This document shows positions 1 through 64,000 of a stretch of 64,000 nucleotides of DNA, piece by piece. The stretch spans positions 1-64,000 of the forward strand of contig NZ_BJVK01000002.1 in NCBI RefSeq assembly GCF_007989105.1. The letters run 5' to 3'. Below the pieces are notes generated by a model. That model searched no databases. It was not told where the DNA came from and was given only the letters and a program-made list of their open reading frames with translations. Source of the stretch: Lentilactobacillus kefiri. GTDB lineage: Bacteria; Bacillota; Bacilli; Lactobacillales; Lactobacillaceae. Position 1 is the first letter of the stretch, and each line of letters starts with the position of its first letter. Both the position numbers and the translations under genes were made by a program.

Positions 1-2
1 CC

Positions 3-57
3 AAAAAAGCACCAGTCACAAACCCTTGAGGCTTGTGACTGGTGCTTTACGTTTTTT
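3..57. terminator. Bidirectional terminator at window start
   Basis: A perfect 14-bp inverted repeat (8-21 with 33-46, AGCACCAGTCACAA) has an A-run on its left and a T-run on its right. On the minus strand it closes the P60/GH25 pair; on the plus strand it would close whatever lies left of the window. Confidence 0.85.
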
Positions 58-68
58 ATTTAGTTTGA

Positions 69-560
69 TTAGTCGTAACTTAAAGTAGTTGGGCGTGAGA
101 ATCCAACCACGTGCCACCATGGTGAGTAAACTTTTTCAGTAACCACACCGCGGTTTTGTGAATCGATCATGCGACCATTACCGATATACATACCAACGTG
201 TGAAATACTGTGTTTGCTTCCACCGAAGTATACCAAGTCACCCTTTTTGATGTTGCTCTTTGAAACTTTCTTTGTTCCGTTGTATTGTGCTTGAGCAGTT
301 CTTGGAATTGACTTCTTGATTGACTTTTTGTAAACATATTTAGTGAAACCTGAGCAATCAAAATGTGTAGGTCCAACAGCGCCGTAAACGTAACTTGCAC
401 CAAGATGCTTTTTAGCAACTTTCAAAACTTTTGAATATGATTTGTTTGATGAGCTGGCGTCTGCGTTGTTTGCTGAAGTATATGAAGTAACAGCGAATGC
501 AAATAATGCTGCGAGCAATAAAACTGGTTTTAAGATTGATTTGATAATACTGTGTGACAA
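69..560 (-). CDS. Secreted NlpC/P60 family cell-wall endopeptidase
   Basis: A 163-residue exported protein that probably cleaves peptide bonds in peptidoglycan stem peptides. Residues 1-35 are a signal peptide (basic start, hydrophobic core, cleavage near NADA). The rest is one NlpC/P60 domain: the catalytic cysteine is in HFDCSGF and the catalytic histidine in SHVGMYIG. There is no separate wall-binding module, so this is the minimal form of the family. The start is TTG (558-560 on the plus strand), chosen because AAAGGGGA lies seven bases upstream. It follows the GH25 gene by 36 bp on the same strand, and the two probably form an operon ending at the terminator at 3-57. The target bond is not predictable. 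Confidence 0.88.
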   Translation of the reverse strand: MSHSIIKSILKPVLLLAALFAFAVTSYTSANNADASSSNKSYSKVLKVAKKHLGASYVYGAVGPTHFDCSGFTKYVYKKSIKKSIPRTAQAQYNGTKKVSKSNIKKGDLVYFGGSKHSISHVGMYIGNGRMIDSQNRGVVTEKVYSPWWHVVGFSRPTTLSYD

Positions 561-596
561 GATTAGTTCCCCTTTACTTTGCGTAGTTTCGTTAAA

Positions 597-1496
597 TTAG
601 TCAGTTACGTATGCTTTATTAGCGGTGATGTAATTTCCGTTTGAAAGTTGGAACCGATAAGCTCCACCATTGGAACGGGTGATTGATTTAACTGAAAGCT
701 TCTTGCCTGCAGTAATCTTTGAAACCCGACTTTTGAAATTAACATCTTTATATTGATAAACATTTTTTGAAGTTGAAATCTTTTTATCACTAGGAAGTGA
801 CGTGAAGTAGGTTGGCTTTGCGGCATCTTTGGAAGATGTCTTTAACCATGAGTTAACAACCGAACCCTTTACCGCTTTACTTAAATCAACTCTTCCACTG
901 ATTCCGCTTAATGAACCGTGTGAAGTATATTGCCAAAGATCTGTTGTAACGTTTGGCTTAGCGGAATAATTGGCAATCCATGAACCGTCAAACTTGGAAT
1001 AGTTGATTTTGTGAACATTGACGTAATTCTGGTATGAGTAGTAAACCAAAGGCTTATTGGTTAACTTTCTCATTTGAGCAAGCCAGGCATTAACGTAAGA
1101 TTGTTCTGAGCCATGACCCTTTCGGTGTTCGTTATCCAAAACGTAGAAACGAGCTTTGGAACTTGCACGTTTATAAAAGTCTCTTGCTTCCTTTTTGGCA
1201 TCAGCCACGCTGCTGAACTCTGCGTAACCGTATTGGCCGAATGGAACGTTATATTTATATGCGCCGTTAGCGTTAATATTTTTATGAGTATCAATTCTGA
1301 AATCTGCGTCCCCAGTGTCACCATGTTGGACCCGGATAATTGCAAATTTTAATTGTTTGGAAGCTTTACTCCAGTTGATGTTTCCTTGGTACTGCGAAAC
1401 ATCAGCAATCTTTGTTTTGGCAGCGGATGCGTTAATCGCAAATGTGAATGCTGCCACAGCACCCATTAATAGGCCGGCTATTTTTCGAAATTTCAT
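597..1496 (-). CDS. Secreted GH25 lysozyme (N-acetylmuramidase) with C-terminal wall-binding-like module
   Basis: A 299-residue exported muramidase expected to cut beta-1,4 bonds between MurNAc and GlcNAc. Residues 1-25 are a signal peptide ending in ASA. Residues about 28-215 are the GH25 barrel: the strand motif IADVSQYQGNINW opens it, YVLDNE carries acidic active-site residues and DLWQYTS is near its end. The last ~75 residues (VYQYKDVNFKSRV, ending ANKAYV) resemble the DUF5776/SLAP-like repeats common at lactobacillar wall-protein ends. The same style of module ends the 965-residue surface protein at 39304. A GGAGG lies about 12 bases before the ATG. The P60 gene follows directly. Confidence 0.9.
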   Translation of the reverse strand: MKFRKIAGLLMGAVAAFTFAINASAAKTKIADVSQYQGNINWSKASKQLKFAIIRVQHGDTGDADFRIDTHKNINANGAYKYNVPFGQYGYAEFSSVADAKKEARDFYKRASSKARFYVLDNEHRKGHGSEQSYVNAWLAQMRKLTNKPLVYYSYQNYVNVHKINYSKFDGSWIANYSAKPNVTTDLWQYTSHGSLSGISGRVDLSKAVKGSVVNSWLKTSSKDAAKPTYFTSLPSDKKISTSKNVYQYKDVNFKSRVSKITAGKKLSVKSITRSNGGAYRFQLSNGNYITANKAYVTD

Positions 1497-1901
1497 ATTA
1501 GTAATAGTCCTCCTTTAAAAACTTACAAGAACAATTATATGAAATGAATGCTACCAACCAGTATCAGGATTGTTTCATAAATGTTAAGAAAGATTTCATA
1601 CTTTCTTCATATCTGTGTGATCCCTATGGTGACAGGGCTTTACACAGTAATTTAATTATCCAAATATTCGAAATTTTTTCGATATATTTTCTATTTTCCT
1701 TGGATATGGGGTCAAATTGACCTTAAATGCCTGCTTTATTACAAGTTAAGGGGGTGGAATGTAACAAAACATCGAAGTTCCTTAATAGTTGGTAAAAAAG
1801 TTCTTCTATATAATGTTCCAAATGAATGGGAAGTTATAATGATGGGTGTTAGAAGCTTTGTGAACTTCTATAATGTGAAATCTAATTTGAGGTGGATGAA
1901 C
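1497..1901. promoter_or_regulatory. Divergent intergenic region between GH25 and yfhO-like genes
   Basis: About 400 bases without a gene. A good -10 hexamer TATAAT is at 1809-1814, but no clear -35 element lies at the right distance, so the yfhO-like promoter is only partly supported. The ribosome binding site GAGGTGG at 1889-1895 fixes the downstream start at 1902. I see no strong hairpin or repeat here. Confidence 0.45.
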
Positions 1902-4496
1902 ATGCTGTCACAACGTGGTAGTCATACGAAACGTCATTTCTATATCCTTGCAGTACTGATCCCGTTGTTATTGGTCAGTGCTTTATTTGTGCTGATTGGG
2001 ATTGCACCATTTGGCTCCCATAATCTGTTGGTCAGCGACCTTTCCACGCAGTATTTGCAGTTCTTTGCTGAATTAAAGCGACAGATGGCTCATTTCTCTT
2101 TTTCGAGTTATTCCTTTCTAATGTCAATTGGGGACAGCCTTGTCCCAATTTATGCTTATTATTTGCTGAGCCCACTGAATATCATTATTTTATTCTTTGG
2201 AAATGCCCAGTTACCCATAGCTATTGACCTGATCATTTGGCTGAAGCTGATTTTGTGCTCAGTCTCCATGAGTGTCTTTTTGGGTAAAAAGTATCAAATG
2301 TATGATCTGATGGCCATTTATGGTGGCTTTGCATACGGTCTGTGTGGATTTGTGTCGATGTATTTCTATGATTTGATGTGGCTTGACGCTTTGATTTGGC
2401 TGCCGGTGATGATCTATGGCCTGGAAAAACTCTACTATTATGGCAAGCCGACGATTTATGTTATCAGCCTGGTTGCGATTATTTTGACGAACTTCTACAT
2501 GGGCTACATTATCTGTGTCTTTAATGTGTTGTACATGGCGTTTTTGTTAAAGAAAAACCAGCCTTACAGATTGCCGTTCTTTGAGAATTTGAAAGCCAAC
2601 TGGCGTAAAATTGGCTGGTTTATTTGGTATTCGTTATTGTCGGGATTGACCACTGCCGTTGTGCTGATTCCTACCGCAATTGCCATGATGGCAACTGGAA
2701 AGAAAGATTTATCGGTTGTCAATTTCTTATTTAAAGGAACATTTGGATTAAGCTTTCCGGTTAACTTTGGCGTTGGTGGGAACGATTTTGCCGGCCGCCT
2801 GGTCCATAATCCCAGTTTCTTTACCGGGTCGTTATTTATAGTTGGAATCGTTGTGTATTTTCTTTCCAAGATGATTACTAAACGGGATAAGCAGGCTGCC
2901 GGAATATTGGTTGGCGGAATTTTTGTCGGCATGTGGCTGTTACCGTTGAATACGATTTGGCATATGATGCAGCAGCCGGCCGGGTTCCCATTTAGAATGG
3001 TCTTTTTGTTCAGCTTTGCGATTATTATGATTACCTATGAAGGTTATCTTCAGGGGATGTTTGCCGAAGAAAAGCTGTTGATTCGTTGTGCAGCGGGAAT
3101 TACCGTTGCTATTTTGATTGGCTATGTGTTTGCCAATATTGACGGTCAAAAGATGATGGAATTCAGATTTGATATTCCACAACTTTCGGTATCGAACATT
3201 GTTCTTGTGTTTGTAGTCGGCTTTATGATTGTGACGACGATTGCCTTGATTGGCGTTGGCAAACAGCGCCGTTCCAGTCAAATCTTTTTAGGATTCATTC
3301 TTGCCGCTGAACTTGGCCTGAACTTTATGATTGCGACTGACGGGGCGCCGTTTGGTAACCAGAAAGCCTTCGAGCACACCTATGCCCAATCTATCAAAAA
3401 GGTTGATACCATTGAAAAACAAAATCAATCCGACCGCGGCTTCTATCGATTTGTGATTGTTAATAAGCCGTTTCGAAACCTGTTCAAAGTTCCATATAAC
3501 GGATACAATGATTCATTCTTATACCGAAACTATGGCATCAGCTCTTACAGTTCGACTCTGAATACTCATACCCATCATGTATTGGGCGACCTGGGATTTT
3601 CTTCCAGAAATATTCGGCGGATTGACTCGTTTGGTGGAACCGCCATTACAAATTACTTCTTTGGCCTAAAGGACTATTACTTTATCGGAAATGATACCAA
3701 CAAGCTAACGGTTAGGAAGCAGACTGCCGGGCTTGGGTTTACGGCTGATAATCAAATCCAGCATTTAAAATTAAGAAGAGAGCTGGTATTCGACAATCTC
3801 AATCGGTTTGTTCAAAAAGTCGCCGGTAATCATAAACAATATATTGTTAAGCCGACGATTGTCAGCAATGCCCATTATGTCACCCGAGATTACTTTGGGT
3901 ATAAAGCCCAGTTCTATGCAAATACGACGGGGCCACAATACCTCTATGTTCCAAGAGTTCGGCTGATTGGCGTTTCAATTTATGTCAATGGTCAAAAACT
4001 TTCCAACCTATATAGTGGGTTGGGGACGGAAATGGTTCCGTTGGGTTATATGCAAAAAGGCCAGATTTCCACCGTCACGATTCATTCCAATAAAGAGTTG
4101 CCCAAAATTCCGCGAGACATTGGCGGAATAAATATGCGGAATCTCAAACAAGTTGTGAAGGATCAAAATAAGCATCTGTTCAAGCTGCAGAATCCAAGTC
4201 GATTGAATGAGCATGGTGGGCACTTTAAAGGAACCGTTAACGTTGGCAACAAAGCAAGAACTCTGGTGATTACGATTCCGTTTGATCAAGGCTGGCAGGT
4301 TAAAGTAGATGGCCAGCAACAAGCCGTCAAGCGAGTTGCCGGCGGGTTGGTTGGCATTCCATTGTCGAAAGGCAGCCACCACATTGCCTTTAACTATCAT
4401 ATTAGAGGCTTGTTGGCAGGGGTTGGCGTAACCCTTCTGGGGCTGGTTAGCCTATGCTGTACAGCCATTTGGCGGTATTATAGGCGGAAAGTGTAA
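1902..4496 (+). CDS. YfhO family polytopic membrane protein
   Basis: An 864-residue integral membrane protein of the YfhO family. Members resemble GT-C fold glycosyltransferases and are linked in Firmicutes to glycosylation of teichoic or lipoteichoic acid; the exact substrate here is unknown. The first ~490 residues hold about a dozen hydrophobic segments. The early loop contains DLSTQYLQFF, typical of the family. The next ~340 residues form a soluble extracellular domain, followed by one final TM helix and a basic end (RYYRRKV). An upstream in-frame ATG at 1839 exists, but 1902 has GAGGTGG six bases before it and gives a normal basic N-terminus (SQRGSHTKRH). The gene stands alone. Confidence 0.82.
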   Translation: MLSQRGSHTKRHFYILAVLIPLLLVSALFVLIGIAPFGSHNLLVSDLSTQYLQFFAELKRQMAHFSFSSYSFLMSIGDSLVPIYAYYLLSPLNIIILFFGNAQLPIAIDLIIWLKLILCSVSMSVFLGKKYQMYDLMAIYGGFAYGLCGFVSMYFYDLMWLDALIWLPVMIYGLEKLYYYGKPTIYVISLVAIILTNFYMGYIICVFNVLYMAFLLKKNQPYRLPFFENLKANWRKIGWFIWYSLLSGLTTAVVLIPTAIAMMATGKKDLSVVNFLFKGTFGLSFPVNFGVGGNDFAGRLVHNPSFFTGSLFIVGIVVYFLSKMITKRDKQAAGILVGGIFVGMWLLPLNTIWHMMQQPAGFPFRMVFLFSFAIIMITYEGYLQGMFAEEKLLIRCAAGITVAILIGYVFANIDGQKMMEFRFDIPQLSVSNIVLVFVVGFMIVTTIALIGVGKQRRSSQIFLGFILAAELGLNFMIATDGAPFGNQKAFEHTYAQSIKKVDTIEKQNQSDRGFYRFVIVNKPFRNLFKVPYNGYNDSFLYRNYGISSYSSTLNTHTHHVLGDLGFSSRNIRRIDSFGGTAITNYFFGLKDYYFIGNDTNKLTVRKQTAGLGFTADNQIQHLKLRRELVFDNLNRFVQKVAGNHKQYIVKPTIVSNAHYVTRDYFGYKAQFYANTTGPQYLYVPRVRLIGVSIYVNGQKLSNLYSGLGTEMVPLGYMQKGQISTVTIHSNKELPKIPRDIGGINMRNLKQVVKDQNKHLFKLQNPSRLNEHGGHFKGTVNVGNKARTLVITIPFDQGWQVKVDGQQQAVKRVAGGLVGIPLSKGSHHIAFNYHIRGLLAGVGVTLLGLVSLCCTAIWRYYRRKV

Positions 4497-4642
4497 AACA
4501 TTTACACTCCTCGTTAAATAGAGCGGAAAGATTTTGTTAACCCTTTTGTTATTAATAATGCCGTCATATCAGCGTTACTGGAACTCATTTTAAATTATTT
4601 TCATAAAAGATGAACTTTTTTGAAAATAATTATCAATAACCC

Positions 4643-4671
4643 TTGCGAAAATTCTTTTCAAAATATATAAT
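4643..4671 (+). promoter_or_regulatory. Sigma-A promoter of gnd
   Basis: TTGCGA (4643-4648) and TATAAT (4666-4671) are separated by exactly 17 bases, upstream of the 6-phosphogluconate dehydrogenase start at 4726. This is one of the best-formed promoters in the window and fits a highly expressed gene. Confidence 0.75.
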
Positions 4672-4725
4672 GTTCTCGTAGACAAGAAACTAACTAATAT
4701 ATAAGACGAAAGAGGTACATTACTT

Positions 4726-5628
4726 ATGCAAATTGGTATGATTGGTCTCGGAAAAATGGGTCTTAATCTTGTTAAGAACATGATCCGTAACGGTAACGAA
4801 GTTGTTGCATTTGATTTGGACGAAGCAAACATTAAATTAGCTCAAGAAGCAGGTGCAACTCCCGCTTCAAGCAATGCTGATCTTGTAAGCAAGTTGGACG
4901 CACCACGCACTGTATGGATTATGGTTCCAGCAGGCAAGCCAACTGACTCAACTGTTACTGAACTGGTTGGCCTTCTTTCAAAGGGTGACTACCTGATCGA
5001 TGGTGGTAACTCATTCTATCAAGACTCAATTCGTCATGGTAAGATTGCTGAAGAAAAAGATATTAACTTCTTCGATTGTGGTACTTCAGGTGGTAAGAAC
5101 GGTGCTCTCAATGGTGGTAACTTCATGATTGGTGGTACTAGTGCCGAAGCATTTGAACACATCAAACCATTATTCGAAGGAATTTCACAAAAAGATGGTT
5201 ACCTTTACACTGGTAAGCCAGGTTCAGGTCACTACTTGAAGATGGTTCATAACGGTATTGAATACGGTATGATGGAAGCCATCGGTGAAGGTTACGATGT
5301 TTTGGACCACAGCCCATATGACTACGACAACGAAGCTGTTGCCAAAGTTTGGGTAAACGGATCAGTTATCCGTGGCTGGCTCATGGAATTGGCTCAAGAA
5401 GCATTTGCTAACGATGCTAACTTGGATCAAATTTCAGGCAAGATGTTCTCATCAGGTGAAGGTAAGTGGACTGTTCAAGAAGCCCTCAAACAAGGCATTC
5501 CAGTTCCAGTTATCACTGATTCATTGTTCGCACGTAACCGTTCAATGGAACAAGATACATTTACAGGTAAAGTTGTATCAGCATTGCGTCACGGATTCGG
5601 TGGCCATGCAATGGATATGAAAAAGTAA
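4726..5628 (+). CDS. gnd: 6-phosphogluconate dehydrogenase, decarboxylating (short NAD-type)
   Basis: Oxidises 6-phospho-D-gluconate to ribulose 5-phosphate and CO2, the step feeding the phosphoketolase pathway of heterofermenters. At 300 residues it belongs to the short GntZ/YqeC-like class, usually NAD-dependent, not the ~470-residue NADP class. The N-terminal Rossmann motif is GMIGLGKMGLNLV, with DLDE at the end of strand 2 favouring NAD. The substrate loop is DCGTSGGKNGA and the catalytic lysine is in HYLKMVHNGIEYG. RBS AAAGAGGT precedes the ATG. It has a strong promoter and terminators. Gluconokinase, which makes its substrate, is encoded at 25845. Confidence 0.93.
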   Translation: MQIGMIGLGKMGLNLVKNMIRNGNEVVAFDLDEANIKLAQEAGATPASSNADLVSKLDAPRTVWIMVPAGKPTDSTVTELVGLLSKGDYLIDGGNSFYQDSIRHGKIAEEKDINFFDCGTSGGKNGALNGGNFMIGGTSAEAFEHIKPLFEGISQKDGYLYTGKPGSGHYLKMVHNGIEYGMMEAIGEGYDVLDHSPYDYDNEAVAKVWVNGSVIRGWLMELAQEAFANDANLDQISGKMFSSGEGKWTVQEALKQGIPVPVITDSLFARNRSMEQDTFTGKVVSALRHGFGGHAMDMKK

Positions 5629-5650
5629 AGAGCGTGACGAGACCCGCCTT

Positions 5651-5733
5651 GGGCCTGGTGCGTAAGTGAAAAGTGTGTATCAATGGACGTGCTTTGTCCA
5701 TTGATACACACTTTTTATTTACGTGTAAGGCCC
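5651..5733. terminator. Nested stem-loop terminator after gnd
   Basis: An 18-bp perfect inverted repeat (5671-5688 with 5696-5713) is followed by a T-rich tract. It is nested inside an outer GGGCCT/AGGCCC pair at 5651-5656 and 5728-5733. It is the first of three hairpins in this intergenic region. Confidence 0.8.
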
Positions 5734-5742
5734 AGGGTCGTC

Positions 5743-5773
5743 GGAACGCATTTCTGCTAGATAGCAGGAATAC
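5743..5773 (+). repeat. 31-bp intergenic repeat, copy 1
   Basis: This 31-base unit begins GGAACGCATTTC and ends AGCAGGAATAC. It is identical to the copy at 5941-5971 and contains an imperfect palindrome CTGCTA/TAGCAG. Both copies sit just before a long hairpin. Confidence 0.85.
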
Positions 5774-5780
5774 GCGATTT

Positions 5781-5844
5781 GGTGTATAAGGGAAGAAGAC
5801 CAATGATGAACTTGTTCATCGTTGGTCTTCTTTTCTTATACACC
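5781..5844. terminator. Long intergenic stem-loop with UUCG-less short loop
   Basis: The arms GGTGTATAAG...ATGAA (5781-5810) and TTCAT...CTTATACACC (5815-5844) pair almost fully around a four-base loop. No gene lies between this and the preceding terminator, so it is extra to what gnd needs. It may be a transcript-stabilising structure or a repeated mobile-like hairpin. Confidence 0.7.
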
Positions 5845-5940
5845 GGGGTTGGGTTGCAAGCGCACGTTTCAGCTAAGTAACAGTAAAGCTGGGTCCATGG
5901 TCGTCGCCAGTAGGCTAGGCAGGCGTTCCCGCCGGCCGTT

Positions 5941-5971
5941 GGAACGCATTTCTGCTAGATAGCAGGAATAC
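5941..5971 (+). repeat. 31-bp intergenic repeat, copy 2
   Basis: Identical over 31 bases to 5743-5773 and again followed by a hairpin beginning with a TATAAG-type sequence. The stretch 5845-5940 between them holds only short GC-rich palindromes and a CACGTTTCAGC motif near 5863 that resembles part of the repeat. Confidence 0.85.
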
Positions 5972-5994
5972 ATGGTTCGGTTTATAAGAGAAGG

Positions 5995-6037
5995 AAGCCA
6001 ATGATGGGCGTAAGTTTGCCCATCGTTGGCTTTTTTT
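5995..6037 (+). terminator. Third stem-loop of the gnd downstream region
   Basis: A 15-bp stem (5995-6009 with 6018-6032, one mismatch) is followed by seven T residues, the form of a rho-independent terminator on the plus strand. No coding sequence is seen between gnd and this point. Confidence 0.75.
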
Positions 6038-6189
6038 GCGCGCAGCGGTTAACATCATTCGCGTCCAACTAATGATCACCAACTTTTGGCAACCAATCGT
6101 AACATAATCAGTCAGGCGGAGTTGGTTGTTTGGCGCATATAGGCTGGTAACATAAGGTATGAATTAAATGATAAGGAGGATAAATCAGC

Positions 6190-6660
6190 ATGACAGAAAA
6201 TTCGAATATTGCCCAGAACTTACGTGATCAACGTAATCATCACGGCTATACATTGGAACAGGTTGCTGAAAAAGTCCACGTTTCACGGCAGGCAATTGCT
6301 AAATGGGAGAGTGGTGAGTCAGCTCCCGACATTTCCCATGCCGATTTGTTAGCTAATCTTTATGGCATCACTTTAGATAATTTAATTCATTACAGCATTG
6401 AATCCAACAAAGTGGGAATTCCACCAAAGGGGAAGTCCCTATATGGAACTGTAACCGTTGGTGAACGGGGACAGATTGTCATTCCCAAAAAAGCTCGGGA
6501 CGTGTTTGGCTTTAATAAAGGAACCAGTCTTGTTGTTTTGGGCGACACGACCGGCGAACTACCCGGAATTGCACTTGTAAAAAGTGATACTTTTCTTGAT
6601 CGAGCACGGGCATATTCAGATGTTGCTAGTCAACCCAAGGCCGATGACCATGATAAATGA
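6190..6660 (+). CDS. XRE-type HTH plus AbrB/SpoVT swapped-hairpin regulator
   Basis: A 156-residue predicted transcription factor with two DNA-binding folds. Residues 8-65 are a Cro/C1 helix-turn-helix (LEQVAEKVHVSRQAIAKWESG). Residues about 82-125 are an AbrB-like beta-hairpin domain (GTVTVGERGQIVIPKKARD). RBS AAGGAGG lies upstream of the ATG. It is followed after 99 bp by an ABC ATPase and permease on the same strand, so it is a likely local regulator of that exporter. The cue is not evident. A linker of about 20 residues joins the domains. Confidence 0.85.
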   Translation: MTENSNIAQNLRDQRNHHGYTLEQVAEKVHVSRQAIAKWESGESAPDISHADLLANLYGITLDNLIHYSIESNKVGIPPKGKSLYGTVTVGERGQIVIPKKARDVFGFNKGTSLVVLGDTTGELPGIALVKSDTFLDRARAYSDVASQPKADDHDK

Positions 6661-6759
6661 GTCGTTTTGGTAGTCTGTTCATTTGTTTGCCGGTAATTTG
6701 TCTTTCTATGATTAACAATGGCTTGGTTTAAAAGCTGATTAGTTCAGCGGGAGGATCAT

Positions 6760-7674
6760 ATGACAACCTCAATTTTAGATATCGAACACCTTAGTAAAAG
6801 CTTCGGTCACAAGCAGGTTTTGAAAGATGTTTCATTCGGGGTTCAGGCGGGACACATTATTGGCTTGGTGGGTCCTAATGGTGCTGGTAAATCCACTATC
6901 ATGAAGGCAATTCTTGGCTTATTTAACTATCCTGAAGGAAAAATAATGGTTGATGGTGAAGTGGTTTCACCGACCAGTCATCAATCAATGGATGAGGTGG
7001 GTGCTTTAATTGAATATCCAGGAATATACCCATTTTTAACCGGTTATCAACACCTACACCTGTTTTCAAAAAAGACAACCTCAGACACTCAGGTAATGGA
7101 CATTGTCCGCAAACTGCGGATGGATGCTTATATTAATCGCAAGGCTAAGACTTACTCTTTAGGGATGAAACAAAAGCTGGGCATTGCTTTGGCACTCGTC
7201 AACAATCCCAGACTTGTCATTTTAGATGAACCCATGAACGGATTAGATCCTCAATCCAATAAAGATTTGCGCAATCTCATTCTCAGTTATGCAAGAAGTG
7301 GAACCACATTTCTGATATCCAGCCATATTTTAAGTGAACTGGAGAAGTTAATTGACGATATCGTTGTGATTGATCAAGGACAAATTGTTTATACCCAAAG
7401 TATGGTCACCCTTGAAAGTGGCAGTAAAAAGCTGTTGGCTTTCAAAACTTCGGATGACGTAAAGGCAAGTCATATTTTAGCTCAACATGGATATCAGCTT
7501 GATAAAAGTGGTGGCGTTTCGGTTATCGAAAATGGGCAAAACCAGATGGCTGACATGATTAATTTACTGACAGGCAACGGCATCAATATTGAAGATGTTC
7601 AGCATGTTCACAATGACTTGGAGACCATCCTGCTTAATCTGCTTAAGGATGATCAAGTAAAGGGGTCGAAATAA
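6760..7674 (+). CDS. ABC transporter ATP-binding protein (BcrA/lantibiotic-immunity type)
   Basis: A 304-residue ATPase that powers the membrane partner encoded next. Walker A is GPNGAGKST, the signature region is YSLGMKQKLG and Walker B is LVILDEPMNGLD, with the switch histidine in SSHILSEL. Domain order and the ~75-residue C-terminal extension match the CcmA/BcrA type used for bacitracin or bacteriocin self-protection and for unknown exports. RBS GGGAGGA precedes the ATG. Its stop and the permease start are one base apart, implying translational coupling. Substrate unknown. Confidence 0.88.
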   Translation: MTTSILDIEHLSKSFGHKQVLKDVSFGVQAGHIIGLVGPNGAGKSTIMKAILGLFNYPEGKIMVDGEVVSPTSHQSMDEVGALIEYPGIYPFLTGYQHLHLFSKKTTSDTQVMDIVRKLRMDAYINRKAKTYSLGMKQKLGIALALVNNPRLVILDEPMNGLDPQSNKDLRNLILSYARSGTTFLISSHILSELEKLIDDIVVIDQGQIVYTQSMVTLESGSKKLLAFKTSDDVKASHILAQHGYQLDKSGGVSVIENGQNQMADMINLLTGNGINIEDVQHVHNDLETILLNLLKDDQVKGSK

Positions 7675-7675
7675 A

Positions 7676-8452
7676 ATGATAACTTTAGTTAAACAAGAGT
7701 GCTTCAAATTACTTCATAAAAGCAGCACTTACATCTCCTCGGCTACTTTATTACTATTGATGACCGCCCTTGGATTTTTAAGTAAATATTACCCAGGTTC
7801 CTGGGGCAAACCGGAAATCCAGTTTGTCCAATTATTTGCAGGGATTTATTGGATTCCATTGTTTATGATTGCGGCCTGCAGTTCCATTATTGCCATGGAA
7901 TTTCAATACGGGACTATTAAGGAATTACTGTATCGTAAATATTATCGCGGCCAAATTTTAATCAGCAAATGGATCACCATGTTCCTTTATTCGGTTTATT
8001 TCTTTTCTGTTTCCTTGGCATGGTCGTTAGTGATCAAAGCTGTGTTATTCAACGATACGTTTAAGTTAAGCGATCAATACAATAACCAGCTGACCATTAT
8101 CCATGCGAATATTTTGATCATCATCGGATCGTTCCTGGTCCTTTGGATGATTCTGAGCTTGGTTTTGTTACTGGCAAATGTCTTCCGAAGCACAGCTACT
8201 GCAATTTCCATCGGAATTGTGGGGTATTTTGGCTTGTACATTATAGAAGGAATGATGATTAAGATCATGAATCGGTGGGAATGGCTGAAATGGAATCCGT
8301 TAAACATCTTGAATTTGCCATTGCAGTTGACCGAACCAAATGCCGACAAGGTCACATTATTATCAACTCCGGAAATGGTCGGCGCATGCCTTGGGTATAC
8401 GATCATTTCGCTGGTATTGAGCTATATCGTTTTTAAGCGAAGAAGCGTTTAG
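7676..8452 (+). CDS. ABC-2 type transporter permease
   Basis: A 258-residue membrane protein with six predicted hydrophobic segments (residues about 19-37, 56-75, 103-125, 145-168, 175-193, 232-250), the normal number for the ABC-2/BcrB permease family. The motif EFQYGTIKELLYRK after TM2 is characteristic of lantibiotic-immunity and bacitracin-type permeases. It forms a two-gene exporter with the ATPase upstream and ends at a strong terminator. No histidine-kinase pair is nearby; the XRE-AbrB protein is the only adjacent regulator. Confidence 0.85.
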   Translation: MITLVKQECFKLLHKSSTYISSATLLLLMTALGFLSKYYPGSWGKPEIQFVQLFAGIYWIPLFMIAACSSIIAMEFQYGTIKELLYRKYYRGQILISKWITMFLYSVYFFSVSLAWSLVIKAVLFNDTFKLSDQYNNQLTIIHANILIIIGSFLVLWMILSLVLLLANVFRSTATAISIGIVGYFGLYIIEGMMIKIMNRWEWLKWNPLNILNLPLQLTEPNADKVTLLSTPEMVGACLGYTIISLVLSYIVFKRRSV

Positions 8453-8457
8453 AAAAC

Positions 8458-8519
8458 AAAAAGTCCCACTTGAATAACCTGGCGTAAAGGTTGCCTCGTT
8501 ACTCAAGTGGGACTTTATT
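8458..8519. terminator. Bidirectional terminator between permease and araC-type gene
   Basis: A 14-bp perfect stem (8460-8473 with 8503-8516) contains an inner AACCT/AGGTT pair and has A/T tracts on both sides. It serves the permease on the plus strand and the convergent AraC-type gene on the minus strand. Confidence 0.85.
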
Positions 8520-8558
8520 TGTTAAGTGCTCGTTGTTTTTAAATGATCCCAACTGAAA

Positions 8559-9401
8559 CTATTTTTGATATTTCTTCTTATATTTACCAGGTGAAAGGCC
8601 AACAAGGGTATTAAACGTCCGAATAAAATTACTATAAATTCCAAATCCGGAAGCTTCGCAAACCATTGTGACAGTGTGACCTTCGCGCAAAAGCTGCTTT
8701 GCGAGTTCGATCCGCTTCTCGATGACATACCGATGAATCGACAATCCGGTGTACTTCTTGAAGGATCGATCCAGGTAATTGGGGTTCATGAAGAATTCGT
8801 CCGCAAATGCCGACAAGCTTAGATCACCGGCTAAGTTGTCATCAATGAAGGAAGTGACTTTTTCCAAGAACGGCGGCATGATATTTTTAGGCTGATCTTT
8901 TACGGGATGAACTTCGTTGGCAATGAGTAAAATTTGTGAAAGTAGAATTCGGGCTCTGACGTCACTGCCATATTCAGTTTTATCAAGGGTTGGGATGAGC
9001 TGGTCGCAAAATGCAATATAGTCGTCAATGAAATCTTGATTAAGATTCAAAATATTAACATCTTTATTATCCTGGGTTTTAAAACAGTCAAATAAATCGG
9101 TCTTTGGGGTGGAAAGTTGGTTGATTAAGTCGACTTTGATGTTTAAGAAAATTCTTTCGTATGGGGCCGAACTTTTTGTAACCACCCGATGCCAGACACC
9201 ATTTGGAATTGCGATCAGGTAGCCGGGCTTGATGGGGAATGCTTTATGAGGGGTGTAGAAAGTTACATCACCTGAGATGAATAAAATGAGTTCAATATGG
9301 TTTGTATGTTGATGAAAGGGACTGTCGTGATGACGGCTTCGATTATGGGAACAAACAATATCTGTTGGAAGCGTTCCGTCCAATGGTAAATCAATAATCA
9401 T
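8559..9401 (-). CDS. AraC family transcriptional regulator with cupin sensor
   Basis: A 280-residue regulator. Residues about 20-100 form a cupin sugar-sensing barrel (HHDSPFHQHTNHIELILF, then PGYLIAIPNGVWHRV). Residues about 180-278 hold two helix-turn-helix motifs of the AraC/XylS type (LSLSAFADEFFMNPNYLDRSFKKYTG, shown here only as landmarks LSAFADEF and GLSPGKYKK). It is divergent from the SGNH esterase. A 59-bp sequence in the shared intergenic region recurs before the GPH symporter, which makes it the probable binding site. I infer activation by a glucuronoxylan-derived sugar; the ligand is not proven. Confidence 0.88.
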   Translation of the reverse strand: MIIDLPLDGTLPTDIVCSHNRSRHHDSPFHQHTNHIELILFISGDVTFYTPHKAFPIKPGYLIAIPNGVWHRVVTKSSAPYERIFLNIKVDLINQLSTPKTDLFDCFKTQDNKDVNILNLNQDFIDDYIAFCDQLIPTLDKTEYGSDVRARILLSQILLIANEVHPVKDQPKNIMPPFLEKVTSFIDDNLAGDLSLSAFADEFFMNPNYLDRSFKKYTGLSIHRYVIEKRIELAKQLLREGHTVTMVCEASGFGIYSNFIRTFNTLVGLSPGKYKKKYQK

Positions 9402-9415
9402 TTAGCGCACCTGCC

Positions 9416-9474
9416 TTTTTGCAATGTTTATGTCAAACTACGCAAAGAATGTGCTTTATTAAGCGTTTACAATT
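9416..9474 (+). promoter_or_regulatory. 59-bp putative AraC operator with cre-like end, copy 1
   Basis: This 59-base element, starting TTTTTGCAATG and ending AAGCGTTTACAATT, matches 10358-10416 at all but about five positions. It contains two TTGCAA-type half sites about one and a half helical turns apart, as AraC dimers use. The end, read on the minus strand (TGTAAACGCTT), resembles a CcpA cre half. It sits between the AraC gene and the SGNH esterase. Confidence 0.75.
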
Positions 9475-9623
9475 CCAATTGTACAGAAATATTGAAGCTA
9501 AGTAAACGGAATGCGCTGTTTGCTGGCAGGAGATTTGGCTATTTGTCAAGATAGTGGATGAAATATGATGGAATCGATACTGCTGTTTTGACTAACCAGA
9601 TAAAAGTCAAAGGGGGAAACTGC

Positions 9624-10298
9624 ATGTTGTTTGATAATGATTACTTTAGTGACAAAGTGATTAATTGTTTTAGTGATTCAACCACTTGGGGCGATGACAG
9701 CACAGGAGGCGGCGGAAACGGTATTTCCTGGACGTCTCATTTACAGGAACTGATTCCGTTCAAAAAGGTTAACAACTTTGGCAAAAAAGGTTCCCGGATT
9801 GCTGTCTGTTCGGACCGTGAGGATAGTTTTGTTGAACGGTATTTGGATATGGATAAAGACGCCGACTATATTGTTGTGTTTGGTGGCGTTAATGATTTCG
9901 TCAATAATGTCCCGCTGGGAAGTATCGATAAAAATGATCCGCACACGTTCCTTGGGGCACTTGATACCATTATTAATGGATTAAACGATCAGTATCCAAA
10001 CGCGACATTAGTCTTTATGACACCTACCAAGACTTCCTTTGCCCATTCGAAGGAACCTTATCCCAATTCGTTTCAGAAAAATCAAGCCGGCCATACCCAG
10101 GGTGATTATGCCTCCGCGATGATTGAGATTTGTCATCACTATAGTATTCCGGTAATTGATTTGTTTAATATAAGTGGGATTTCACCATTCTTGGCGAATA
10201 GTGAACGTTATATGCCGGATGGCACCCATTACAGTCCGCTGGGATACGAAAAGTTAGCTCATCGTATCGTGGGCGAGCTGTTCAGGTACTTAATTTAG
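9624..10298 (+). CDS. Cytoplasmic SGNH/GDSL-type esterase
   Basis: A 224-residue SGNH hydrolase, probably an acetyl esterase acting on imported oligosaccharides. Block I is CFSDSTTWGDD with the nucleophile serine, block III is GGVNDF and block V is DGTHYSPLGYE with the catalytic Asp-His pair. There is no signal peptide. An in-frame ATG lies upstream at 9558, but 9624 has AAAGGGGG eight bases before it and starts just ahead of the first conserved block. The gene lies between two copies of the putative AraC operator and before the GPH symporter, so a role in deacetylating acetyl-xylan fragments is inferred from context, not from sequence. Confidence 0.83.
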   Translation: MLFDNDYFSDKVINCFSDSTTWGDDSTGGGGNGISWTSHLQELIPFKKVNNFGKKGSRIAVCSDREDSFVERYLDMDKDADYIVVFGGVNDFVNNVPLGSIDKNDPHTFLGALDTIINGLNDQYPNATLVFMTPTKTSFAHSKEPYPNSFQKNQAGHTQGDYASAMIEICHHYSIPVIDLFNISGISPFLANSERYMPDGTHYSPLGYEKLAHRIVGELFRYLI

Positions 10299-10357
10299 AG
10301 TCAAATTGGAACGCCACAAGATCAGTTATGAAAGTTGTTTCTGATATACTACCTACG

Positions 10358-10416
10358 TTTTTGCAATGTTTATGTCAAAATTTGCAAAGAATATGCTTTA
10401 TAAAGCGTTTACAATT
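10358..10416 (+). promoter_or_regulatory. 59-bp putative AraC operator with cre-like end, copy 2
   Basis: Near-identical copy of 9416-9474, in the same orientation, about 210 bp before the GPH symporter start. Differences cluster in the middle, while the TTGCAA half sites and the terminal GCGTTTACAATT are kept. The rest of the 310-bp gap (10299-10623) holds only the cre-like site below. Confidence 0.75.
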
Positions 10417-10578
10417 TAAGTTGTGGTCAAGGTTGAATGTTGTACAAGTGATTTGTCCAGTTTTAGCAATTATTGTTTCGATACTTGGAATTTGAGTTCC
10501 GAGGATCAAAGGACGATTACCTGCACAACATTTGGTGGATGGATACTGTTGTGTCTGTCCTAACTTTTTGAACCAAAT

Positions 10579-10592
10579 TGTAAACGGATACA
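10579..10592 (+). promoter_or_regulatory. cre-like CcpA site before GPH symporter
   Basis: TGTAAACGGATACA is a 14-base near-palindrome close to the cre consensus TGWAANCGNTNWCA, with one departure in the centre. It lies 31 bases before the start codon, a position where CcpA would block transcription when preferred sugar is present. Confidence 0.55.
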
Positions 10593-10623
10593 AAATATTT
10601 ACGTAATCATGGGAGGTTACAAA

Positions 10624-12219
10624 ATGGACAATCAAAAGCAAGTTGTTCACGACGGTTGGGATGAATATGCCAACAAGAGAATTTATCAAAGTCGTGAGCC
10701 AATTGGAATTTGGAGATCATTAGGTTTCGGTGTCTTCTCATTCTTTAGTATTTCAATGCAAGGTTTAGTTGGTGCTTGGTTGATGTTCTTCTACACCACA
10801 TTTGCCGGCTTAACAGCTGGACAAGGTGCTACTATCTTCCTGATCGGTCGTGTGGCTGATGCCATTGTTTCACTGGTCATGGGTAATATTTCGGATAACA
10901 TTTACAAGTACAAGCTTGGCCGGATGTTTGGTCGTCGACACATCTTCATTTTGATTGCGGCTCCATCAGTATTAGTTGCGATCACAATGTGGGTTGCCGG
11001 GATGAGCTTCTGGTACTACTTGGTTACTTACCTTATCGTTACTGTCTTGATGTCAACACTTCAAATTCCTTGGGAAACTCTTCCAAACGAAATGACTAAA
11101 GACTTTAACGAACGTACCAAGATGTCAACTACTCAAATGGTTCTTGCCGGATTAGGTGGAATGTTAACCCAATTCGTTCCAGCACAATTATTCAAGTTCT
11201 TCCCTAAGACTTCACCAGAACCATATATTTTAATGCAGGTTATCTTCTCTGTTGCCACATTCTTCTTAGTATTAGTTACTTACCATACAACTTGGGAACA
11301 TTTTGTTACCAAAGCAGAAGCTAAGAAGCTTGAAGCAGAAGCCCTTGCAGATAACAATGGTCAAAAACCAAACTTGAAGTCAGAGTTAAAGAATTACTTC
11401 TCAACCTTCAAGATCAAGACATTCCGTCTTCACATGGGTATTTACTTAAGTTCATACTTCGCAACAATTCTTTTCTCAACTGTGTTTGTTTACTACATTG
11501 TTTATGTATTAAAGATGTCAACTAGTACTTCAGGATTCTTACAATCATTGAGTATTGTATCTATCCCAGTTACCATTATCGCTGGGTTCGCGGTTACCAA
11601 GTTCACTTACCGTTCACTTTACCTGTTCGGCTACTCATTGATCTTGATTAGTGCCGCCAACTGGGCATTCGTTGCCTTAACTCGTCCAGCCCACATGATG
11701 GTTTGGTTAATTGTTGGTATGTCATTCTATGAAGTTGGTCTGTACATCTTGTACTTCGCTCCATGGAACGTCTTCCCATTCATTCCTGATTTGGATACTT
11801 TGGTTACGGGTAAAAACCGTGCCGGATTATTCGCCTCAGTTATGACCTTTATCAACCAAATCAGTCAAGGTTTGGCATCAGTTGTTGCCGGATACTTACT
11901 TGACTTTGCACACTTCCGTCAATCAGCTAGTGGTGCCGTATCACAGCCTGCCAGTGCTACCAACATGATTATCTTCATTGTTTCCGGTGGTGTTGGATTC
12001 ATGATCTTATTGGCTATGTTCTTCGCCGCACGTTTCCACTTAAGCAAGAAGACATTTAAAGTTCTTGCCCAAGAATTGGGTCGTCTCCAAAAGGGTGGCA
12101 GCATGAAAGATGTTGACCCACACACTAAGGCCGTTTGTGAAGACTTAACTGGTGTGAAATATGATTCAATTGATTTCTGGAAGAAGAATGATCAAGCAAA
12201 ACCAAGTGTTAAAAACTAA
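10624..12219 (+). CDS. GPH family (glycoside-pentoside-hexuronide) cation symporter
   Basis: A 531-residue, 12-TM secondary transporter of the GPH family within the major facilitator superfamily. Family landmarks are FSISMQGLVGAWLMFFY in TM1-TM2 and IGRVADAIVSLVMGNISD in the first cytoplasmic loop. A hydrophilic segment of ~35 residues (EAKKLEAEALADNN region) separates the halves. The C-terminal ~50 residues are soluble. The start at 10624 is preferred over 10609 because GGGAGG lies at the correct spacing. With a GH115-like enzyme and two esterases downstream, the most likely cargo is acetylated aldouronic or xylo-oligosaccharide, or free hexuronide. Putative AraC and cre sites lie upstream. 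Confidence 0.87.
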   Translation: MDNQKQVVHDGWDEYANKRIYQSREPIGIWRSLGFGVFSFFSISMQGLVGAWLMFFYTTFAGLTAGQGATIFLIGRVADAIVSLVMGNISDNIYKYKLGRMFGRRHIFILIAAPSVLVAITMWVAGMSFWYYLVTYLIVTVLMSTLQIPWETLPNEMTKDFNERTKMSTTQMVLAGLGGMLTQFVPAQLFKFFPKTSPEPYILMQVIFSVATFFLVLVTYHTTWEHFVTKAEAKKLEAEALADNNGQKPNLKSELKNYFSTFKIKTFRLHMGIYLSSYFATILFSTVFVYYIVYVLKMSTSTSGFLQSLSIVSIPVTIIAGFAVTKFTYRSLYLFGYSLILISAANWAFVALTRPAHMMVWLIVGMSFYEVGLYILYFAPWNVFPFIPDLDTLVTGKNRAGLFASVMTFINQISQGLASVVAGYLLDFAHFRQSASGAVSQPASATNMIIFIVSGGVGFMILLAMFFAARFHLSKKTFKVLAQELGRLQKGGSMKDVDPHTKAVCEDLTGVKYDSIDFWKKNDQAKPSVKN

Positions 12220-12259
12220 TTTTGAATGATTAAGCTTCTATTAGAGGGGAGATATTAGT

Positions 12260-12622
12260 ATGGCTGATAATAATGACTCAAGCTGGAAAGAGGCACTTAA
12301 ATCAAAAGATGCCTTTGCCGACTTTATCACTGATTACTTTAAAAAGAACAAAGAATTAACGGATTCATATGATATTCCATCATATTACGAGCATTATACT
12401 GTTCATCTGGACAGTCATGATGGCATTGTCATCACACTTGTTACCGGAGTCAATCAAGTAGGCGAGAGTGCTGCTTCTGCGCTTCCATTTAAGCAAAAGG
12501 AAACGATGAGCATTGAAGACTTCCGAAACTTGATTCTCCACAAAAAGTTTGCCGATCAGAATATGTCACTTGCTGATGTATTCCAGACGGTGGCAGGAGT
12601 TCCAGATTCAGACAGCAAATAA
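12260..12622 (+). CDS. Uncharacterised 120-residue protein, tandem paralog A
   Basis: I do not recognise this family. It is a soluble, acidic protein without signal peptide, TM segment or catalytic motif. It starts MADNNDSSWKEALKSKDAF and shares most of its length with the next gene, including SYDIPSYYEHY in the middle and KKFADQNMSLADVFQTVAGV near the end. RBS GAGGGGAG precedes the ATG. It lies 40 bp after the symporter and before a hairpin, inside the glucuronoxylan locus, so it is probably co-expressed with transport. Possible roles are a transporter-associated or small regulatory subunit, but nothing in the sequence decides this. Confidence 0.75.
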   Translation: MADNNDSSWKEALKSKDAFADFITDYFKKNKELTDSYDIPSYYEHYTVHLDSHDGIVITLVTGVNQVGESAASALPFKQKETMSIEDFRNLILHKKFADQNMSLADVFQTVAGVPDSDSK

Positions 12623-12656
12623 ATTATCGTGTTATGAAAACTGATTCATAGCTCGG

Positions 12657-12707
12657 CGAGGCGGCTATAACGAGGCAAATACCTTGCATAGCCGCCTTGT
12701 TGTTTTT
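12657..12707 (+). terminator. Stem-loop between the two small paralogs
   Basis: Arms GAGGCGGCTAT (12658-12668) and ATAGCCGCCTT (12688-12698), with an inner CGAGG/CCTTG pair, are followed by TTGTTGTTTTT. It is a terminator or partial attenuator in mid-operon, which would lower expression of the second paralog and GH115-like gene relative to the transporter. Confidence 0.7.
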
Positions 12708-12741
12708 GAAACATTTGTTAAATATGAAAGAAGTTGAAATG

Positions 12742-13110
12742 ATGGCAGATACAAATAGTGATTGGAAAAAAGCTTTGAAATCAAAAGAGACATTTCATGA
12801 TTTCATTATTAATTATTTTAAGGAACATCAAGAATTGACTGGATCTTATGATATCCCATCATATTATGAACATTATGTTGTTAAGTTGGATAAACATGAG
12901 AAGCTCATCATTACTTTAACGACCGGAATGAATCAATCAGGTGACAACGTATCGATCCCACTTCCAATGAAGGAAAAGGAAAAGATGACGATTGAAGATT
13001 TCCGAACACTGATTTTGAACAAGAAGTTTGCCGATCAGAATATGTCATTGGCAGATGTCTTTCAAACAGTTGCCGGAGTTCAAAGCACCAACGATGATAA
13101 TTCTAAATAA
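12742..13110 (+). CDS. Uncharacterised 122-residue protein, tandem paralog B
   Basis: Paralog of the gene at 12260. Both keep WK(E/K)ALKSK(D/E), SYDIPSYYEHY, the IEDFR motif and the C-terminal block KKFADQNMSLADVFQTVAGV. The middle (VNQVGESAASALPFKQ against MNQSGDNVSIPLPMKE) has diverged. The longer reading from 12697 is rejected because 12742 aligns exactly with the paralog's start; a second ATG at 12739 is equally possible. GAAAGAAG upstream serves as RBS. It lies 26 bp before the GH115-like gene. The near-invariant C-terminal block points to a shared binding surface. Function unknown. Confidence 0.75.
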   Translation: MADTNSDWKKALKSKETFHDFIINYFKEHQELTGSYDIPSYYEHYVVKLDKHEKLIITLTTGMNQSGDNVSIPLPMKEKEKMTIEDFRTLILNKKFADQNMSLADVFQTVAGVQSTNDDNSK

Positions 13111-13136
13111 CCAGCTGCCAGGAAAGGAAGAAAACA

Positions 13137-15188
13137 TTGTCTAATAAAGAATTTACAATTTCACAGGGGACAAAAGTTGATGCCCAAGATTTTCGTAACA
13201 CGGTTTTGAAGTATGCCTGCGAGATTCTGCAACGCGATATTAACCGAGTTACCACTGAAAAAGATGCCGACAATACAATTTATTTAACTGTTGATCCTCA
13301 AGCACCTGTCGACGGTGATGATTATCAAATCACACTTTCGTCTCCTGATAAAGTAACTGTTTCCTCAAGGACTTCGCTTGGTGTCATGTATGGTGCATTG
13401 GCGATTTCTCGAGATGTCCTTAAAATTGATGACTTTTGGTACTGGATGGACACTGTTCCAACCGTTCAAAAGACGATTCAGATGACCAACTTTGACATGC
13501 ATATTCCGAATTATCAAACCGAATATCGTGGCTGGTTTGTCAATGATGAGTTGCTTATTCGTGGTTGGAAAGATCATGATTCTCAACGTTTTATTTGGCA
13601 GCGAGTCTTTGAAACCGCCTTGCGTGTGGGATGCAATGTGATTGTTCCCGGTACCGATGTTCAATCACAGATTAACCGTAATCCAGCTAAAGAGTTTGGC
13701 TTAATGATTGCCCAACATCATGCGGAACCACTTGGTGCCAAGATGTTTGCCCGTGAATATCCTGAACTTGAAGCATCATTCTTAAAGTATCCTGATTTAT
13801 TCAGAAAACTTTGGCGTGACGCAATCAACGAACAAAAAGGAACTCCAACCATTTACAGCTTGGGATTCCGTGGCCAAGGAGACAAGCCGTTCTGGGAAGA
13901 TGATACCAGCAGAACATGGGATGACAAGGCAATTGCCGATGTCGTCAACGGTGTCATCAAAGAACAGTATGACATGATTAAAGAATTGGATCCGGGTGCT
14001 CCTATGGCCCTCAACGTCTATGGCGAATTGGCCGGCCTTTACAAAAAAGGCTTGGTTGATGTTCCGGACGATTTGATTGAAATCTGGGCCGACAGTGGAT
14101 ATGGCAAGATGGTTTCAAGAAGACAAGGTTTGGATAATCCACGTTCACCATTATTGGATATTCCAAATCCACATCATCGTAAGCGTGGCCTTTACTATCA
14201 CGTTGCCTTCCATGATTTGCAAGCTTCAAACTTCTTAGGTTTACTTTCAAACAGCCCAGAATTTGTCTCATCAGAATTAATGAAGGCTCGAAGTAAAGGG
14301 CTTGATACGCTTGAATTGGTTAATACCGGAAACATCAAGCCACACGTTCTTTATTTGCGTGAAGTTGCCAAAACTTGGGTCAAGGGATACACTGCTCGTA
14401 GTAACGATGAGATCCTTGATGACTACGTTAATAATTACTATTCCGAACATCAAAAAGAGATTGTTTCATTGTACGAAGATTATTGGAAATCCGTTGTTCA
14501 ATACGGTACCCATTCAGATGAAACTGCCGGTGATGAACTTTCACCATTCTTGATTAGAAGAATTATCAAGACCTGGTTGGGCGGCAAGGACAAGCTCCCT
14601 GATGCAGGTTGGATTGTTGGCGATGATTCATTGGCTGACGGTGTTAAAAAGATTGATGGGATGATCACACCAAAGCTTCCTGGTTGGGAAGAATTAGTGC
14701 TCAATCTTAAGAAATTGATGCTGAATCTCAATCAACAAGATGCCAAGACACTCTATGGTGATTTGTATCTGAGCACCCTTTATCAGGCTGATGGCCTCAA
14801 AGCCTTACACCTGGTTATTCAAGCTTATGAATTATCAATGGCTGCCAAGAAGGATGACGACTATTTGAAGCCATTCCTGCTTGCTGATGAAGCCTATCAC
14901 ACAATGGATGAAATTAACTTTGCTCAAAGTCATCACAAGTCAACGAAGTGGTACGACTTCTACAAGAATGATGGTTATGATGACATGCCTCTTACGGCAA
15001 TCAAGCTTCGATTCTTACGTCATTACTTAAGAACCCTTGGTGACACTGCCGATGAGGATGACTGGGAGCGTCGCTTTATTAAAGCACCCGGTGAGGCTCG
15101 TGTCATGACACTGTGGACAACCGCACGAGAATTATCGGATGATGATCTTGCAAAGAAATTACGTGAACGTTTAATTGACAAGCTTTAA
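13137..15188 (+). CDS. GH115-like alpha-glucuronidase
   Basis: A 683-residue cytoplasmic enzyme expected to release (4-O-methyl-)glucuronic acid from xylan fragments. Landmarks I associate with GH115: SLGFRGQGDKPFWED (family GMRGDGD), VPDDLIEIWADSGYGK (family PDDVTLLWxDDNxG), GLYYHVAFHD and LVNTGNIKPHVLYL (family VNVGDLKPxE). GH115 enzymes are usually over 800 residues; this one lacks most of the C-terminal part, so it is a short form. There is no signal peptide, so it acts on imported oligosaccharides. The start is TTG at 13137 with GGAAAGGAAG just upstream. GH67 is an alternative, but the motifs fit it less well. Confidence 0.78.
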   Translation: MSNKEFTISQGTKVDAQDFRNTVLKYACEILQRDINRVTTEKDADNTIYLTVDPQAPVDGDDYQITLSSPDKVTVSSRTSLGVMYGALAISRDVLKIDDFWYWMDTVPTVQKTIQMTNFDMHIPNYQTEYRGWFVNDELLIRGWKDHDSQRFIWQRVFETALRVGCNVIVPGTDVQSQINRNPAKEFGLMIAQHHAEPLGAKMFAREYPELEASFLKYPDLFRKLWRDAINEQKGTPTIYSLGFRGQGDKPFWEDDTSRTWDDKAIADVVNGVIKEQYDMIKELDPGAPMALNVYGELAGLYKKGLVDVPDDLIEIWADSGYGKMVSRRQGLDNPRSPLLDIPNPHHRKRGLYYHVAFHDLQASNFLGLLSNSPEFVSSELMKARSKGLDTLELVNTGNIKPHVLYLREVAKTWVKGYTARSNDEILDDYVNNYYSEHQKEIVSLYEDYWKSVVQYGTHSDETAGDELSPFLIRRIIKTWLGGKDKLPDAGWIVGDDSLADGVKKIDGMITPKLPGWEELVLNLKKLMLNLNQQDAKTLYGDLYLSTLYQADGLKALHLVIQAYELSMAAKKDDDYLKPFLLADEAYHTMDEINFAQSHHKSTKWYDFYKNDGYDDMPLTAIKLRFLRHYLRTLGDTADEDDWERRFIKAPGEARVMTLWTTARELSDDDLAKKLRERLIDKL

Positions 15189-15233
15189 CGTGTTGAATCA
15201 CGATAAACTGTCAAAATGAGAGAGGAGAAGAAA

Positions 15234-16052
15234 ATGGAAACTGAACGGAAACCACTAACAATCATTTCAGCTGGTCAATCGAATATTGATGGTCGAGTTC
15301 CAATTGCGGAACTGCCAAAGCCAATTTCATTACCATTAGCTAACTGCCATTACTGCAGTAATTACACACCAAATCATGAGGATGGAGTCTTTCAAGATTC
15401 CATTAAAGTCAGTGACTTGTCTGATAATCGCTGGGGATTTGACTTAGTAACCTACTATTACCTGACTCATTTAGCAAAATATGATTTGTATGTGATGAAG
15501 TGTTCTGAGGGTGGAACTTCAGTTGCTCCTACCGGTGAAGGCGGCCACCAAGGCCACAACCACTGGACCACTGAAATCGACAAATTGGATAGTCCAAGCA
15601 ACTCACTACTGCTTCAATTCAAGCAAATTATTGAAGCCTGCGAGAAAAACGCTAAGCACAATCTCGATGTTCAAGCCATGGTTTGGCATCAAGGTGAAGG
15701 CGACCGAGCTTCCTTCTCACAAGAAGCAGCTGATAACTACTACCAGAACCTTAAGGCAGTATTTGAAACATGCAGAGGCTACGTCAATAAGCCTGATTTG
15801 CCAATTTTCTGTGGAACAGTAAGTCACAATTCCGAGCAATACGATCCAAAAGTTGAAGCCGGATTGCTCAAGATTGCCAAGGAAGATCCAAATGTCCATG
15901 TTATCGATATGCAAAAAGGCACATTGCTTGACCAATTCCATTTTGATCCTAAGTCCAGCATGTACTTTGGAAAAGCCATTTATGATGCAATGATCGATAA
16001 GCATGTGATTGAAGGACCACGTGTTGATATTGGTGAGTATCGAGTATATTAA
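15234..16052 (+). CDS. SASA/CE6-type carbohydrate acetyl esterase
   Basis: A 272-residue cytoplasmic protein of the sialate O-acetylesterase/CE6-like SGNH superfamily. The serine block is ISAGQSNIDGR, the second conserved block is VWHQGEGDRAS and the Asp-His pair is in LLDQFHFDP. There is no signal peptide. It follows the GH115-like gene by 45 bp and precedes a terminator. I infer removal of O-acetyl groups from xylo- or aldouronic oligosaccharides, complementing the unrelated-looking esterase at 9624. An in-frame ATG at 15216 exists, but AGAGGAG overlaps that region and positions ribosomes at 15234. Confidence 0.82.
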   Translation: METERKPLTIISAGQSNIDGRVPIAELPKPISLPLANCHYCSNYTPNHEDGVFQDSIKVSDLSDNRWGFDLVTYYYLTHLAKYDLYVMKCSEGGTSVAPTGEGGHQGHNHWTTEIDKLDSPSNSLLLQFKQIIEACEKNAKHNLDVQAMVWHQGEGDRASFSQEAADNYYQNLKAVFETCRGYVNKPDLPIFCGTVSHNSEQYDPKVEAGLLKIAKEDPNVHVIDMQKGTLLDQFHFDPKSSMYFGKAIYDAMIDKHVIEGPRVDIGEYRVY

Positions 16053-16083
16053 TTGACAATTAAAAATGTTTGACTTATGTATT

Positions 16084-16114
16084 AAAAGGATGCCAACTGC
16101 GGCATCCTTTTTTG
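16084..16114 (+). terminator. Terminator of the glucuronoxylan operon
   Basis: AAAAGGATGCC pairs with GGCATCCTTTT around a five-base loop and is followed by T residues. The same stem sequence recurs in the terminator at 17957-17988. Confidence 0.85.
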
Positions 16115-16242
16115 GTTCATTTTTGGATGTATGCAATGAAATGAATTTTTTGAGCAGATCAGAAGGCCCTGATCAAGTGATTGTAAAGAAGAAGGGGATG
16201 TTCATTATTTGTGAAAAAAGTGCAATATCCAGTCAAAATTCT

Positions 16243-16299
16243 TGAAAACGATTGCAAATGCAAACCTGTGGTGGTAGTATATTGACAGTGATATATCAG
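16243..16299 (+). promoter_or_regulatory. cre site, -35 element and UxuR-type operator before sugar porter
   Basis: TGAAAACGATTGCA (16243-16256) is a good cre match. TTGACA at 16282-16287 is directly followed by GTGATATATCAG (16288-16299), one base off the palindrome CTGATATATCAG found at 20531 and 24641. A half site CTGATATAT lies at 16462-16470. The -10 element is not clear. The rest of this 490-bp gap (16115-16538) shows no gene. Confidence 0.65.
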
Positions 16300-16538
16300 A
16301 TTGTTCAACTTTTTACCCTTACTTTCCCTCTATTGTGAATATATGTATTTGTCTGAACGCTGTTGAATAGGCGTTTGTTGATTGATTAAGCATATTTTCC
16401 GCAATTATTATTACTTATAAATATTCCTTTAGAGGTGAATAAAGGGCTAATTATTCATGAACTGATATATATTACGTAGCTTGATATTCCCAAAAGTATC
16501 ACTTGGGGTTTTCAAGTTATGAATAAGGAGAGATTACC

Positions 16539-17927
16539 ATGGAGAAGAAAGTTAAGAAGCAGGAATACCCCCGCTTTTTATTGATTGTAGTTGTAATTGC
16601 TGCCCTTGGAGGATTGCTGTTTGGATATGATCAAGGTGTAATGGCTGGGGCGATTAATTTCATCGGCCATACGTTTAAAATGTCGAGTGGCCTTTTAGGT
16701 TTTATTTCGGGTTGTATTCCATTAGGAGCCATGGTTGGATGCTTGGTTGCCGGATGGCTTGCGGATCGTATCGGACGAAAAATCATGATGTTTGTATCGG
16801 CAATTTTGTTTGCGCTTTCAAGCCTTGGATGTGCGGTTGCACCTTCCGTAGGGATCCTGATTACAGCACGGCTTCTCGGCGGACTGGGAATCGGAATGGT
16901 TTCAACTTTGGTACCACTTTATATAGCTGAAATTTCACCTAAACAGGTCCGTGGAAAAATGGTTGGTGGATATCAGTTGGCCGTTGCTATTGGAATCTTT
17001 GTTGTTTATATCATCAATGCGTTGATTGCCAATACGCATACGCTTGAATGGAATCAAGACGTTGGCTGGAGAATGATGTTCTTGGCTGGAATTATTCCGG
17101 GACTCCTTTTCTTCGTACTCCTATTCGTTATTCCTGAAAGTCCCCGTTATTTGATCAGTCATGGACAGGCAGACAAAGGCAGCAAAATTCTTAAAAAAGT
17201 CACTTTTAGTGATGCTGACGCAATTGATGATGAAATCGGCACCATTCAAAAAACTGTTAAAGAGGAAAATAACGGTAAAGGCTTCATAGGTGAGCTTTTA
17301 AAAAAGGGTACTCGAATGGCATTATTCATCGCCATTATGTGTTCCGTATTCCAACAATTAACCGGTGTTAATGCCGTTGGATACTACGCACCGTTTATCT
17401 TTAAGAATGCGGGTGCCGGAACAGATGCCGCAATGATTGAAACGATTCTCATTGGCTTGGTCAAAGTAATCTTCGTTGCCTTCTTCATGGGACTGGTTGA
17501 TAAATTGGGTCGAAAACGCCTCCTAAAATGGGGCGGTTATGGAATGGCTGCCTGCATGTTCCTACTGTCATTCAGTTTCAACCAAGATCCAATTACACTT
17601 GGCTTTAATATCCTAATTATCATTTTGATTATTTCTCACACAAGTTTATTTGAAATCTCTTGGGGTGGCGGTACTTGGATCCTTATTTCCGAAATGTTTC
17701 CAAATAAAATCCGTGGCCGTGCTTCATCCATTGCTTCATGTGCATTGTGGGCTGCTACCTATGCCGTAACTCAATTCTTCCCAATGATGTTGGATGGACT
17801 TGGCAGTGTTTGGACATTCTTTATCTTTGGCCTGTTCTGTGTAGCCATGGGACTGTTCATTCAAATATTCTTCAAGGAAACTGCTGGAAAATCATTGGAA
17901 CAAATTCAAGAAGATTCTCAAAATTAA
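16539..17927 (+). CDS. Sugar porter family MFS symporter (pentose, hexose or hexuronate)
   Basis: A 462-residue, 12-TM proton-linked sugar transporter of the SP family. Landmarks are GGLLFGYDQGVMAGA in TM1, GWLADRIGRK in loop 2-3, the PESPRYLI motif after TM6 and QQLTGVNAVGYYAPFIF in TM7. These closely match xylose/arabinose/glucose symporters such as XylE, AraE and GlcP. RBS AAGGAG precedes the ATG. The promoter carries a copy of the palindrome linked to the hexuronate genes plus a cre site, so free glucuronate or xylose released from the same polymer is a likely substrate. The choice between them cannot be made from sequence alone. Confidence 0.83.
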   Translation: MEKKVKKQEYPRFLLIVVVIAALGGLLFGYDQGVMAGAINFIGHTFKMSSGLLGFISGCIPLGAMVGCLVAGWLADRIGRKIMMFVSAILFALSSLGCAVAPSVGILITARLLGGLGIGMVSTLVPLYIAEISPKQVRGKMVGGYQLAVAIGIFVVYIINALIANTHTLEWNQDVGWRMMFLAGIIPGLLFFVLLFVIPESPRYLISHGQADKGSKILKKVTFSDADAIDDEIGTIQKTVKEENNGKGFIGELLKKGTRMALFIAIMCSVFQQLTGVNAVGYYAPFIFKNAGAGTDAAMIETILIGLVKVIFVAFFMGLVDKLGRKRLLKWGGYGMAACMFLLSFSFNQDPITLGFNILIIILIISHTSLFEISWGGGTWILISEMFPNKIRGRASSIASCALWAATYAVTQFFPMMLDGLGSVWTFFIFGLFCVAMGLFIQIFFKETAGKSLEQIQEDSQN

Positions 17928-17956
17928 CGACGATTTCATTAAATATGAACACAACA

Positions 17957-17990
17957 AAAAGGATGCCTTTTGAATTAGGCATCCTTTTAA
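17957..17990. terminator. Terminator after sugar porter
   Basis: AAAAGGATGCC and GGCATCCTTTT (17957-17967 and 17978-17988) form a perfect 11-bp stem with T and A tracts. It sits between convergent genes and may serve both. Confidence 0.8.
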
Positions 17991-18058
17991 TTTGCTTTGG
18001 AACGATCAATTTTAGTGCTTCATAATTTTAAGTATTCAGCATCTCAGCCAATTACCAC

Positions 18059-19453
18059 TTACTTTAATCCCACATAGCCAGTCTTATCAATCAATCTTTG
18101 TCCCTGATTGGTTTGTAGCCAGTGAATCAATTTAGTACTGTTTTGACTTGGATTGTCCCGTGTAATCGCGTAAAAGTGGCCAACCAGTGGATATTTTCCG
18201 TTGCGGATATTTGCGGCAGTTGGGGTAACCCCATTAATCTTGATGAGCTTAATCTTTTTGTTATGCTTCATTTGAGTTGCGTAAAATCTGAATGAGTAAC
18301 CAATTGCATTTGAATGATTATTATAACCGGCAATTTCGTCAATTAAAAATCCCATGCCATCCGTCGCTTGATATCTCAAAGGCTTCACTAGCTTTTTATC
18401 TTTCATGACTAGTTGTTCCATTGCAGTCTGGCTTCCAGATCCTTCTGCTCTTTGGAAAGGTTGAATAGGGCTGAATTTACCACCAACATTTGACCAAAAG
18501 ATGGTTTTTCGTTGGTAGATCGATTGAATCTGAGAAATCGTTAAATTATTGACTGGATTTTTCTTGTTCACGAAGAAAACAAAAGCTTCGGTACCAAGTT
18601 TAGTCAGTCGTAAGTGAATATGGGCTTTTTTGGCAGCCTTATATTGAGCAGGCGAAGGTTGCGCCATAAAGGTAATATCTGATTTGTGCTGAATCAAACT
18701 GTTAAATGCCTTTGGGGTTGTATCTACCCGAATCATCTTAGCAGCCTGCTTGGCATTCATTCCAGAATACGTTGCCTGGGCAGCTGCAGAATAGATTGGA
18801 TAAAGTGCAGTCGCACCGTTTAACCGTGGGTAGTTGTGGGTAATCCGAAGCGTGGCAGGCGTCTTTAATCGAGCCAGAGCCTTATTTTTCATAAATGGCC
18901 GATATTGTCGAAGACTAAGTTCACTGGACATCCCATAATCCTGAGTAAATCGCAGGTTTGTCGCAAAATGCTGATAGAAGGGTAACAAACTTACGAGAAC
19001 TAAAATGAGTAAGCCACCACTTTTTCTCTTGTCTAATTTGGGCAGCCTGTGCGTTTTAATCTGATAGATCACCATCCCCATGATTGATGACCAAAACGTT
19101 GCAATGAACATCCAGCCTAAATTGTGGTACATCATAAAGCCACCAGCAGCGATCGTTGAAATGTTATAAGGAATAATCAAAAATGGGTAGTAGATCGAAA
19201 TCTGATAAAGATTATAGCGGTTTACGATCAAAATAATCGAAAAAATACCAAAGTAATAGATGAAACCAATGATAAGAGCTCGAATTTCCGTTGAAAAATC
19301 AGAAATGGCGAAATTACTGTTGTAGCGATACCAATAAAGGCAGTTCAACAATAAAGCCGGGATCATTGCCCACCACCAACCAAGCCCAAAAGCTCCGGCT
19401 GAACCCACAATGAGTGGTGAAACAACCAAGCAGCGGAATAAGAGCCATTTCAT
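18059..19453 (-). CDS. Membrane-anchored PstS-like substrate-binding protein
   Basis: A 464-residue protein of unusual layout. Residues 1-165 carry about six hydrophobic segments. A short basic loop (LPKLDKRKSG) precedes the last of them. Residues ~200-464 form a phosphate-type solute-binding domain: LYPIYSAAAQATY near its start, the PstS-like EGSGSQTAMEQL motif, and LVGHFYAITRDNP near the end. PstS normally has a lipoprotein or cleaved signal, not a polytopic domain. No PstC, PstA or PstB gene is nearby. It may sense or present an oxyanion at the outer face. The ATG has a poor RBS; see the separate finding on an upstream ATT codon. Confidence 0.75.
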   Translation of the reverse strand: MKWLLFRCLVVSPLIVGSAGAFGLGWWWAMIPALLLNCLYWYRYNSNFAISDFSTEIRALIIGFIYYFGIFSIILIVNRYNLYQISIYYPFLIIPYNISTIAAGGFMMYHNLGWMFIATFWSSIMGMVIYQIKTHRLPKLDKRKSGGLLILVLVSLLPFYQHFATNLRFTQDYGMSSELSLRQYRPFMKNKALARLKTPATLRITHNYPRLNGATALYPIYSAAAQATYSGMNAKQAAKMIRVDTTPKAFNSLIQHKSDITFMAQPSPAQYKAAKKAHIHLRLTKLGTEAFVFFVNKKNPVNNLTISQIQSIYQRKTIFWSNVGGKFSPIQPFQRAEGSGSQTAMEQLVMKDKKLVKPLRYQATDGMGFLIDEIAGYNNHSNAIGYSFRFYATQMKHNKKIKLIKINGVTPTAANIRNGKYPLVGHFYAITRDNPSQNSTKLIHWLQTNQGQRLIDKTGYVGLK

Positions 19454-19712
19454 TTTCTTACGATACGATTTGTCTTTTGCGATAATAAAGCATCCCCCAT
19501 AAAATATAAAATTTTAAGCATATTCATTCTATCGATTATGTGATAGTAATAATAGGGCATGTTTAGTTGTGGCCATAGGCTTAATACCTGGAAACTCAAG
19601 CATAGGACGACAATATGGAATCATTAAAAATATATTAAGGAATCAATTTGATAACTAACCAATTATAACTGATTGCTACTTCTGCTTTAGCAAATCTCAA
19701 TGGCGACACAAT

Positions 19713-19759
19713 AAAAGATCTCCACCAACAATCCATATTCTTGTTGGTGGAGATCCTTT
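19713..19759 (-). terminator. Terminator of the GntR regulator gene
   Basis: An 18-bp stem AAAGATCTCCACCAACAA/TTGTTGGTGGAGATCCTTT, with a T-run in minus orientation, lies 22 bases past the regulator stop. The remaining gap 19454-19712 shows no gene, only an AT-rich likely promoter for the PstS-like gene. Confidence 0.85.
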
Positions 19760-19780
19760 AACGTTTATAGGATTTATATT

Positions 19781-20443
19781 TTAATTCTCAAAATAATCCG
19801 GATAAGCATTCACAACTTTTTGCTTTTCCAAAAGCATCAGGTGCAAATGTTGAGTAACCAAGAAGCTGAGATCATCAATATCTTTGCTTTTGACTGCCCT
19901 AAAAATAGCTTCATGCTGATTGGTCAGCGTGTCCCAATCAAGTTCAGATTCTTTCAATCGTAAGCGACGAAAACGATTCAATTGGGTATTGTTTATCTGC
20001 AGCCAGTTCCAAACCGTATCTTTGCCAACGACTGAATAAAAGGCGTGGTGGAAATCCTGATCCAAATCGAAAAAGTTATCAGGTTCGCTTCTTGAAGCGG
20101 TTTGCTGTTGCTGGTCCAAATTTTTCTGGATCTTTGCAATATCATCGCTAGAAATGTTCACCGCCGCATCGACCATAATTTTTGGTTCAATGCAATTGCG
20201 GACAAAGCGGGCGTTCTTAGCATCTGCCATATCAATTTTGGTAATGTAGGTCCCACTTTGGGGGATGACTTCGATTAAGCCTTCACGTTCAATCCGGATA
20301 ATGGCTTCTCTAACTGGTGTTCGACCGAGGCTTAACTCTTGTGAGATCAGCTTTTCGGAAATCTTTTGGCCCGGAATATAGTCAAAGTGGATGATTCGAT
20401 ATTTAATTTCGTTGTAAGCATCACTGCGCATATTATCTAGCAT
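19781..20443 (-). CDS. GntR family regulator, FadR/FCD subfamily (UxuR-like)
   Basis: A 220-residue predicted repressor. Residues 8-72 are the winged helix (KISEKLISQELSLGRTPVREAI, cited by landmark SLGRTPVREAI). Residues ~85-210 are an all-helical FCD effector domain with the spaced histidines typical of its metal site (DLDQDFHHAF, NQHEAIFRAV, VTQHLHLML). It is divergent from uxuB, and the palindrome CTGATATATCAG lies between them inside the uxuB promoter. FCD regulators such as UxuR and ExuR answer to hexuronates, so fructuronate or glucuronate as inducer is a reasonable inference. The operator lies about 90 bp from its own start, which allows autoregulation. Confidence 0.87.
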   Translation of the reverse strand: MLDNMRSDAYNEIKYRIIHFDYIPGQKISEKLISQELSLGRTPVREAIIRIEREGLIEVIPQSGTYITKIDMADAKNARFVRNCIEPKIMVDAAVNISSDDIAKIQKNLDQQQQTASRSEPDNFFDLDQDFHHAFYSVVGKDTVWNWLQINNTQLNRFRRLRLKESELDWDTLTNQHEAIFRAVKSKDIDDLSFLVTQHLHLMLLEKQKVVNAYPDYFEN

Positions 20444-20522
20444 AATCGTTCTCCTTTAGATAACATCATATTAGCATAATTTGGTGAAAAAGTTAACGTA
20501 GACCCTTGAAAAAACTGGGGTA

Positions 20523-20550
20523 TTGACAATCTGATATATCAGAATATAAT
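20523..20550 (+). promoter_or_regulatory. uxuB promoter with embedded GntR operator
   Basis: TTGACA (20523-20528) and TATAAT (20545-20550) are 16 bases apart. The perfect palindrome CTGATATATCAG (20531-20542) fills the spacer, a classic arrangement for repression by occlusion. The 100-base leader to the uxuB start is unusually long and has no clear hairpin. Confidence 0.85.
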
Positions 20551-20653
20551 GAAAACGAAAGCGTATCCAGAAGACTGGTGTATCAGTTTGAACCAATTTG
20601 ATGGGCACACCTTCATGTTTGGCTTAATTAGTGCAATACGGGAGGTTTAATTA

Positions 20654-22276
20654 ATGGTAAAAATTACTGATGATTACCTGAACAACAAGAAAGAATTCAC
20701 GGATGCCGGAATCAAAGTTCCAACCTATGATATCAAGAAGAAAAATGGTGCCACAAAATGGGTTCACTTTGGTGGCGGAAACTTGTTCCGAGCTTTTCAT
20801 GCCGCAATTGCTGATCGTCTGCTTGAATCAGGCGACTTGGACGCCGGTATTGTTGTTGCCGAAACTCATGATAAAGACGTCGTAACCGATGCCTACAAAA
20901 AATTTAACGATAGAATATTACGAGTTATCACCCATGAAGATGGTAACTTTGAAAAAGAATTATTTGCTTCCGTTTCAGATGCTTTGTACTTTGATCAAAG
21001 TAATCCCGACGGTTGGAAGAAATTATTCAAAATATTTGAGAATCCAGCCCTTCAATTAGCCACTTTCTCAATTACCGAAAAAGGTTATAACCTTTGGGAC
21101 AGTCAAGGAAACTTGCTGCCAGCTATTGAAGATGATATTAAGAATGGCCCTGAAGCACCTAAGAATAACATGGCTTCTCTTACTTCATTGATGTTTGCCC
21201 GTTTCAAAGCCGGCAAGTATCCAATGGCTTTGCTCAGTACCGATAACTTTTCACAAAATGGTGAGAAGTTGGAAAAGAGCGTTTTGACCATTGCCAAAGG
21301 CTGGGAGAAGAATGGCCTGGTTCCTTCAGAATTTGTTGATTACTTACAAGATGACAAGAAGGTCAGCTTCCCACTCTCAATGATTGACCGAATTACGCCA
21401 AATCCTTCAGAGACTGTATCTGACAAGCTTAAGGCAGATGGCTTTGAAGATTATCAAATCTTCCACACACCAGGTCACACCAACATCGCTGCATTCACCA
21501 ATACTGAAGAAGTGCATTACCTGGTTGTTGAAGACGACTTTCCAAACGGCCGACCAGCATTGGATAAAGCAGGGGTTATCTTAACCAACCGCGATACGGT
21601 TAATGATGCCGATGAAATGAAAGTAACAACCTGCTTGAATCCACTTCACACGGCTTTGGCTGTTAACGGAAGCCTGCTTGGATTTAATTCAATTGCTAAA
21701 GAGGTTAGTGATCCTGATATGCTTAACCTCATCAAACAAATCGGCTATGTTGAAGGCTTGCCGGTTGTAACCGACCCTAAGGTTATCAATCCAAAGAAGT
21801 TTATCGACCAATTGGTTAACAAACGTCTTCCAAACCCATACAGCCCAGATATGCCACAGCGAATTGCTGCCGATACTTCTCAGAAGCTGTCAGTTCGTTA
21901 CGGCGTCACAATTCAACATTACATTGATGATCCTAAACGTGACCCTAAAGATCTTCACTTCATTCCATTGGTTCTTGCAACTTGGTGCCGTTACCTTATG
22001 GCAATTGATGATCAAGGCAAGCCATTTGAACCAAGCAGAGATCCAATGTTGTCAGAACTTCAGCCAAAAGTTGCCGACATTAAACTCGGTGAAAAGACTG
22101 ATGTTCATGCACATCTGAAAGACATCTTGTCCAACAAGAAGATCTTTGGCTATGACTTATATGAAATTGGCCTTGGTGACGTTGTTGAAGGATACTTTGC
22201 ATCACAAATCAGTGGCGTTGGTGCTGTTCGCAAGACGCTTGAAGATACCTTATCAAAGTATGCTAAACAAATTTAA
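20654..22276 (+). CDS. uxuB: Fructuronate reductase (D-mannonate oxidoreductase)
   Basis: A 540-residue member of the long-chain mannitol dehydrogenase family. It is expected to reduce D-fructuronate to D-mannonate with NADH. The nucleotide-binding region is VHFGGGNLFRAFHAA. The catalytic pattern Lys-x5-Asn-x2-His is MKVTTCLNPLHTA. RBS GGGAGG lies before the ATG. It heads a run uxuB-uxaC-epimerase with 16 and 20 bp gaps, under the CTGATATATCAG promoter. The paralogous altronate and mannitol dehydrogenases are alternatives; glucuronate isomerase next door supports fructuronate. The usual next gene, uxuA, is missing here. Confidence 0.88.
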   Translation: MVKITDDYLNNKKEFTDAGIKVPTYDIKKKNGATKWVHFGGGNLFRAFHAAIADRLLESGDLDAGIVVAETHDKDVVTDAYKKFNDRILRVITHEDGNFEKELFASVSDALYFDQSNPDGWKKLFKIFENPALQLATFSITEKGYNLWDSQGNLLPAIEDDIKNGPEAPKNNMASLTSLMFARFKAGKYPMALLSTDNFSQNGEKLEKSVLTIAKGWEKNGLVPSEFVDYLQDDKKVSFPLSMIDRITPNPSETVSDKLKADGFEDYQIFHTPGHTNIAAFTNTEEVHYLVVEDDFPNGRPALDKAGVILTNRDTVNDADEMKVTTCLNPLHTALAVNGSLLGFNSIAKEVSDPDMLNLIKQIGYVEGLPVVTDPKVINPKKFIDQLVNKRLPNPYSPDMPQRIAADTSQKLSVRYGVTIQHYIDDPKRDPKDLHFIPLVLATWCRYLMAIDDQGKPFEPSRDPMLSELQPKVADIKLGEKTDVHAHLKDILSNKKIFGYDLYEIGLGDVVEGYFASQISGVGAVRKTLEDTLSKYAKQI

Positions 22277-22292
22277 CTAAGGAGACAGACAC

Positions 22293-23717
22293 ATGTCATT
22301 ACTTAATGATGATTTCCTTTTGACCACCCCAATGGCCAAAAAATTGTTCCATGATCATGCTGAAAAAATGCCGATCATCGATTTCCATTGTCACTTGGAT
22401 CCAAAGGAAATTTACGAAAATAAGAATTATAAAAATCTCACCCGAATCTGGATTAACGAAGGCAACTTTGGTGACCACTACAAGTGGCGCTTAATGCGGG
22501 CCAACGGTGTTCCGGAAGACCTGATTACCGGTGACGGTGATGATTATAAAAAGTTCCTCGCATGGGCTGGTACCATTGAAAAGGCTTTGGGGAATCCGCT
22601 GTTTGAGTGGACTCACCTTGAACTACGCCGCTTCTTTGGCATCAATGATGTTTTCAACACCAAGACAGCTCCGGCTATCTGGGAAAAGGCCAACAAATTA
22701 TTAGCAACTGATGATTTCAAGCCACGCAACTTAATCAAGCGTTCAAATGTTCAGGTTGTCTGCACGACAGATGATCCGGCATCCGACTTGAAATATCATA
22801 AGTTACTCAAAAAAGAAGAAGACCAAAACGGCTTCAAAGTATTGCCTGCTATGCGTCCAGATAAGGCATTCAACCTAACTGCAGACAGCTACGGCGATTA
22901 CCTTGACCAACTTGCCAAAGTTTCCGGCAAGAAGATTACATCATTTAAGAGCCTGGTTGGCGCTCTTCGTCAACGGTTCGAATATTTTGCAAGCTTGGGT
23001 GGCCGGCTTTCCGACCACGGCTTGAACTTCTTCCACTTTGTTAAAGCTTCAGACGATGAAATGAACGATATTATCGACAAAGCTCGTAACAATAAGAAGC
23101 TCACCAAGACTAAAATTGACCAATATCAGACAATGTTGGTTGAAGCCTTGATGCATTTGAACAAAGAATTTAACTGGACCATGCAGTTCCACATGAATGT
23201 TATCAGAAACGCCAACAAGCCAATGTTTAAGAGCTTTGGTCCCGATGGTGGATTTGATTCAATGGGAACTCAACCTGATTTGGCACAAGAATTTATGAAG
23301 TTATTGATGGATTCCCAAGAGCAGGACCAAATTCCAAAGATGATCATCTATTCATTGAATCCAAATGACTGGATGCAACTCGCTACCGGAATGGGTGACT
23401 TCCAACAAGATGGTGTTCAAAAGCTTCAATTAGGTGCTGCTTGGTGGTTCAATGATACCTTTGACGGCATGAAGCGTCAGTTGACAATCATGGCTGAACA
23501 AAGCCTGCTGCCTAACTTTGTCGGCATGCTGACTGATTCACGAAGCTTCCTTTCATATCCGCGTCACGAGTACTTCAGAAGAGTATTGTGCAACGTTATT
23601 GGTGAATGGGCTGAACGTGGTCAGGCACCTGATGACGAGGATTATCTGGGCAAGATTGTCGAAGATATTTCGTACAACAATGCTCATGATCAGTTCCACT
23701 TCTTTGACAAAGACTAA
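22293..23717 (+). CDS. uxaC: Glucuronate isomerase
   Basis: Converts D-glucuronate to D-fructuronate (and galacturonate to tagaturonate). The 474-residue length matches the family. The N-terminal zinc-site motif of the amidohydrolase-like barrel is [15 protein letters not shown]. Other family landmarks are [22 protein letters not shown] and LGAAWWFND near the C-terminal half. It begins 16 bp after uxuB with RBS AAGGAG and is surely co-transcribed. It takes up glucuronate released by the GH115-like enzyme at 13137. Confidence 0.93.
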
Positions 23718-23737
23718 GCAACCAGGGGTGTGGTCAA

Positions 23738-24619
23738 ATGCAAACAATTCAGAACAAAGATTTTAAGGCTGAAATAGATGAGCACGGTGCCCAGTTAACT
23801 CATCTTTATAATCGGGCGGCTGGTTTTGACTATATTTGGAATAATGATTTATGGCCAAAGCATGCACCCATTCTATTTCCGGCTATTGGCAGGTCAAATG
23901 AAGATGCCTATCTTGTCAACGGAAAGCGATACGAGATGCCGCAACATGGGTTTGCCGGTGACTACGACTTTGAAGTTGTCAGCCACAAGGACGATTCAGT
24001 TAAGCTGTTGATGAAATCCGATGACTCAACCAAGCAGTGTTATCCGTTTGACTTTGAGTTCACCGTTACTTTTACTGTGAATGACAATGGCCTCAACGTC
24101 TCTTTCAAAGTTGAAAATCAAAGTACCAGTGATCTTTCATATTCACTTGGTTATCATCCAGCCTTCAACGTTCCAATCAATGGTGAAGGGCAGTTTAATG
24201 ATTACCGGTTGGATCTCGAACCAAAAGAAGAATCTTTGGACACGTATGAAATCGTCAAGAAGCCAAATCCATACCGTTCAGGTAAGATGGCCAAGCTGGT
24301 TAACTATCAAAATGGCATTGTTGAACTTGACCACAACATGTTTGAAAAAGGCTTGATCATCATTAAGAACAAGGGTATCCAAACCGTTAAGCTGTATTCA
24401 GCAGATAGCCAACATTCGGTGACGGTTGATGTGTCTGATTTCGACCACGTCACACTGTGGACTAAAGAAGGTGCGGATGCGCCGTTCCTATGCATCGAAC
24501 CATTCAACGGTCTGCCTGATGTCTATGGCAGCCTGGTTGAATTAAGTAACAAAGAAGGAAATCAGCATGTTGGTGCTGGGGAGTCTAAGGCTTACCAGTG
24601 CAATATCAATTTGCGTTAA
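23738..24619 (+). CDS. Aldose 1-epimerase family protein (LacX-like)
   Basis: A 293-residue beta-sandwich protein of the galactose mutarotase superfamily. Landmarks are FPAIGRSNEDAYLVNG near the N-terminus, MPQHGFAGDYDF with one active-site histidine and SLGYHPAFNVP with the other, and the C-terminal glutamate in CIEPFNGLPD. It is the shorter LacX/YeaD-like form, not canonical GalM, which is encoded separately at 29145. Third gene of the hexuronate operon (20 bp after uxaC), it may speed ring opening or anomer interconversion of glucuronate or a related uronate before isomerisation. Confidence 0.83.
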   Translation: MQTIQNKDFKAEIDEHGAQLTHLYNRAAGFDYIWNNDLWPKHAPILFPAIGRSNEDAYLVNGKRYEMPQHGFAGDYDFEVVSHKDDSVKLLMKSDDSTKQCYPFDFEFTVTFTVNDNGLNVSFKVENQSTSDLSYSLGYHPAFNVPINGEGQFNDYRLDLEPKEESLDTYEIVKKPNPYRSGKMAKLVNYQNGIVELDHNMFEKGLIIIKNKGIQTVKLYSADSQHSVTVDVSDFDHVTLWTKEGADAPFLCIEPFNGLPDVYGSLVELSNKEGNQHVGAGESKAYQCNINLR

Positions 24620-24640
24620 TCAGATTGATGGACCATTTAA

Positions 24641-24652
24641 CTGATATATCAG
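24641..24652 (+). promoter_or_regulatory. GntR operator before 2-hydroxyacid dehydrogenase
   Basis: A second perfect copy of the palindrome CTGATATATCAG, 38 bases before the dehydrogenase start and after the epimerase stop. It implies that this gene has its own GntR-controlled promoter; a TTGATG at 24625-24630 is a possible -35. Confidence 0.75.
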
Positions 24653-24689
24653 CATATTAATAATATAAAAACATTAAGGAGAACATATC

Positions 24690-25682
24690 ATGGAATACAA
24701 TATTGCAGTTGTTAACTCAAATAGTTTTGGACAGGTCTTCACTGAACATTGGAAAGAATTGGAAAAGATTGGAACTGTTAAACGTTTCATGCTTCCTACC
24801 GATATTGATGGTAAGTCATTAGCTGAAAAGCTTCATGGCTTTAACGTCATCATTGCCAGTGTTACCCCATTCTTTAACAAAGAATTCTTTGATAACAAAG
24901 ATGATCTTTTATTAATCTCACGTCACGGAATTGGTTTTAACAACGTTGACCTTGAAGCTGCCAAGAAGCATGGCACTCAAGTTGCAATCGTTCCACAAAA
25001 GGTTGAAAGAAACTCAGTTGCTGAAAATGAACTTGCCAACTTAATGGCATTGGTTCGTCAGGTTGTTCCTTCATCAGAACGTGAACGTGCCGGCCGTTAT
25101 GAAGACCGTGCCCAATTCATGGGTAACCAACTCAGTGGTAAGACATTTGGTGTTATCGGCTGTGGAAACATTGGTAGCCGAGTAGCTGAATTGTTCAGCA
25201 TTTTTGGCGGTCCAGTTTTGGTTAACGATCCACATCCTGCAACTGAACCAGAATGGTTTACCAACCACAACGTTGAACGCGTTGACTTGGAAACTTTGTT
25301 AAGCCGTTGTGACTACATTTCATTGAATGCATCACTTGATGACACCAGTCTTCATATGATCAATTCAAAGACGATCAAGAACCTTAAGAAGGGTGCTTAC
25401 ATCTGTAATAACGCCCGTGGTGCTCTGGTTGAAGAAGATGCTATCAGTGCTGCTATCAAATCTGGTCAATTATCAGGTTACGCAGCCGATGCAATGGAAG
25501 TTGAACCTGTTAAGGCCGACCATCCATTCTTGAAGAACGACCGTATCTTGGTAACACCACATACTTCAGCTTACACATACGAATGCCTTCACGGCATGGG
25601 TGAAAAATGTGTCAGCGATGTTAAGGCAATTGTTGCCGGCAAACGTCCTGGCCGTGAATTAACTCACGATTTGGAAGACTAA
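24690..25682 (+). CDS. D-isomer-specific 2-hydroxyacid dehydrogenase
   Basis: A 330-residue NAD(P)-dependent reductase of 2-keto acids. The Rossmann motif is GVIGCGNIGSRVAELF. The catalytic triad is Arg in NNARGALVEE, Glu in AMEVEP and His in TPHTSAYT. Family members include 2-ketogluconate reductase (GhrB), glyoxylate reductase and D-lactate dehydrogenase. Placement under the GntR palindrome between hexuronate enzymes and gluconokinase favours a sugar acid substrate, most simply 2-keto-D-gluconate to D-gluconate. That assignment is inference. RBS AAGGAG precedes the ATG. Confidence 0.82.
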   Translation: MEYNIAVVNSNSFGQVFTEHWKELEKIGTVKRFMLPTDIDGKSLAEKLHGFNVIIASVTPFFNKEFFDNKDDLLLISRHGIGFNNVDLEAAKKHGTQVAIVPQKVERNSVAENELANLMALVRQVVPSSERERAGRYEDRAQFMGNQLSGKTFGVIGCGNIGSRVAELFSIFGGPVLVNDPHPATEPEWFTNHNVERVDLETLLSRCDYISLNASLDDTSLHMINSKTIKNLKKGAYICNNARGALVEEDAISAAIKSGQLSGYAADAMEVEPVKADHPFLKNDRILVTPHTSAYTYECLHGMGEKCVSDVKAIVAGKRPGRELTHDLED

Positions 25683-25717
25683 ATTGTAATGAAACTCGGG
25701 TAACACGTTGCGTAAGT

Positions 25718-25760
25718 CAAAAATGATTGGAATCCAGAACTTGGGTTTCAATCATTTTGG
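25718..25760 (+). terminator. Stem-loop between dehydrogenase and gluconokinase
   Basis: CAAAAATGATTG and CAATCATTTTG arms pair around a loop, but there is no long T-run afterwards, so read-through into gluconokinase is possible. A second CCGAAAC-type dyad around 25794-25831 lies just before the gluconokinase RBS and could be an operator or leader structure. Confidence 0.5.
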
Positions 25761-25844
25761 GCTTGAATGTTTGGCGTTTGGCCCGTCGAAAATGTTTCGG
25801 TTAGGCAATATGCAAGTCCGAAACGAACCTGAAACGGAGAATGA

Positions 25845-27392
25845 ATGATGGATTATATTATTGGAATTGACGTTGGTACCACCAGTACAAAGGCGTTGAT
25901 TTACGATACCGATGGAAAAATATACGGCAAGGCCAATAAAGGTTATCCGCTCTATCAGGACACACCTGACATGGCTGAAGAAGATCCGGATGAGATCTTT
26001 AACGCGACAGTTTCTGCAATGCAGGAAGTCGTCGCCAAAGCCAATATTACCGACGGTAAAGTAATTGCGATTTCCTGGTCGGCACAGCAACACAGTTTAA
26101 TTGCACTGGACAAAGACTTTAAGCCGCTTACCCGCTCACTTACATGGGCAGATAACCGTTCACAAAAGTACGCTGCTGAGTACAAGCAAAACGGTCGTGG
26201 AATGGAAATGTACAAACGGACCGGGTTACCGGTTCATCCAATGGGTCCATTCTACAAGCTGCTTTATTTCAAGAATGAACAGTCAAAGATCTTTGATCAA
26301 GCCGCTTACTGGGTTGGAATCAAGGAATATATTATCTGGAAGTATACTGGCGTCTTGAAGGAAGAGATTTCAATGGCTGCCGCAACTGGCTTGCTGAATA
26401 TGAAAACTCGTCAGTGGGATGAAGAAGCCCTCAAAGAAACCGGCGTAAACGAAAAGCAACTTCCTGAATTAGTCGAAACGACTGATAAATTTCAAGGAAT
26501 CAAATCAGAATATGCCAAAGTCATCGGAATTGATAAAGACGTTTACTTTGTCATGGGTGCCACCGATGGTGCCTTATCAACCATTGGTGTCGGCGCTATT
26601 CAAACTGGTGTCCTGGCAATTAATATCGGAACGTCAGCAGCTGTCAGAACCTTTGTTGACAAGCCGCGGGTTGATCCCAAAGGGCGTTTGTACTGCTACC
26701 CGGTTATGAAGGGCAAGTACCTGGTCGGCGGTCCTATCAATAATGGTGGAATTGTCTTGAACTGGGCACATGACTCATTATTTGGCGGTGAAGTTGAAGC
26801 AGCTAAACTGCTTAACATTGATTCGTACGATATGCTTTCGAAGATTGCTGCCACTGTTCCGGCTGGATCAGATGGCTTGATTTTCCATCCATATCTTGGC
26901 GGTGAACGGGCACCATTATGGGATGCCAATGCGCGGGGGTCATTCTTTGGCCTTAACCGCAAGCATACCCGGGCCCACATGATTCGTGCCGTCATGGAAG
27001 GGATCATGTACAATCTGTATTCTGTTACATTGGCCCTTAAAGAAGTTACCGGCGAACCCAAGGCGGTTTTGGCTGCCGGTGGTTTTGCCCGGTCAACTCT
27101 TTGGACACAGATGATGGCAGATATTTTCGAACACAATATCGTGATTCCCGAATCATATGAAAGCGGTAGTTTGGCCGCAATGTTTCTTGCCAAGATGGCT
27201 TTGGGGATGGAAGACAACCTTGAAGACATTAAGAAATACATGGGTAAAGAAACTGTTTATAAGCCAAATGAAGAAGTTTTCAAACGGTACCGAACCTTAA
27301 TGCCGATTTATCTGCGGTTGAGTCGTGACCTTTCAAAGGAATATGAAGGGATTGCGGACTATCAACGTGAATTTACGGATATTGATAAATAA
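25845..27392 (+). CDS. gntK: Gluconokinase (FGGY family)
   Basis: Phosphorylates D-gluconate to 6-phosphogluconate. The 515-residue FGGY-type kinase opens with YIIGIDVGTTSTKALIYD (phosphate-1 loop). It has the second actin-like lobe motif GATDGALSTIGVGA and the C-terminal lobe GGFARSTLWTQMMADI with the adenosine loop. FGGY kinases for xylulose, ribulose and gluconate are close in sequence; the overall pattern (MAEEDPDEI, SAQQHSL) fits the Bacillus-type GntK. Its product is the substrate of the dehydrogenase at 4726. It ends with a terminator, then acetate kinase. Confidence 0.85.
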   Translation: MMDYIIGIDVGTTSTKALIYDTDGKIYGKANKGYPLYQDTPDMAEEDPDEIFNATVSAMQEVVAKANITDGKVIAISWSAQQHSLIALDKDFKPLTRSLTWADNRSQKYAAEYKQNGRGMEMYKRTGLPVHPMGPFYKLLYFKNEQSKIFDQAAYWVGIKEYIIWKYTGVLKEEISMAAATGLLNMKTRQWDEEALKETGVNEKQLPELVETTDKFQGIKSEYAKVIGIDKDVYFVMGATDGALSTIGVGAIQTGVLAINIGTSAAVRTFVDKPRVDPKGRLYCYPVMKGKYLVGGPINNGGIVLNWAHDSLFGGEVEAAKLLNIDSYDMLSKIAATVPAGSDGLIFHPYLGGERAPLWDANARGSFFGLNRKHTRAHMIRAVMEGIMYNLYSVTLALKEVTGEPKAVLAAGGFARSTLWTQMMADIFEHNIVIPESYESGSLAAMFLAKMALGMEDNLEDIKKYMGKETVYKPNEEVFKRYRTLMPIYLRLSRDLSKEYEGIADYQREFTDIDK

Positions 27393-27399
27393 CTAAAAA

Positions 27400-27450
27400 G
27401 GAGTTTCAACCTGTGATGTCAATTGGGGCAATGCAGGTTGGAACTTTTTT
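27400..27450 (+). terminator. Terminator after gluconokinase
   Basis: AGTTTCAACCTG (27402-27413) and CAGGTTGGAACT (27434-27445) form a 12-bp stem followed by a T-run. Confidence 0.85.
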
Positions 27451-27516
27451 ATTTGGAATAAAAGCCACTGGCGTCATTTTGATTGGATTAACTTTTGGTA
27501 ATTAAAATAGCTAAAG

Positions 27517-27546
27517 TTGTCACAAACTCCAAACAAATAGTATACT
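27517..27546 (+). promoter_or_regulatory. ackA promoter
   Basis: TTGTCA (27517-27522) and TATACT (27541-27546) are 18 bases apart, 65 bases before the acetate kinase start. Confidence 0.65.
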
Positions 27547-27611
27547 TTTAGTTGTGGTTACGTTTTCATTTTGATGAAAAATATCCAATTAAAACAACGG
27601 AGGTACTGATA

Positions 27612-28781
27612 ATGTCCAAAGTTCTGATTGTAAATGCAGGAAGTTCATCACTGAAGTTTAAGTTATTTGAAATGCCGGCGGAAGAGGTGCTTGCAGACGG
27701 TGAAGTTGAGCGTCTGAACATGGCAGGATCAAAGGTAAAAATCAAGTATGGTGATGGCAAGGTATACAAACGTGAAGAAGACAAGATTAATTATGAACAT
27801 TCGGCAGGAATTATGCGGAATAGCCTGAAAGATTTAGGTATCATTGATCGTTTAAGAGATATCGATGCGATCGGTAATCGAGTCGTTGCCGGAAGTAATA
27901 TCTTTGATAAAGTTGCCAAGATTGATGATGACAGCTTATCAAAAATCGTTGAGTTGGGTGACATTGCCCCAATTCACAATCCGGTAGAAGCTGAGTATAT
28001 CGAGATTCTTCGTCGAATTCTTCCTGACACAGATCAGTATGCAATCTTTGACAGTGCCTTCTTTAAGGATGTTCCGGAAGTTAATGCAATTTATGGAATT
28101 CCATATGAATTGACAGAGAAATTTAATATCCGCCGTTATGGTGAACACGGTATTAATCATGGCTTTCTCACCCAGCGAGCACAGGAAATCCTTGGCAACA
28201 AAAAAGCCAAATTAGTCACCCTGCATTTGGGCTCAGGAGCTTCTGTGGCTGCTGAAAAGGCTGGCAAGTGTTACGATACCTCAATGGGCTTTACACCGAT
28301 GAACGGGCTCGTTATGGGGACACGTTCGGGAGATATCGATCCAGCCCTGGTACCATTCTTTATGAAAGAGATGGGTGCCAGCGCTGATGAAGTCATTGAC
28401 ATGTTCAACAAGCGTTCAGGCATGCTGGGCGTTTCCGGGGTCTCCTCTGATATGCGTGATTTGGAGGATTCGGATGCTGATCGGGCTAAATTAGCCCTGG
28501 ATATGTTCGTTAACCGCACTGTAAAGTATGCTGCCAGCTACATCACCGAATTGGGTGGCGTTGATGCCATTGTCTTCTCTGGTGGTATTGGTGAGCATGA
28601 CCAGTGGGTTCGTGAGCAGGTCTGCCAGAAACTTGAGATCTTTGGAATCAAGTTGGATGGCAAGTTAAATGAAGCAGAAAAGCCCGGTGATCTGGGCATG
28701 AAAGATTCATCCGCACGGATCTTGTTGATTCCAGCTAATGAGGAATTGGCAATGGTACGGGATGTGGCAAAAGAACTTTAA
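27612..28781 (+). CDS. ackA: Acetate kinase
   Basis: Converts acetyl phosphate and ADP to acetate and ATP, the energy-yielding end step of the phosphoketolase pathway. The 389-residue protein opens with KVLIVNAGSSSLKFKLF and has the family motifs HLGSGAS, GTRSGDIDP and FSGGIGEHD, with the catalytic region NHGFLTQ. The start at 27612 is set by GGAGG eight bases upstream; the 20 earlier in-frame residues are not typical. It has its own promoter and terminator and is monocistronic. Its location next to sugar-acid genes may be incidental. Confidence 0.94.
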   Translation: MSKVLIVNAGSSSLKFKLFEMPAEEVLADGEVERLNMAGSKVKIKYGDGKVYKREEDKINYEHSAGIMRNSLKDLGIIDRLRDIDAIGNRVVAGSNIFDKVAKIDDDSLSKIVELGDIAPIHNPVEAEYIEILRRILPDTDQYAIFDSAFFKDVPEVNAIYGIPYELTEKFNIRRYGEHGINHGFLTQRAQEILGNKKAKLVTLHLGSGASVAAEKAGKCYDTSMGFTPMNGLVMGTRSGDIDPALVPFFMKEMGASADEVIDMFNKRSGMLGVSGVSSDMRDLEDSDADRAKLALDMFVNRTVKYAASYITELGGVDAIVFSGGIGEHDQWVREQVCQKLEIFGIKLDGKLNEAEKPGDLGMKDSSARILLIPANEELAMVRDVAKEL

Positions 28782-28792
28782 TTTTGATTTGA

Positions 28793-28833
28793 AAATGGCC
28801 GGTCGACTTTTTGAGTTGATCGGCCATTTTTTC
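28793..28833 (+). terminator. Terminator after acetate kinase
   Basis: AAAATGGCCG and CGGCCATTTT form a perfect stem ending in six T residues. Confidence 0.85.
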
Positions 28834-28865
28834 GGCAAAATTATCGAGAAATATGTTCATGAGTT

Positions 28866-29027
28866 GTGAAGAGATGGACTTCTGAGCAGTATGAGGACGT
28901 CGATTACATGACGGCAATGTACAAAGGATACAGCAATAGTGGCGAAACTTTGGAAGAGATCCAAGATACCATTAAAGATTTACATCGACAAGAAGCAAGT
29001 CTTCAAAGACAGATCGACGATGCCTAG
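28866..29027 (+). CDS. Putative 53-residue helical small protein
   Basis: A short reading frame starting at GTG (28866) and ending at TAG (29025-29027). The product begins with KRWTSEQYEDV. Its second half (ETLEEIQDTIKDLHRQE and onward) is strongly charged with heptad-like spacing, suggesting a coiled coil. No good ribosome binding site precedes the GTG, and a start at one of the inner ATG codons (ATG ACG, ATG TAC) is possible. It lies between two terminators on the strand of ackA. It could be a remnant of a longer gene. No family recognised. Confidence 0.4.
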   Translation: MKRWTSEQYEDVDYMTAMYKGYSNSGETLEEIQDTIKDLHRQEASLQRQIDDA

Positions 29028-29054
29028 ATAAAAGTAAAAACACTTTTTATGCAA

Positions 29055-29106
29055 AATGAGCAATACCCCCGAAGCTGTTACTTTAACTTTGGGGGTATTG
29101 CTCATT
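29055..29106. terminator. Bidirectional terminator between ackA region and galM
   Basis: A perfect 16-bp stem AATGAGCAATACCCCC/GGGGGTATTGCTCATT. It closes galM on the minus strand and any transcript of the small ORF on the plus strand. Confidence 0.85.
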
Positions 29107-29144
29107 ATTAGGTTCTTTTGGTTTATCTTATGCGAACGAATTAA

Positions 29145-30161
29145 TTAAAATTCGACTTTGTATTTAATTGAATAAGTCTTCTCTTCACCAGCTGGCAATG
29201 TTACATCACCAAAGCCTTCATGGTTAGGAGTGTCCGGAAGGTTTTGAGCTTCCAAAGCAACTGCCATGTAAGGACCGCCTTGGCCACGGAGATAGTTGGT
29301 ACCGGTTAAATCATCAGGAGTGAAGACAACCAGTGCATTTCGTGCTGAGCTGATCGCAACGCTGCGGCCGGTTTCTGGATCTGACAATTTGGCAATTGGT
29401 TCGTCTTCTTTATGATCATTGATTTCAAAGACTTCATCGTAACTGTGACCAACTTCAGCCTTCATGTCGGCAATTCCAACCTTCAAGTTCTCGTTGTCAC
29501 GGAAGTCGTACGGTGTATCGTCAACAGCAACTTTCTTGCCAGTGGGGGTCTTGTCTTTGTTCAATTCCAAATAGTGATCCGCATTGATTTGAAGTGATTG
29601 GCCGTTGATACTGTTTCCTTCACTTAAGTTGAAGTATGTGTGTTGAGTTGGGTTGAACAAGGTGTCGGCGTCACTCTTGGCGCTGTAAGTTGCGGTTAAT
29701 TCATTGTCATTGTTAAGTGAGAATGTAATCTTAACGTCAATGTTGCCGGGGAATGAATCCTCAGAAGAGTCGATGTGTTTGGTGAAGACAATTGTGTCAC
29801 CGTCGAATGATCCATCCCAAATCTGGGTGTTGAATCCGTGAGGGCCACCATGCAATGTGGTTGTTCCTTCGTTTGAATCAACGTGATATTCTTTGCCTTT
29901 GATCTTGAAAGTTCCATTAGTAATTCGGCCGGCAGTTCTTCCAATAGCTTGGCAGAAGTATTGGTTATCCTGTAATTCTTTACTGCTTGGGGCACTGACC
30001 AAAATATTTGTTGGCTTGCCGTCGGGACCTGGAATGTTGAATTCTTCCAAGGTTGCACCGTAGGTGATTGCTGAAACAGAAACGTTGTGATCATTGGTAA
30101 TCGTGAACTTTTCAATGTCTTGTCCATCTAATTTATCGAACAATTCTTTCTTGGTATTCAT
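29145..30161 (-). CDS. galM: Aldose 1-epimerase (galactose mutarotase)
   Basis: Interconverts alpha and beta anomers of aldoses. The 338-residue length is standard. Conserved features are the first histidine region GGPHGFNTQIWDG, the catalytic histidine in NPTQHTYFNLS and the catalytic glutamate in VALEAQNLPDTPNH. The gene is divergent from the small membrane protein and araR. An AraR-type operator (30258-30273) and a cre-like site (30196-30209) lie in its promoter, so it probably serves arabinose rather than galactose use. The RBS reads GAGGAG seven bases before the ATG on the minus strand. Confidence 0.92.
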   Translation of the reverse strand: MNTKKELFDKLDGQDIEKFTITNDHNVSVSAITYGATLEEFNIPGPDGKPTNILVSAPSSKELQDNQYFCQAIGRTAGRITNGTFKIKGKEYHVDSNEGTTTLHGGPHGFNTQIWDGSFDGDTIVFTKHIDSSEDSFPGNIDVKITFSLNNDNELTATYSAKSDADTLFNPTQHTYFNLSEGNSINGQSLQINADHYLELNKDKTPTGKKVAVDDTPYDFRDNENLKVGIADMKAEVGHSYDEVFEINDHKEDEPIAKLSDPETGRSVAISSARNALVVFTPDDLTGTNYLRGQGGPYMAVALEAQNLPDTPNHEGFGDVTLPAGEEKTYSIKYKVEF

Positions 30162-30195
30162 ATATTAAATCTCCTCGTAAAAATAAATTGTGGTT

Positions 30196-30273
30196 TGAAA
30201 CCGCTTTTATATGTATTATAATATGTTTTTGTACGGTGATGCAATACCAATTATTTAATTTATCCGTATAATT
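30196..30273. promoter_or_regulatory. galM/araR intergenic: cre-like site and AraR operator
   Basis: TGAAACCGCTTTTA (30196-30209) departs from the cre consensus only near its end. ATTTATCCGTATAATT (30258-30273) is a near-palindrome matching the site at 31759-31774 before araE at 13 of 16 bases or better. It also resembles the known AraR operator ATTTGTACGTACAAAT. Confidence 0.65.
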
Positions 30274-30345
30274 CTATATTAATTTTCAGCAAAGTATGAT
30301 ATTTTTATTACTGGAGTTGTTTATCGAATTGCGAAAGGGTCTCTA

Positions 30346-30522
30346 ATGAAAACTTTATTGTATGTTTTATCAGGAATTACAGATTTATTGATTATTGTTT
30401 TTATTTTCATGGGAATGTATGAATTTGCCCGTAAAGATCAATCAAAGCCTAACCATCATTTTATTGTCTGGGCAATTGTATGCGTGTTCATTACATATGG
30501 ATTGTTAATGTTGACTGAATAG
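30346..30522 (+). CDS. Small membrane protein, 58 residues, before araR
   Basis: A short gene with a good RBS (GAAAGGG, 30333-30339) and ATG start. The product has two hydrophobic helices (residues ~4-24, LSGITDLLIIVFIFMGMY, and ~38-56, FIVWAIVCVFITYGLLML) joined by a polar, basic loop (EFARKDQSKPNHH). It ends MLTE. It lies 31 bp before araR on the same strand and downstream of the AraR operator, so it is probably co-transcribed. No family recognised; small two-helix proteins of this kind often modulate transporters, but that is only a possibility. Confidence 0.55.
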   Translation: MKTLLYVLSGITDLLIIVFIFMGMYEFARKDQSKPNHHFIVWAIVCVFITYGLLMLTE

Positions 30523-30553
30523 TACCAAAATTTGAGCGAGGGGGATTAGTGTC

Positions 30554-31636
30554 ATGGAAACGAAGTATGTGATGGTTAAAAAGAATATTAAGTCGAACAT
30601 TATCAACGGCAAATATAAAATTAACGATAAGATCCCTACCGAGTCCGAATTGATGGCAAAGTACAAAGTCAGCCGATACACCATTCGCCGAGCCGTTGGC
30701 GATTTGGAACATGAAGGATATATTTACCGGGTTCAAGGCGGTGGGATGTACGTCAATGATTGGATTAACAAGAAAGTTTCGTCTGATCGCTCGAACCAAA
30801 ATGTAGGCGTTGTCACGACCCACATTGCAAATTATATTTTTCCAAGCATCATTAGTGGGATTGATCAGGTCATTTCCGACGAGGGACTCTCGATCTTGAT
30901 TGGTAATACCCATGATGAATATGAAAAAGAACGTCATAATTTATTAAATATGTTGGATAATGACGTCGTAGGATTTATTATAGAACCAACCAGAAGTACG
31001 TTGGACAACCCGAACCTGGACGTCTATCAAATGATCGTTGATTCGGGGAAACCGGCCGTCTTTATCAACGCGCATTATCCGCAGTTGAGTTTCCCATATG
31101 TGGAGACCAATGATACCGAAGCTGAAAAGACACTGGTTGACTACTTACTGGATCACGGACACGAACGAGTTTTAGGTGTCTTCCAAGTTGATGATCTTCA
31201 AGGTGTTCACCGAATGAACGGATTTATCAAGTCTTATCAAACGCATCCGAACGTTTCAACTTCCGGCGACATTATGATGTATCGTTCCAGCGACGACATT
31301 AATGATGTGCTGGAGAAGATTAAGACCCGGGTTAAAGTAGAGATGAACGCATTGCCAACTGCGATCGTTTGTTATAACGATCAGCTTGCCATTGAAGTGA
31401 TTGGCATGTTAAGTAAGGAAGGCATTGCAGTTCCCGATCAGATTTCAGTTGCCGGATTTGATGATTATCAAATTTCACAGTATATAGATCCGACATTGAC
31501 AACGATGATTCATCCCAAACGTAAAATGGGTCATACTGCTGCTCAACTACTCTTGGATATGCTTGACGGCAAGGATGGCGGTTCAAAAATTTTGGACTCC
31601 AAATTGGTTGTCAGAGGATCAACAAAAAGTATTTAA
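30554..31636 (+). CDS. araR: Arabinose repressor AraR (GntR HTH + LacI-type sensor)
   Basis: A 360-residue hybrid regulator. Residues 1-70 are a GntR winged helix (KIPTESELMAKYKVSRYTIRR) and residues ~85-358 a periplasmic-binding-like arabinose sensor of the LacI/GalR type (GVVTTHIANYIFPSIISGI, later PTAIVCYNDQLAIEVIG). This domain pairing is diagnostic for AraR. It represses in the absence of L-arabinose. Candidate operators lie at 30258 and 31759. RBS GAGGGGG lies before the ATG. It precedes the araE-araA pair. Confidence 0.9.
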   Translation: METKYVMVKKNIKSNIINGKYKINDKIPTESELMAKYKVSRYTIRRAVGDLEHEGYIYRVQGGGMYVNDWINKKVSSDRSNQNVGVVTTHIANYIFPSIISGIDQVISDEGLSILIGNTHDEYEKERHNLLNMLDNDVVGFIIEPTRSTLDNPNLDVYQMIVDSGKPAVFINAHYPQLSFPYVETNDTEAEKTLVDYLLDHGHERVLGVFQVDDLQGVHRMNGFIKSYQTHPNVSTSGDIMMYRSSDDINDVLEKIKTRVKVEMNALPTAIVCYNDQLAIEVIGMLSKEGIAVPDQISVAGFDDYQISQYIDPTLTTMIHPKRKMGHTAAQLLLDMLDGKDGGSKILDSKLVVRGSTKSI

Positions 31637-31758
31637 CATACGTCACACAATAATTTAGTATGTTCATTTCCCATGAAAGGGGGTGACACACCGCGGACTA
31701 TCCCATCCGTGTTTTATTTTCCGTAAAAATTTTGTGCTAACAAATCAAATATATCTTG

Positions 31759-31803
31759 ATTTATGCGTATAAATATTTTATGCTCTTTTTGTAAGCGATG
31801 TCA
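31759..31803 (+). promoter_or_regulatory. araE promoter region: AraR operator and cre site
   Basis: ATTTATGCGTATAAAT (31759-31774) is a perfect 16-base palindrome of the AraR-box type. TGTAAGCGATGTCA (31790-31803) fits the cre consensus TGWAANCGNTNWCA at every position, and a second, inverted cre-like GAAACCGTTTACA follows at about 31804. Arabinose induction with carbon catabolite repression is therefore expected. Confidence 0.8.
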
Positions 31804-31877
31804 GAAACCGTTTACAGTGCGCACGGAGTTTTTGCAATACATTTTTTAATATAAAATTTACGAATGGGGTGCTCGTT

Positions 31878-33251
31878 TTGAAAAAGGTCACAAATAATGG
31901 CTTTATCTATACATTTGGTGCCTTAGGTGGTTTGCTTTTTGGTTACGATATTGCGTCAGTTTCTGGTGCAATTCTGTTTATTGAAAAACAACTTCACTTA
32001 GGACCATGGGAACAAGGTTGGGTTGTTAGTTCAGTTTTAATCGGTGCGATTATTGGTGCGCTGGCAACTAGTAAGTTTTTGGATACTTACGGACGTCGTA
32101 AGTTGTTGATTTGGGCTTCAATTATCTTCTTTATTGGAGCTATCACTTCAGGATTTGCGCCTAACTTTGAAATCTTAGTTGGAACGCGTGTTGTCTTAGG
32201 TATTGGTGTTGGTATTACATCAGCATTGATTCCTGCTTATCTGCACGAACTTGCTCCTAAGAGCATGCATGGTGCCGTTGCAACAATGTTTCAGTTGATG
32301 ATCATGATTGGTATTTTGTTAGCCTACATTTTGAACTACTCATTTGCTCATATGTACACTGGCTGGCGTTGGATGTTAGGATTCGCTGCTTTACCTGCTT
32401 TCATTCTTTTCGTCGGAGCCCTTTTCCTTCCGGAAAGTCCTCGATTCTTAGTTAAGATTGGTCATACTGATGAAGCCCGCGAAGTTCTGATGGACACCAA
32501 CAAACATGATACCAAAGCTGTTGACACTGCACTTAGCGAAATTGAAGAAACTGCCAAGGCACCAGTTGGCGGCTGGAAAGAATTATTTGGTAAGGGCGTT
32601 CGTCCAGCATTGATTACCGGACTTGGCGTTGCCATCTTCCAGCAAGTTATTGGTAGTAACAGTGTTATCTTCTATGCACCAACAATCTTTACCGATGTTG
32701 GCTGGGGAGTTATCGCCGCATTACTTGCCCATATCGGAATTGGTGTTGTTAACGTTGCTGTTACTGTTGTTGCTATGCTGCTTATGGATAAAGTTGATCG
32801 TAAGAAGATGCTTGAGTTTGGTGCTGCAGGAATGGGTCTTTCATTGATCGTTATGTACACCGTTCTTAAGTTTGATAACGGATCACACACTGCCGCTATC
32901 GTGAGTGCTCTTGCACTTACTGTTTACATTGCCTTCTATGCAACAACTTGGGCACCAGTTACCTGGGTTCTGATTGGTGAAGTCTTCCCATTGAACATTC
33001 GTGGGTTGGGAACATCACTTTGTTCAGCAACCAACTGGTTGGCCGACATGGTTGTTTCATTAACATTCCCAATGATGCTTAGCTCATGGGGATTGGACAA
33101 TGCCTTCCTGTTCTACGCAGTAATCTGTGGAATTGCCATTTGGGTATGCCACAGCAAGTTCCTTGAAACTCGTGGTAAATCACTTGAAGAGATCGAACTT
33201 GACTTGCACAAAGCTTCTGGAGAAAGTGTTTCGACAGATGCTACAAAATAG
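31878..33251 (+). CDS. araE: L-arabinose:H+ symporter (sugar porter family)
   Basis: A 457-residue, 12-TM symporter of the SP family. Landmarks are GGLLFGYDIASVSGAILF in TM1, the loop DTYGRRKLL, LPESPRFLV after TM6, and QQVIGSNSVIFYAPTIF in TM7. It is a paralog of the transporter at 16539. Arabinose is chosen because the gene lies between araR and araA behind an AraR-type palindrome; a xylose transporter would look similar. The start is TTG at 31878 with GGGG eight bases before; the alternative GTG at 31869 overlaps that RBS. Confidence 0.82.
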   Translation: MKKVTNNGFIYTFGALGGLLFGYDIASVSGAILFIEKQLHLGPWEQGWVVSSVLIGAIIGALATSKFLDTYGRRKLLIWASIIFFIGAITSGFAPNFEILVGTRVVLGIGVGITSALIPAYLHELAPKSMHGAVATMFQLMIMIGILLAYILNYSFAHMYTGWRWMLGFAALPAFILFVGALFLPESPRFLVKIGHTDEAREVLMDTNKHDTKAVDTALSEIEETAKAPVGGWKELFGKGVRPALITGLGVAIFQQVIGSNSVIFYAPTIFTDVGWGVIAALLAHIGIGVVNVAVTVVAMLLMDKVDRKKMLEFGAAGMGLSLIVMYTVLKFDNGSHTAAIVSALALTVYIAFYATTWAPVTWVLIGEVFPLNIRGLGTSLCSATNWLADMVVSLTFPMMLSSWGLDNAFLFYAVICGIAIWVCHSKFLETRGKSLEEIELDLHKASGESVSTDATK

Positions 33252-33310
33252 TTAACCAATTTTAGACCATTCGTCTAAAAATTAATAAATCATCAAGAGG
33301 AGAGAAAACT

Positions 33311-34735
33311 ATGTTACAAGTACCTGATTATGAATTTTGGTTTGTTACTGGTAGTCAACATCTTTACGGAGAAGAACAATTAAAGTCCGTTGAAAAAGAT
33401 GCCCGAGACATGGTTGATAAGTTGAATGCTTCAAAGAAGCTTCCTTACCCAATCGTGTTCAAGATGGTTGCCACCACTGCTGACAGCATCACTCAGTTAA
33501 TGAAAGATGTTAACTACAATGATAAAGTAGCCGGTGTTATTACTTGGATGCACACATTCTCACCAGCTAAAAACTGGATCCGTGGTACTAAGTTATTGCA
33601 AAAGCCATTACTTCACTTGGCAACTCAATACTTGGATCACATTCCATATGACACTATCGACTTTGACTACATGAACCTTAACCAAAGTGCTCATGGTGAC
33701 CGTGAATACGGCTTTATCAATGCTCGTCTTCAAAAACACAACAAGATCGTTTACGGCTGGTGGGGAGATCCAGAAGTCCAAGACGAAATTGCTGACTGGG
33801 AAGATGTCGCAGTTGCTTATGACGAAAGCTTCAAGATCAAGGTTGCTCGTTTCGGTGATAACATGCGTAACGTTGCTGTTACTGAAGGTGACAAAGTTGA
33901 AGCTCAAATCCAATTTGGCTGGACCGTTGATTACTTCGCACTTGGTGACTTGGTAGAATCAGTTAACGCTGTTTCTGAAAGTGACATTGACAAGAAGTAC
34001 AAAGAATTACAAGACAAGTATGAATTTGTACAAGGCGACAATGACAAAGACAAGTACGAACATTCAGTTCGTTACCAAATCCGTGAATACTTCGGAATCA
34101 AGAACTTCTTGGACAAAGGTAACTACTCAGCATTCACTACCAACTTCGAAGACCTTTATGGTTTGGAACAATTACCTGGTCTTGCAGCTCAATTGCTTAT
34201 GGACGAAGGTTATGGTTTCGGTGCCGAAGGTGACTGGAAGACAGCCGCTCTTGACCGCTTAGTTAAGATCTTGACTCATAATCAAGCTACTGCATTCATG
34301 GAAGACTACACTCTTGAATTACAAAAGGGTAAGGAAGCTATCCTTGGATCACACATGCTTGAAGTTGACCCTGGTATTGCCAGTGACAAGCCTCGTGTTG
34401 AAGTTCACCCATTGGACATCGGTGGTAAAGCTGATCCTGCACGTCTGGTATTTACTGGTCGTGAAGGCGACGCAATGGACATCACCATTTCTGACTTCGG
34501 TACTGAATACCGTATGATCGGATATGCTGTTGAAGGACACAAAGCTCCAAAGCCAACTCCACATCTTCCAGTTGCAAAACAAATGTGGACTCCAAAGATG
34601 GGCTTGAAGCATGGTGCTACTCAATGGATTCATGATGGTGGTGGACACCACACTGTCTTGACATTTGCTGCTAACGAAACTCAAATCCAAGACTTAGCTA
34701 CTATGTTTGGATTGACATTTAACGACATCAAGTAA
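33311..34735 (+). CDS. araA: L-arabinose isomerase
   Basis: Converts L-arabinose to L-ribulose with Mn2+. The 474 residues match the family, opening [14 protein letters not shown]. Metal-site regions are visible at [14 protein letters not shown] and in the C-terminal half ([21 protein letters not shown]). RBS AGAGGAGAG precedes the ATG. It lies 59 bp after araE, probably in one transcript. The usual partners ribulokinase (araB) and ribulose-5-phosphate epimerase (araD) are not in this window, so either they lie elsewhere or ribulose is handled by another kinase. A short GAGTAA/TTACTC hairpin follows at 34745-34766. Confidence 0.95.
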
Positions 34736-34824
34736 TTGATGTTCGAGTAACCCTGAGAGATTACTCACCACAAAGTTCCAATAATCAAGTTCCGAGAGAG
34801 TTATAATGGAACTTAATCAAAATT

Positions 34825-34869
34825 AAAATGAGGTTGAGACAAATTTGCTTTTGCCTCGACCTCATTTTG
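34825..34869. terminator. Terminator of araA, GAGGTTGAG-type stem
   Basis: AAAATGAGGTTGAG pairs with CTCGACCTCATTTT. The stem is of the same sequence type as the terminator at 49729-49766 (GAGGTTGAG...CTC..CCTC), a recurrent terminator in this genome. Confidence 0.8.
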
Positions 34870-34902
34870 TACATAGCTGTTTATATAGGAGGAAAATCGA
34901 TA

Positions 34903-35460
34903 ATGCGCACTGAAAAAGAGAAAATGTTGGCTGGGGAGAAGTACCTGAACATTAGTGATGAACTGGCTGAGGATCGTCGAACCAATCGATTGCTTGTGGA
35001 TCAATTTAACCGGGTTGCTCGAGAGGATCCGAAGCAAGGCAGTCAGATTATTAAAAAGATGTTTAAACACACCGGTAAAAAAGTTGATATCCAATCTCCG
35101 TTTCAGTGTGATTATGGTTATACGGTTTCTGTTGGTGAGAACTTTTTTGCCAATTATGGCTGTACCTTCATTGATGTTGGTAAGATTACGATTGGTGACA
35201 ACGCTTTGCTGGGGCCAAATGTTCAAATCTTCTCAGTTAATCATCCGCTTGATGTGGATGATCGCAAGGCGGGGTACGAGTATCCTGCGGACGTGACAAT
35301 TGGCGATAACTTTTGGGCCGGTGGCGGTGCCATTATTGTGCCCGGCGTCACTTTAGGAGATAATGTTATAATTGCAGCAGGCGCTGTTGTCACCAAGTCT
35401 TTTGGTGATAACGTTTTGATTGGCGGAAATCCTGCCAGAGTCATTAAAAATTTAAAATAA
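34903..35460 (+). CDS. Sugar O-acetyltransferase (Maa/LacA/NodL family)
   Basis: A 185-residue trimeric left-handed beta-helix acetyltransferase using acetyl-CoA. The N-terminal Mac domain (TEKEKMLAGEKYLNISDEL) precedes hexapeptide repeats (VGENFFANYGC, IGDNALLGPNVQI), with the catalytic histidine in SVNHPLD and CoA-binding IIVPGVTLGDNV. The start at 34903 follows AGGAGG (34887-34892); the longer reading frame from 34828 crosses the araA terminator and is rejected. The family acetylates maltose, galactosides or other hexosides, usually for detoxification. The substrate is open. Confidence 0.88.
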   Translation: MRTEKEKMLAGEKYLNISDELAEDRRTNRLLVDQFNRVAREDPKQGSQIIKKMFKHTGKKVDIQSPFQCDYGYTVSVGENFFANYGCTFIDVGKITIGDNALLGPNVQIFSVNHPLDVDDRKAGYEYPADVTIGDNFWAGGGAIIVPGVTLGDNVIIAAGAVVTKSFGDNVLIGGNPARVIKNLK

Positions 35461-35474
35461 CGTGGAGGATTTTG

Positions 35475-36332
35475 ATGAGTAAAGAAAATATTAGCAGCAG
35501 AATTAAATTAGCAGATGGCCATACAATGCCCCAAGAAGGTCTTGGTGTTTACCGGATGACCGATGAAGATGAGTTGATTAAGTCGGTCAAATCAGCTTAT
35601 TCTGATGGCTATCGGCTGTTTGACACCGCTCAGATGTATGGTAATGAAGCAGCGGTTGGTAAAGCAATCAAAGAGCTTGATGTTCCTCGTGATGATGTCT
35701 TTATTACCACTAAGATTGCCGAAGACAACCAAGGATATGACAAGGTTATGTCTTCATTTGAAGAATCATTGAAGAAATTACAGTTGGACTACGTTGACAT
35801 GTTAATGGTCCACTGGCCAATCCACACCCATTTCTTTGAAACTTGGCGGGCATTTGAGAGCCTCAAAGAACAGGGCTTGGTCAAGTCGATTGCAACCAGC
35901 AACTATGGCATGCTGCACCTGCAGTATTTGGCCACCAAAGCGAATGAAATGCCGGTTGTTAACCAATTGGAAGTTCACCCGTACTTGTCACAGAAAGCCA
36001 TGATTGACTTTGACCGTGAAAATCACATAGTTACTCAGGCTTGGGCACCACTTGGTCGCGGTCGGATCTTTGATGATCCCGTGATTACCGGGATTGCTGC
36101 CAAACATGGCAAGTCAGCCGCTCAAGTCATTTTGAGATGGCACTTCCAACGTGGGGATGCCTTTATTCCCAAGTCAGTGCATCCAGAACGGATTAAGCAG
36201 AACGCTGACATTTATGACTTTGAGTTGAGTGCAGATGAAATGAAGCAGGTCGATGGTTTGAACCGGAATACCCGGATCAGCCAGGAACCTGAAATGGTGT
36301 ATGAGATTGGGCATCAGTATCCGCATCATTAA
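35475..36332 (+). CDS. Aldo/keto reductase
   Basis: A 285-residue NADPH-dependent carbonyl reductase of the AKR superfamily. The catalytic tetrad is visible as Asp and Tyr in LFDTAQMYGNE, Lys in FITTKIAED and His in DMLMVHWPIH. The coenzyme end motif is FIPKSVHPERIKQN. GGAGG precedes the ATG by six bases; it begins 14 bp after the acetyltransferase gene, so the two may share a transcript. It resembles 2,5-diketogluconate-reductase-type AKRs, which act on many small aldehydes and ketones, so a precise substrate cannot be given. Confidence 0.88.
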   Translation: MSKENISSRIKLADGHTMPQEGLGVYRMTDEDELIKSVKSAYSDGYRLFDTAQMYGNEAAVGKAIKELDVPRDDVFITTKIAEDNQGYDKVMSSFEESLKKLQLDYVDMLMVHWPIHTHFFETWRAFESLKEQGLVKSIATSNYGMLHLQYLATKANEMPVVNQLEVHPYLSQKAMIDFDRENHIVTQAWAPLGRGRIFDDPVITGIAAKHGKSAAQVILRWHFQRGDAFIPKSVHPERIKQNADIYDFELSADEMKQVDGLNRNTRISQEPEMVYEIGHQYPHH

Positions 36333-36342
36333 TATATAAATT

Positions 36343-36398
36343 AAAAGGTTTCGTTGGTGGACTTACAGGAGTATGAGTTCATTACGAGGCCTTTTTAA
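36343..36398 (+). terminator. Terminator after aldo/keto reductase
   Basis: AAAAGGTTTCGT and ACGAGGCCTTTTT arms, with inner TGGACT/AGTTCA pairing, followed by T residues. Confidence 0.7.
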
Positions 36399-36486
36399 AT
36401 TCGAAGTTTCTTTTAATGCTAAACGATACTCGATCCGCTATACTGAGGGTATGTGAAAGCAAATTTTTGAGAAATGGGATGATTTT

Positions 36487-37146
36487 TTGACAAAGGTTAC
36501 TGCTTACATGGTTCGGCACGGACAAACTTACTTGAATTTATATAATAAAGTTCAGGGATGGATTGATTCTCCACTCACTGAAAAGGGAATTCAAGATGCC
36601 AAAAGTGCTGGGGAACGACTCTCCAAGATTAACTTTGCTGCTTCATTTACCAGTGATTCAGGTCGGGCAATTGATACCGGCAAGATTATTATGAAGGCCA
36701 ATCCGCACAACATGAACATAGTCAGTTACCAATATCCCGAATTACGAGAACAATTTCACGGTTATTTTGAAGGAAACGATCTTAATCAAATGTGGCAGTT
36801 TGTTGGTGCCCAGGTTCAAGAAACGACTGAAAAAGAAGTTTTACAGAACTTTGGCCTTGAACGTGCCCGTGATTTAATTCACCGCGCCGATCTGTATAAT
36901 AATGCTGAAAATAACGCAATGTTTTGGGAGCGCTTGGATCATGGCTTTGATAAGATTCGTCAAAATACCCATGATGGTGAAGATATCTTAATTGTGTCAC
37001 ATGGTATGACGATCCGTTCAATTGTTGATCGATATGCGCCTAAGCTGGATCTGGGTGTTGCAACCAAAAACGGCAGTGTCACCAAACTCATTATTACTGA
37101 TGATGATATTAAGGTTGAATATTTCAACAATCTGGGCGAAGTCTAG
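36487..37146 (+). CDS. Histidine phosphatase family protein (phosphoglycerate-mutase-like)
   Basis: A 219-residue phosphatase of the branch-1 histidine superfamily. The phosphohistidine motif is MVRHGQTYLN, the second arginine-glycine block is SGRAIDTG, the acidic residue is in ELREQFHGYFEG and the second catalytic histidine is in IVSHGMTIRS. It has no signal peptide. The start is TTG at 36487, six codons before the RHG motif; a weak GGGATG precedes it. Such proteins act on small phosphorylated metabolites, and the substrate here cannot be told. It has its own terminator. Confidence 0.85.
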   Translation: MTKVTAYMVRHGQTYLNLYNKVQGWIDSPLTEKGIQDAKSAGERLSKINFAASFTSDSGRAIDTGKIIMKANPHNMNIVSYQYPELREQFHGYFEGNDLNQMWQFVGAQVQETTEKEVLQNFGLERARDLIHRADLYNNAENNAMFWERLDHGFDKIRQNTHDGEDILIVSHGMTIRSIVDRYAPKLDLGVATKNGSVTKLIITDDDIKVEYFNNLGEV

Positions 37147-37191
37147 TTGTTTATAGTCCCTTAATATGATATATTTATGAGACTTGTGTTG

Positions 37192-37222
37192 GTCAGGACG
37201 AAAGAAGCCCTGGCTTTTTTGG
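37192..37222 (+). terminator. Terminator after histidine phosphatase
   Basis: A GTCAGG/CCTGGC stem with a seven-base loop is followed by TTTTTT. Confidence 0.65.
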
Positions 37223-37263
37223 TAGAGTGTGAATCAAGCCGTTTAGCTTCCGAGCATTAGTGT

Positions 37264-37306
37264 AATAACGGTTTTTAACGCCGGGTTTGCGTTGAAGACC
37301 GTTATT
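37264..37306. repeat. Intergenic long stem-loop before ABC-F gene
   Basis: An 18-bp stem (37264-37281 with 37289-37306, one mismatch) lies inside a wider imperfect dyad whose outer arms contain CTTCCG/CGGAAG. At 37334-37364 follows GAACACGTTTCAGC...AGGAATAC, a diverged relative of the 31-bp repeat at 5743 and 5941. It ends just before the ABC-F start, so it may shape that mRNA's leader. Confidence 0.65.
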
Positions 37307-37369
37307 GGACTAAGCGGAAGAAGCTGGCTTGGTGAACACGTTTCAGCAGAACAGTGAGGAATACATTTA

Positions 37370-38995
37370 ATGATTACAATTCAAAACATGGGATTACAAC
37401 TCTCAGGTAAAAAACTTTATGACGATGTGAATTTAAAGTTCACCCAAGGCAACTGTTATGGCGTAATCGGCGCAAATGGTGCCGGTAAATCAACTTTCTT
37501 GAAGTTGCTTCGAGGTGATTTGGCCCCTTCAACGGGTGAAATTCACGTAGATAAGAACGAGCGGATCTCAAGCTTGAGCCAGGACCATTATGGCTTTGAA
37601 GATCAGACCGTCATGCAGACCGTGATTCAAGGCTATAAACATTTGGCCGATGTCATGGAAGCAAAGGATGCCTTGTATGCCAAGGCTGACTTTTCTGATG
37701 AAGATGGCATTCAAGCTGCCAATTTGGAAGCGGAATTTGCTGAACTGGATGGCTGGAACGCCGAATCCGATGCGTCGCAGTTATTACAGTCACTGGATAT
37801 TCCAGAAGAACTACATCAAGAGCTGATGAGCGAATTAACCGAAGGCCAAAAAGTTAAAGTACTTTTGGCCCGAGCTTTGTTTGGTGAACCCGACATTTTG
37901 TTGTTGGATGAGCCAACCAACGGACTTGATGTTTATAGTATTGAATGGCTGGAAAACTTTCTGGCTGACTATTCCAAGATTACGATTATTGTCTCTCATG
38001 ACCGTCATTTCCTGAACCAGACTTGTACGATGATGTGTGATGTCGACTTTGGTGAAATTCGGATGTACGTTGGAAACTATGATTTCTGGCTTCAGTCCAG
38101 CCAATTGGCTGCCAAAATGAAGGCAGATTCAAACGCCAAGAAGGAAGACAAGATTAAAGAACTCCAAGCCTTTGTGGATCGATTCAGCGCCAACGCTTCC
38201 AAGTCAAAGCAGGCCACTTCCCGTAAGAAGCAACTCGAAAAGATTTCACTGGATGACATTAAGCCATCTTCAAGAAAGTATCCATTCATTAAATTTGAAG
38301 AGAACCGGCCTTTGGGGAACGACTTGTTGCGGGTGGATAATGTTTCCAAATCAATTGACGGGGTTAAGATTTTAGACAACGTCACATTTACGTTAAGACC
38401 AGGAGATAAAACTGCTTTGGTCAGCCGAAATGACTTGGCAACCACAACTTTGATGCAGATTTTGGCTGGGGTAATTAAGCCTGATACAGGTGAAATTAAA
38501 TGGGGCCAAACTGTTGAAATATCTTCATTGATGAAAGACTTTGCTTCGGAGTTCAATCATAACGACCAGCGGATTATTGACTGGCTGCGCCAATTTGCCG
38601 AAAAGGGGAGCGACGATGATGCCTTCCTGCGCGGATTTCTTGGGAGAATGTTATTCTCTGGGGATGACGTGAACAAAGAGGTTAACGTCTTATCCGGTGG
38701 CGAAAAAGTTCGGTGTGTGTTATCCAAGATGATGCTCCAAAAGGGTAATACATTACTCATGGATGATCCAACCAACCATTTGGATTTGGAATCAATCACT
38801 GCTTTGAACGAAGCTTTGGTTGGATTCCCAGGCTCCATCATTTTCACTTCCCATGATCATGAGTTCATTCAGACAATTGCCAATCACATTATCGAAGTGT
38901 CCAATAACGGCGTTATCGATAAGGCTGATATCAGTTATGATGAGTTCATTAATCATCCGGATGTTCAGAAAAAGTTAAGTGATCTTTATAGTTAA
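37370..38995 (+). CDS. ABC-F family ATPase with degenerate second Walker A
   Basis: A 541-residue soluble twin-ATPase of the ABC-F class, which acts on the ribosome in translation. NBD1 has Walker A GANGAGKST, signature LTEGQKVK and Walker B ILLLDEPTNGLD. The charged linker spans about 240-300. NBD2 has LSGGEKVR and LLMDDPTNHLD, but its Walker A position reads SRNDLATTTL, lacking the usual glycines and the phosphate-binding lysine. This suggests one dead or weak nucleotide site. The family groups as YkpA/YbiT-like. It has its own terminator. A poor RBS (GTGAGGAA) precedes the ATG. Confidence 0.87.
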   Translation: MITIQNMGLQLSGKKLYDDVNLKFTQGNCYGVIGANGAGKSTFLKLLRGDLAPSTGEIHVDKNERISSLSQDHYGFEDQTVMQTVIQGYKHLADVMEAKDALYAKADFSDEDGIQAANLEAEFAELDGWNAESDASQLLQSLDIPEELHQELMSELTEGQKVKVLLARALFGEPDILLLDEPTNGLDVYSIEWLENFLADYSKITIIVSHDRHFLNQTCTMMCDVDFGEIRMYVGNYDFWLQSSQLAAKMKADSNAKKEDKIKELQAFVDRFSANASKSKQATSRKKQLEKISLDDIKPSSRKYPFIKFEENRPLGNDLLRVDNVSKSIDGVKILDNVTFTLRPGDKTALVSRNDLATTTLMQILAGVIKPDTGEIKWGQTVEISSLMKDFASEFNHNDQRIIDWLRQFAEKGSDDDAFLRGFLGRMLFSGDDVNKEVNVLSGGEKVRCVLSKMMLQKGNTLLMDDPTNHLDLESITALNEALVGFPGSIIFTSHDHEFIQTIANHIIEVSNNGVIDKADISYDEFINHPDVQKKLSDLYS

Positions 38996-39006
38996 TCAGC
39001 AGTTAT

Positions 39007-39044
39007 AAAGTCCACTCTCAAAATTTTGAGAGCGGACTTTTTTT
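39007..39044 (+). terminator. Terminator after ABC-F gene
   Basis: AAAGTCCACTCTCAAAA pairs with TTTTGAGAGCGGACTTT and is followed by T residues. Confidence 0.85.
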
Positions 39045-39186
39045 GATCGAAATTAACAGGTAAGAACCGAGTCAAAATACCCCACAAATGTTGTCAATTC
39101 CTGTAAAATAAAGATGTAGGAATAGGTAATAGTTTCTATAACTGTTCCACTAATTAATTGGGACTTATTCTAACAGAGGTGGTTCA

Positions 39187-39240
39187 ATGATAAATCCAAA
39201 TTATTGCCATTTTAAAAAATGTAAGCGCAATCATCAATAA
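39187..39240 (+). CDS. Possible 17-residue leader peptide
   Basis: A short frame with a good RBS (GAGGTGG, 39177-39183) encodes MINPNYCHFKKCKRNHQ, then TAA. It lies 63 bases before the surface protein start at 39304. The peptide is basic with two cysteines. It may be a translated leader affecting expression of the next gene, or chance. The rest of the 300-bp gap (39045-39303) shows no other gene. Confidence 0.25.
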   Translation: MINPNYCHFKKCKRNHQ

Positions 39241-39303
39241 AAACAAGCTATTAATATGTCACGTGTTTGACGGATGAAATATCATCCAAAAGGGGGAGAT
39301 TAG

Positions 39304-42201
39304 TTGAAAATCGCTAAATACTTGGGGATGTTCGTTTTGGGGATGACATCCATAATGGGAATAATGACGATGAACCAAAGCAGGAATGTTCAAATGGTGA
39401 CATCTGTGGTTCAAGCTGCGTCTACTAATGATGTTACCGCCGACGCTGATGGCACAATTGTTACACCAACCAAAATTGTTAAGGCACCCGACCCTGCCGA
39501 CAAGACCAATAATCCGACAATTGATCCTAAACAGCACACGGATGCGGCAAACACAAACTTCTATAGCGGAAGCACCTACCATCAGGCACCAATTTATGTT
39601 GATGGAAAATTAGCTAATCCAATGGGAAAAAACGCAAAAGTTGGCTCCCAAACAATTTCTAGTGTCTCAGGGAGTATTAATGAGAATGACTTTATTGACC
39701 CACAAGTTCCAGGTGAGGTCATCAATTACGGCTATTACAGTGGGAGCACTGCCTTTATGGTCGGCTGGTCCAAAGACAATCAGACTGCCTATATTCATCA
39801 AGTGGATGAATCCCGGAAATTAATCAACACAGTCTCGGTTCCCGCTCCAGGGTCCACGGAATTTAATGCCAACTGGGAATATCATGCTGGTGGCATGACT
39901 TTCTCCTGGTTGGGAGACAAAATCCAATTATCCTACAATCGGGGCTCTTCCCAATTTTCAAGCACCGCAGGTTCCTTGGAATTTCTGACGGGGGTTCCTG
40001 CAAAATTTGTGGATGCCAAAGGAAATGAACTGGCACCATCACAAACAATTTCTGGGCATTCCGGCACGTATGTAGAAGTGGACTACCCAACTATTTCAGG
40101 ATATCGGATTATTAGAGTGCCATATATGAACAATGAGCACAAATTTTTAATTAATAATACGACTGCTACAACTCCTTCGGATAAGTGGACTTCCTCACAG
40201 ATCAATCGGTATACAACCCTTTATCAAAAAGTGATTGATACTAATAATACCCGACAAATGTATATGGTATTTGATTATAGCAAGATCACCGGTGCTGGAA
40301 TGTCAGGCACAAAGAAGAGTGATGTTGTGACAGTTAAGGCGACTCAGGGCGGCATGATTGCAGCTGACTTTACATCAGGGATAGCTCAAGCATACTCGAC
40401 AGCCTCAATGCCTACTCCAGTTGGAAATCCGCTGGTCTTTGTTTACGAACCGATTACCGAATATCACTTGACGATTAATTATCTGGAGCAAGGAACTGAC
40501 AAAGTAATGGCCGACCCATATAAAGCTGATGGGGCCGGAACTTATGAAATTGATTCTCCTGTTATTTCCGGATATAACGCTGATAAACCAACGGTGAAAG
40601 GTGTTTTAAATGCCGATTCAACCATTAGTGTTTATTATTCTAAAAAGGATGTTCCACCGGTTGAAGATGCTTTGGTTAACATCCAATATATTGATGAAGA
40701 CAGTCAAAAGACGATTAAGACAGACAAAGTCGAAGGAAAAGTTGGCGAAGACTATGACGCAGGCGGCAAGTATCAACTGGACACGATCACCGAAGATGGT
40801 GTCACCTATGAGTTGAATAAGACCAACCTGCCAAAGAATGCGACCGGCAAATTTGCCAAAACCAATGAAGATGTGAAATATTACTACAAGAAGAAAGCAG
40901 CACCAGTTGAGGAAGCGTCAGTTCCCATCAAGTATATTAATGAGGAAAATCAGCAAGTCCTCAAAACTGATGCCATTAAGGGAAATGTTGGCGATGAATA
41001 CCAGGTGGATGCCAAATACCAACTTGATACACTGACTGTTGATGGCGTTACCTATGATTTGATTAAAGATAAGCTGCCAACTAATACCAAAGGAACTTTC
41101 AGCAAGACCAACGAACCAGTCAATTATTACTACAAGAAGTCAAGCACACCGATTGAAAAAGCCTCCTTGCCGATTAACTATATTAACGAAGATGGCGGCA
41201 AGACCCTTAAAACCGATTCAATTGATGGGAAAATCGGTGATCCGTATGAAGTTGGTGCCAAGTATCACTTGGAGACAATTACTGTTGATGGGGTGACTTA
41301 TCAGCTAAACAAAGGTCGTCTCCCGGCTAATACCAAAGGCACGTTTGCGGCTAAAAACGATCCCGTTAATTACTACTACAACAAGAAGACAACCCCAGTC
41401 ATTCCAGTTGTTCCTGTCGTTCCAGTCACTCCGGTAACCCCAGTGACACCAGTTACGCCGGTCACTCCAACTCCGGAACCTGATGGAACCGACGTGGAAC
41501 CAGGTAAAATTGCCAAAAAAGGGATGGCCGTATACTCCTTGAAGAAGATTTATCTGTATCAGAATCCAACCTTCAAGAAAGCTGAACGGAAATCCGGTTA
41601 TGTTAAGAAGCCGCGGGTGTTCAGACCAATGTTTGTGGTTACGGATTACGCCCGTTCCGATGAAGGACGACTGCGTTATAAAGTTCGTGACGTCAACCAT
41701 TTGAGTAAAACCGATGGTTGGACAGGTTACATTACGACAAATTATGAATATGTCCGTCCAGTTTACTACCAAAGCAAGCATTCAACTTTGACGGTGATTA
41801 ATCCACGAGGTGTCAATGAGTACACGAAGGTTAACCTGACCGGCAAAGTGAAGAACTATAAGCAAGGCACGATTCTCAAAGTGAAAGGGTTTGTGACCCA
41901 TAATTTAACCACTCGTTATCTATTAAGTAACGGTCACTACATTACCGGTAACCGGAAGTTGGTTCAGATGGGCAAACACAAGCAGGCAAAACAATTGGTT
42001 GTCAAAAAGCACATCAACCGATACAAGACTGCCAACCTGACCCAGCGGAACGGCCACTTCAAGAAAGGGCAGAAGTTAACCATCAAACGTTATACTTTCA
42101 GCCATGAAGGGTCAATTACCAAATCTGGTACCAAACGTTACGTCGTAAAAGGCGGCTACATTACCGCTAATAACAAGTTCGTTAAAGTTGTTAAATATTA
42201 A
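39304..42201 (+). CDS. Large secreted surface protein: MucBP-like repeats, Pro-rich stalk, DUF5776-like end
   Basis: A 965-residue exported protein. Residues 1-39 are a signal peptide ending VVQAA. Residues ~70-385 form an unrecognised N-terminal domain. Residues ~388-448 are a MucBP-type repeat (YHLTINYLEQGTDKVMADPY). Three ~78-residue repeats follow at ~452, 534 and 615, each ending NYYY(K/N)K or KYYYKK. A proline-valine stalk (PVTPVTPVTP) at ~697-718 leads to three basic C-terminal modules of DUF5776/SLAP type. There is no LPXTG motif, so attachment is probably non-covalent through the basic modules. Likely a mucus or polysaccharide adhesin. The start is TTG with AAAAGGGGGAG upstream. Confidence 0.83.
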   Translation: MKIAKYLGMFVLGMTSIMGIMTMNQSRNVQMVTSVVQAASTNDVTADADGTIVTPTKIVKAPDPADKTNNPTIDPKQHTDAANTNFYSGSTYHQAPIYVDGKLANPMGKNAKVGSQTISSVSGSINENDFIDPQVPGEVINYGYYSGSTAFMVGWSKDNQTAYIHQVDESRKLINTVSVPAPGSTEFNANWEYHAGGMTFSWLGDKIQLSYNRGSSQFSSTAGSLEFLTGVPAKFVDAKGNELAPSQTISGHSGTYVEVDYPTISGYRIIRVPYMNNEHKFLINNTTATTPSDKWTSSQINRYTTLYQKVIDTNNTRQMYMVFDYSKITGAGMSGTKKSDVVTVKATQGGMIAADFTSGIAQAYSTASMPTPVGNPLVFVYEPITEYHLTINYLEQGTDKVMADPYKADGAGTYEIDSPVISGYNADKPTVKGVLNADSTISVYYSKKDVPPVEDALVNIQYIDEDSQKTIKTDKVEGKVGEDYDAGGKYQLDTITEDGVTYELNKTNLPKNATGKFAKTNEDVKYYYKKKAAPVEEASVPIKYINEENQQVLKTDAIKGNVGDEYQVDAKYQLDTLTVDGVTYDLIKDKLPTNTKGTFSKTNEPVNYYYKKSSTPIEKASLPINYINEDGGKTLKTDSIDGKIGDPYEVGAKYHLETITVDGVTYQLNKGRLPANTKGTFAAKNDPVNYYYNKKTTPVIPVVPVVPVTPVTPVTPVTPVTPTPEPDGTDVEPGKIAKKGMAVYSLKKIYLYQNPTFKKAERKSGYVKKPRVFRPMFVVTDYARSDEGRLRYKVRDVNHLSKTDGWTGYITTNYEYVRPVYYQSKHSTLTVINPRGVNEYTKVNLTGKVKNYKQGTILKVKGFVTHNLTTRYLLSNGHYITGNRKLVQMGKHKQAKQLVVKKHINRYKTANLTQRNGHFKKGQKLTIKRYTFSHEGSITKSGTKRYVVKGGYITANNKFVKVVKY

Positions 42202-42209
42202 AATGAATT

Positions 42210-42243
42210 AAGACGATTCTCTATTTGAGAGTCGTCTTTTTTG
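42210..42243 (+). terminator. Terminator after surface protein gene
   Basis: AAGACGATTCTC and GAGAGTCGTCTT form a 12-bp stem with a T-run. Confidence 0.85.
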
Positions 42244-42332
42244 AAAGCTAATTTCCACCACGTCTGGCTAAATCAATATATAATCATCTTATGAACTATT
42301 AAGTTACTGGTCACATTCAGGAGGGGACTAAT

Positions 42333-42731
42333 TTGACACGCGAACTTGGCAAAGATGATTTGGGGACTTATGAATATGTATCGCGGGTGTACAATGCTAA
42401 TATTCAATTGCCGGAATATAAACTGCCAACGAACACTAACGATGGCAACCAAGTATTCTTCGATACTGCAGAAATTCACTTAACAATGGATATCAAAGAT
42501 CAACGGGTTGAGAAAATTACGATTGTGACGCCTAAGCCACAGTCATTGGCCTACATGCGGGTATTTGAAGGGTTTGAGTTTGGAATGGAAGCCCTTGGAA
42601 CATGGATCAATACGTATCATCGGTCGACTGCCAGCCATGGACCGGCGTCTGATGCGGTGAACGGCATTCTAGCCAGTTACAATACCACTAAAGATAATGT
42701 GCTGACCGTTAGTTTAACCAGAGCAAAATAA
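42333..42731 (+). CDS. Conserved hypothetical protein, 132 residues
   Basis: A small soluble protein that I do not recognise. It starts at TTG (42333) with a strong GGAGGGG upstream. No signal, TM segment or known motif is visible. It contains an alternating strand-rich first half (TAEIHLTMDIKDQRVEKITIV) and a helix-rich second half (VFEGFEFGMEALGTWINTY). It stands alone between two terminators. A role cannot be assigned. Confidence 0.7.
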   Translation: MTRELGKDDLGTYEYVSRVYNANIQLPEYKLPTNTNDGNQVFFDTAEIHLTMDIKDQRVEKITIVTPKPQSLAYMRVFEGFEFGMEALGTWINTYHRSTASHGPASDAVNGILASYNTTKDNVLTVSLTRAK

Positions 42732-42734
42732 AAA

Positions 42735-42782
42735 ATCGTCACTTTTGATCATCGTTAAGATCGAAAAGTGGCGATTATTTGT
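42735..42782. terminator. Bidirectional terminator between hypothetical gene and gap
   Basis: AATCGTCACTTTTGAT and ATCGAAAAGTGGCGATT form a 15- to 17-bp imperfect stem with A/T tracts on both sides, between convergent genes. Confidence 0.85.
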
Positions 42783-42799
42783 TTTATAAATCCGTTATA

Positions 42800-43816
42800 T
42801 TACAGGTTGGATACTTGGGCAAATTTCTTAGCGGTTCGAACCATGTTGGAAACAAAGCCGTATTCGTTGTCGAACCAAGTTGCGGTCTTAACAGTCTGGA
42901 AATCACCGTTGGTGGTAACCTCAGTCAAAGTTGGGTCGAAAACCGCCCCGTGGGTATCACCGATAATGTCAGATGAAACGATTTGGTCTTCATTCCAACC
43001 AAATGCCGGGTTATCAACCGTGTGAGGCTTGATTGCTTCGTTTACCTGATCTGCAGTTACCTTGGTTTTGAGGGCTGATACTAATTCACAGACAGAACCA
43101 TCAACGACAGGTACTCTTTGAGCATGTCCCTGAAGATGGCCATCCAACTCGGGAATAACCAGACCAATTGCTTTGGCAGCACCGGTTGAGTGAGGAATGG
43201 TGTTAGCTGAAGCGGTACGGTTTGGACGGAACTTCTTGCCTTTAGGGCCATCAAGAATCATTTGAGAACTGGTAAATGCATGAATTGCAGTCATGGTACC
43301 AACTTCAACGCCAAACTCTTTGTTCAGGAAGTAAGCCATTGGTGCCAATGCGTTGGTCGTGCATGATCCAGCAGAAATGATCTGGTCATCGGCATCTAAA
43401 GTGTCGTCATTTACATTAAACACAATCGTCTTCATCGCACCGGCAGGAGCTGAGATTAAAACTTTCTTAACGCCCGCATCCAGATGTGCTTGAGACTTTT
43501 CCTTTGAGGTGTAAAATCCGGTACATTCGAGAACCAAATCTACGCCATTTTCCTTTACCCAAGGAATCTTACTGGCGTCTTTTTCGGCATATACACGGTA
43601 GCTTTTGCCGTCCACAACTAATGAGTCGTCGGTCGAAGAAACTTCGTGGGGCAATATTCCGTGAGTTGAATCGTATTTGAAAAGGTAAGCCAGCATTGAT
43701 GGGCTCGTCAAATCATTAATTGCGACAACTTCCAACTCAGGATCCTTCACTTCCAAAATTCGACGTAAAAGTAAACGACCAATTCTACCAAAACCATTAA
43801 TTCCAATCTTTACCAT
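42800..43816 (-). CDS. gap: Glyceraldehyde-3-phosphate dehydrogenase, type I
   Basis: Oxidises glyceraldehyde 3-phosphate to 1,3-bisphosphoglycerate with NAD+. The 338-residue protein has the Rossmann start [13 protein letters not shown] and the active-site cysteine in [12 protein letters not shown], where most homologs have SNASCTTN. The catalytic histidine is in [13 protein letters not shown], and the C-terminal signature is [12 protein letters not shown]. It is monocistronic, not in a cggR-gap-pgk-tpi cluster, so it is possibly a second copy in this genome. The RBS is GGGGGA before the ATG on the minus strand. Confidence 0.93.
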
Positions 43817-43962
43817 AAGTGGAATCCCCCTTTGAATTCTGGGTAACAGTAAGCATGACGGCTAAGTTGTGTACAATCATTCTCAACCATCGCAGTCATT
43901 TTATGCGCATTTTAATGGAATTTCAATTAAAACGACTTCATGGAATGAGGCTCCGATTGGGC

Positions 43963-43996
43963 AAAAAACAGGATCACCAAAATTTTGATGATCCTG
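43963..43996 (-). terminator. Terminator of the frameshifted exporter gene
   Basis: CAGGATCATCAAAATTTTGGTGATCCTG on the minus strand is a stem (arms CAGGATCA and TGATCCTG) followed by TTTTTT. Confidence 0.8.
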
Positions 43997-44019
43997 CGGA
44001 AAGTGATTATCCATAGAGA

Positions 44020-45419
44020 TTAATGACTATTTTTTTGTTTTTGAATTCTAAAATTAATGATTGCTGCAATCAAAGCAGCTGCACTCAGACACGTTGCCAG
44101 AAGAAAGTCGTATCGACCACCCACAAACGAACGGGCGGCTAAATTGCCAGTTCCGTTGTTCTGGTTAATTGCCATGACGGCAGCCATAATTCCAACTCCA
44201 ATTGACCCCGCAAATTGTTGGAGCATGCTAAACAGAGAGTTGATGTCGGTTCGAAATTTCTGGGGAACGTTCAACATCGCATTGGAGATGGAATTTGAGA
44301 AGCCCATGTTGAAGCCGAATCGTAGGAAGGAATAGACAAATAAAATGATCAGGGCAGTCAAGAACTCCTGAATGCCAAAGAAGATTAATCCACCAAGGGT
44401 CATTGAGCACAACCCAATGTAAATGGGAAGCGCATAGCCTTTAAGATCGGCAAGATGACCGGCAAATGGGGAAACTGCAGCCCCAACCAGTGAACCGGGA
44501 AGTAAGACCAATCCGGCGATAAATGGCGAATTGTGCAGAACATACTGGCAATAGACTGGAATTAGAAATGAAACGCCAATATTAACAAATTGAAGGACAA
44601 AGTAGGTAAAAGCCGATAGCGAAGTTGAAAGCCACTTCAAGACTTTGATGTCCAACAATTGCGAATGACCATGGGTGTCGGAATAAATAAGCCCAGAGCA
44701 ATTAAACCAACCACAAATGGGATGAGAACCTGTGAACTCAAGACCGCATATTTGCCGGCTTTACTAACTGCAAAGACAAACGAGAATAATGTGGCAGCCA
44801 GCAAGCCGAGGCTTAAAACATCAAAGGAACCGGTACCTACCGGATCAATGCGGATATAGTGGGAGCCAAGCCACCAGCTGACAACGATGATTGGGAGGAT
44901 TAACCAGAAAATCATTCGCCAGGACATGGTTGAAGAAATTGTGCCACCATAAGTCGACCCCAAAGCTGGTGCTAATGAAATAACCATGCCGGCAAGGCCA
45001 GTCATTGAACCAATCCGATCAGCCGGAATTCGGCTGAAGATAATATGAAACATGAGTGGAGTCGAGAGCCCGGTCGCAATGGCTTGAATCAGCCGACCGC
45101 TCATGAGAATTGGAAAGCTTGGTGAAAGAGCACACATAACGTCGCCAACCACAAAGGCGATCGCGGCAAATAAATGAATTGTTTGAGACTTAAATTTTTT
45201 AAGCAGAAAAGCAGTGGTTGCCATAACAATGGTGACCATCAGCAGGTAGCCGGTGGTAATCCACTGAACCGTATCCAAGGTGACGTTAAAGACCTTGGTT
45301 AATTCTGGAAAGGTGACGTTCATTGATGTTTCTGTAAGAATTCCGGTGAATGAGAGCAGCGCAGCGGCCAACAGGCCCAGATAAGTCTGCCGGGTGATTT
45401 TTTGGTTAGTTTGTGACAT
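44020..45419 (-). pseudogene. DHA2-type MFS multidrug exporter, frameshifted
   Basis: Two overlapping minus-strand frames together make one 14-TM drug:H+ antiporter of the EmrB/QacA type. The first 260 residues (45419-44637) hold the N-terminal half with motif GRLIQAIATGLSTP. The last 212 (44658-44020) hold the C-terminal half starting at LDIKV. In the second frame the residues just upstream read DTHGHSQLLDIKV, the normal family linker, so the frames join about 44660-44690 by a one-base change. No slippery heptamer is visible, so a real mutation or sequencing error is more likely than programmed frameshifting. No separate RBS is evident for the second half. Confidence 0.8.
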
Positions 45420-45493
45420 AATCCCATCTCTTTCGTTTTTGATTATTTAATAATGGCAAAATCTTTGATTGAATTTTACATATCTGATTGCAA

Positions 45494-45527
45494 CAAAAAA
45501 GCGAGTGGCAATTCACTCACTCTTGTT
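45494..45527 (-). terminator. Terminator overlapping the degV stop
   Basis: GAGTGAGTGAATTGCCACTC on the minus strand forms a short stem followed by TTTTTT. It overlaps the last codons of the DegV gene. Confidence 0.6.
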
Positions 45528-46394
45528 CAAGCTACTTGCTAAATTGATCCCAGTCCAAATCCCAAAGACGCCCATGGCTTTATCACCAGTGTGAACGGTG
45601 ATTGCCGGGCTGATTTGGTAAGTACTAATGCTTGCTTGTGGGAAATGTTCGCGGAAGGCAATCACCCATGACTGACTGAGTTCCGGATTATTGGCATCAA
45701 CGACTGAAATTCTCATTGGTTGGTCGAATTTAGTCTTATTAATGTTGTCGGTAATATGTTGAAGGGCCTGCTTCATGGTTCTTTCTTTGGCTTCAGGAAC
45801 GATCTTACCATTCTTATCAAAAGTTAGGATCGGTTTGATCTTCAACAGGTTGCCAAAGAATGCCGATGTGTTGGAAATTCGTCCGGTTCGCTGCAGATGA
45901 TCCAAGCTGTCAACAACCAGTGAAACATGAATTGAATCACGGAGTTGTTCAAGCTTGGGGATGATGGTATCGGCATTGGCACCATTTTCAGCCATCTTTG
46001 CTGCTAACAGACATAAGTCAGCTTCGCCGGCGCTGGCAATTTTTGAGTCGAATGGATAGACTTTAATGTTTGTTACTTCATGACTGTATGCCACCAAATT
46101 TTGGTAGAAAGTGGTAATTCCTGATGACAAATTGACACAAATTGCTTCATCATAACCTTTGTCACTCAAGGTATCAAAAGCTTCCTGCATCTGGCCCATG
46201 GTGACTTGGGCGGTAGTTGGTAATTTTTCGGTTTCTGCCAATTTTTTCAGAAATTCCTGTGAGCTGATGTCAACACCATCATGGTATTCCTGGCTGCCAA
46301 AGATAACGGTAATCGGCAACACGGTGATGTTGTATTTAGCAGCCACCACTGGATCAAGGTAACTGGCACTATCGGTAATTACGGCTGTTTTCAT
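45513..46394 (-). CDS. DegV family fatty-acid-binding protein (1)
   Basis: A 293-residue FakB-like protein that binds a fatty acid and presents it to the kinase FakA. The first strand motif is AVITDSASYL, the fatty-acid and Ser-loop region is VTMGQMQEAFDTL, and SSGITTFYQNL is the second lipid-binding block. Related to, but only distantly similar to, the copy at 52781. Multiple FakB paralogs per genome are common, each preferring different acyl chains. No FakA gene is in the window. Confidence 0.87.
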   Translation of the reverse strand: MKTAVITDSASYLDPVVAAKYNITVLPITVIFGSQEYHDGVDISSQEFLKKLAETEKLPTTAQVTMGQMQEAFDTLSDKGYDEAICVNLSSGITTFYQNLVAYSHEVTNIKVYPFDSKIASAGEADLCLLAAKMAENGANADTIIPKLEQLRDSIHVSLVVDSLDHLQRTGRISNTSAFFGNLLKIKPILTFDKNGKIVPEAKERTMKQALQHITDNINKTKFDQPMRISVVDANNPELSQSWVIAFREHFPQASISTYQISPAITVHTGDKAMGVFGIWTGINLASSLNKSE

Positions 46395-46579
46395 TTTAAT
46401 ATCCTCTTTTCGGGGTTGTAAGTGTATTTTAACCCTTATTTTGAGTTAAAACAAAGGATGTATATAAGAATAAACGAGATCAATATATTAGGATTCTCTG
46501 CGTTTCGGGCATCTCCAAGTGATTGCAAAAGGATTATTTACGTTATAATTGACGTAAACAAACAAAAGGATGGGATTAC

Positions 46580-47341
46580 ATGAAATTCATCTCTTGGAAT
46601 GTGAATGGTCTTCGAGCAGTTGTTAAACATGGGTTTGAAGACACATTCAAGCAATTAAATGCCGACTTTTTCTGTGTGCAGGAAACCAAAATGCAGGAAG
46701 GCCAGTTGAAGCTGGAATTGCCCGGCTATCACCAATATTTTAATTACGCTGAGCGAAAGGGTTATTCTGGAACGGCGATCTTTACCAAGCACGAGCCACT
46801 CAATGTGATGTATGGCATCGAAAGCGATGAATTTGATCATGAAGGACGGGCAATTACCCTTGAATACCCCAACTACTATCTGGTGACCAGCTATGTGCCT
46901 AATTCTGGGGCAGGTTTGAAACGGTTGGATTTCCGGATGGGCTGGGATAAAGCTTTTCACCAGTACTTAAATAAGCTGGATGAGAAAAAGCCGGTTATTT
47001 TATGTGGTGACTTAAACGTTGCTCACAAGGAAATTGATTTGAAAAATCCTCAATCCAATCATCACAACGCCGGCTTTACGGACGAAGAACGAGAATCGTT
47101 CACCAAGTTGTTAAGCGAAGGCTTCATGGATACGTTCAGACATTTTTATCCCGATCAAAAGGACATCTATTCATGGTGGAGTTATCGATTCCACTCTCGT
47201 GATCGGAATGCCGGTTGGCGGATTGATTATTTTGTGGCCAGTGATCGCTTGGCTGATAACATTAAAGATTCCAAAATATTGACCGATGTATTTGGATCGG
47301 ATCATTGCCTGGTTGAGTTGGATACAGGAGAAATATCGTAA
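46580..47341 (+). CDS. Exodeoxyribonuclease III / AP endonuclease
   Basis: A 253-residue Mg2+-dependent nuclease of the ExoIII/ExoA family that repairs abasic sites. Landmarks are FISWNVNGLRAV at the start, CVQETKMQ with the metal-binding glutamate, SYVPNSG, GDLNVAHKEIDL, the WWSYR-containing loop with RNAGWRIDYF, and the final GSDHCLVELD with the Asp-His pair. RBS AAAGGA before the ATG. Transcribed alone and ends at a bidirectional terminator. Confidence 0.94.
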   Translation: MKFISWNVNGLRAVVKHGFEDTFKQLNADFFCVQETKMQEGQLKLELPGYHQYFNYAERKGYSGTAIFTKHEPLNVMYGIESDEFDHEGRAITLEYPNYYLVTSYVPNSGAGLKRLDFRMGWDKAFHQYLNKLDEKKPVILCGDLNVAHKEIDLKNPQSNHHNAGFTDEERESFTKLLSEGFMDTFRHFYPDQKDIYSWWSYRFHSRDRNAGWRIDYFVASDRLADNIKDSKILTDVFGSDHCLVELDTGEIS

Positions 47342-47351
47342 CTGAATATTC

Positions 47352-47393
47352 AAAAATGAAAGTCACCAATTTAATTTGGTGGCTTTCATTTTT
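47352..47393. terminator. Bidirectional terminator between exoA and secreted protein
   Basis: A near-perfect 18-bp stem, AAAAATGAAAGTCACCAA with TTGGTGGCTTTCATTTTT, lies between convergent genes. Confidence 0.85.
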
Positions 47394-47397
47394 AATG

Positions 47398-48225
47398 TTA
47401 TGGATAAATTCGCTGACTATTCACGTAGAATTTCTTTCCGCCGACATAATATCGGATGGAAATGGTGACACTATCATCGTACTTTTTATTTTGGTCAGGA
47501 TTGATTGTTGCGAGATGCTGATTTGTTTTCCTGATCTTTAAGCGGTATCGGTCATTGCCCTTTTTGTGGACGTGATACATGGGAAATCCACATACTTTGG
47601 ATTTGGTGTAGACATACAAGGAGCTGCCTTTCTTGATGGTCTTATGAATTTTGGCGTAAGAATAGGGACGTGGCATTTTGGTAACCCAGTAGTTGTAACC
47701 GGTGAAATATTCCAAATAACCGTCCTCGGTTACCCGAAAGCAGTTCTCAATTTTGAATTGTTGTCGGAGTGGGAAAGACTTATTGCCTTGCCAAACCAGA
47801 CCGCCAAGATTACCAGTATATGGCTGCTTGAAGTATGACTGGTATTTTGGTGCATGGACCTTTTTAAAGTATGAAGTCTTCGCCCAGATACCTTTGGTGA
47901 CGGTGACGTTATGTTTGGATTGAACGATCCCTTTCCGCAAATGCCAACTTAAATTGTTCATATTAATGGTGATGTATGTCTTATGTGACTTGGCGCTTTT
48001 ACCAAGACTGCCGGATTTAAACACGGTGCCTTTGGGGATCGTAATCTTCACGTTCTTATAGTGACTGTTAGTGGTATGAATGGTCCGCCTGGTTTCCAAA
48101 TACTGGTTCTTGGCGAGCTTGGTCAGATACTTACTGCTGGCATTCGCCGTGACAGTAAGGATTACAAGCGTCAGGAAAGCCATAGTCACAAGGATGAATG
48201 CCTTCTTAATTCTGGTTAAAGTCAT
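47398..48225 (-). CDS. Secreted protein of unknown function, paralog 1
   Basis: A 275-residue exported, very basic protein. Residues 1-29 are a signal peptide ending TANAS. The mature part has shared landmarks with its neighbours: TTNSHYKNVKITIPKGTVF, FRVTEDGYLEYF in the middle and a C-terminal strand-rich tail. It contains many Tyr, Lys and Phe residues but no catalytic motif I can name. It lies 12 bp after paralog 2 and is co-transcribed. I do not recognise a family name; small wall-associated lactobacillar proteins of this build are generally uncharacterised. Confidence 0.75.
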   Translation of the reverse strand: MTLTRIKKAFILVTMAFLTLVILTVTANASSKYLTKLAKNQYLETRRTIHTTNSHYKNVKITIPKGTVFKSGSLGKSAKSHKTYITINMNNLSWHLRKGIVQSKHNVTVTKGIWAKTSYFKKVHAPKYQSYFKQPYTGNLGGLVWQGNKSFPLRQQFKIENCFRVTEDGYLEYFTGYNYWVTKMPRPYSYAKIHKTIKKGSSLYVYTKSKVCGFPMYHVHKKGNDRYRLKIRKTNQHLATINPDQNKKYDDSVTISIRYYVGGKKFYVNSQRIYP

Positions 48226-48237
48226 TGTAAATCCTCC

Positions 48238-49047
48238 CTATTTAAAATTTGTGACGCTGTTATTTTCGTACCAGTCAACCTTGCCAATTCTATAAACCCA
48301 GTTGGTCAGAATCTTTTTGACGTTGGTGGTGCTTGGAATAACCGTGATGGTGCCGTTGCCGGTACTATTAATTGTCAAATGATAATCATGATGGGATTTT
48401 TTGACGAAGGACAGACCGCTGATCTTTGATTTAAAAGCCAAAATGGTTTCACCGCTGGCAAGTGGATGGCTGGCTTTCACAACCTTTAAGCTGGCAGTCG
48501 GTTTTGGAGAAACCTTGAAAGTAAACGGAGATTTTGCGTAATATTCCAAGTACCCATTGCTGGTGACTCGGAATCGGGTACCGGAAGCGGTGGTGTAGTT
48601 GGCTGGCAAGCGATCGCCTTTCCAAAGATTGCCGGTTTCGGTCTTAATTTTATTGCGTGATTTCTTTCCATCTGACTGCACGGCAAAGTAGCTCAGGTAA
48701 ACCGGTTTGTGGATTTGCTTAAAGTTATAACCTTTTGCGCGAAGCCAATGGGTATAAACACCAGGCTTTTTCTGGCTGAGCAGTGGCTTTCGGATGTTGT
48801 AGCTTAAACGTTCCAGATTAATGGCAACGTACTTATTGCCGTGGACGTGTTTGATGCCGCCCACTTGAACCGTGGTTCCCTTGGGTATGGTGACTTTAAC
48901 CTGCTTTTTACTGTTATATGTAGTGATGCTGCGTTGGGTTTTTAAAAAACTGTTTTTGATGACCGTGGCATGGGCTGGCTGAACTTGAAGCAAGGCTCCC
49001 CCAAATAATGCCAGCGTGCCGATCATAATTTTTGATGTTAGTCGCAT
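48238..49047 (-). CDS. Secreted protein of unknown function, paralog 2
   Basis: A 269-residue exported basic protein. The signal peptide is residues 1-27 ending QPAHA. Shared landmarks with paralogs 1 and 3 are VKVTIPKGTTVQ, the block KPVYLSYF and RVTSNGYLEYY, and PKPTASLKV. The start at 49047 is preferred over 49095 because AAGGGGGAG precedes it on the minus strand and gives a clean signal peptide. It is the first gene of a two-gene unit with paralog 1. Function unknown. Confidence 0.75.
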   Translation of the reverse strand: MRLTSKIMIGTLALFGGALLQVQPAHATVIKNSFLKTQRSITTYNSKKQVKVTIPKGTTVQVGGIKHVHGNKYVAINLERLSYNIRKPLLSQKKPGVYTHWLRAKGYNFKQIHKPVYLSYFAVQSDGKKSRNKIKTETGNLWKGDRLPANYTTASGTRFRVTSNGYLEYYAKSPFTFKVSPKPTASLKVVKASHPLASGETILAFKSKISGLSFVKKSHHDYHLTINSTGNGTITVIPSTTNVKKILTNWVYRIGKVDWYENNSVTNFK

Positions 49048-49102
49048 GTGTGTCTCCCCCTTACATAGCTTAATTGTAGCAGAGTAGGAGAACATTGGCA
49101 GA

Positions 49103-49141
49103 TAAAAAAATCCGCCAAATTTTCAAGAATATCTGGCGGAT
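49103..49141 (-). terminator. Terminator after the small membrane protein
   Basis: ATCCGCCA and TGGCGGAT arms (49110-49117 and 49134-49141) with seven T residues on the minus strand. Confidence 0.85.
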
Positions 49142-49148
49142 AAATTAT

Positions 49149-49493
49149 TTAGTTGTGAATTTGCTGCCACATGAGAACAACCATTACAATGCTTATGAAG
49201 GCTGTCCCTGCGATAAATGACCATTCCGGAAACGTTATTAAAGGCAGATCGCTGGTACCTTGTCTCTTACGGGTAAATTTTTCAATTCCGATAAATAATT
49301 CACCAAGTACCAAAAGAAGGATCGGGTTAAAAAAGAGTGCGATTCGATTGCCTCTACTGTTAACTAAAGCGCCGTTAAGTCCAAATCCATTGAAGTGTAG
49401 GGCAATTGTTGTCGGGGCAAGTAAGAAAAGGATGAAAGAAACGATGAAAACAATTAGATAGGTTGTTCTGATTGCTAACTGAAATTTTTTCAA
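49149..49493 (-). CDS. Small membrane protein, 114 residues
   Basis: A predicted inner-membrane protein with three hydrophobic segments (residues about 8-30, 52-68, 90-108). A conserved-looking polar stretch GFGLNGALVNSRGNR lies between the first two. I do not recognise the family. It stands alone, with a terminator behind and a large stem-loop region ahead of it. The RBS on the minus strand is GGAGG. Confidence 0.65.
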   Translation of the reverse strand: MKKFQLAIRTTYLIVFIVSFILFLLAPTTIALHFNGFGLNGALVNSRGNRIALFFNPILLLVLGELFIGIEKFTRKRQGTSDLPLITFPEWSFIAGTAFISIVMVVLMWQQIHN

Positions 49494-49605
49494 TGCAAAT
49501 CCTCCACGTGATGTGACTTGTTGCCAATAGAGTACTCCGTCAATCAGACTTTGTACATATGTTTCCGGCTTTTATTTAAAAAAAGAGTGGGACTAAAGGC
49601 GTTTT

Positions 49606-49684
49606 GATCCCGGAATTTAAGAGCATCAATCAGATTATTCCTGGTGTTGGAATGATTGATTGATGCTCTTAAATGGCCGGGATC
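49606..49684. repeat. Long intergenic inverted repeat upstream of small membrane gene
   Basis: Arms of about 27 bases (GATCCCGG...ATCAATCA at 49606-49632, and its near-complement at 49657-49684) pair with one two-base bulge. No transposase or other gene is inside. A GCACGTTTCA motif follows at about 49695, as in the hairpin region after gnd. Confidence 0.75.
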
Positions 49685-49728
49685 AGCCGATTGTTGCACG
49701 TTTCAAAAAATAATATGGTATTACGAAA

Positions 49729-49766
49729 GAGGTTGAGGCAAAAGCATACACTTTTGTCTCAGCCTC
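49729..49766 (-). terminator. Terminator of pgcA, GAGGTTGAG-type stem
   Basis: GAGGTTGAGGCAAAAG (49729-49744) and CTTTTGTCTCAGCCTC (49751-49766) form a 16-bp imperfect stem, just past the phosphoglucomutase stop. It resembles 34825-34869. Confidence 0.8.
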
Positions 49767-49779
49767 GTTCCAACAAAAT

Positions 49780-51525
49780 CTAGTTATTAATCAATTTATC
49801 AATCATTTTATCAACAGCATCCACGTAACTGGCTAGCTTCTTGTCGGCTGCGTCTTGGCTCTTATCGTCAACTTCCAAGTAGAACTTCACTTTAGGCTCG
49901 GTTCCTGAAGGACGAACGGCCAGCCAGGTTTCGTCATCCAACCAGTACTTCAATACGTTGGACTTAGGCAAATCAATAGCGGTCTTCTTGCCATCCTTAT
50001 CAGTTAATTCTGATGACTGATAGTCAGCGTGACTCAATACCTTGTGACCGTTAAATTCAGTCAATGGGTTGTCACGGAGTTCTGACATGATGTGCGCCAT
50101 TTTGTCTTTACCATCCAGACCATCAAATTCTTTGGCAATGGTCTTTTCAGCGTAGTAACCGTACTTCTGGAACATTTCCTGGACGCCATCGTACAACGTC
50201 TTGTTCTGACTCTTGTAGTAAGCGGCAACTTCTGCCAGCAACAGAACAGTTTGAATGGCATCTTTGTCACGAACAAATGGCTTGATCAGGTAACCAAAAC
50301 TCTCTTCAAAGCCAAACAGGAAGGTGTGATCATGTTGAGTTTCGTAATGATGGATGGCTTCAGCGATAAACTTGAATCCAGTCAAAACATTGTTGGTGGC
50401 AACACCGTATGAAGCGGCAATCTTAGGAGCTAAATCGGTGGAGACAATTGACTTAACAATTGTACCATCAGCTGGCAGGTCGCCGGCTTTCTTCTTGGCT
50501 GCCAAGATGTAGTTCAACAGAACGCTGGCAATTTGGTTACCGCTTAATAATTGGTAACTGCCGTCGGGTTGACGAACGGCACAGCCAAGCCGATCGGCAT
50601 CAGGATCCGAAGCGATTAAGACATCGGCTGAAATCTTCTTGCCCAGCTTAGTTGCCAAATCAAATGCTTGTGGAAACTCTGGATTTGGAAATGGCGTAGT
50701 TGGAAATTCAGGATCAGCAATGGTTTGTTCCGGAACAACAACGTAGTTCTTGAAGCCGGCTTCTTCCAAAGCACGACGAGCAATCACTTTACCGGTACCA
50801 TGGAGTGGTGAGTAAACAAACTTCATGTTGGCACCGACATTTTTGATTAAGTCCAAGTCGATGTTAACCGTCTTAACCTTGGCAAGGTAGGCTTGATCAA
50901 CCGCTTCACCAATCAGATTCATGATTTTAGCTTCACGCAAGTCTTGTTCAGGGGTAACATGGATTGCGAACAAGTCACTGTTTTTACGAATGTAGGAAGT
51001 GATTAAATCAGATTCCTTTGGTGGCATCTGGCCACCGTCTTGGCCATAAATCTTAAATCCGTTATATTGCTTTGGATTATGGCTGGCGGTAATCATGATG
51101 CCGGCATAAGTATTTAAGTGACGAACAGCGAATGATAATTCAGGAGTTGGTCGAATGTCGTCGAAGACAAAGGTGGGAATGTGGTGATAACCCAATACCT
51201 TTGCGGACTCATGAGCAAATTCCTTTGAATGGTAACGAGAATCAAAACTAATTGCGACTCCACGTTTTCTGGTTGCTTCATCGAGAGTATCCATAAATGA
51301 AGCTAATCCTTCGGCAGCTTGGCGAACAGTGTAAATGTTCATCCGGTTGGTTCCAGCACCAAGCACACCACGCATTCCGGCAGTTCCAAATGAAAGGATC
51401 GTTCCAAATGCATCTGTAATTTTATCTGAATCATTTTTCATTTTATTTAAATCAAGTACGAGATTTTCTGGTAAATTGGGTTGTTTGACCCATTGTTGGT
51501 AAGCGTCTTTAATTTTGTCGTCCAC
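49780..51525 (-). CDS. pgcA: Phosphoglucomutase (alpha-D-phosphohexomutase)
   Basis: Interconverts glucose 1-phosphate and glucose 6-phosphate, linking sugar catabolism to UDP-glucose and wall polymer synthesis. The 581-residue length fits the Firmicutes PgcA group. Active-site serine loop TASHNPKQYNG, metal loop DPDADRLG, sugar-binding loop GFEESFGY and phosphate loop RPSGTEPKVKFY are all present. The RBS is AAGGAGG on the minus strand. Monocistronic with terminator. Confidence 0.94.
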   Translation of the reverse strand: MDDKIKDAYQQWVKQPNLPENLVLDLNKMKNDSDKITDAFGTILSFGTAGMRGVLGAGTNRMNIYTVRQAAEGLASFMDTLDEATRKRGVAISFDSRYHSKEFAHESAKVLGYHHIPTFVFDDIRPTPELSFAVRHLNTYAGIMITASHNPKQYNGFKIYGQDGGQMPPKESDLITSYIRKNSDLFAIHVTPEQDLREAKIMNLIGEAVDQAYLAKVKTVNIDLDLIKNVGANMKFVYSPLHGTGKVIARRALEEAGFKNYVVVPEQTIADPEFPTTPFPNPEFPQAFDLATKLGKKISADVLIASDPDADRLGCAVRQPDGSYQLLSGNQIASVLLNYILAAKKKAGDLPADGTIVKSIVSTDLAPKIAASYGVATNNVLTGFKFIAEAIHHYETQHDHTFLFGFEESFGYLIKPFVRDKDAIQTVLLLAEVAAYYKSQNKTLYDGVQEMFQKYGYYAEKTIAKEFDGLDGKDKMAHIMSELRDNPLTEFNGHKVLSHADYQSSELTDKDGKKTAIDLPKSNVLKYWLDDETWLAVRPSGTEPKVKFYLEVDDKSQDAADKKLASYVDAVDKMIDKLINN

Positions 51526-51725
51526 GACATGACCCTCCTTATATTTAAAATCAACTTAATTATAGAAATTTATTAGGCATCCGTCAATAATTTTACTAGC
51601 CAAAAACGTTAATATAACGGAATATCCTTGACATATCAAGGTAAAGAACATATATTTATTTTAGTAAATTAACTAAAACGATTTGATACATAAAAAACGG
51701 ATTTATTTTACGAAGGGGTGAGATC

Positions 51726-52733
51726 ATGGCAACAATTAAGGATATTGCACATAAGGCCGGGGTTTCGATCACAACAGTTTCACGGGTATTAAATTATGAT
51801 AAGTCATTATCCGTTAGTGACCTGACTCGCAAGAAGATTTTTCAGGCTGCAGAAGCATTGGATTATACAAAGAAGAAACGTTCCAGTACGACTCGGGACA
51901 GCATTGCCGTTGTTGAGTGGTATACCGAGCAGCAGGAACTGGACGATTTGTACTATTTATCAATCAGGATGGGTGTGGAAAAGCAGGCAGAACGGTTCCA
52001 TTATAAAGTTAAACGGTATTTTGCCGACGACTCGCTGTCAAAAATTGACGATGTAAAAGGCATAGTCGCAATCGGTAAGTTTAGTGCCGAACAGATTGAT
52101 GAGATGAGCAAGGTCACCGACAATGTTGTTTTTGTCGACTTTGATACTTTGGCAAGGGGTCACGATTGCGTTGTGACCGATTTTGATAATTCCACCAAAT
52201 CAGTATTGAACTATTTCATCGAAAACGGGCTGAAGCGTATCGGAATGATTTCCGGTGTTGAATATAGTAGTGATCACCAATTGAAAATTACCGATCATCG
52301 CTTTGACGTTTTCAAACATTATTTGGAGAAGCACGCATTGTATGATCCGGCCAATGTCTTTGTCGGCGATTATACAATGCAGTCGAGTTATCAGTTGGTT
52401 GACCAGGCACTGAAAAGTTCCAAGGAAAGTTTCCCTAATGCATTATTTGTTTCCAATGATGCGATGGCGATTGGTGCTTTAAAGGCCCTTCATGAAAATG
52501 GGGTTAAGGTTCCTGAAGATGTCAGCTTGGTTAGCTTCAATGACACGGCTGTTGCAAAATATGTGATTCCTTCTTTAACTGCAGTTAAAGTCAATACCGG
52601 TAAAATGGGTGAAGTTGCTGTTCGCCTGCTTGAAATGGTTGACGCCAGTACCGATGGTGACGCTCATACACCGGAAAAAGTGGTTGTGGCAACAAAAATG
52701 GTTGAACGGGAAAGTGTTAGAAAAGCAAAATAA
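51726..52733 (+). CDS. LacI/GalR family transcriptional regulator
   Basis: A 335-residue repressor. Residues 2-50 are the HTH (TIKDIAHKAGVSITTVSRVLNY) with hinge, and ~60-330 are the sugar-binding domain (NALFVSNDAMAIGALKAL, VSLVSFNDTAVAKYV). The closest group in lactobacilli is GalR-like (short LacI type with SLSVSDLTRKKIF after the HTH). No sugar gene is adjacent, so its target is elsewhere or it acts on pgcA in the divergent direction. RBS AAGGGGTGAG precedes the ATG. Confidence 0.88.
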   Translation: MATIKDIAHKAGVSITTVSRVLNYDKSLSVSDLTRKKIFQAAEALDYTKKKRSSTTRDSIAVVEWYTEQQELDDLYYLSIRMGVEKQAERFHYKVKRYFADDSLSKIDDVKGIVAIGKFSAEQIDEMSKVTDNVVFVDFDTLARGHDCVVTDFDNSTKSVLNYFIENGLKRIGMISGVEYSSDHQLKITDHRFDVFKHYLEKHALYDPANVFVGDYTMQSSYQLVDQALKSSKESFPNALFVSNDAMAIGALKALHENGVKVPEDVSLVSFNDTAVAKYVIPSLTAVKVNTGKMGEVAVRLLEMVDASTDGDAHTPEKVVVATKMVERESVRKAK

Positions 52734-52771
52734 AAGGACTGGCACATTTTTGTACCAATCCTTTTGATTTT
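52732..52771. terminator. Bidirectional terminator between LacI and DegV genes
   Basis: AAAAGGACTGG...CA and TG...CCAATCCTTTT pair across a short loop, with T and A tracts outside, between convergent genes. Confidence 0.8.
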
Positions 52772-52780
52772 TTATTTTGA

Positions 52781-53620
52781 TTATCCCAGTAAATAGGTAA
52801 CACCGGTTGAATTCCGGCCAATAAATGTCGTCATTTCAGGATTCGTTGGGACAACGGAAATCGGCACAAACGGGAATTCTTCGGTTAGCATGCTTCGTAA
52901 GAACTGAGCTCTTGTTGAAGTGCCGGAATGTAGAATGCTGAGTTGGACAATGCATTCATCGTGCATGTGCGCAATCTGAGTTTTCCAGAACTCGTTTAAG
53001 GACTCGTCCTTGGATCCATGCGCCACCAAACGAAAGTCGTTACCTTTGAAAGCCAACATGTAAGCTGTATTTGCATGCTTGCCAAGGAAACCCTGCAGCT
53101 TGGTGATAATCCGGTTGTTGACGATTTGCTGGTTGTTGCGGACTGAGAAAAAGATCCGGGTGTTATCACGGACTTTTGCCAATTCAGGCAATATATCTTT
53201 GATTATTTTGCCTTCCTTGATCATTTTGGCAGCTTTAAGCACTTGATAGGCCAACCCGGCAGCCGTCACCTGACTATTCAGGACGGTGACGTCAGTTGTG
53301 GATTTGCTGGCAGCTGTTTTAGCGTTATTGTAAGAGGAAGACATCTTATCACTCAAATGAATTGATAAGATTTGGCTGCCGTCCTCGCCCAATTTGTTGT
53401 AAGTTTCGGTTAGATCAGCCACCGAAATATCTCCAATAACCGGTTTATTTTTTCCGGAATCAAATAGTTGGAGAAACTTCTCGCTGCTTATCTTGTTAAC
53501 GTAACCGAACACTCTGCCATCTATCAAAATAGGTGGGTTCAATACATAGATATTGTATGCTCGGATGTCGGCGTTTGCCACGTGGGCAGCGGAATCAGTT
53601 ACAATTTTAATTTTGCTCAT
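52781..53620 (-). CDS. DegV family fatty-acid-binding protein (2)
   Basis: A 279-residue FakB-like protein and divergent paralog of the one at 45513. It opens KIKIVTDSAAHV and carries ISVADLTETYNKL and SDKMSSSYNNAKT in the lipid-binding region. It is a more basic, shorter form. The start at 53620 is set by GGGGTG on the minus strand; the ATG nine bases earlier is too close. A partner FakA is not seen. Confidence 0.83.
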   Translation of the reverse strand: MSKIKIVTDSAAHVANADIRAYNIYVLNPPILIDGRVFGYVNKISSEKFLQLFDSGKNKPVIGDISVADLTETYNKLGEDGSQILSIHLSDKMSSSYNNAKTAASKSTTDVTVLNSQVTAAGLAYQVLKAAKMIKEGKIIKDILPELAKVRDNTRIFFSVRNNQQIVNNRIITKLQGFLGKHANTAYMLAFKGNDFRLVAHGSKDESLNEFWKTQIAHMHDECIVQLSILHSGTSTRAQFLRSMLTEEFPFVPISVVPTNPEMTTFIGRNSTGVTYLLG

Positions 53621-53757
53621 ATTATTCACCCCAGGTACTCGAAATTTGTCTACACTGTTATTGTATAGTATTCGTTAGTATAATTGTTGTGTTTATGAAA
53701 AGATTAGATTTTAATTCTAACTTTGTTCACAATTTATTCATGAAAGGACTGAAACCC

Positions 53758-54072
53758 ATGAAAGGTAAATATGAAGTCAACCAATATATCGGGGTGCCCC
53801 TGGAAACGGATGATTCAGGAAATTATCCAATTAAGATGGATGAGTCCGGCGACTTTAAATTACATAGCTGGCGTACTGGTAAGCATACCAAAGGGAAGTT
53901 TAAAAAAGTCGGTCAAATCTTCATTACCGAAAATAACTTGATGGTCGGAATTATCAAAGCGATTCCAGTTGCGTTTAAAGATCGGCATGATTATACACCC
54001 CTTCAGCGATTTACCAGTGAATATGTATCTGATGATGTGTTGGAGGCGGGGAAGAAGAAACTGAAAAGTTAA
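53758..54072 (+). CDS. Small basic hypothetical protein, 104 residues
   Basis: A soluble, lysine-rich protein that I do not recognise. It starts KGKYEVNQYIGVPLETDD and contains WRTGKHTKGKFKKVGQIF, a possible nucleic-acid or lipid contact. It has no signal peptide. The chosen start has AAAGGACTG upstream; in-frame ATGs at 53689 and 53740 are alternatives. It lies 17 bp before the secreted paralog at 54090, so the two form a likely operon. Confidence 0.6.
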   Translation: MKGKYEVNQYIGVPLETDDSGNYPIKMDESGDFKLHSWRTGKHTKGKFKKVGQIFITENNLMVGIIKAIPVAFKDRHDYTPLQRFTSEYVSDDVLEAGKKKLKS

Positions 54073-54089
54073 AATGGGGAGGTATCTTC

Positions 54090-54914
54090 ATGAAAAGAAT
54101 CGGATCAGTGATTAAAAACACGATGCTTATTGCTGGTATCATCGTGATCGGAATCATGGTATCTCCAAGAGTCGCTAAAGCATACACAAATCTTGGAGAT
54201 AACTTAAATATCGACTATGTTCAATTGAAACGACCAATGTTCACCGGTTATTATACAAAGGTGAACGGTCATAGGGGCCATCGAGTTATCACCCCCAAGG
54301 GAACCATTATGAAGGTGCTGGGAATGTCTGGCACCACGGTCAGTCTAAGCTATGACTTAATCAGCTATCAGAAGATGCAGCGCATGTACAAACCGACTCA
54401 CCCGGCATCTTATAACACACCGCACTACAATACCAAGTATTTTCGGCCATATAAGTTGAAGCTGCCGGTTAGGGATGTCCCGATGCAGAGTGGCAAAGGG
54501 TATGTTTACTCCAAAGCGGCCTATTATAAGCCAATCTTTTATATTACGATGGATGGCTACCTTCAGTATTATTCCAATGCCCGATTAAAGCATTACGATG
54601 TTAAAAATATTTTTGAATCAAAATCCGGTTCTCAGTATGCAAATCCACTTTGGCAAATAAAGCCGACGGCAAGTGTCAAAATCAATCATTTTAAAACAGT
54701 TGGCAAGACATCATACGTTTATTACAAGAAGCCGGTAAAAGGACTTGTGGAAAAGAAAGTTTCTTCAAAGTACTATCGTTTGTCTATTAAAAAAGGTGTC
54801 AATAAAACTCAGTCATGGGGAAATGAAGATTCAGCGTGGACCGTCTGGTGGACCACTTACACAGTTGGTGGCCATCCATTCTTCTTTATTCGTGAGGAAG
54901 AAGCAGACAATTAA
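54090..54914 (+). CDS. Secreted protein of unknown function, paralog 3
   Basis: A 274-residue exported protein, signal peptide residues 1-31 (ending VAKA). Landmarks shared with the pair at 47398 and 48238 are VITPKGTIMKV, YITMDGYLQYYSN, the IKPTASVKI strand and YYRLSIKK near the end. It is on the other strand and 6 kb away, and is the most diverged copy. It is basic and aromatic-rich with no cysteine and no catalytic signature. Preceded by GGGGAGG eight bases before the ATG, and followed by a terminator. Function unknown. Confidence 0.75.
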   Translation: MKRIGSVIKNTMLIAGIIVIGIMVSPRVAKAYTNLGDNLNIDYVQLKRPMFTGYYTKVNGHRGHRVITPKGTIMKVLGMSGTTVSLSYDLISYQKMQRMYKPTHPASYNTPHYNTKYFRPYKLKLPVRDVPMQSGKGYVYSKAAYYKPIFYITMDGYLQYYSNARLKHYDVKNIFESKSGSQYANPLWQIKPTASVKINHFKTVGKTSYVYYKKPVKGLVEKKVSSKYYRLSIKKGVNKTQSWGNEDSAWTVWWTTYTVGGHPFFFIREEEADN

Positions 54915-54988
54915 TTTGTTTCACCATATGGATATTTGCAGATAAGCGATGAATGGTTATTTTTGAATTTCATATTTAAATGTAATTG

Positions 54989-55016
54989 GGAGACTGAAAA
55001 TTCAGTCTCCTTTTTT
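54989..55016 (+). terminator. Terminator after secreted paralog 3
   Basis: GGAGACTGAA and TTCAGTCTCC form a perfect 10-bp stem, with six T residues after it. Confidence 0.85.
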
Positions 55017-55018
55017 GA

Positions 55019-55054
55019 GTAAAAAAATAACCTCCAAGCTAAAAGCTTGAAGAT
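55019..55054 (-). terminator. Probable terminator of the 73-residue gene
   Basis: On the minus strand, AAGCTTTTAGCTT-type pairing (CAAGCT/AGCTTG) is followed by a TTATTTTTTT tract. A separate GCACTCGTTTCGTGC stem lies between it and the gene at about 55070. Confidence 0.6.
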
Positions 55055-55107
55055 CATTTGAATGCCTAGCACGAAACGAGTGCGGGTATTTTTAGGCCAC
55101 TGATGAA

Positions 55108-55329
55108 TTACTTCTTCAATAATTCTTCAGCTTTGCTCTTAAGATCATCAGTTGACATGTTCATGTAAGGTTCAACATCTTTTTCGGTCTTGAGGGTATC
55201 GTGGTCGTTCTTTTCCATGTAGTAATCCCAAATAGCATCACGGACTGGTAATTTATCATCGCTCCAGTCAAATGCTTCAGACATCTTCTTGTTCAATAAT
55301 GGAGATTCTGCACCTGGTTCTTCTGCCAT
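55108..55329 (-). CDS. Small acidic hypothetical protein, 73 residues
   Basis: A soluble acidic protein with a mostly helical look (MSTDDLKSKAEELLKK end). It begins AEEPGAESPLLNKKM and contains DWSDDKLPVRDAIWDYYMEK. I believe it is conserved in lactobacilli, but no function is known to me. RBS AAGGAGG on the minus strand precedes the ATG. It is not coupled to its neighbours. Confidence 0.65.
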   Translation of the reverse strand: MAEEPGAESPLLNKKMSEAFDWSDDKLPVRDAIWDYYMEKNDHDTLKTEKDVEPYMNMSTDDLKSKAEELLKK

Positions 55330-55416
55330 AAAATATTACCTCCTTCTATTTGATCTACTTTCATTATAGTTCTTTTTTGAAAAGTGGTTAAATATTTGTT
55401 TAATTTATTTAGAATT

Positions 55417-55794
55417 CTATTTTGCCGGGGCAATTTTAGCAATCCAATTCACTTGTGGATCGGGGGTATTCAGGCGTTCGATGTCTTTGCCAATATCCTT
55501 GTTTCGGTCAATAATTTTACCGGAAATTGGTGATTTGAGTGTTTCCACGGATTTGTCACCTTCGATATCCAACAAATCGTCGTCGGTCTGAATATTATCC
55601 AGTTGGTTGGGAAAGTCGGCAAAGGTAATTTTTCCCATCAGGTCATAGACAGACTTGTCGATACCCAACAGGTAGTTGCCATCTGCATCCTTGGCATACC
55701 AAATGCCATCCTTAACCTGGACGTCAGAAAACGCCGGTTCTTTTTTGCCAGTAAAAAAATTAATAATTTTCTGCCAAATTGAATTTTTCGCCAT
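55417..55794 (-). CDS. GcvH-like lipoyl carrier protein
   Basis: A 125-residue small protein with a lipoyl-domain core resembling the glycine cleavage H protein. The candidate lipoyl lysine is Lys81, in EGDKSVETLKSPISGK. The spacing from this lysine to SPISG equals that in the canonical ESVKA...SPVSG motif. N-terminal residues 1-25 are basic and variable. A lipoate-protein ligase is transcribed divergently 85 bp away. No GcvT, GcvP or GcvL gene is in the window, so it is probably a stand-alone lipoyl carrier or relay like GcvH-L of streptococci and staphylococci. RBS GAGGCGGTG before the ATG. Confidence 0.72.
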   Translation of the reverse strand: MAKNSIWQKIINFFTGKKEPAFSDVQVKDGIWYAKDADGNYLLGIDKSVYDLMGKITFADFPNQLDNIQTDDDLLDIEGDKSVETLKSPISGKIIDRNKDIGKDIERLNTPDPQVNWIAKIAPAK

Positions 55795-55879
55795 AATGAC
55801 ACCGCCTCAATATTATTTACCTCAATTATACCGTATAATTGGAGATGTACTAGAATTTGAACAAGGGGGGGATTGTCAG

Positions 55880-56902
55880 ATGTATTTAATCGATATTTCC
55901 AGAAATGGTCAACCTAGTTTTGATGCCCGGGTGAACCAATCGTTGGATAACTATTTCGTAAATGATTTGAAGCTGCCAGGCCACGGATTTATGTTCTATA
56001 TTAATCAGCCGTCCGTGATTATTGGTCGAAATCAGAACGTTTGGGCCGAAGTCGATATTAATTATTTACACGAACATGATATTGAACTTGTCCGACGAAC
56101 TTCCGGTGGTGGCGCGGTATACCATGACATGGGCAACTTTATCTTTGAAAATATATTAACTGATAATGCCGATGACTTCGGTGATTACGGTCATTTTGCC
56201 GAACCAGTTTTAAAAGCCCTTCGCAAGCTTAATATTGATGTCAAAATGAAGGAAAATTCCAGTGACCTGATTTTGAATGGTAAGAAATGGTCGGGAATGA
56301 CAATGTTCAAAAGTGGCCAGGGTCTGGCCGCCGGCGGTACGATTATGTATGATTTAAATATTGAAAATGCTAAAAAGGTTTTGACCGAGGACCAAATGGA
56401 AAAGCAGAAAGGTCTGGGAGTTCGCTCTAAAAGAAGCCCAATCATTAACCTGAAAGACTTTCTTCCTGATGGCATGACGATGGATGATTTCCGTGAATAC
56501 TTGTTAAAAGAAATATTTGCCGTCAAATCGCTGGATGATATTGAAACTTATCATATGTCTGAAAAAGATTGGCAGAACGTGGATAAACGTCTGGCAGAAA
56601 CCTATGGAACTGATGAATGGAACTTTGGCCATAATCCCGGTTATTATGATTATGCCGATCAAACATTTAGTGCAGGTAAGTTGGGGATTAATTGGACAAT
56701 CGACGATGGCAAATTAGTTCATCTTAAATTCAATCCGTTCTTTAAAGTCAGCGGTCATTTGAAAGATGTGGAAGCTGGTCTGGTTGATAAGAAGCCAAGC
56801 CGTTGGAACGTTAAACGGGCAGTTAAAAAAGCTGAAATAGAAAATATTGATAATGAAGCTTTAACTGATTTTCTTGTGGATAACTTTGATAAAAGTGAAT
56901 AA
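55880..56902 (+). CDS. lplA: Lipoate--protein ligase
   Basis: A 340-residue enzyme that activates free lipoate with ATP and attaches it to lipoyl domains. The core motif is RRTSGGGAVYHDMGNF, with NGKKWSGMTMF and GTIMYDLNIENAKKVL following. The C-terminal ~85 residues (NPGYYDYADQTF onward) form the accessory domain of full-length LplA. The start at 55880 has GGGGGGGA upstream; the longer open frame from 55676 runs through the divergent gene's start and is rejected. The GcvH-like gene nearby is its natural local substrate. Confidence 0.88.
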   Translation: MYLIDISRNGQPSFDARVNQSLDNYFVNDLKLPGHGFMFYINQPSVIIGRNQNVWAEVDINYLHEHDIELVRRTSGGGAVYHDMGNFIFENILTDNADDFGDYGHFAEPVLKALRKLNIDVKMKENSSDLILNGKKWSGMTMFKSGQGLAAGGTIMYDLNIENAKKVLTEDQMEKQKGLGVRSKRSPIINLKDFLPDGMTMDDFREYLLKEIFAVKSLDDIETYHMSEKDWQNVDKRLAETYGTDEWNFGHNPGYYDYADQTFSAGKLGINWTIDDGKLVHLKFNPFFKVSGHLKDVEAGLVDKKPSRWNVKRAVKKAEIENIDNEALTDFLVDNFDKSE

Positions 56903-56917
56903 AACCGTGTTAGATAG

Positions 56918-56958
56918 GGCTGGAGCAAGACGTAAAATCTTGCTTTCAGCCTTTTTAT
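56918..56958 (+). terminator. Terminator after lipoate ligase
   Basis: GGCTGGAGCAAGA and TCTTGCTTTCAGCC form an imperfect stem followed by a T-run. Confidence 0.8.
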
Positions 56959-57080
56959 TATTGAAAAAAATCCATTTATCTTCACACTTTCCTCAAAATT
57001 TATGAACATTTGTACGATATGCTTATCAAATCAATAAGAAGAGGATGCTTTAAAACTTGAGCATATGGAGGATGTAAGTT

Positions 57081-60000
57081 ATGAAGAAACGGATAAGCTT
57101 TTTAATCCAAGCAGTCGGGGTTTTAACCCTGGTGCTTGGAAACTTTTTTACCGCAGGAACGGCATTGGCCGATGTGATTTCCACCAAGGAAGTTGTTGCG
57201 GATAATGCAAAAACCATTGATGACAAGTGGGCTTTGGTGACGCAATCAAAGCTTAATGAAGACGCAAACCTGGCGTTTGATTTAACGGTTGGTGGCCTCT
57301 CACAGGCAGGAACCGTTAAGTTTGACTACAATGCGGATTATTTCAAAATTAAAGATAAAAAGTTCCAATTTAAAAATGGTAATACCAAAGTTGTTGTGGA
57401 TATTGATGGCGAAGACTCCACAATTTCATGGACAAACGCGATTGATAAGACTGATCTGGAAGTGATCCTTCCGGTGAAATTTAACCGGACAGTTAATGAT
57501 CGTGAGCTGGATTTGGTGGTTGATGACGAGGAAATCAAGCTGCCAACACTAACTGTTCTTGATGAAGACGAGAAGGTTAAGCAAGATCCGACTGTCGAAA
57601 AGCCGGACGGTGATTTATCTGACGACAATATTTTAAAGGAAGCTCTTGCAGACGAAAAAGCTTCTGATGAGGCTGAGGCAGTTCGCCAAGAACAATCAGC
57701 AAACAAGGAAAAGGAAGCTGCTGAAGATGAGTCTGATGATGCTCAAAAAGAAACGAAAATCGACGAAAACTCGTCACAAGCCGATGCCGTTGAAGAGGAT
57801 AAGCAATCAAACCTTGAAAAGGCAGAAGCACTGTTGAAAGAGAAACGGGCAGCTGATCAAAAGAAAGCCGAGGAAAAGAGTCGCCAAGCAATTGAAGACC
57901 GTAAAAAGGCCCAACAGCAAAGCCAACCAGCTCAATCAAGTGACACCAAGACATTGAAGAATCGTGGTGAAGCAAAAGAAGCTGAAACACCACAGACACC
58001 TGATGTGGCAGATTTGAAAGGGGCTAAGGAAGCTGTTGCTGACGATGATGCTGAGGGTGAGGAGCCGAGTGATAATCAATTATCTCAGCAATTATCGTTG
58101 AATAATGTATTTGAGGACGAAGAAGGGTCACGTGACATCACTGATCTAATCAAAGGCGCAGATACACCACAATTTTTTAAATCAATTAAATTTACTTATA
58201 CGGATAAAGACGGCGAAACAAAGTCCAAAGATGTGCCTCCGGTTCTTGATGATATATTGGAACTCCCTGAGGTGCTACAAATTCATAAAAATATTGAAAT
58301 CGAATATGAATGGGACATTGATACCATCAAAGAAAAAGCTGGCCTTGATATCGAGAATGGTGATTACTATAAATTTGATCTTAAAGGGCTGACATATGAT
58401 TACGGTAGTGATGGCGACTTTGATGAATACATCAAATATAACGGCAAAACAATTGGCCGTTTCATCATGAAGCCGACTGCCGATAAATATATCCAAAACG
58501 TTAAGATTATCTTTCTTCCTGGTGACCTGGAAGGTGTGACCAACATTACCTACAAGGCAAGCTTGAAGACGGCCATTAATGCTGGTGCTGAAGAAATTTC
58601 TTTCGGCGAAAGCACGACTGGCAAGGGAGAAATCGGCGTTAAAGAAGAACTTGTCTCGATTGAAAAAGACGGTGGATTCTATACCAAAGAGGCGACTGGT
58701 TCCGAGCAATCGGAGGATGTCACGAATTTTGACATGCTTGAATGGACATCAAATTTTAAAGTCAAGAAAGGGCAAGAGGCAACCCATGTTGAACTGAGGG
58801 AACAGTTTGGTGGTAGTTATGAAACGAATAAAGACAAGGTGGATTACGAATTTACTATTGAAACCTCTGATGGTAAAAAAACCATTATTGATGATAAGAA
58901 CAGTTCTGAATATAAAGAGATTATAGCTAGCAGTCCGATCTTTAAATTCAATGTCGAAAGTCTCAAACTGTCAGCTAATATCGTTGGTATCAAAATGAAG
59001 ATGGTAACGCCAGTCACTAATCAGAATGAAAGAACTTTTAAGAACGATATTCGAGCTTCGACTGTTAAACTTGCATCTAAAGAAGAGACTCAAACAGTTT
59101 ATGTGCATGCACAGTTTTCGCGTAAAGATGATGAATTGACGAAGACTTCCAAAGTTGATAAAAACGGGAAAATCAAATATACCGTTCAATTCACAGTCAA
59201 AGAAGAACAGAATAGCATTACTTTGAAAGATACGCTGAACACTGACAAATTCGAGTTTAGTACGGAAAAGCAAGATTACACATTAGAACCCACAACCGAT
59301 AATTGGCTGTCAGAAGGCCCCTCAGTTAGCGGTAGAACAATGACCATTAAGTTTAAGGACGACCTGAATCCTGGACGATATAAATTGACATACATTGTTA
59401 AGCCGGTTGATGGTGTTACTGATAAAGACTATAGCAATGTGAGCAACACAGTTGAAGTGAACGGTCAAAAGAAGAACAACAAATTTGGCCCCGCCTTTAA
59501 CAGTAAGAACCTTGTAAGCATGGACTGGCAGAAAATGATGACCAGTTGGAGTATTCACGTTAACCAAACGGATCGTGACGTAAATGGGCAGTTTGTGATT
59601 ACTGAACCCGTAAAAGGCGACAATCCAAATTATCTGGATTTTAAGGCTTTTTATAAAAGCTTTACCGAAGACGATGAGTTAACTGATCAAGTCAAGAAAC
59701 ATATTGCATTTCTTAAGAAAGGTGAAACAGATCCTAAATGGGAATATAAAGTTGACAAGGGAAAGACATACTGGAATGGCGACCCGAACGATCAGCGTGA
59801 GGCATTCACTGTATCTTACGACGAGACAAATGATCAAATTAAGATTACGATGTTGAGCCTTCCTAAAGATGAAAACAAATTTGCTATTTATCTGTACGAC
59901 GTTCCCATGGATAAAGAAAAAGTGTTGGCCGCTGAACAGGGTGAATTGGGTTCGATTTGTAATTATGCTGACGTGAAGTATACCGGTTCTAAAGATAAAA

Positions 60001-63000
60001 ACACCGTTCCTTCATGTCAAAAACAGTTTGAAAATATCAAGAGCAACATCTCCAAGACTGGAAAACTATCAAAAAATTTCCTCAAGGATAAAGTTATCGA
60101 TTGGACGACTACTTTCAATTACCGTCAATACCTGGGCTCAGATGAACGAAAAGTTCTGGTAACTGATGGAATCGATATTACGGATGAAGTTGGTGAAGAT
60201 GACATTAAGGATGCTGATGGTAAAACGACTGCCCGTCATCTTCAGGATATTAAGGAACATTTGGTGAACAGTTTGCAGGTTTCTCTTGGAAAAATTTCGA
60301 AAAATGGTGAAAAGGGTGAGGACTTTCAAAAATTAGACCCAGACCAATTTAAGATTGATGTTAATGTTCATAAAAATCAAAAGGTTACATTTAATTTGAA
60401 ATTGTCTGACGCTGCTTATGAGGAGCTCTATCAGAAAGCAGGCAAGAAGGTTATTGAACTGAAATATCAATCCAAGGTTACCGATTTTAAAGCAGATGAT
60501 GAAAAGACATACGAGCATTTGAAGTCTTGGACATTTAACAACGAGGTTACTGCCCAGTGGAATAAGGATGATAAAGGCAAATATCATAACGAGTTGTCTG
60601 CAACTGCCAAAGTTTCATACACGGACAACGGTTATCTGTTAAGCAAAACCGGTGTTCAAGAGGAAAATGGTATTGAGTTGCATGAAAAGGATGAACAAGT
60701 CAAAAAAGTTGGAGCCGTTAAATGGAGTTTGGCTATCAATGGAAATGGTTACGAACTTCAATCGCCGGTTAAACTGACTGATACACTGAGTGGTGGACAC
60801 TACCATTTGAAGACCACCGATAACCAATATCGATTGAAAATTTATGAAGCCAAACGATCATTAAGTAACGGCAAAGTCATCTATACCAAAGATACTAGCA
60901 GTCCTCTATCTGAAGGGGATGACTACACTGTTGAATATTCTGACAGCTTAAATACAATGGTTGTGAAATTTAATCGTGCATATGCAGTCAAGACGCCGTT
61001 ACTGGTTGAATATTACACAGTTACTTCCAAAACAATTGGAACATCTTACAGCAATGAAGTGAAATTAACGATTGCATCAAAGAACTTCGAAGATACTGAA
61101 GAAGTTGAATCAAGCGCGACTGTGGCTGGTCAATACACTACTTTTGCTGCCAATATCAAGAAGGTGGATTCAGCCACCGGTTCACCTCTACAAGGAGTTA
61201 AGTTCCAAGTACAAATGCTCCTGAAGGATGGGACTTGGAAATCAGTTGGAGAAGAAAAAGCAACTGATCAAGACGGCTTTGTTTCCTTTGATGGCCTTTA
61301 CGATAAGCCAACTTACCGAATTGTCGAAACCAGCGGTCTGCAGAACTACGATGACAGATGGGTTTCGAAAAACTTTACGATCGCAGATGCTCAAGAAGAG
61401 TCCCATGACGGTAACGAAAACACTTATTGTATGACCGCCGAAAATCATCGAACCAATGCATTAAAGATCAAAAAGACCGTTACTAATTCTCTCAGCGTTA
61501 ATAAAAACGATAAATTTGAATTCAAAGTTTTTGTCACTGATAAAGAAGGTAACGTTGATACCGACTTTAATGATCAGTTCAAATACACGGTTAACGGAGA
61601 AAAGGAAGATGTCGTTATTTTTGAAAATGGCGAATCAACTAATCTTCCCGAGATAAGTGACGGTCAAGTCATTACAATTACGGGTTTACCACAGGACAAA
61701 TACTACCGGGTAGTTGAATCGGTAAATGGTTCTTACCGGGCAACCCACACCCTCGACAATTTGACGATTGTTGATGCTGATGGAAATGACGGCAATAAGA
61801 CTGACACTTTCCAGATGCAGCAAGGTAAAGATGCTGCTACAGGAATTGTGAAATTCACCAACGATGCAAAAACGACCCACTTTGGTTTCTCCAAGAAGAT
61901 TGAGGGTCCCAATGCCAGTGCCGACAAAGATAAACAATTTGAATTCATGATGAAAGTGATGGATGAAAACGGTGATGTCAACGACGACTTTACTGGCGAG
62001 ATTGAGGGAATCAAGCACACAACTAACGGGGATGTTAATGTGAAGTTTGACTTCCAAAACGGCGTTGCCAAAGAGATGACTTACTCAGATGGAAGTCAAT
62101 CACCAATCGAGTTGAAGACTGGCGAAAGCTACCGGAACATCAAGTTACCAGCCAACGTGAAAGTGAAAGTATACGAAAAACAAGATACTCAGTACGCGGA
62201 AGTTCACTACCAAATTGGCGATAGCGAGGAAAATGAAGCCGGTGAGTCTGACGAAGATGGGTGGAAGGTTGTTGGACCGATAGTCGCAGATAATTCAACC
62301 GTAAAAATCATCAACAAGCAGGTTCATAACCAGTTTGAATTTGAAAAGGTTGTGGCCGGTACCATGCCCGAAGGCGTTACAGACTTCACATTTACTGTTG
62401 AAGCCGATGACAAGGACACTAAAGATGCTGTGAAGGGACAATCATTTAAGGCAATTACTAAGAATGCCACAACTGATAGGGTGATTAACTCAGGCCAAAT
62501 TATTTTTGACGACAACGGAAAAGCAACTCAGATCAAATATGGTACTGATGAATTCACTGAAGCCGTTGATATCAGTCTTGAGGACAACCAGAAACTAGTC
62601 CTTCCTGATTTACCGCAGAAGGCGACTAAATTTAAAGTGATTGAGACAACAACCGGTCACTTTGATACGAACACGCATGTCGACGGTGAAGAAAAGAAGA
62701 CTGATAGCAAAGAAGCTGTGATTGAATTGAATCGGGAAGATGCTGAGAATTCCATTCAATTTGAAAACATTTCACCAGATCTCGTACCGTTTACGCTTAA
62801 GAAAACGGTAAGTGGAAATGTTGCTCCGGCAGATAAGGATAAAGAATTTACGTTTGATTTAACAATTAAGAATCCGCCTGCAAATTGGGGTGGTAAGGAT
62901 CAAAAAGAGTTCAAGGCACTTAAAAGTGATGCCAATGATCAGCACGACTTAATATTTGTTAAACAAGCTGATAATTCATATCTTGCTGAAGGAATAACGT

Positions 63001-64000
63001 TAAAGGCTGATCAGTCAATTACCATTTATATTTCAGAAGGGCTCCAAATTGAAGCACAAGAAACCGAAAATCATGGTTTCAAAGTTAGCCACAAATTTGG
63101 CAGCCACGAAGAAGATGGGGATACTCATCAGATTACAACAAACAAGGATATGCCTGAACTGATCTTTAATAACCATTCTCAAACAACGGGAATTGAGGTT
63201 AAGAAGACTGTTAAATCTGAAGAAAAGGATCAACTTGACGAATCAGATTTTAACAAGAAATTTAAATTCAAGGTTCATGGCGCAACTGAAGATGGCGGTG
63301 CGTTGGATGGAACATTTACACTTCGCAAATTTGAAGTAAACGGTCAGTACAGTGATCGGGAAGTTTCATTTAATAAGAACAATATTTTGAACTTTAACCT
63401 CCAACACGATCAAAAAGCACAGCTTCTCGGTCTGCCAATCGGAGCCAAAGTTCAGGTAACTGAAACGAACTATGATGGCTATGACCCAAGCTACAAAGTA
63501 AACGAAAATTCCGAGAAGCAAGGGGACAAAGCCACTGAATTTGTGACCCAAGAAGGTCATCTCGGCACGGTTCATTTCACCAACACCAAGCAAGTCCCGG
63601 AAGAAGCCAGCTTGATGGTTAAAAAAGTCCTCGCCGGGCCAGTGACCGACGAAGACAAAGCGTTCAAGTTTGAATTCCGAGTAACTGCGACTCCAAAAGA
63701 CGGGGAAACAGATGAGCTGAATGGTAAATTTGATGCTGAAAAGTTGGACCATGAAGGTGACACAACCGACATTGAAGTTGAATTTACTGATGGCAAATCG
63801 GAAGAGCTGAAACTTCAAGGCGGCGAGTCGATCAACATTAAAGGTTTATCAACCGATTACAAGTACAGTGTCAGTGAAGCATCACTTCCAGAAGAGATGA
63901 TGTTTGAGACGTCATACAATGTCAACAACACAACTGACAAAGGTGGCAACGAAACTCAACCAATCACACTGAAAGATGGTCAAGAAGGCAAAGTGGTTTT
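57081..64000 (+). CDS. Giant cell-surface adhesin, partial at window edge
   Basis: An open frame of 2306 codons from ATG (57081, RBS GGAGGATG) with no stop before the window end. Residues 1-31 are a signal peptide ending TALA. Residues ~174-294 are a charged Glu/Lys/Ala/Gln-rich stretch that may be a coiled coil. Residues ~350-1350 contain several adhesive Ig-like modules that open with pattern W-x3-F/V (LEWTSNFKV, MTSWSIHV, DWTTTFNYR, VKWSLAI). A CnaB/SpaA-type module lies at ~1357-1454 (IKKVDSATGSPLQGVKF). At least six ~135-155-residue pilin-type repeats follow from ~1457 (KKTVTNS, KKIEGP, EKVVAG, KKTVSG, KKTVKSE, KKVLAG). The Lys...Glu...Asn pattern suits internal isopeptide bonds. The C-terminal anchor is outside the window. 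Confidence 0.88.
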   Translation, partial: MKKRISFLIQAVGVLTLVLGNFFTAGTALADVISTKEVVADNAKTIDDKWALVTQSKLNEDANLAFDLTVGGLSQAGTVKFDYNADYFKIKDKKFQFKNGNTKVVVDIDGEDSTISWTNAIDKTDLEVILPVKFNRTVNDRELDLVVDDEEIKLPTLTVLDEDEKVKQDPTVEKPDGDLSDDNILKEALADEKASDEAEAVRQEQSANKEKEAAEDESDDAQKETKIDENSSQADAVEEDKQSNLEKAEALLKEKRAADQKKAEEKSRQAIEDRKKAQQQSQPAQSSDTKTLKNRGEAKEAETPQTPDVADLKGAKEAVADDDAEGEEPSDNQLSQQLSLNNVFEDEEGSRDITDLIKGADTPQFFKSIKFTYTDKDGETKSKDVPPVLDDILELPEVLQIHKNIEIEYEWDIDTIKEKAGLDIENGDYYKFDLKGLTYDYGSDGDFDEYIKYNGKTIGRFIMKPTADKYIQNVKIIFLPGDLEGVTNITYKASLKTAINAGAEEISFGESTTGKGEIGVKEELVSIEKDGGFYTKEATGSEQSEDVTNFDMLEWTSNFKVKKGQEATHVELREQFGGSYETNKDKVDYEFTIETSDGKKTIIDDKNSSEYKEIIASSPIFKFNVESLKLSANIVGIKMKMVTPVTNQNERTFKNDIRASTVKLASKEETQTVYVHAQFSRKDDELTKTSKVDKNGKIKYTVQFTVKEEQNSITLKDTLNTDKFEFSTEKQDYTLEPTTDNWLSEGPSVSGRTMTIKFKDDLNPGRYKLTYIVKPVDGVTDKDYSNVSNTVEVNGQKKNNKFGPAFNSKNLVSMDWQKMMTSWSIHVNQTDRDVNGQFVITEPVKGDNPNYLDFKAFYKSFTEDDELTDQVKKHIAFLKKGETDPKWEYKVDKGKTYWNGDPNDQREAFTVSYDETNDQIKITMLSLPKDENKFAIYLYDVPMDKEKVLAAEQGELGSICNYADVKYTGSKDKNTVPSCQKQFENIKSNISKTGKLSKNFLKDKVIDWTTTFNYRQYLGSDERKVLVTDGIDITDEVGEDDIKDADGKTTARHLQDIKEHLVNSLQVSLGKISKNGEKGEDFQKLDPDQFKIDVNVHKNQKVTFNLKLSDAAYEELYQKAGKKVIELKYQSKVTDFKADDEKTYEHLKSWTFNNEVTAQWNKDDKGKYHNELSATAKVSYTDNGYLLSKTGVQEENGIELHEKDEQVKKVGAVKWSLAINGNGYELQSPVKLTDTLSGGHYHLKTTDNQYRLKIYEAKRSLSNGKVIYTKDTSSPLSEGDDYTVEYSDSLNTMVVKFNRAYAVKTPLLVEYYTVTSKTIGTSYSNEVKLTIASKNFEDTEEVESSATVAGQYTTFAANIKKVDSATGSPLQGVKFQVQMLLKDGTWKSVGEEKATDQDGFVSFDGLYDKPTYRIVETSGLQNYDDRWVSKNFTIADAQEESHDGNENTYCMTAENHRTNALKIKKTVTNSLSVNKNDKFEFKVFVTDKEGNVDTDFNDQFKYTVNGEKEDVVIFENGESTNLPEISDGQVITITGLPQDKYYRVVESVNGSYRATHTLDNLTIVDADGNDGNKTDTFQMQQGKDAATGIVKFTNDAKTTHFGFSKKIEGPNASADKDKQFEFMMKVMDENGDVNDDFTGEIEGIKHTTNGDVNVKFDFQNGVAKEMTYSDGSQSPIELKTGESYRNIKLPANVKVKVYEKQDTQYAEVHYQIGDSEENEAGESDEDGWKVVGPIVADNSTVKIINKQVHNQFEFEKVVAGTMPEGVTDFTFTVEADDKDTKDAVKGQSFKAITKNATTDRVINSGQIIFDDNGKATQIKYGTDEFTEAVDISLEDNQKLVLPDLPQKATKFKVIETTTGHFDTNTHVDGEEKKTDSKEAVIELNREDAENSIQFENISPDLVPFTLKKTVSGNVAPADKDKEFTFDLTIKNPPANWGGKDQKEFKALKSDANDQHDLIFVKQADNSYLAEGITLKADQSITIYISEGLQIEAQETENHGFKVSHKFGSHEEDGDTHQITTNKDMPELIFNNHSQTTGIEVKKTVKSEEKDQLDESDFNKKFKFKVHGATEDGGALDGTFTLRKFEVNGQYSDREVSFNKNNILNFNLQHDQKAQLLGLPIGAKVQVTETNYDGYDPSYKVNENSEKQGDKATEFVTQEGHLGTVHFTNTKQVPEEASLMVKKVLAGPVTDEDKAFKFEFRVTATPKDGETDELNGKFDAEKLDHEGDTTDIEVEFTDGKSEELKLQGGESINIKGLSTDYKYSVSEASLPEEMMFETSYNVNNTTDKGGNETQPITLKDGQEGKVV

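Follow-up and report, generated by a model that had tools for sequence, protein, structure and literature searches.

Lentilactobacillus kefiri carries, between the sugar symporter and the glycosidase of a glucuronoxylan operon, two adjacent genes for small soluble proteins. What these proteins are, and why a sugar-utilization operon should hold two of them, is the question addressed here. The operon lies in the window, which is the entire 64,000-nucleotide stretch of contig NZ_BJVK01000002.1 that was analyzed; unprefixed coordinates refer to it. An earlier note, made from the letters of this DNA, had pointed to the pair and suggested that its members could be transporter regulators, chaperones or sugar-binding helpers.

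The paralogous pair and its operon

The operon opens with a divergently transcribed AraC-family regulator (8559–9401, minus strand; PF12833 and PF02311). This is followed on the plus strand by a GDSL esterase (9558–10298; PF13472, E 1.6e-19), a GPH/MFS_2 sugar:cation symporter (10609–12219; PF13347, E 6.6e-41, with TIGR00792 under its cut-off), family member 1, family member 2, a GH115 glycosidase (13137–15188; PF15979, E 7.8e-53) and a SASA-type acetyl esterase (15216–16052; PF03629, E 2e-19). The Pfam assignments of the symporter and GH115 confirm that the pair lies between a transporter and a glucuronidase gene, as the earlier note had proposed. Member 1 (12260–12622, plus strand) begins 40 bp behind the symporter gene and encodes 120 residues with a pI of 4.8. 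Member 2 (12742–13110, plus strand) encodes 122 residues with a pI of 5.5, its start being picked by homology: the ATG at 12742 is the best candidate, 12739 is also possible, and comparison with homologues makes the TTG at 12697, where the listed open reading frame starts, unlikely.

The two members are tandem paralogues that are 68% identical over 117 residues. Our own alignment has 79 identical columns out of 123, with SYDIPSYYEHY and KKFADQNMSLADVFQTVAGV as unbroken runs, and the C-terminal block of 20 residues is the same in both. The open reading frames and the alignment thus agree with the initial description of tandem, soluble paralogues of about 120 residues that share SYDIPSYYEHY and a C-terminal block. 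The accompanying claim of selection is supported by low dN/dS, which was attempted on eight gene pairs and was computable for three of the eight by NG86 and for three of the eight by YN00. The NG86 values were 0.024 and 0.084 for two orthologue pairs and 0.099 for the window paralogues, and those from YN00 were 0.075, 0.148 and 0.173; all are rough, because dS was 0.7–2.6 where computed, otherwise not computable, and often saturated, and late starts shorten two of the rows used. Further along the window, the minus strand at 18059–19453 encodes a protein of 464 residues whose N-terminal part is hydrophobic and whose C-terminal part resembles, by eye, phosphate-binding proteins of the PstS type.

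The hairpin between the paralogues

The two genes are separated by a strong hairpin followed by a run of five T residues (12654–12702, plus strand), a possible terminator or attenuator. The stretch folds at -40.3 kcal/mol compared with a shuffle mean of -23.4 (z -5.1; 0 of 200 shuffles as stable), which bears out the terminator-like hairpin reported between the genes. The consensus terminator scan is without it, returning five other sites where 5.8 are expected by chance, and a looser scan does list it. The hairpin was also considered as a repeated element and this was ruled out, since its sequence is single-copy in the genome save for one 17-base match.

Similar hairpins fold at the equivalent site in L. 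otakiensis and L. sunkii, the T run being lost in L. sunkii, and in L. parakefiri visual inspection suggests an equivalent hairpin in which a G-C pair is replaced by A-T. Across the family, terminator-like sites occur 3' of 43 of 71 members, compared with 181 of 1420 shuffles; this excess mostly reflects the many members that end a transcript. Inspection by eye of the stretches up- and downstream of members showed no shared operator, and Rfam returned 0 matches in the window and five other loci.

A family nearly restricted to Lentilactobacillus

The paralogues belong to a protein family that is unnamed and whose finding is real. It is nearly restricted to Lentilactobacillus and consists of mostly acidic, soluble proteins of about 115 residues. 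The L. kefiri genome holds four copies. A protein search of 60 relatives gave 74 matches in 18 genomes, with one to eight copies in each, and all 18 are among the 24 genomes of the same genus. Wider profile searches used genome sets of the taxonomic family, order, class and phylum that are samples and overlap each other. Here, a 68-row profile matched 21 of the 397 family-level genomes, spread over three genera: 18 from the same genus, two from genus g13, and a single weaker match, a phage gene, in genus g4. A 17-row profile matched three of 395 genomes of the order, all of the same genus, and a 75-row profile matched no genome but that of L. kefiri itself in the samples of the class (398 genomes) and the phylum (338 genomes). 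Member 1 found no match by tblastn in plasmids or in phages.

The counts below refer to 73 members, that is, to the open reading frames found around the matches. A decayed copy with three internal stops, one TGA and two TAA (L019, on G019:C123), is among the 74 matches and not among the 73, while the fragment L074 is counted in the 73 and left out of the alignments. The 68-row alignment lacks L074, L051, L056, L091 and the L. otakiensis copy of member 2. The 75-row alignment comprises 69 members, three proteins from genus g13 and three from phages, and lacks L051, L091, L074 and the same L. otakiensis copy; ten of its rows begin a few residues late, making conservation values at the start of the protein less reliable.

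In a tree of the family, which rests on few columns and has several long branches, the window pair falls into two sister groups, that of member 2 having five rows and that of member 1 having 15. As the pair is split in this manner, the duplication is older than several species.

The profile-HMM and structure-based searches that the earlier note proposed were run. They yielded phage homologues, described below, but no named family, and structural neighbours that are weak (Z ≤5). At E 0.001 or better, no named family was returned by Pfam, NCBIfam, PHROGs or PADLOC. The best Pfam matches were HEPN pEK499_p136 (E 0.0015, in 5 of 68 members) and MenC_N (E 0.016, in 10 of 68), the best PHROGs matches were scattered at E 0.006–0.01 (0.0082 in one of the scans), and PADLOC gave at best E 0.0017, from four unrelated models that each appeared in one to four of the 68. 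NCBIfam had no match to the window pair. A literature search, judged by titles, found no paper on this protein family.

Predicted fold and charge

AlphaFold2 models of member 1 (pLDDT 74.3) and of a short stand-alone member (pLDDT 68.5), built on overlapping alignments, both have the order alpha2-beta4-alpha. Foldseek returned nothing at E 0.001 for either model against PDB, where the best match of the member 1 model was Borrelia Pur-alpha (0.021), and nothing at that threshold against BFVD (best 0.0041). VIA-align placed Whirly, PUR or MRP chains at ranks 1–8 for member 1 and Whirly or PUR chains at ranks 1–8 for the stand-alone member, with two PC4 homologues lower. The Z-scores of these neighbours are weak at 4.3–5.0, which is below the best Z of 7–8 that is typical, by the VIA-align notes, of models without a clear match, and a methyltransferase follows at rank 9 with 4.3–4.4. 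MRP1/2 are among the proteins with a PC4-like fold. The grouping of PUR, Whirly and PC4 under this fold is given in passages of PMC7990775, which also report that PUR domains have the same fold but no sequence conservation to other such classes. PUR and PC4 Pfam models matched 0 of 68 members at E 1, a weak test given this reported lack of conservation, and a PDB profile search likewise gave no PUR or PC4 chain, returning 1z05 alone, at E 1.7.

The beta4-alpha order predicted for the family resembles that of PC4-like proteins (PUR proteins such as Bpur, Whirly and PC4), which are the best, if weak, structural neighbours of both models at Z ≤5. The family differs in having no sequence match to them, in its acidity and in its extra N-terminal helices; an extra C-terminal helix is predicted in the member 1 model only. 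The models therefore offer a hint of a PC4-like (PUR/Whirly) fold, not membership in it. Across 75 rows the median pI is 5.1, with six rows above 7 and the phage rows at 4.05–4.49. Judged from composition, this acidity speaks against nucleic-acid binding, as it is unusual for plain nucleic-acid binders. Among the PC4-like proteins, Borrelia Bpur is described as a regulator in PMC3764826.

Placement in sugar operons and the neighbouring transporters

The surroundings of all 73 members were examined, a close upstream gene being defined as one on the same strand and ≤150 bp away. Such a gene is present for 31 members, and by raw count all 31 belong to sugar operons. Ten are GPH transporters, nine are MFS_1 and one is of the LacY type. 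The others are two GH30, one GH43, one GH115, one GH127, one GDSL-like gene and five paralogues that themselves lie in such operons. Names were assigned to clusters of neighbours from one Pfam-scanned representative each, and the GDSL/esterase-like cluster is under the Pfam cut-off. Placement changes state six times over 72 rows of the tree, so the 31 placements are related by descent and not independent. In genus g13 there are three such loci in two genomes, with gene names assigned by eye: in two the order is MFS, GH30, member, with 279 and 282 bp separating the member from GH30, and in the third the member lies 22 bp behind a GH127-like gene. The recurrent link to sugar operons is supported both by the 31 of 31 and by these loci in a second genus.

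Of the other 42 members, 21 are preceded by a gene on the opposite strand and 20 by a same-strand gene at 190–948 bp, and one lies at a contig end. Some still lie in or near sugar loci: one (L079:13116) belongs to a GH115-GPH operon, 341 bp after its GPH gene, another follows a GH43-like gene at a distance of 190 bp, and two follow a melibiase-like gene at 393–432 bp. The recurring neighbours of the remaining members include a PPK2 kinase, an MFS gene, a xanthine permease, NUDIX and an MgsA-type ATPase. The earlier note had held that wide occurrence outside carbohydrate loci, with a known and unrelated function, would speak against its reading; members are indeed common outside such loci, but no known function was found there.

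Two further proteins were seen beside stand-alone copies. A conserved 116-residue protein adjoins the copy near a xanthine/uracil permease at four loci, L091–L094 (for example L094:6059-6409, minus strand), and one representative had no Pfam match. A 596-residue protein, also without a Pfam match, lies behind a PPK2-associated copy (L095:6800-8590, plus strand), and its relatives lie behind copies in L067 and L069.

The frequency of transporters as the close upstream gene (20 of 31; GPH 10, MFS_1 9, LacY-type 1) is the basis of the main rival to the expression-tuning role that is proposed below. By analogy, members of the family could adjust uptake as soluble proteins that bind sugar symporters of the MFS type, in the way that SgrT acts on PtsG or unphosphorylated EIIA-Glc on LacY. 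The phage ancestry described in the next section would likewise suit a phage protein whose target is a sugar transporter of the inner membrane, as is thought for prophage-encoded DicB, whose receptor target is the mannose transporter. The likeness to SgrT, EIIA-Glc (on LacY) and DicB is one of description, these being small or soluble proteins that act on sugar transporters. Good precedents are on record: passages of PMC10710835 present SgrT, EIIA-Glc on LacY and HPr on LacS as protein modulators of sugar transporters, and PMC6832061 describes DicB as prophage-encoded and as inhibiting inner-membrane receptor proteins. Against such a modulator, the gene preceding 11 of the 31 members is a glycosidase, an esterase-like gene or a paralogue, the transporter partners are of differing types, many of the other 42 adjoin non-transporters such as PPK2 or the MgsA-type ATPase, and other genera run the GPH-GH115 pair without the family. 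We regard transporter modulation, in both its general and its phage-derived form, as possible if somewhat doubtful.

Relatives in phages

The weaker g4 match (E 5e-6, in one genome of the 397 searched) is a 134-residue gene in G309 that sits among small genes and appears prophage-like by eye. Its product is also present in an IMG/VR contig and is 47.8% identical to SAC12B_0027 (QBJ03816.1) of Lactobacillus phage SAC12B, Herelleviridae. A third phage protein, from IMG/VR contig 2816332607_000003, is 43% identical to the G309 protein. When two phage rows were compared with 68 family rows by hhalign, the probability was 98.3% (E 1.2e-14, 96 columns), which places the homology with SAC12B_0027 over most of its length at the profile level. 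A scan of viral contigs with the 68-row family profile found no relative, and scans with the phage rows did match. Two additional phage proteins were left out of the alignments and counts: L130/L148, which has 35% identity over query residues 22–103 (E 3e-7), and L149/L151, with 44–57% identity over about 45 residues.

The phage proteins have in common with the family a Y(Y/W) strand region and an E-FRQ-L-N-K block. They differ from it in about 16 extra residues before the first strand and in being more acidic. All three relatives (SAC12B_0027, G309 and the IMG/VR protein) sit among small phage genes and are uncharacterised. As judged from these alignments, the family and a phage accessory gene have a common origin.

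This ancestry raises the alternative that the family is phage-related in its function as well, acting in superinfection exclusion, immunity or counter-defence, with its location in sugar operons incidental. The homologues in three phage or prophage contexts, the many stand-alone copies and an expansion restricted to one lineage speak for such a role. On the other side stand the close placement in sugar operons of two genera, the similar locations kept between species and the lack of a convincing PADLOC match (best E 0.0017), and we consider a phage-directed function unlikely.

Operons with and without the gene

Of 397 genomes searched, 22 carry GH115, and they span 10 genera. Within the genus there are 14 GH115 loci in 10 genomes, and 12 of these have a family gene in the same same-strand gene run. 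The 12 include G003:C5, although three genes and a 540-bp gap part the member from GH115 there; G009:C54, which ends at a contig end just behind GH115, is one of the 14 and not of the 12, and at G015:C51 the GH115 locus is without the family. In contrast, none of 12 GH115 loci from other genera, fetched as 7–13 kb and searched with the profile at E 0.1, has the gene, while 11 of these 12 have a GPH homologue nearby. One of them, L184 of genus g55, has an operon of the order AraC-GPH-GH115-SASA in which GPH and GH115 lie 21 bp apart and a family gene is absent. The co-occurrence with GPH/GH115 that was to be checked therefore holds in the genus (12 of 14 loci) and fails in the others (0 of 12), so that the gene is not present wherever the GPH-GH115 pair occurs. 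It is an addition to the operon and no core part of it, probably an added fine-tuning gene.

That the proteins serve the GPH symporter or the GH115 enzyme as a chaperone or obligatory subunit, as the 12 of 14 loci in the genus might suggest, is very unlikely, because the gene is missing from all 12 GH115 loci outside the genus, from the otherwise like operon of L184 and even from G015:C51 within it. The functions first guessed for the pair fared accordingly: the link to sugar operons stands, an obligatory chaperone or helper does not (0 of 12 GH115 loci outside the genus), and a helper required by the symporter or glucuronidase is further disfavoured by the 42 of 73 members that are placed otherwise.

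Two observations concern the symporters themselves. Those at GH115 loci have a common soluble C-terminal tail (LTGVxYDSI) across genera, encoded at 12080–12219 in the window and also in the GPH genes of L184, L185, L186, L188 and L190–L192; this tail was considered as a docking site and dropped, since similar GPH tails are found in genera without the family. In L078 and L194 (G003:C5) a single locus has two GPH genes, of which the first is broken into two open reading frames and followed by a family member.

Proposed role

Set beside what was observed here, namely the family, its spread in the sampled genomes, its phage homology, its operon placement and its absence from the like operons of other genera, the account that we tentatively favour, while holding it short of probable, is that of a phage-related accessory protein that tunes the expression of its operon through a PC4-like fold acting on RNA or ssDNA. 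An expression tuner is proposed because members lie behind differing transporters and glycosidases alike, adjoin hairpins and are absent from like operons elsewhere. The family would have common ancestry with a phage accessory gene and would then have multiplied within Lentilactobacillus. Part of it would have become an extra gene of hemicellulose operons, placed immediately after genes for sugar transporters or glycosidases, where members would commonly precede a hairpin or terminator. The alpha2-beta4-alpha protein, with its predicted PC4-like (PUR/Whirly) resemblance, probably dimerises and may tune operon expression at the RNA or ssDNA level; it would not be a working part of transport or of the glucuronidase.

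A more specific form of expression tuning, in which a domesticated phage fold has multiplied into in-operon modulators, each tuned to one sugar-uptake operon, seems rather improbable to us. Its arrangement would be transporter, modulator, hairpin and glycosidase. If true, a phage takeover or exclusion protein would have been turned into a regulator of carbohydrate use.

An unnamed family is thus defined that has a clear genomic habit and a link to phages, and like glucuronoxylan operons with and without its gene make up a natural control. If these proteins do tune sugar use, they would constitute a nearly genus-specific layer of control in lactobacilli.
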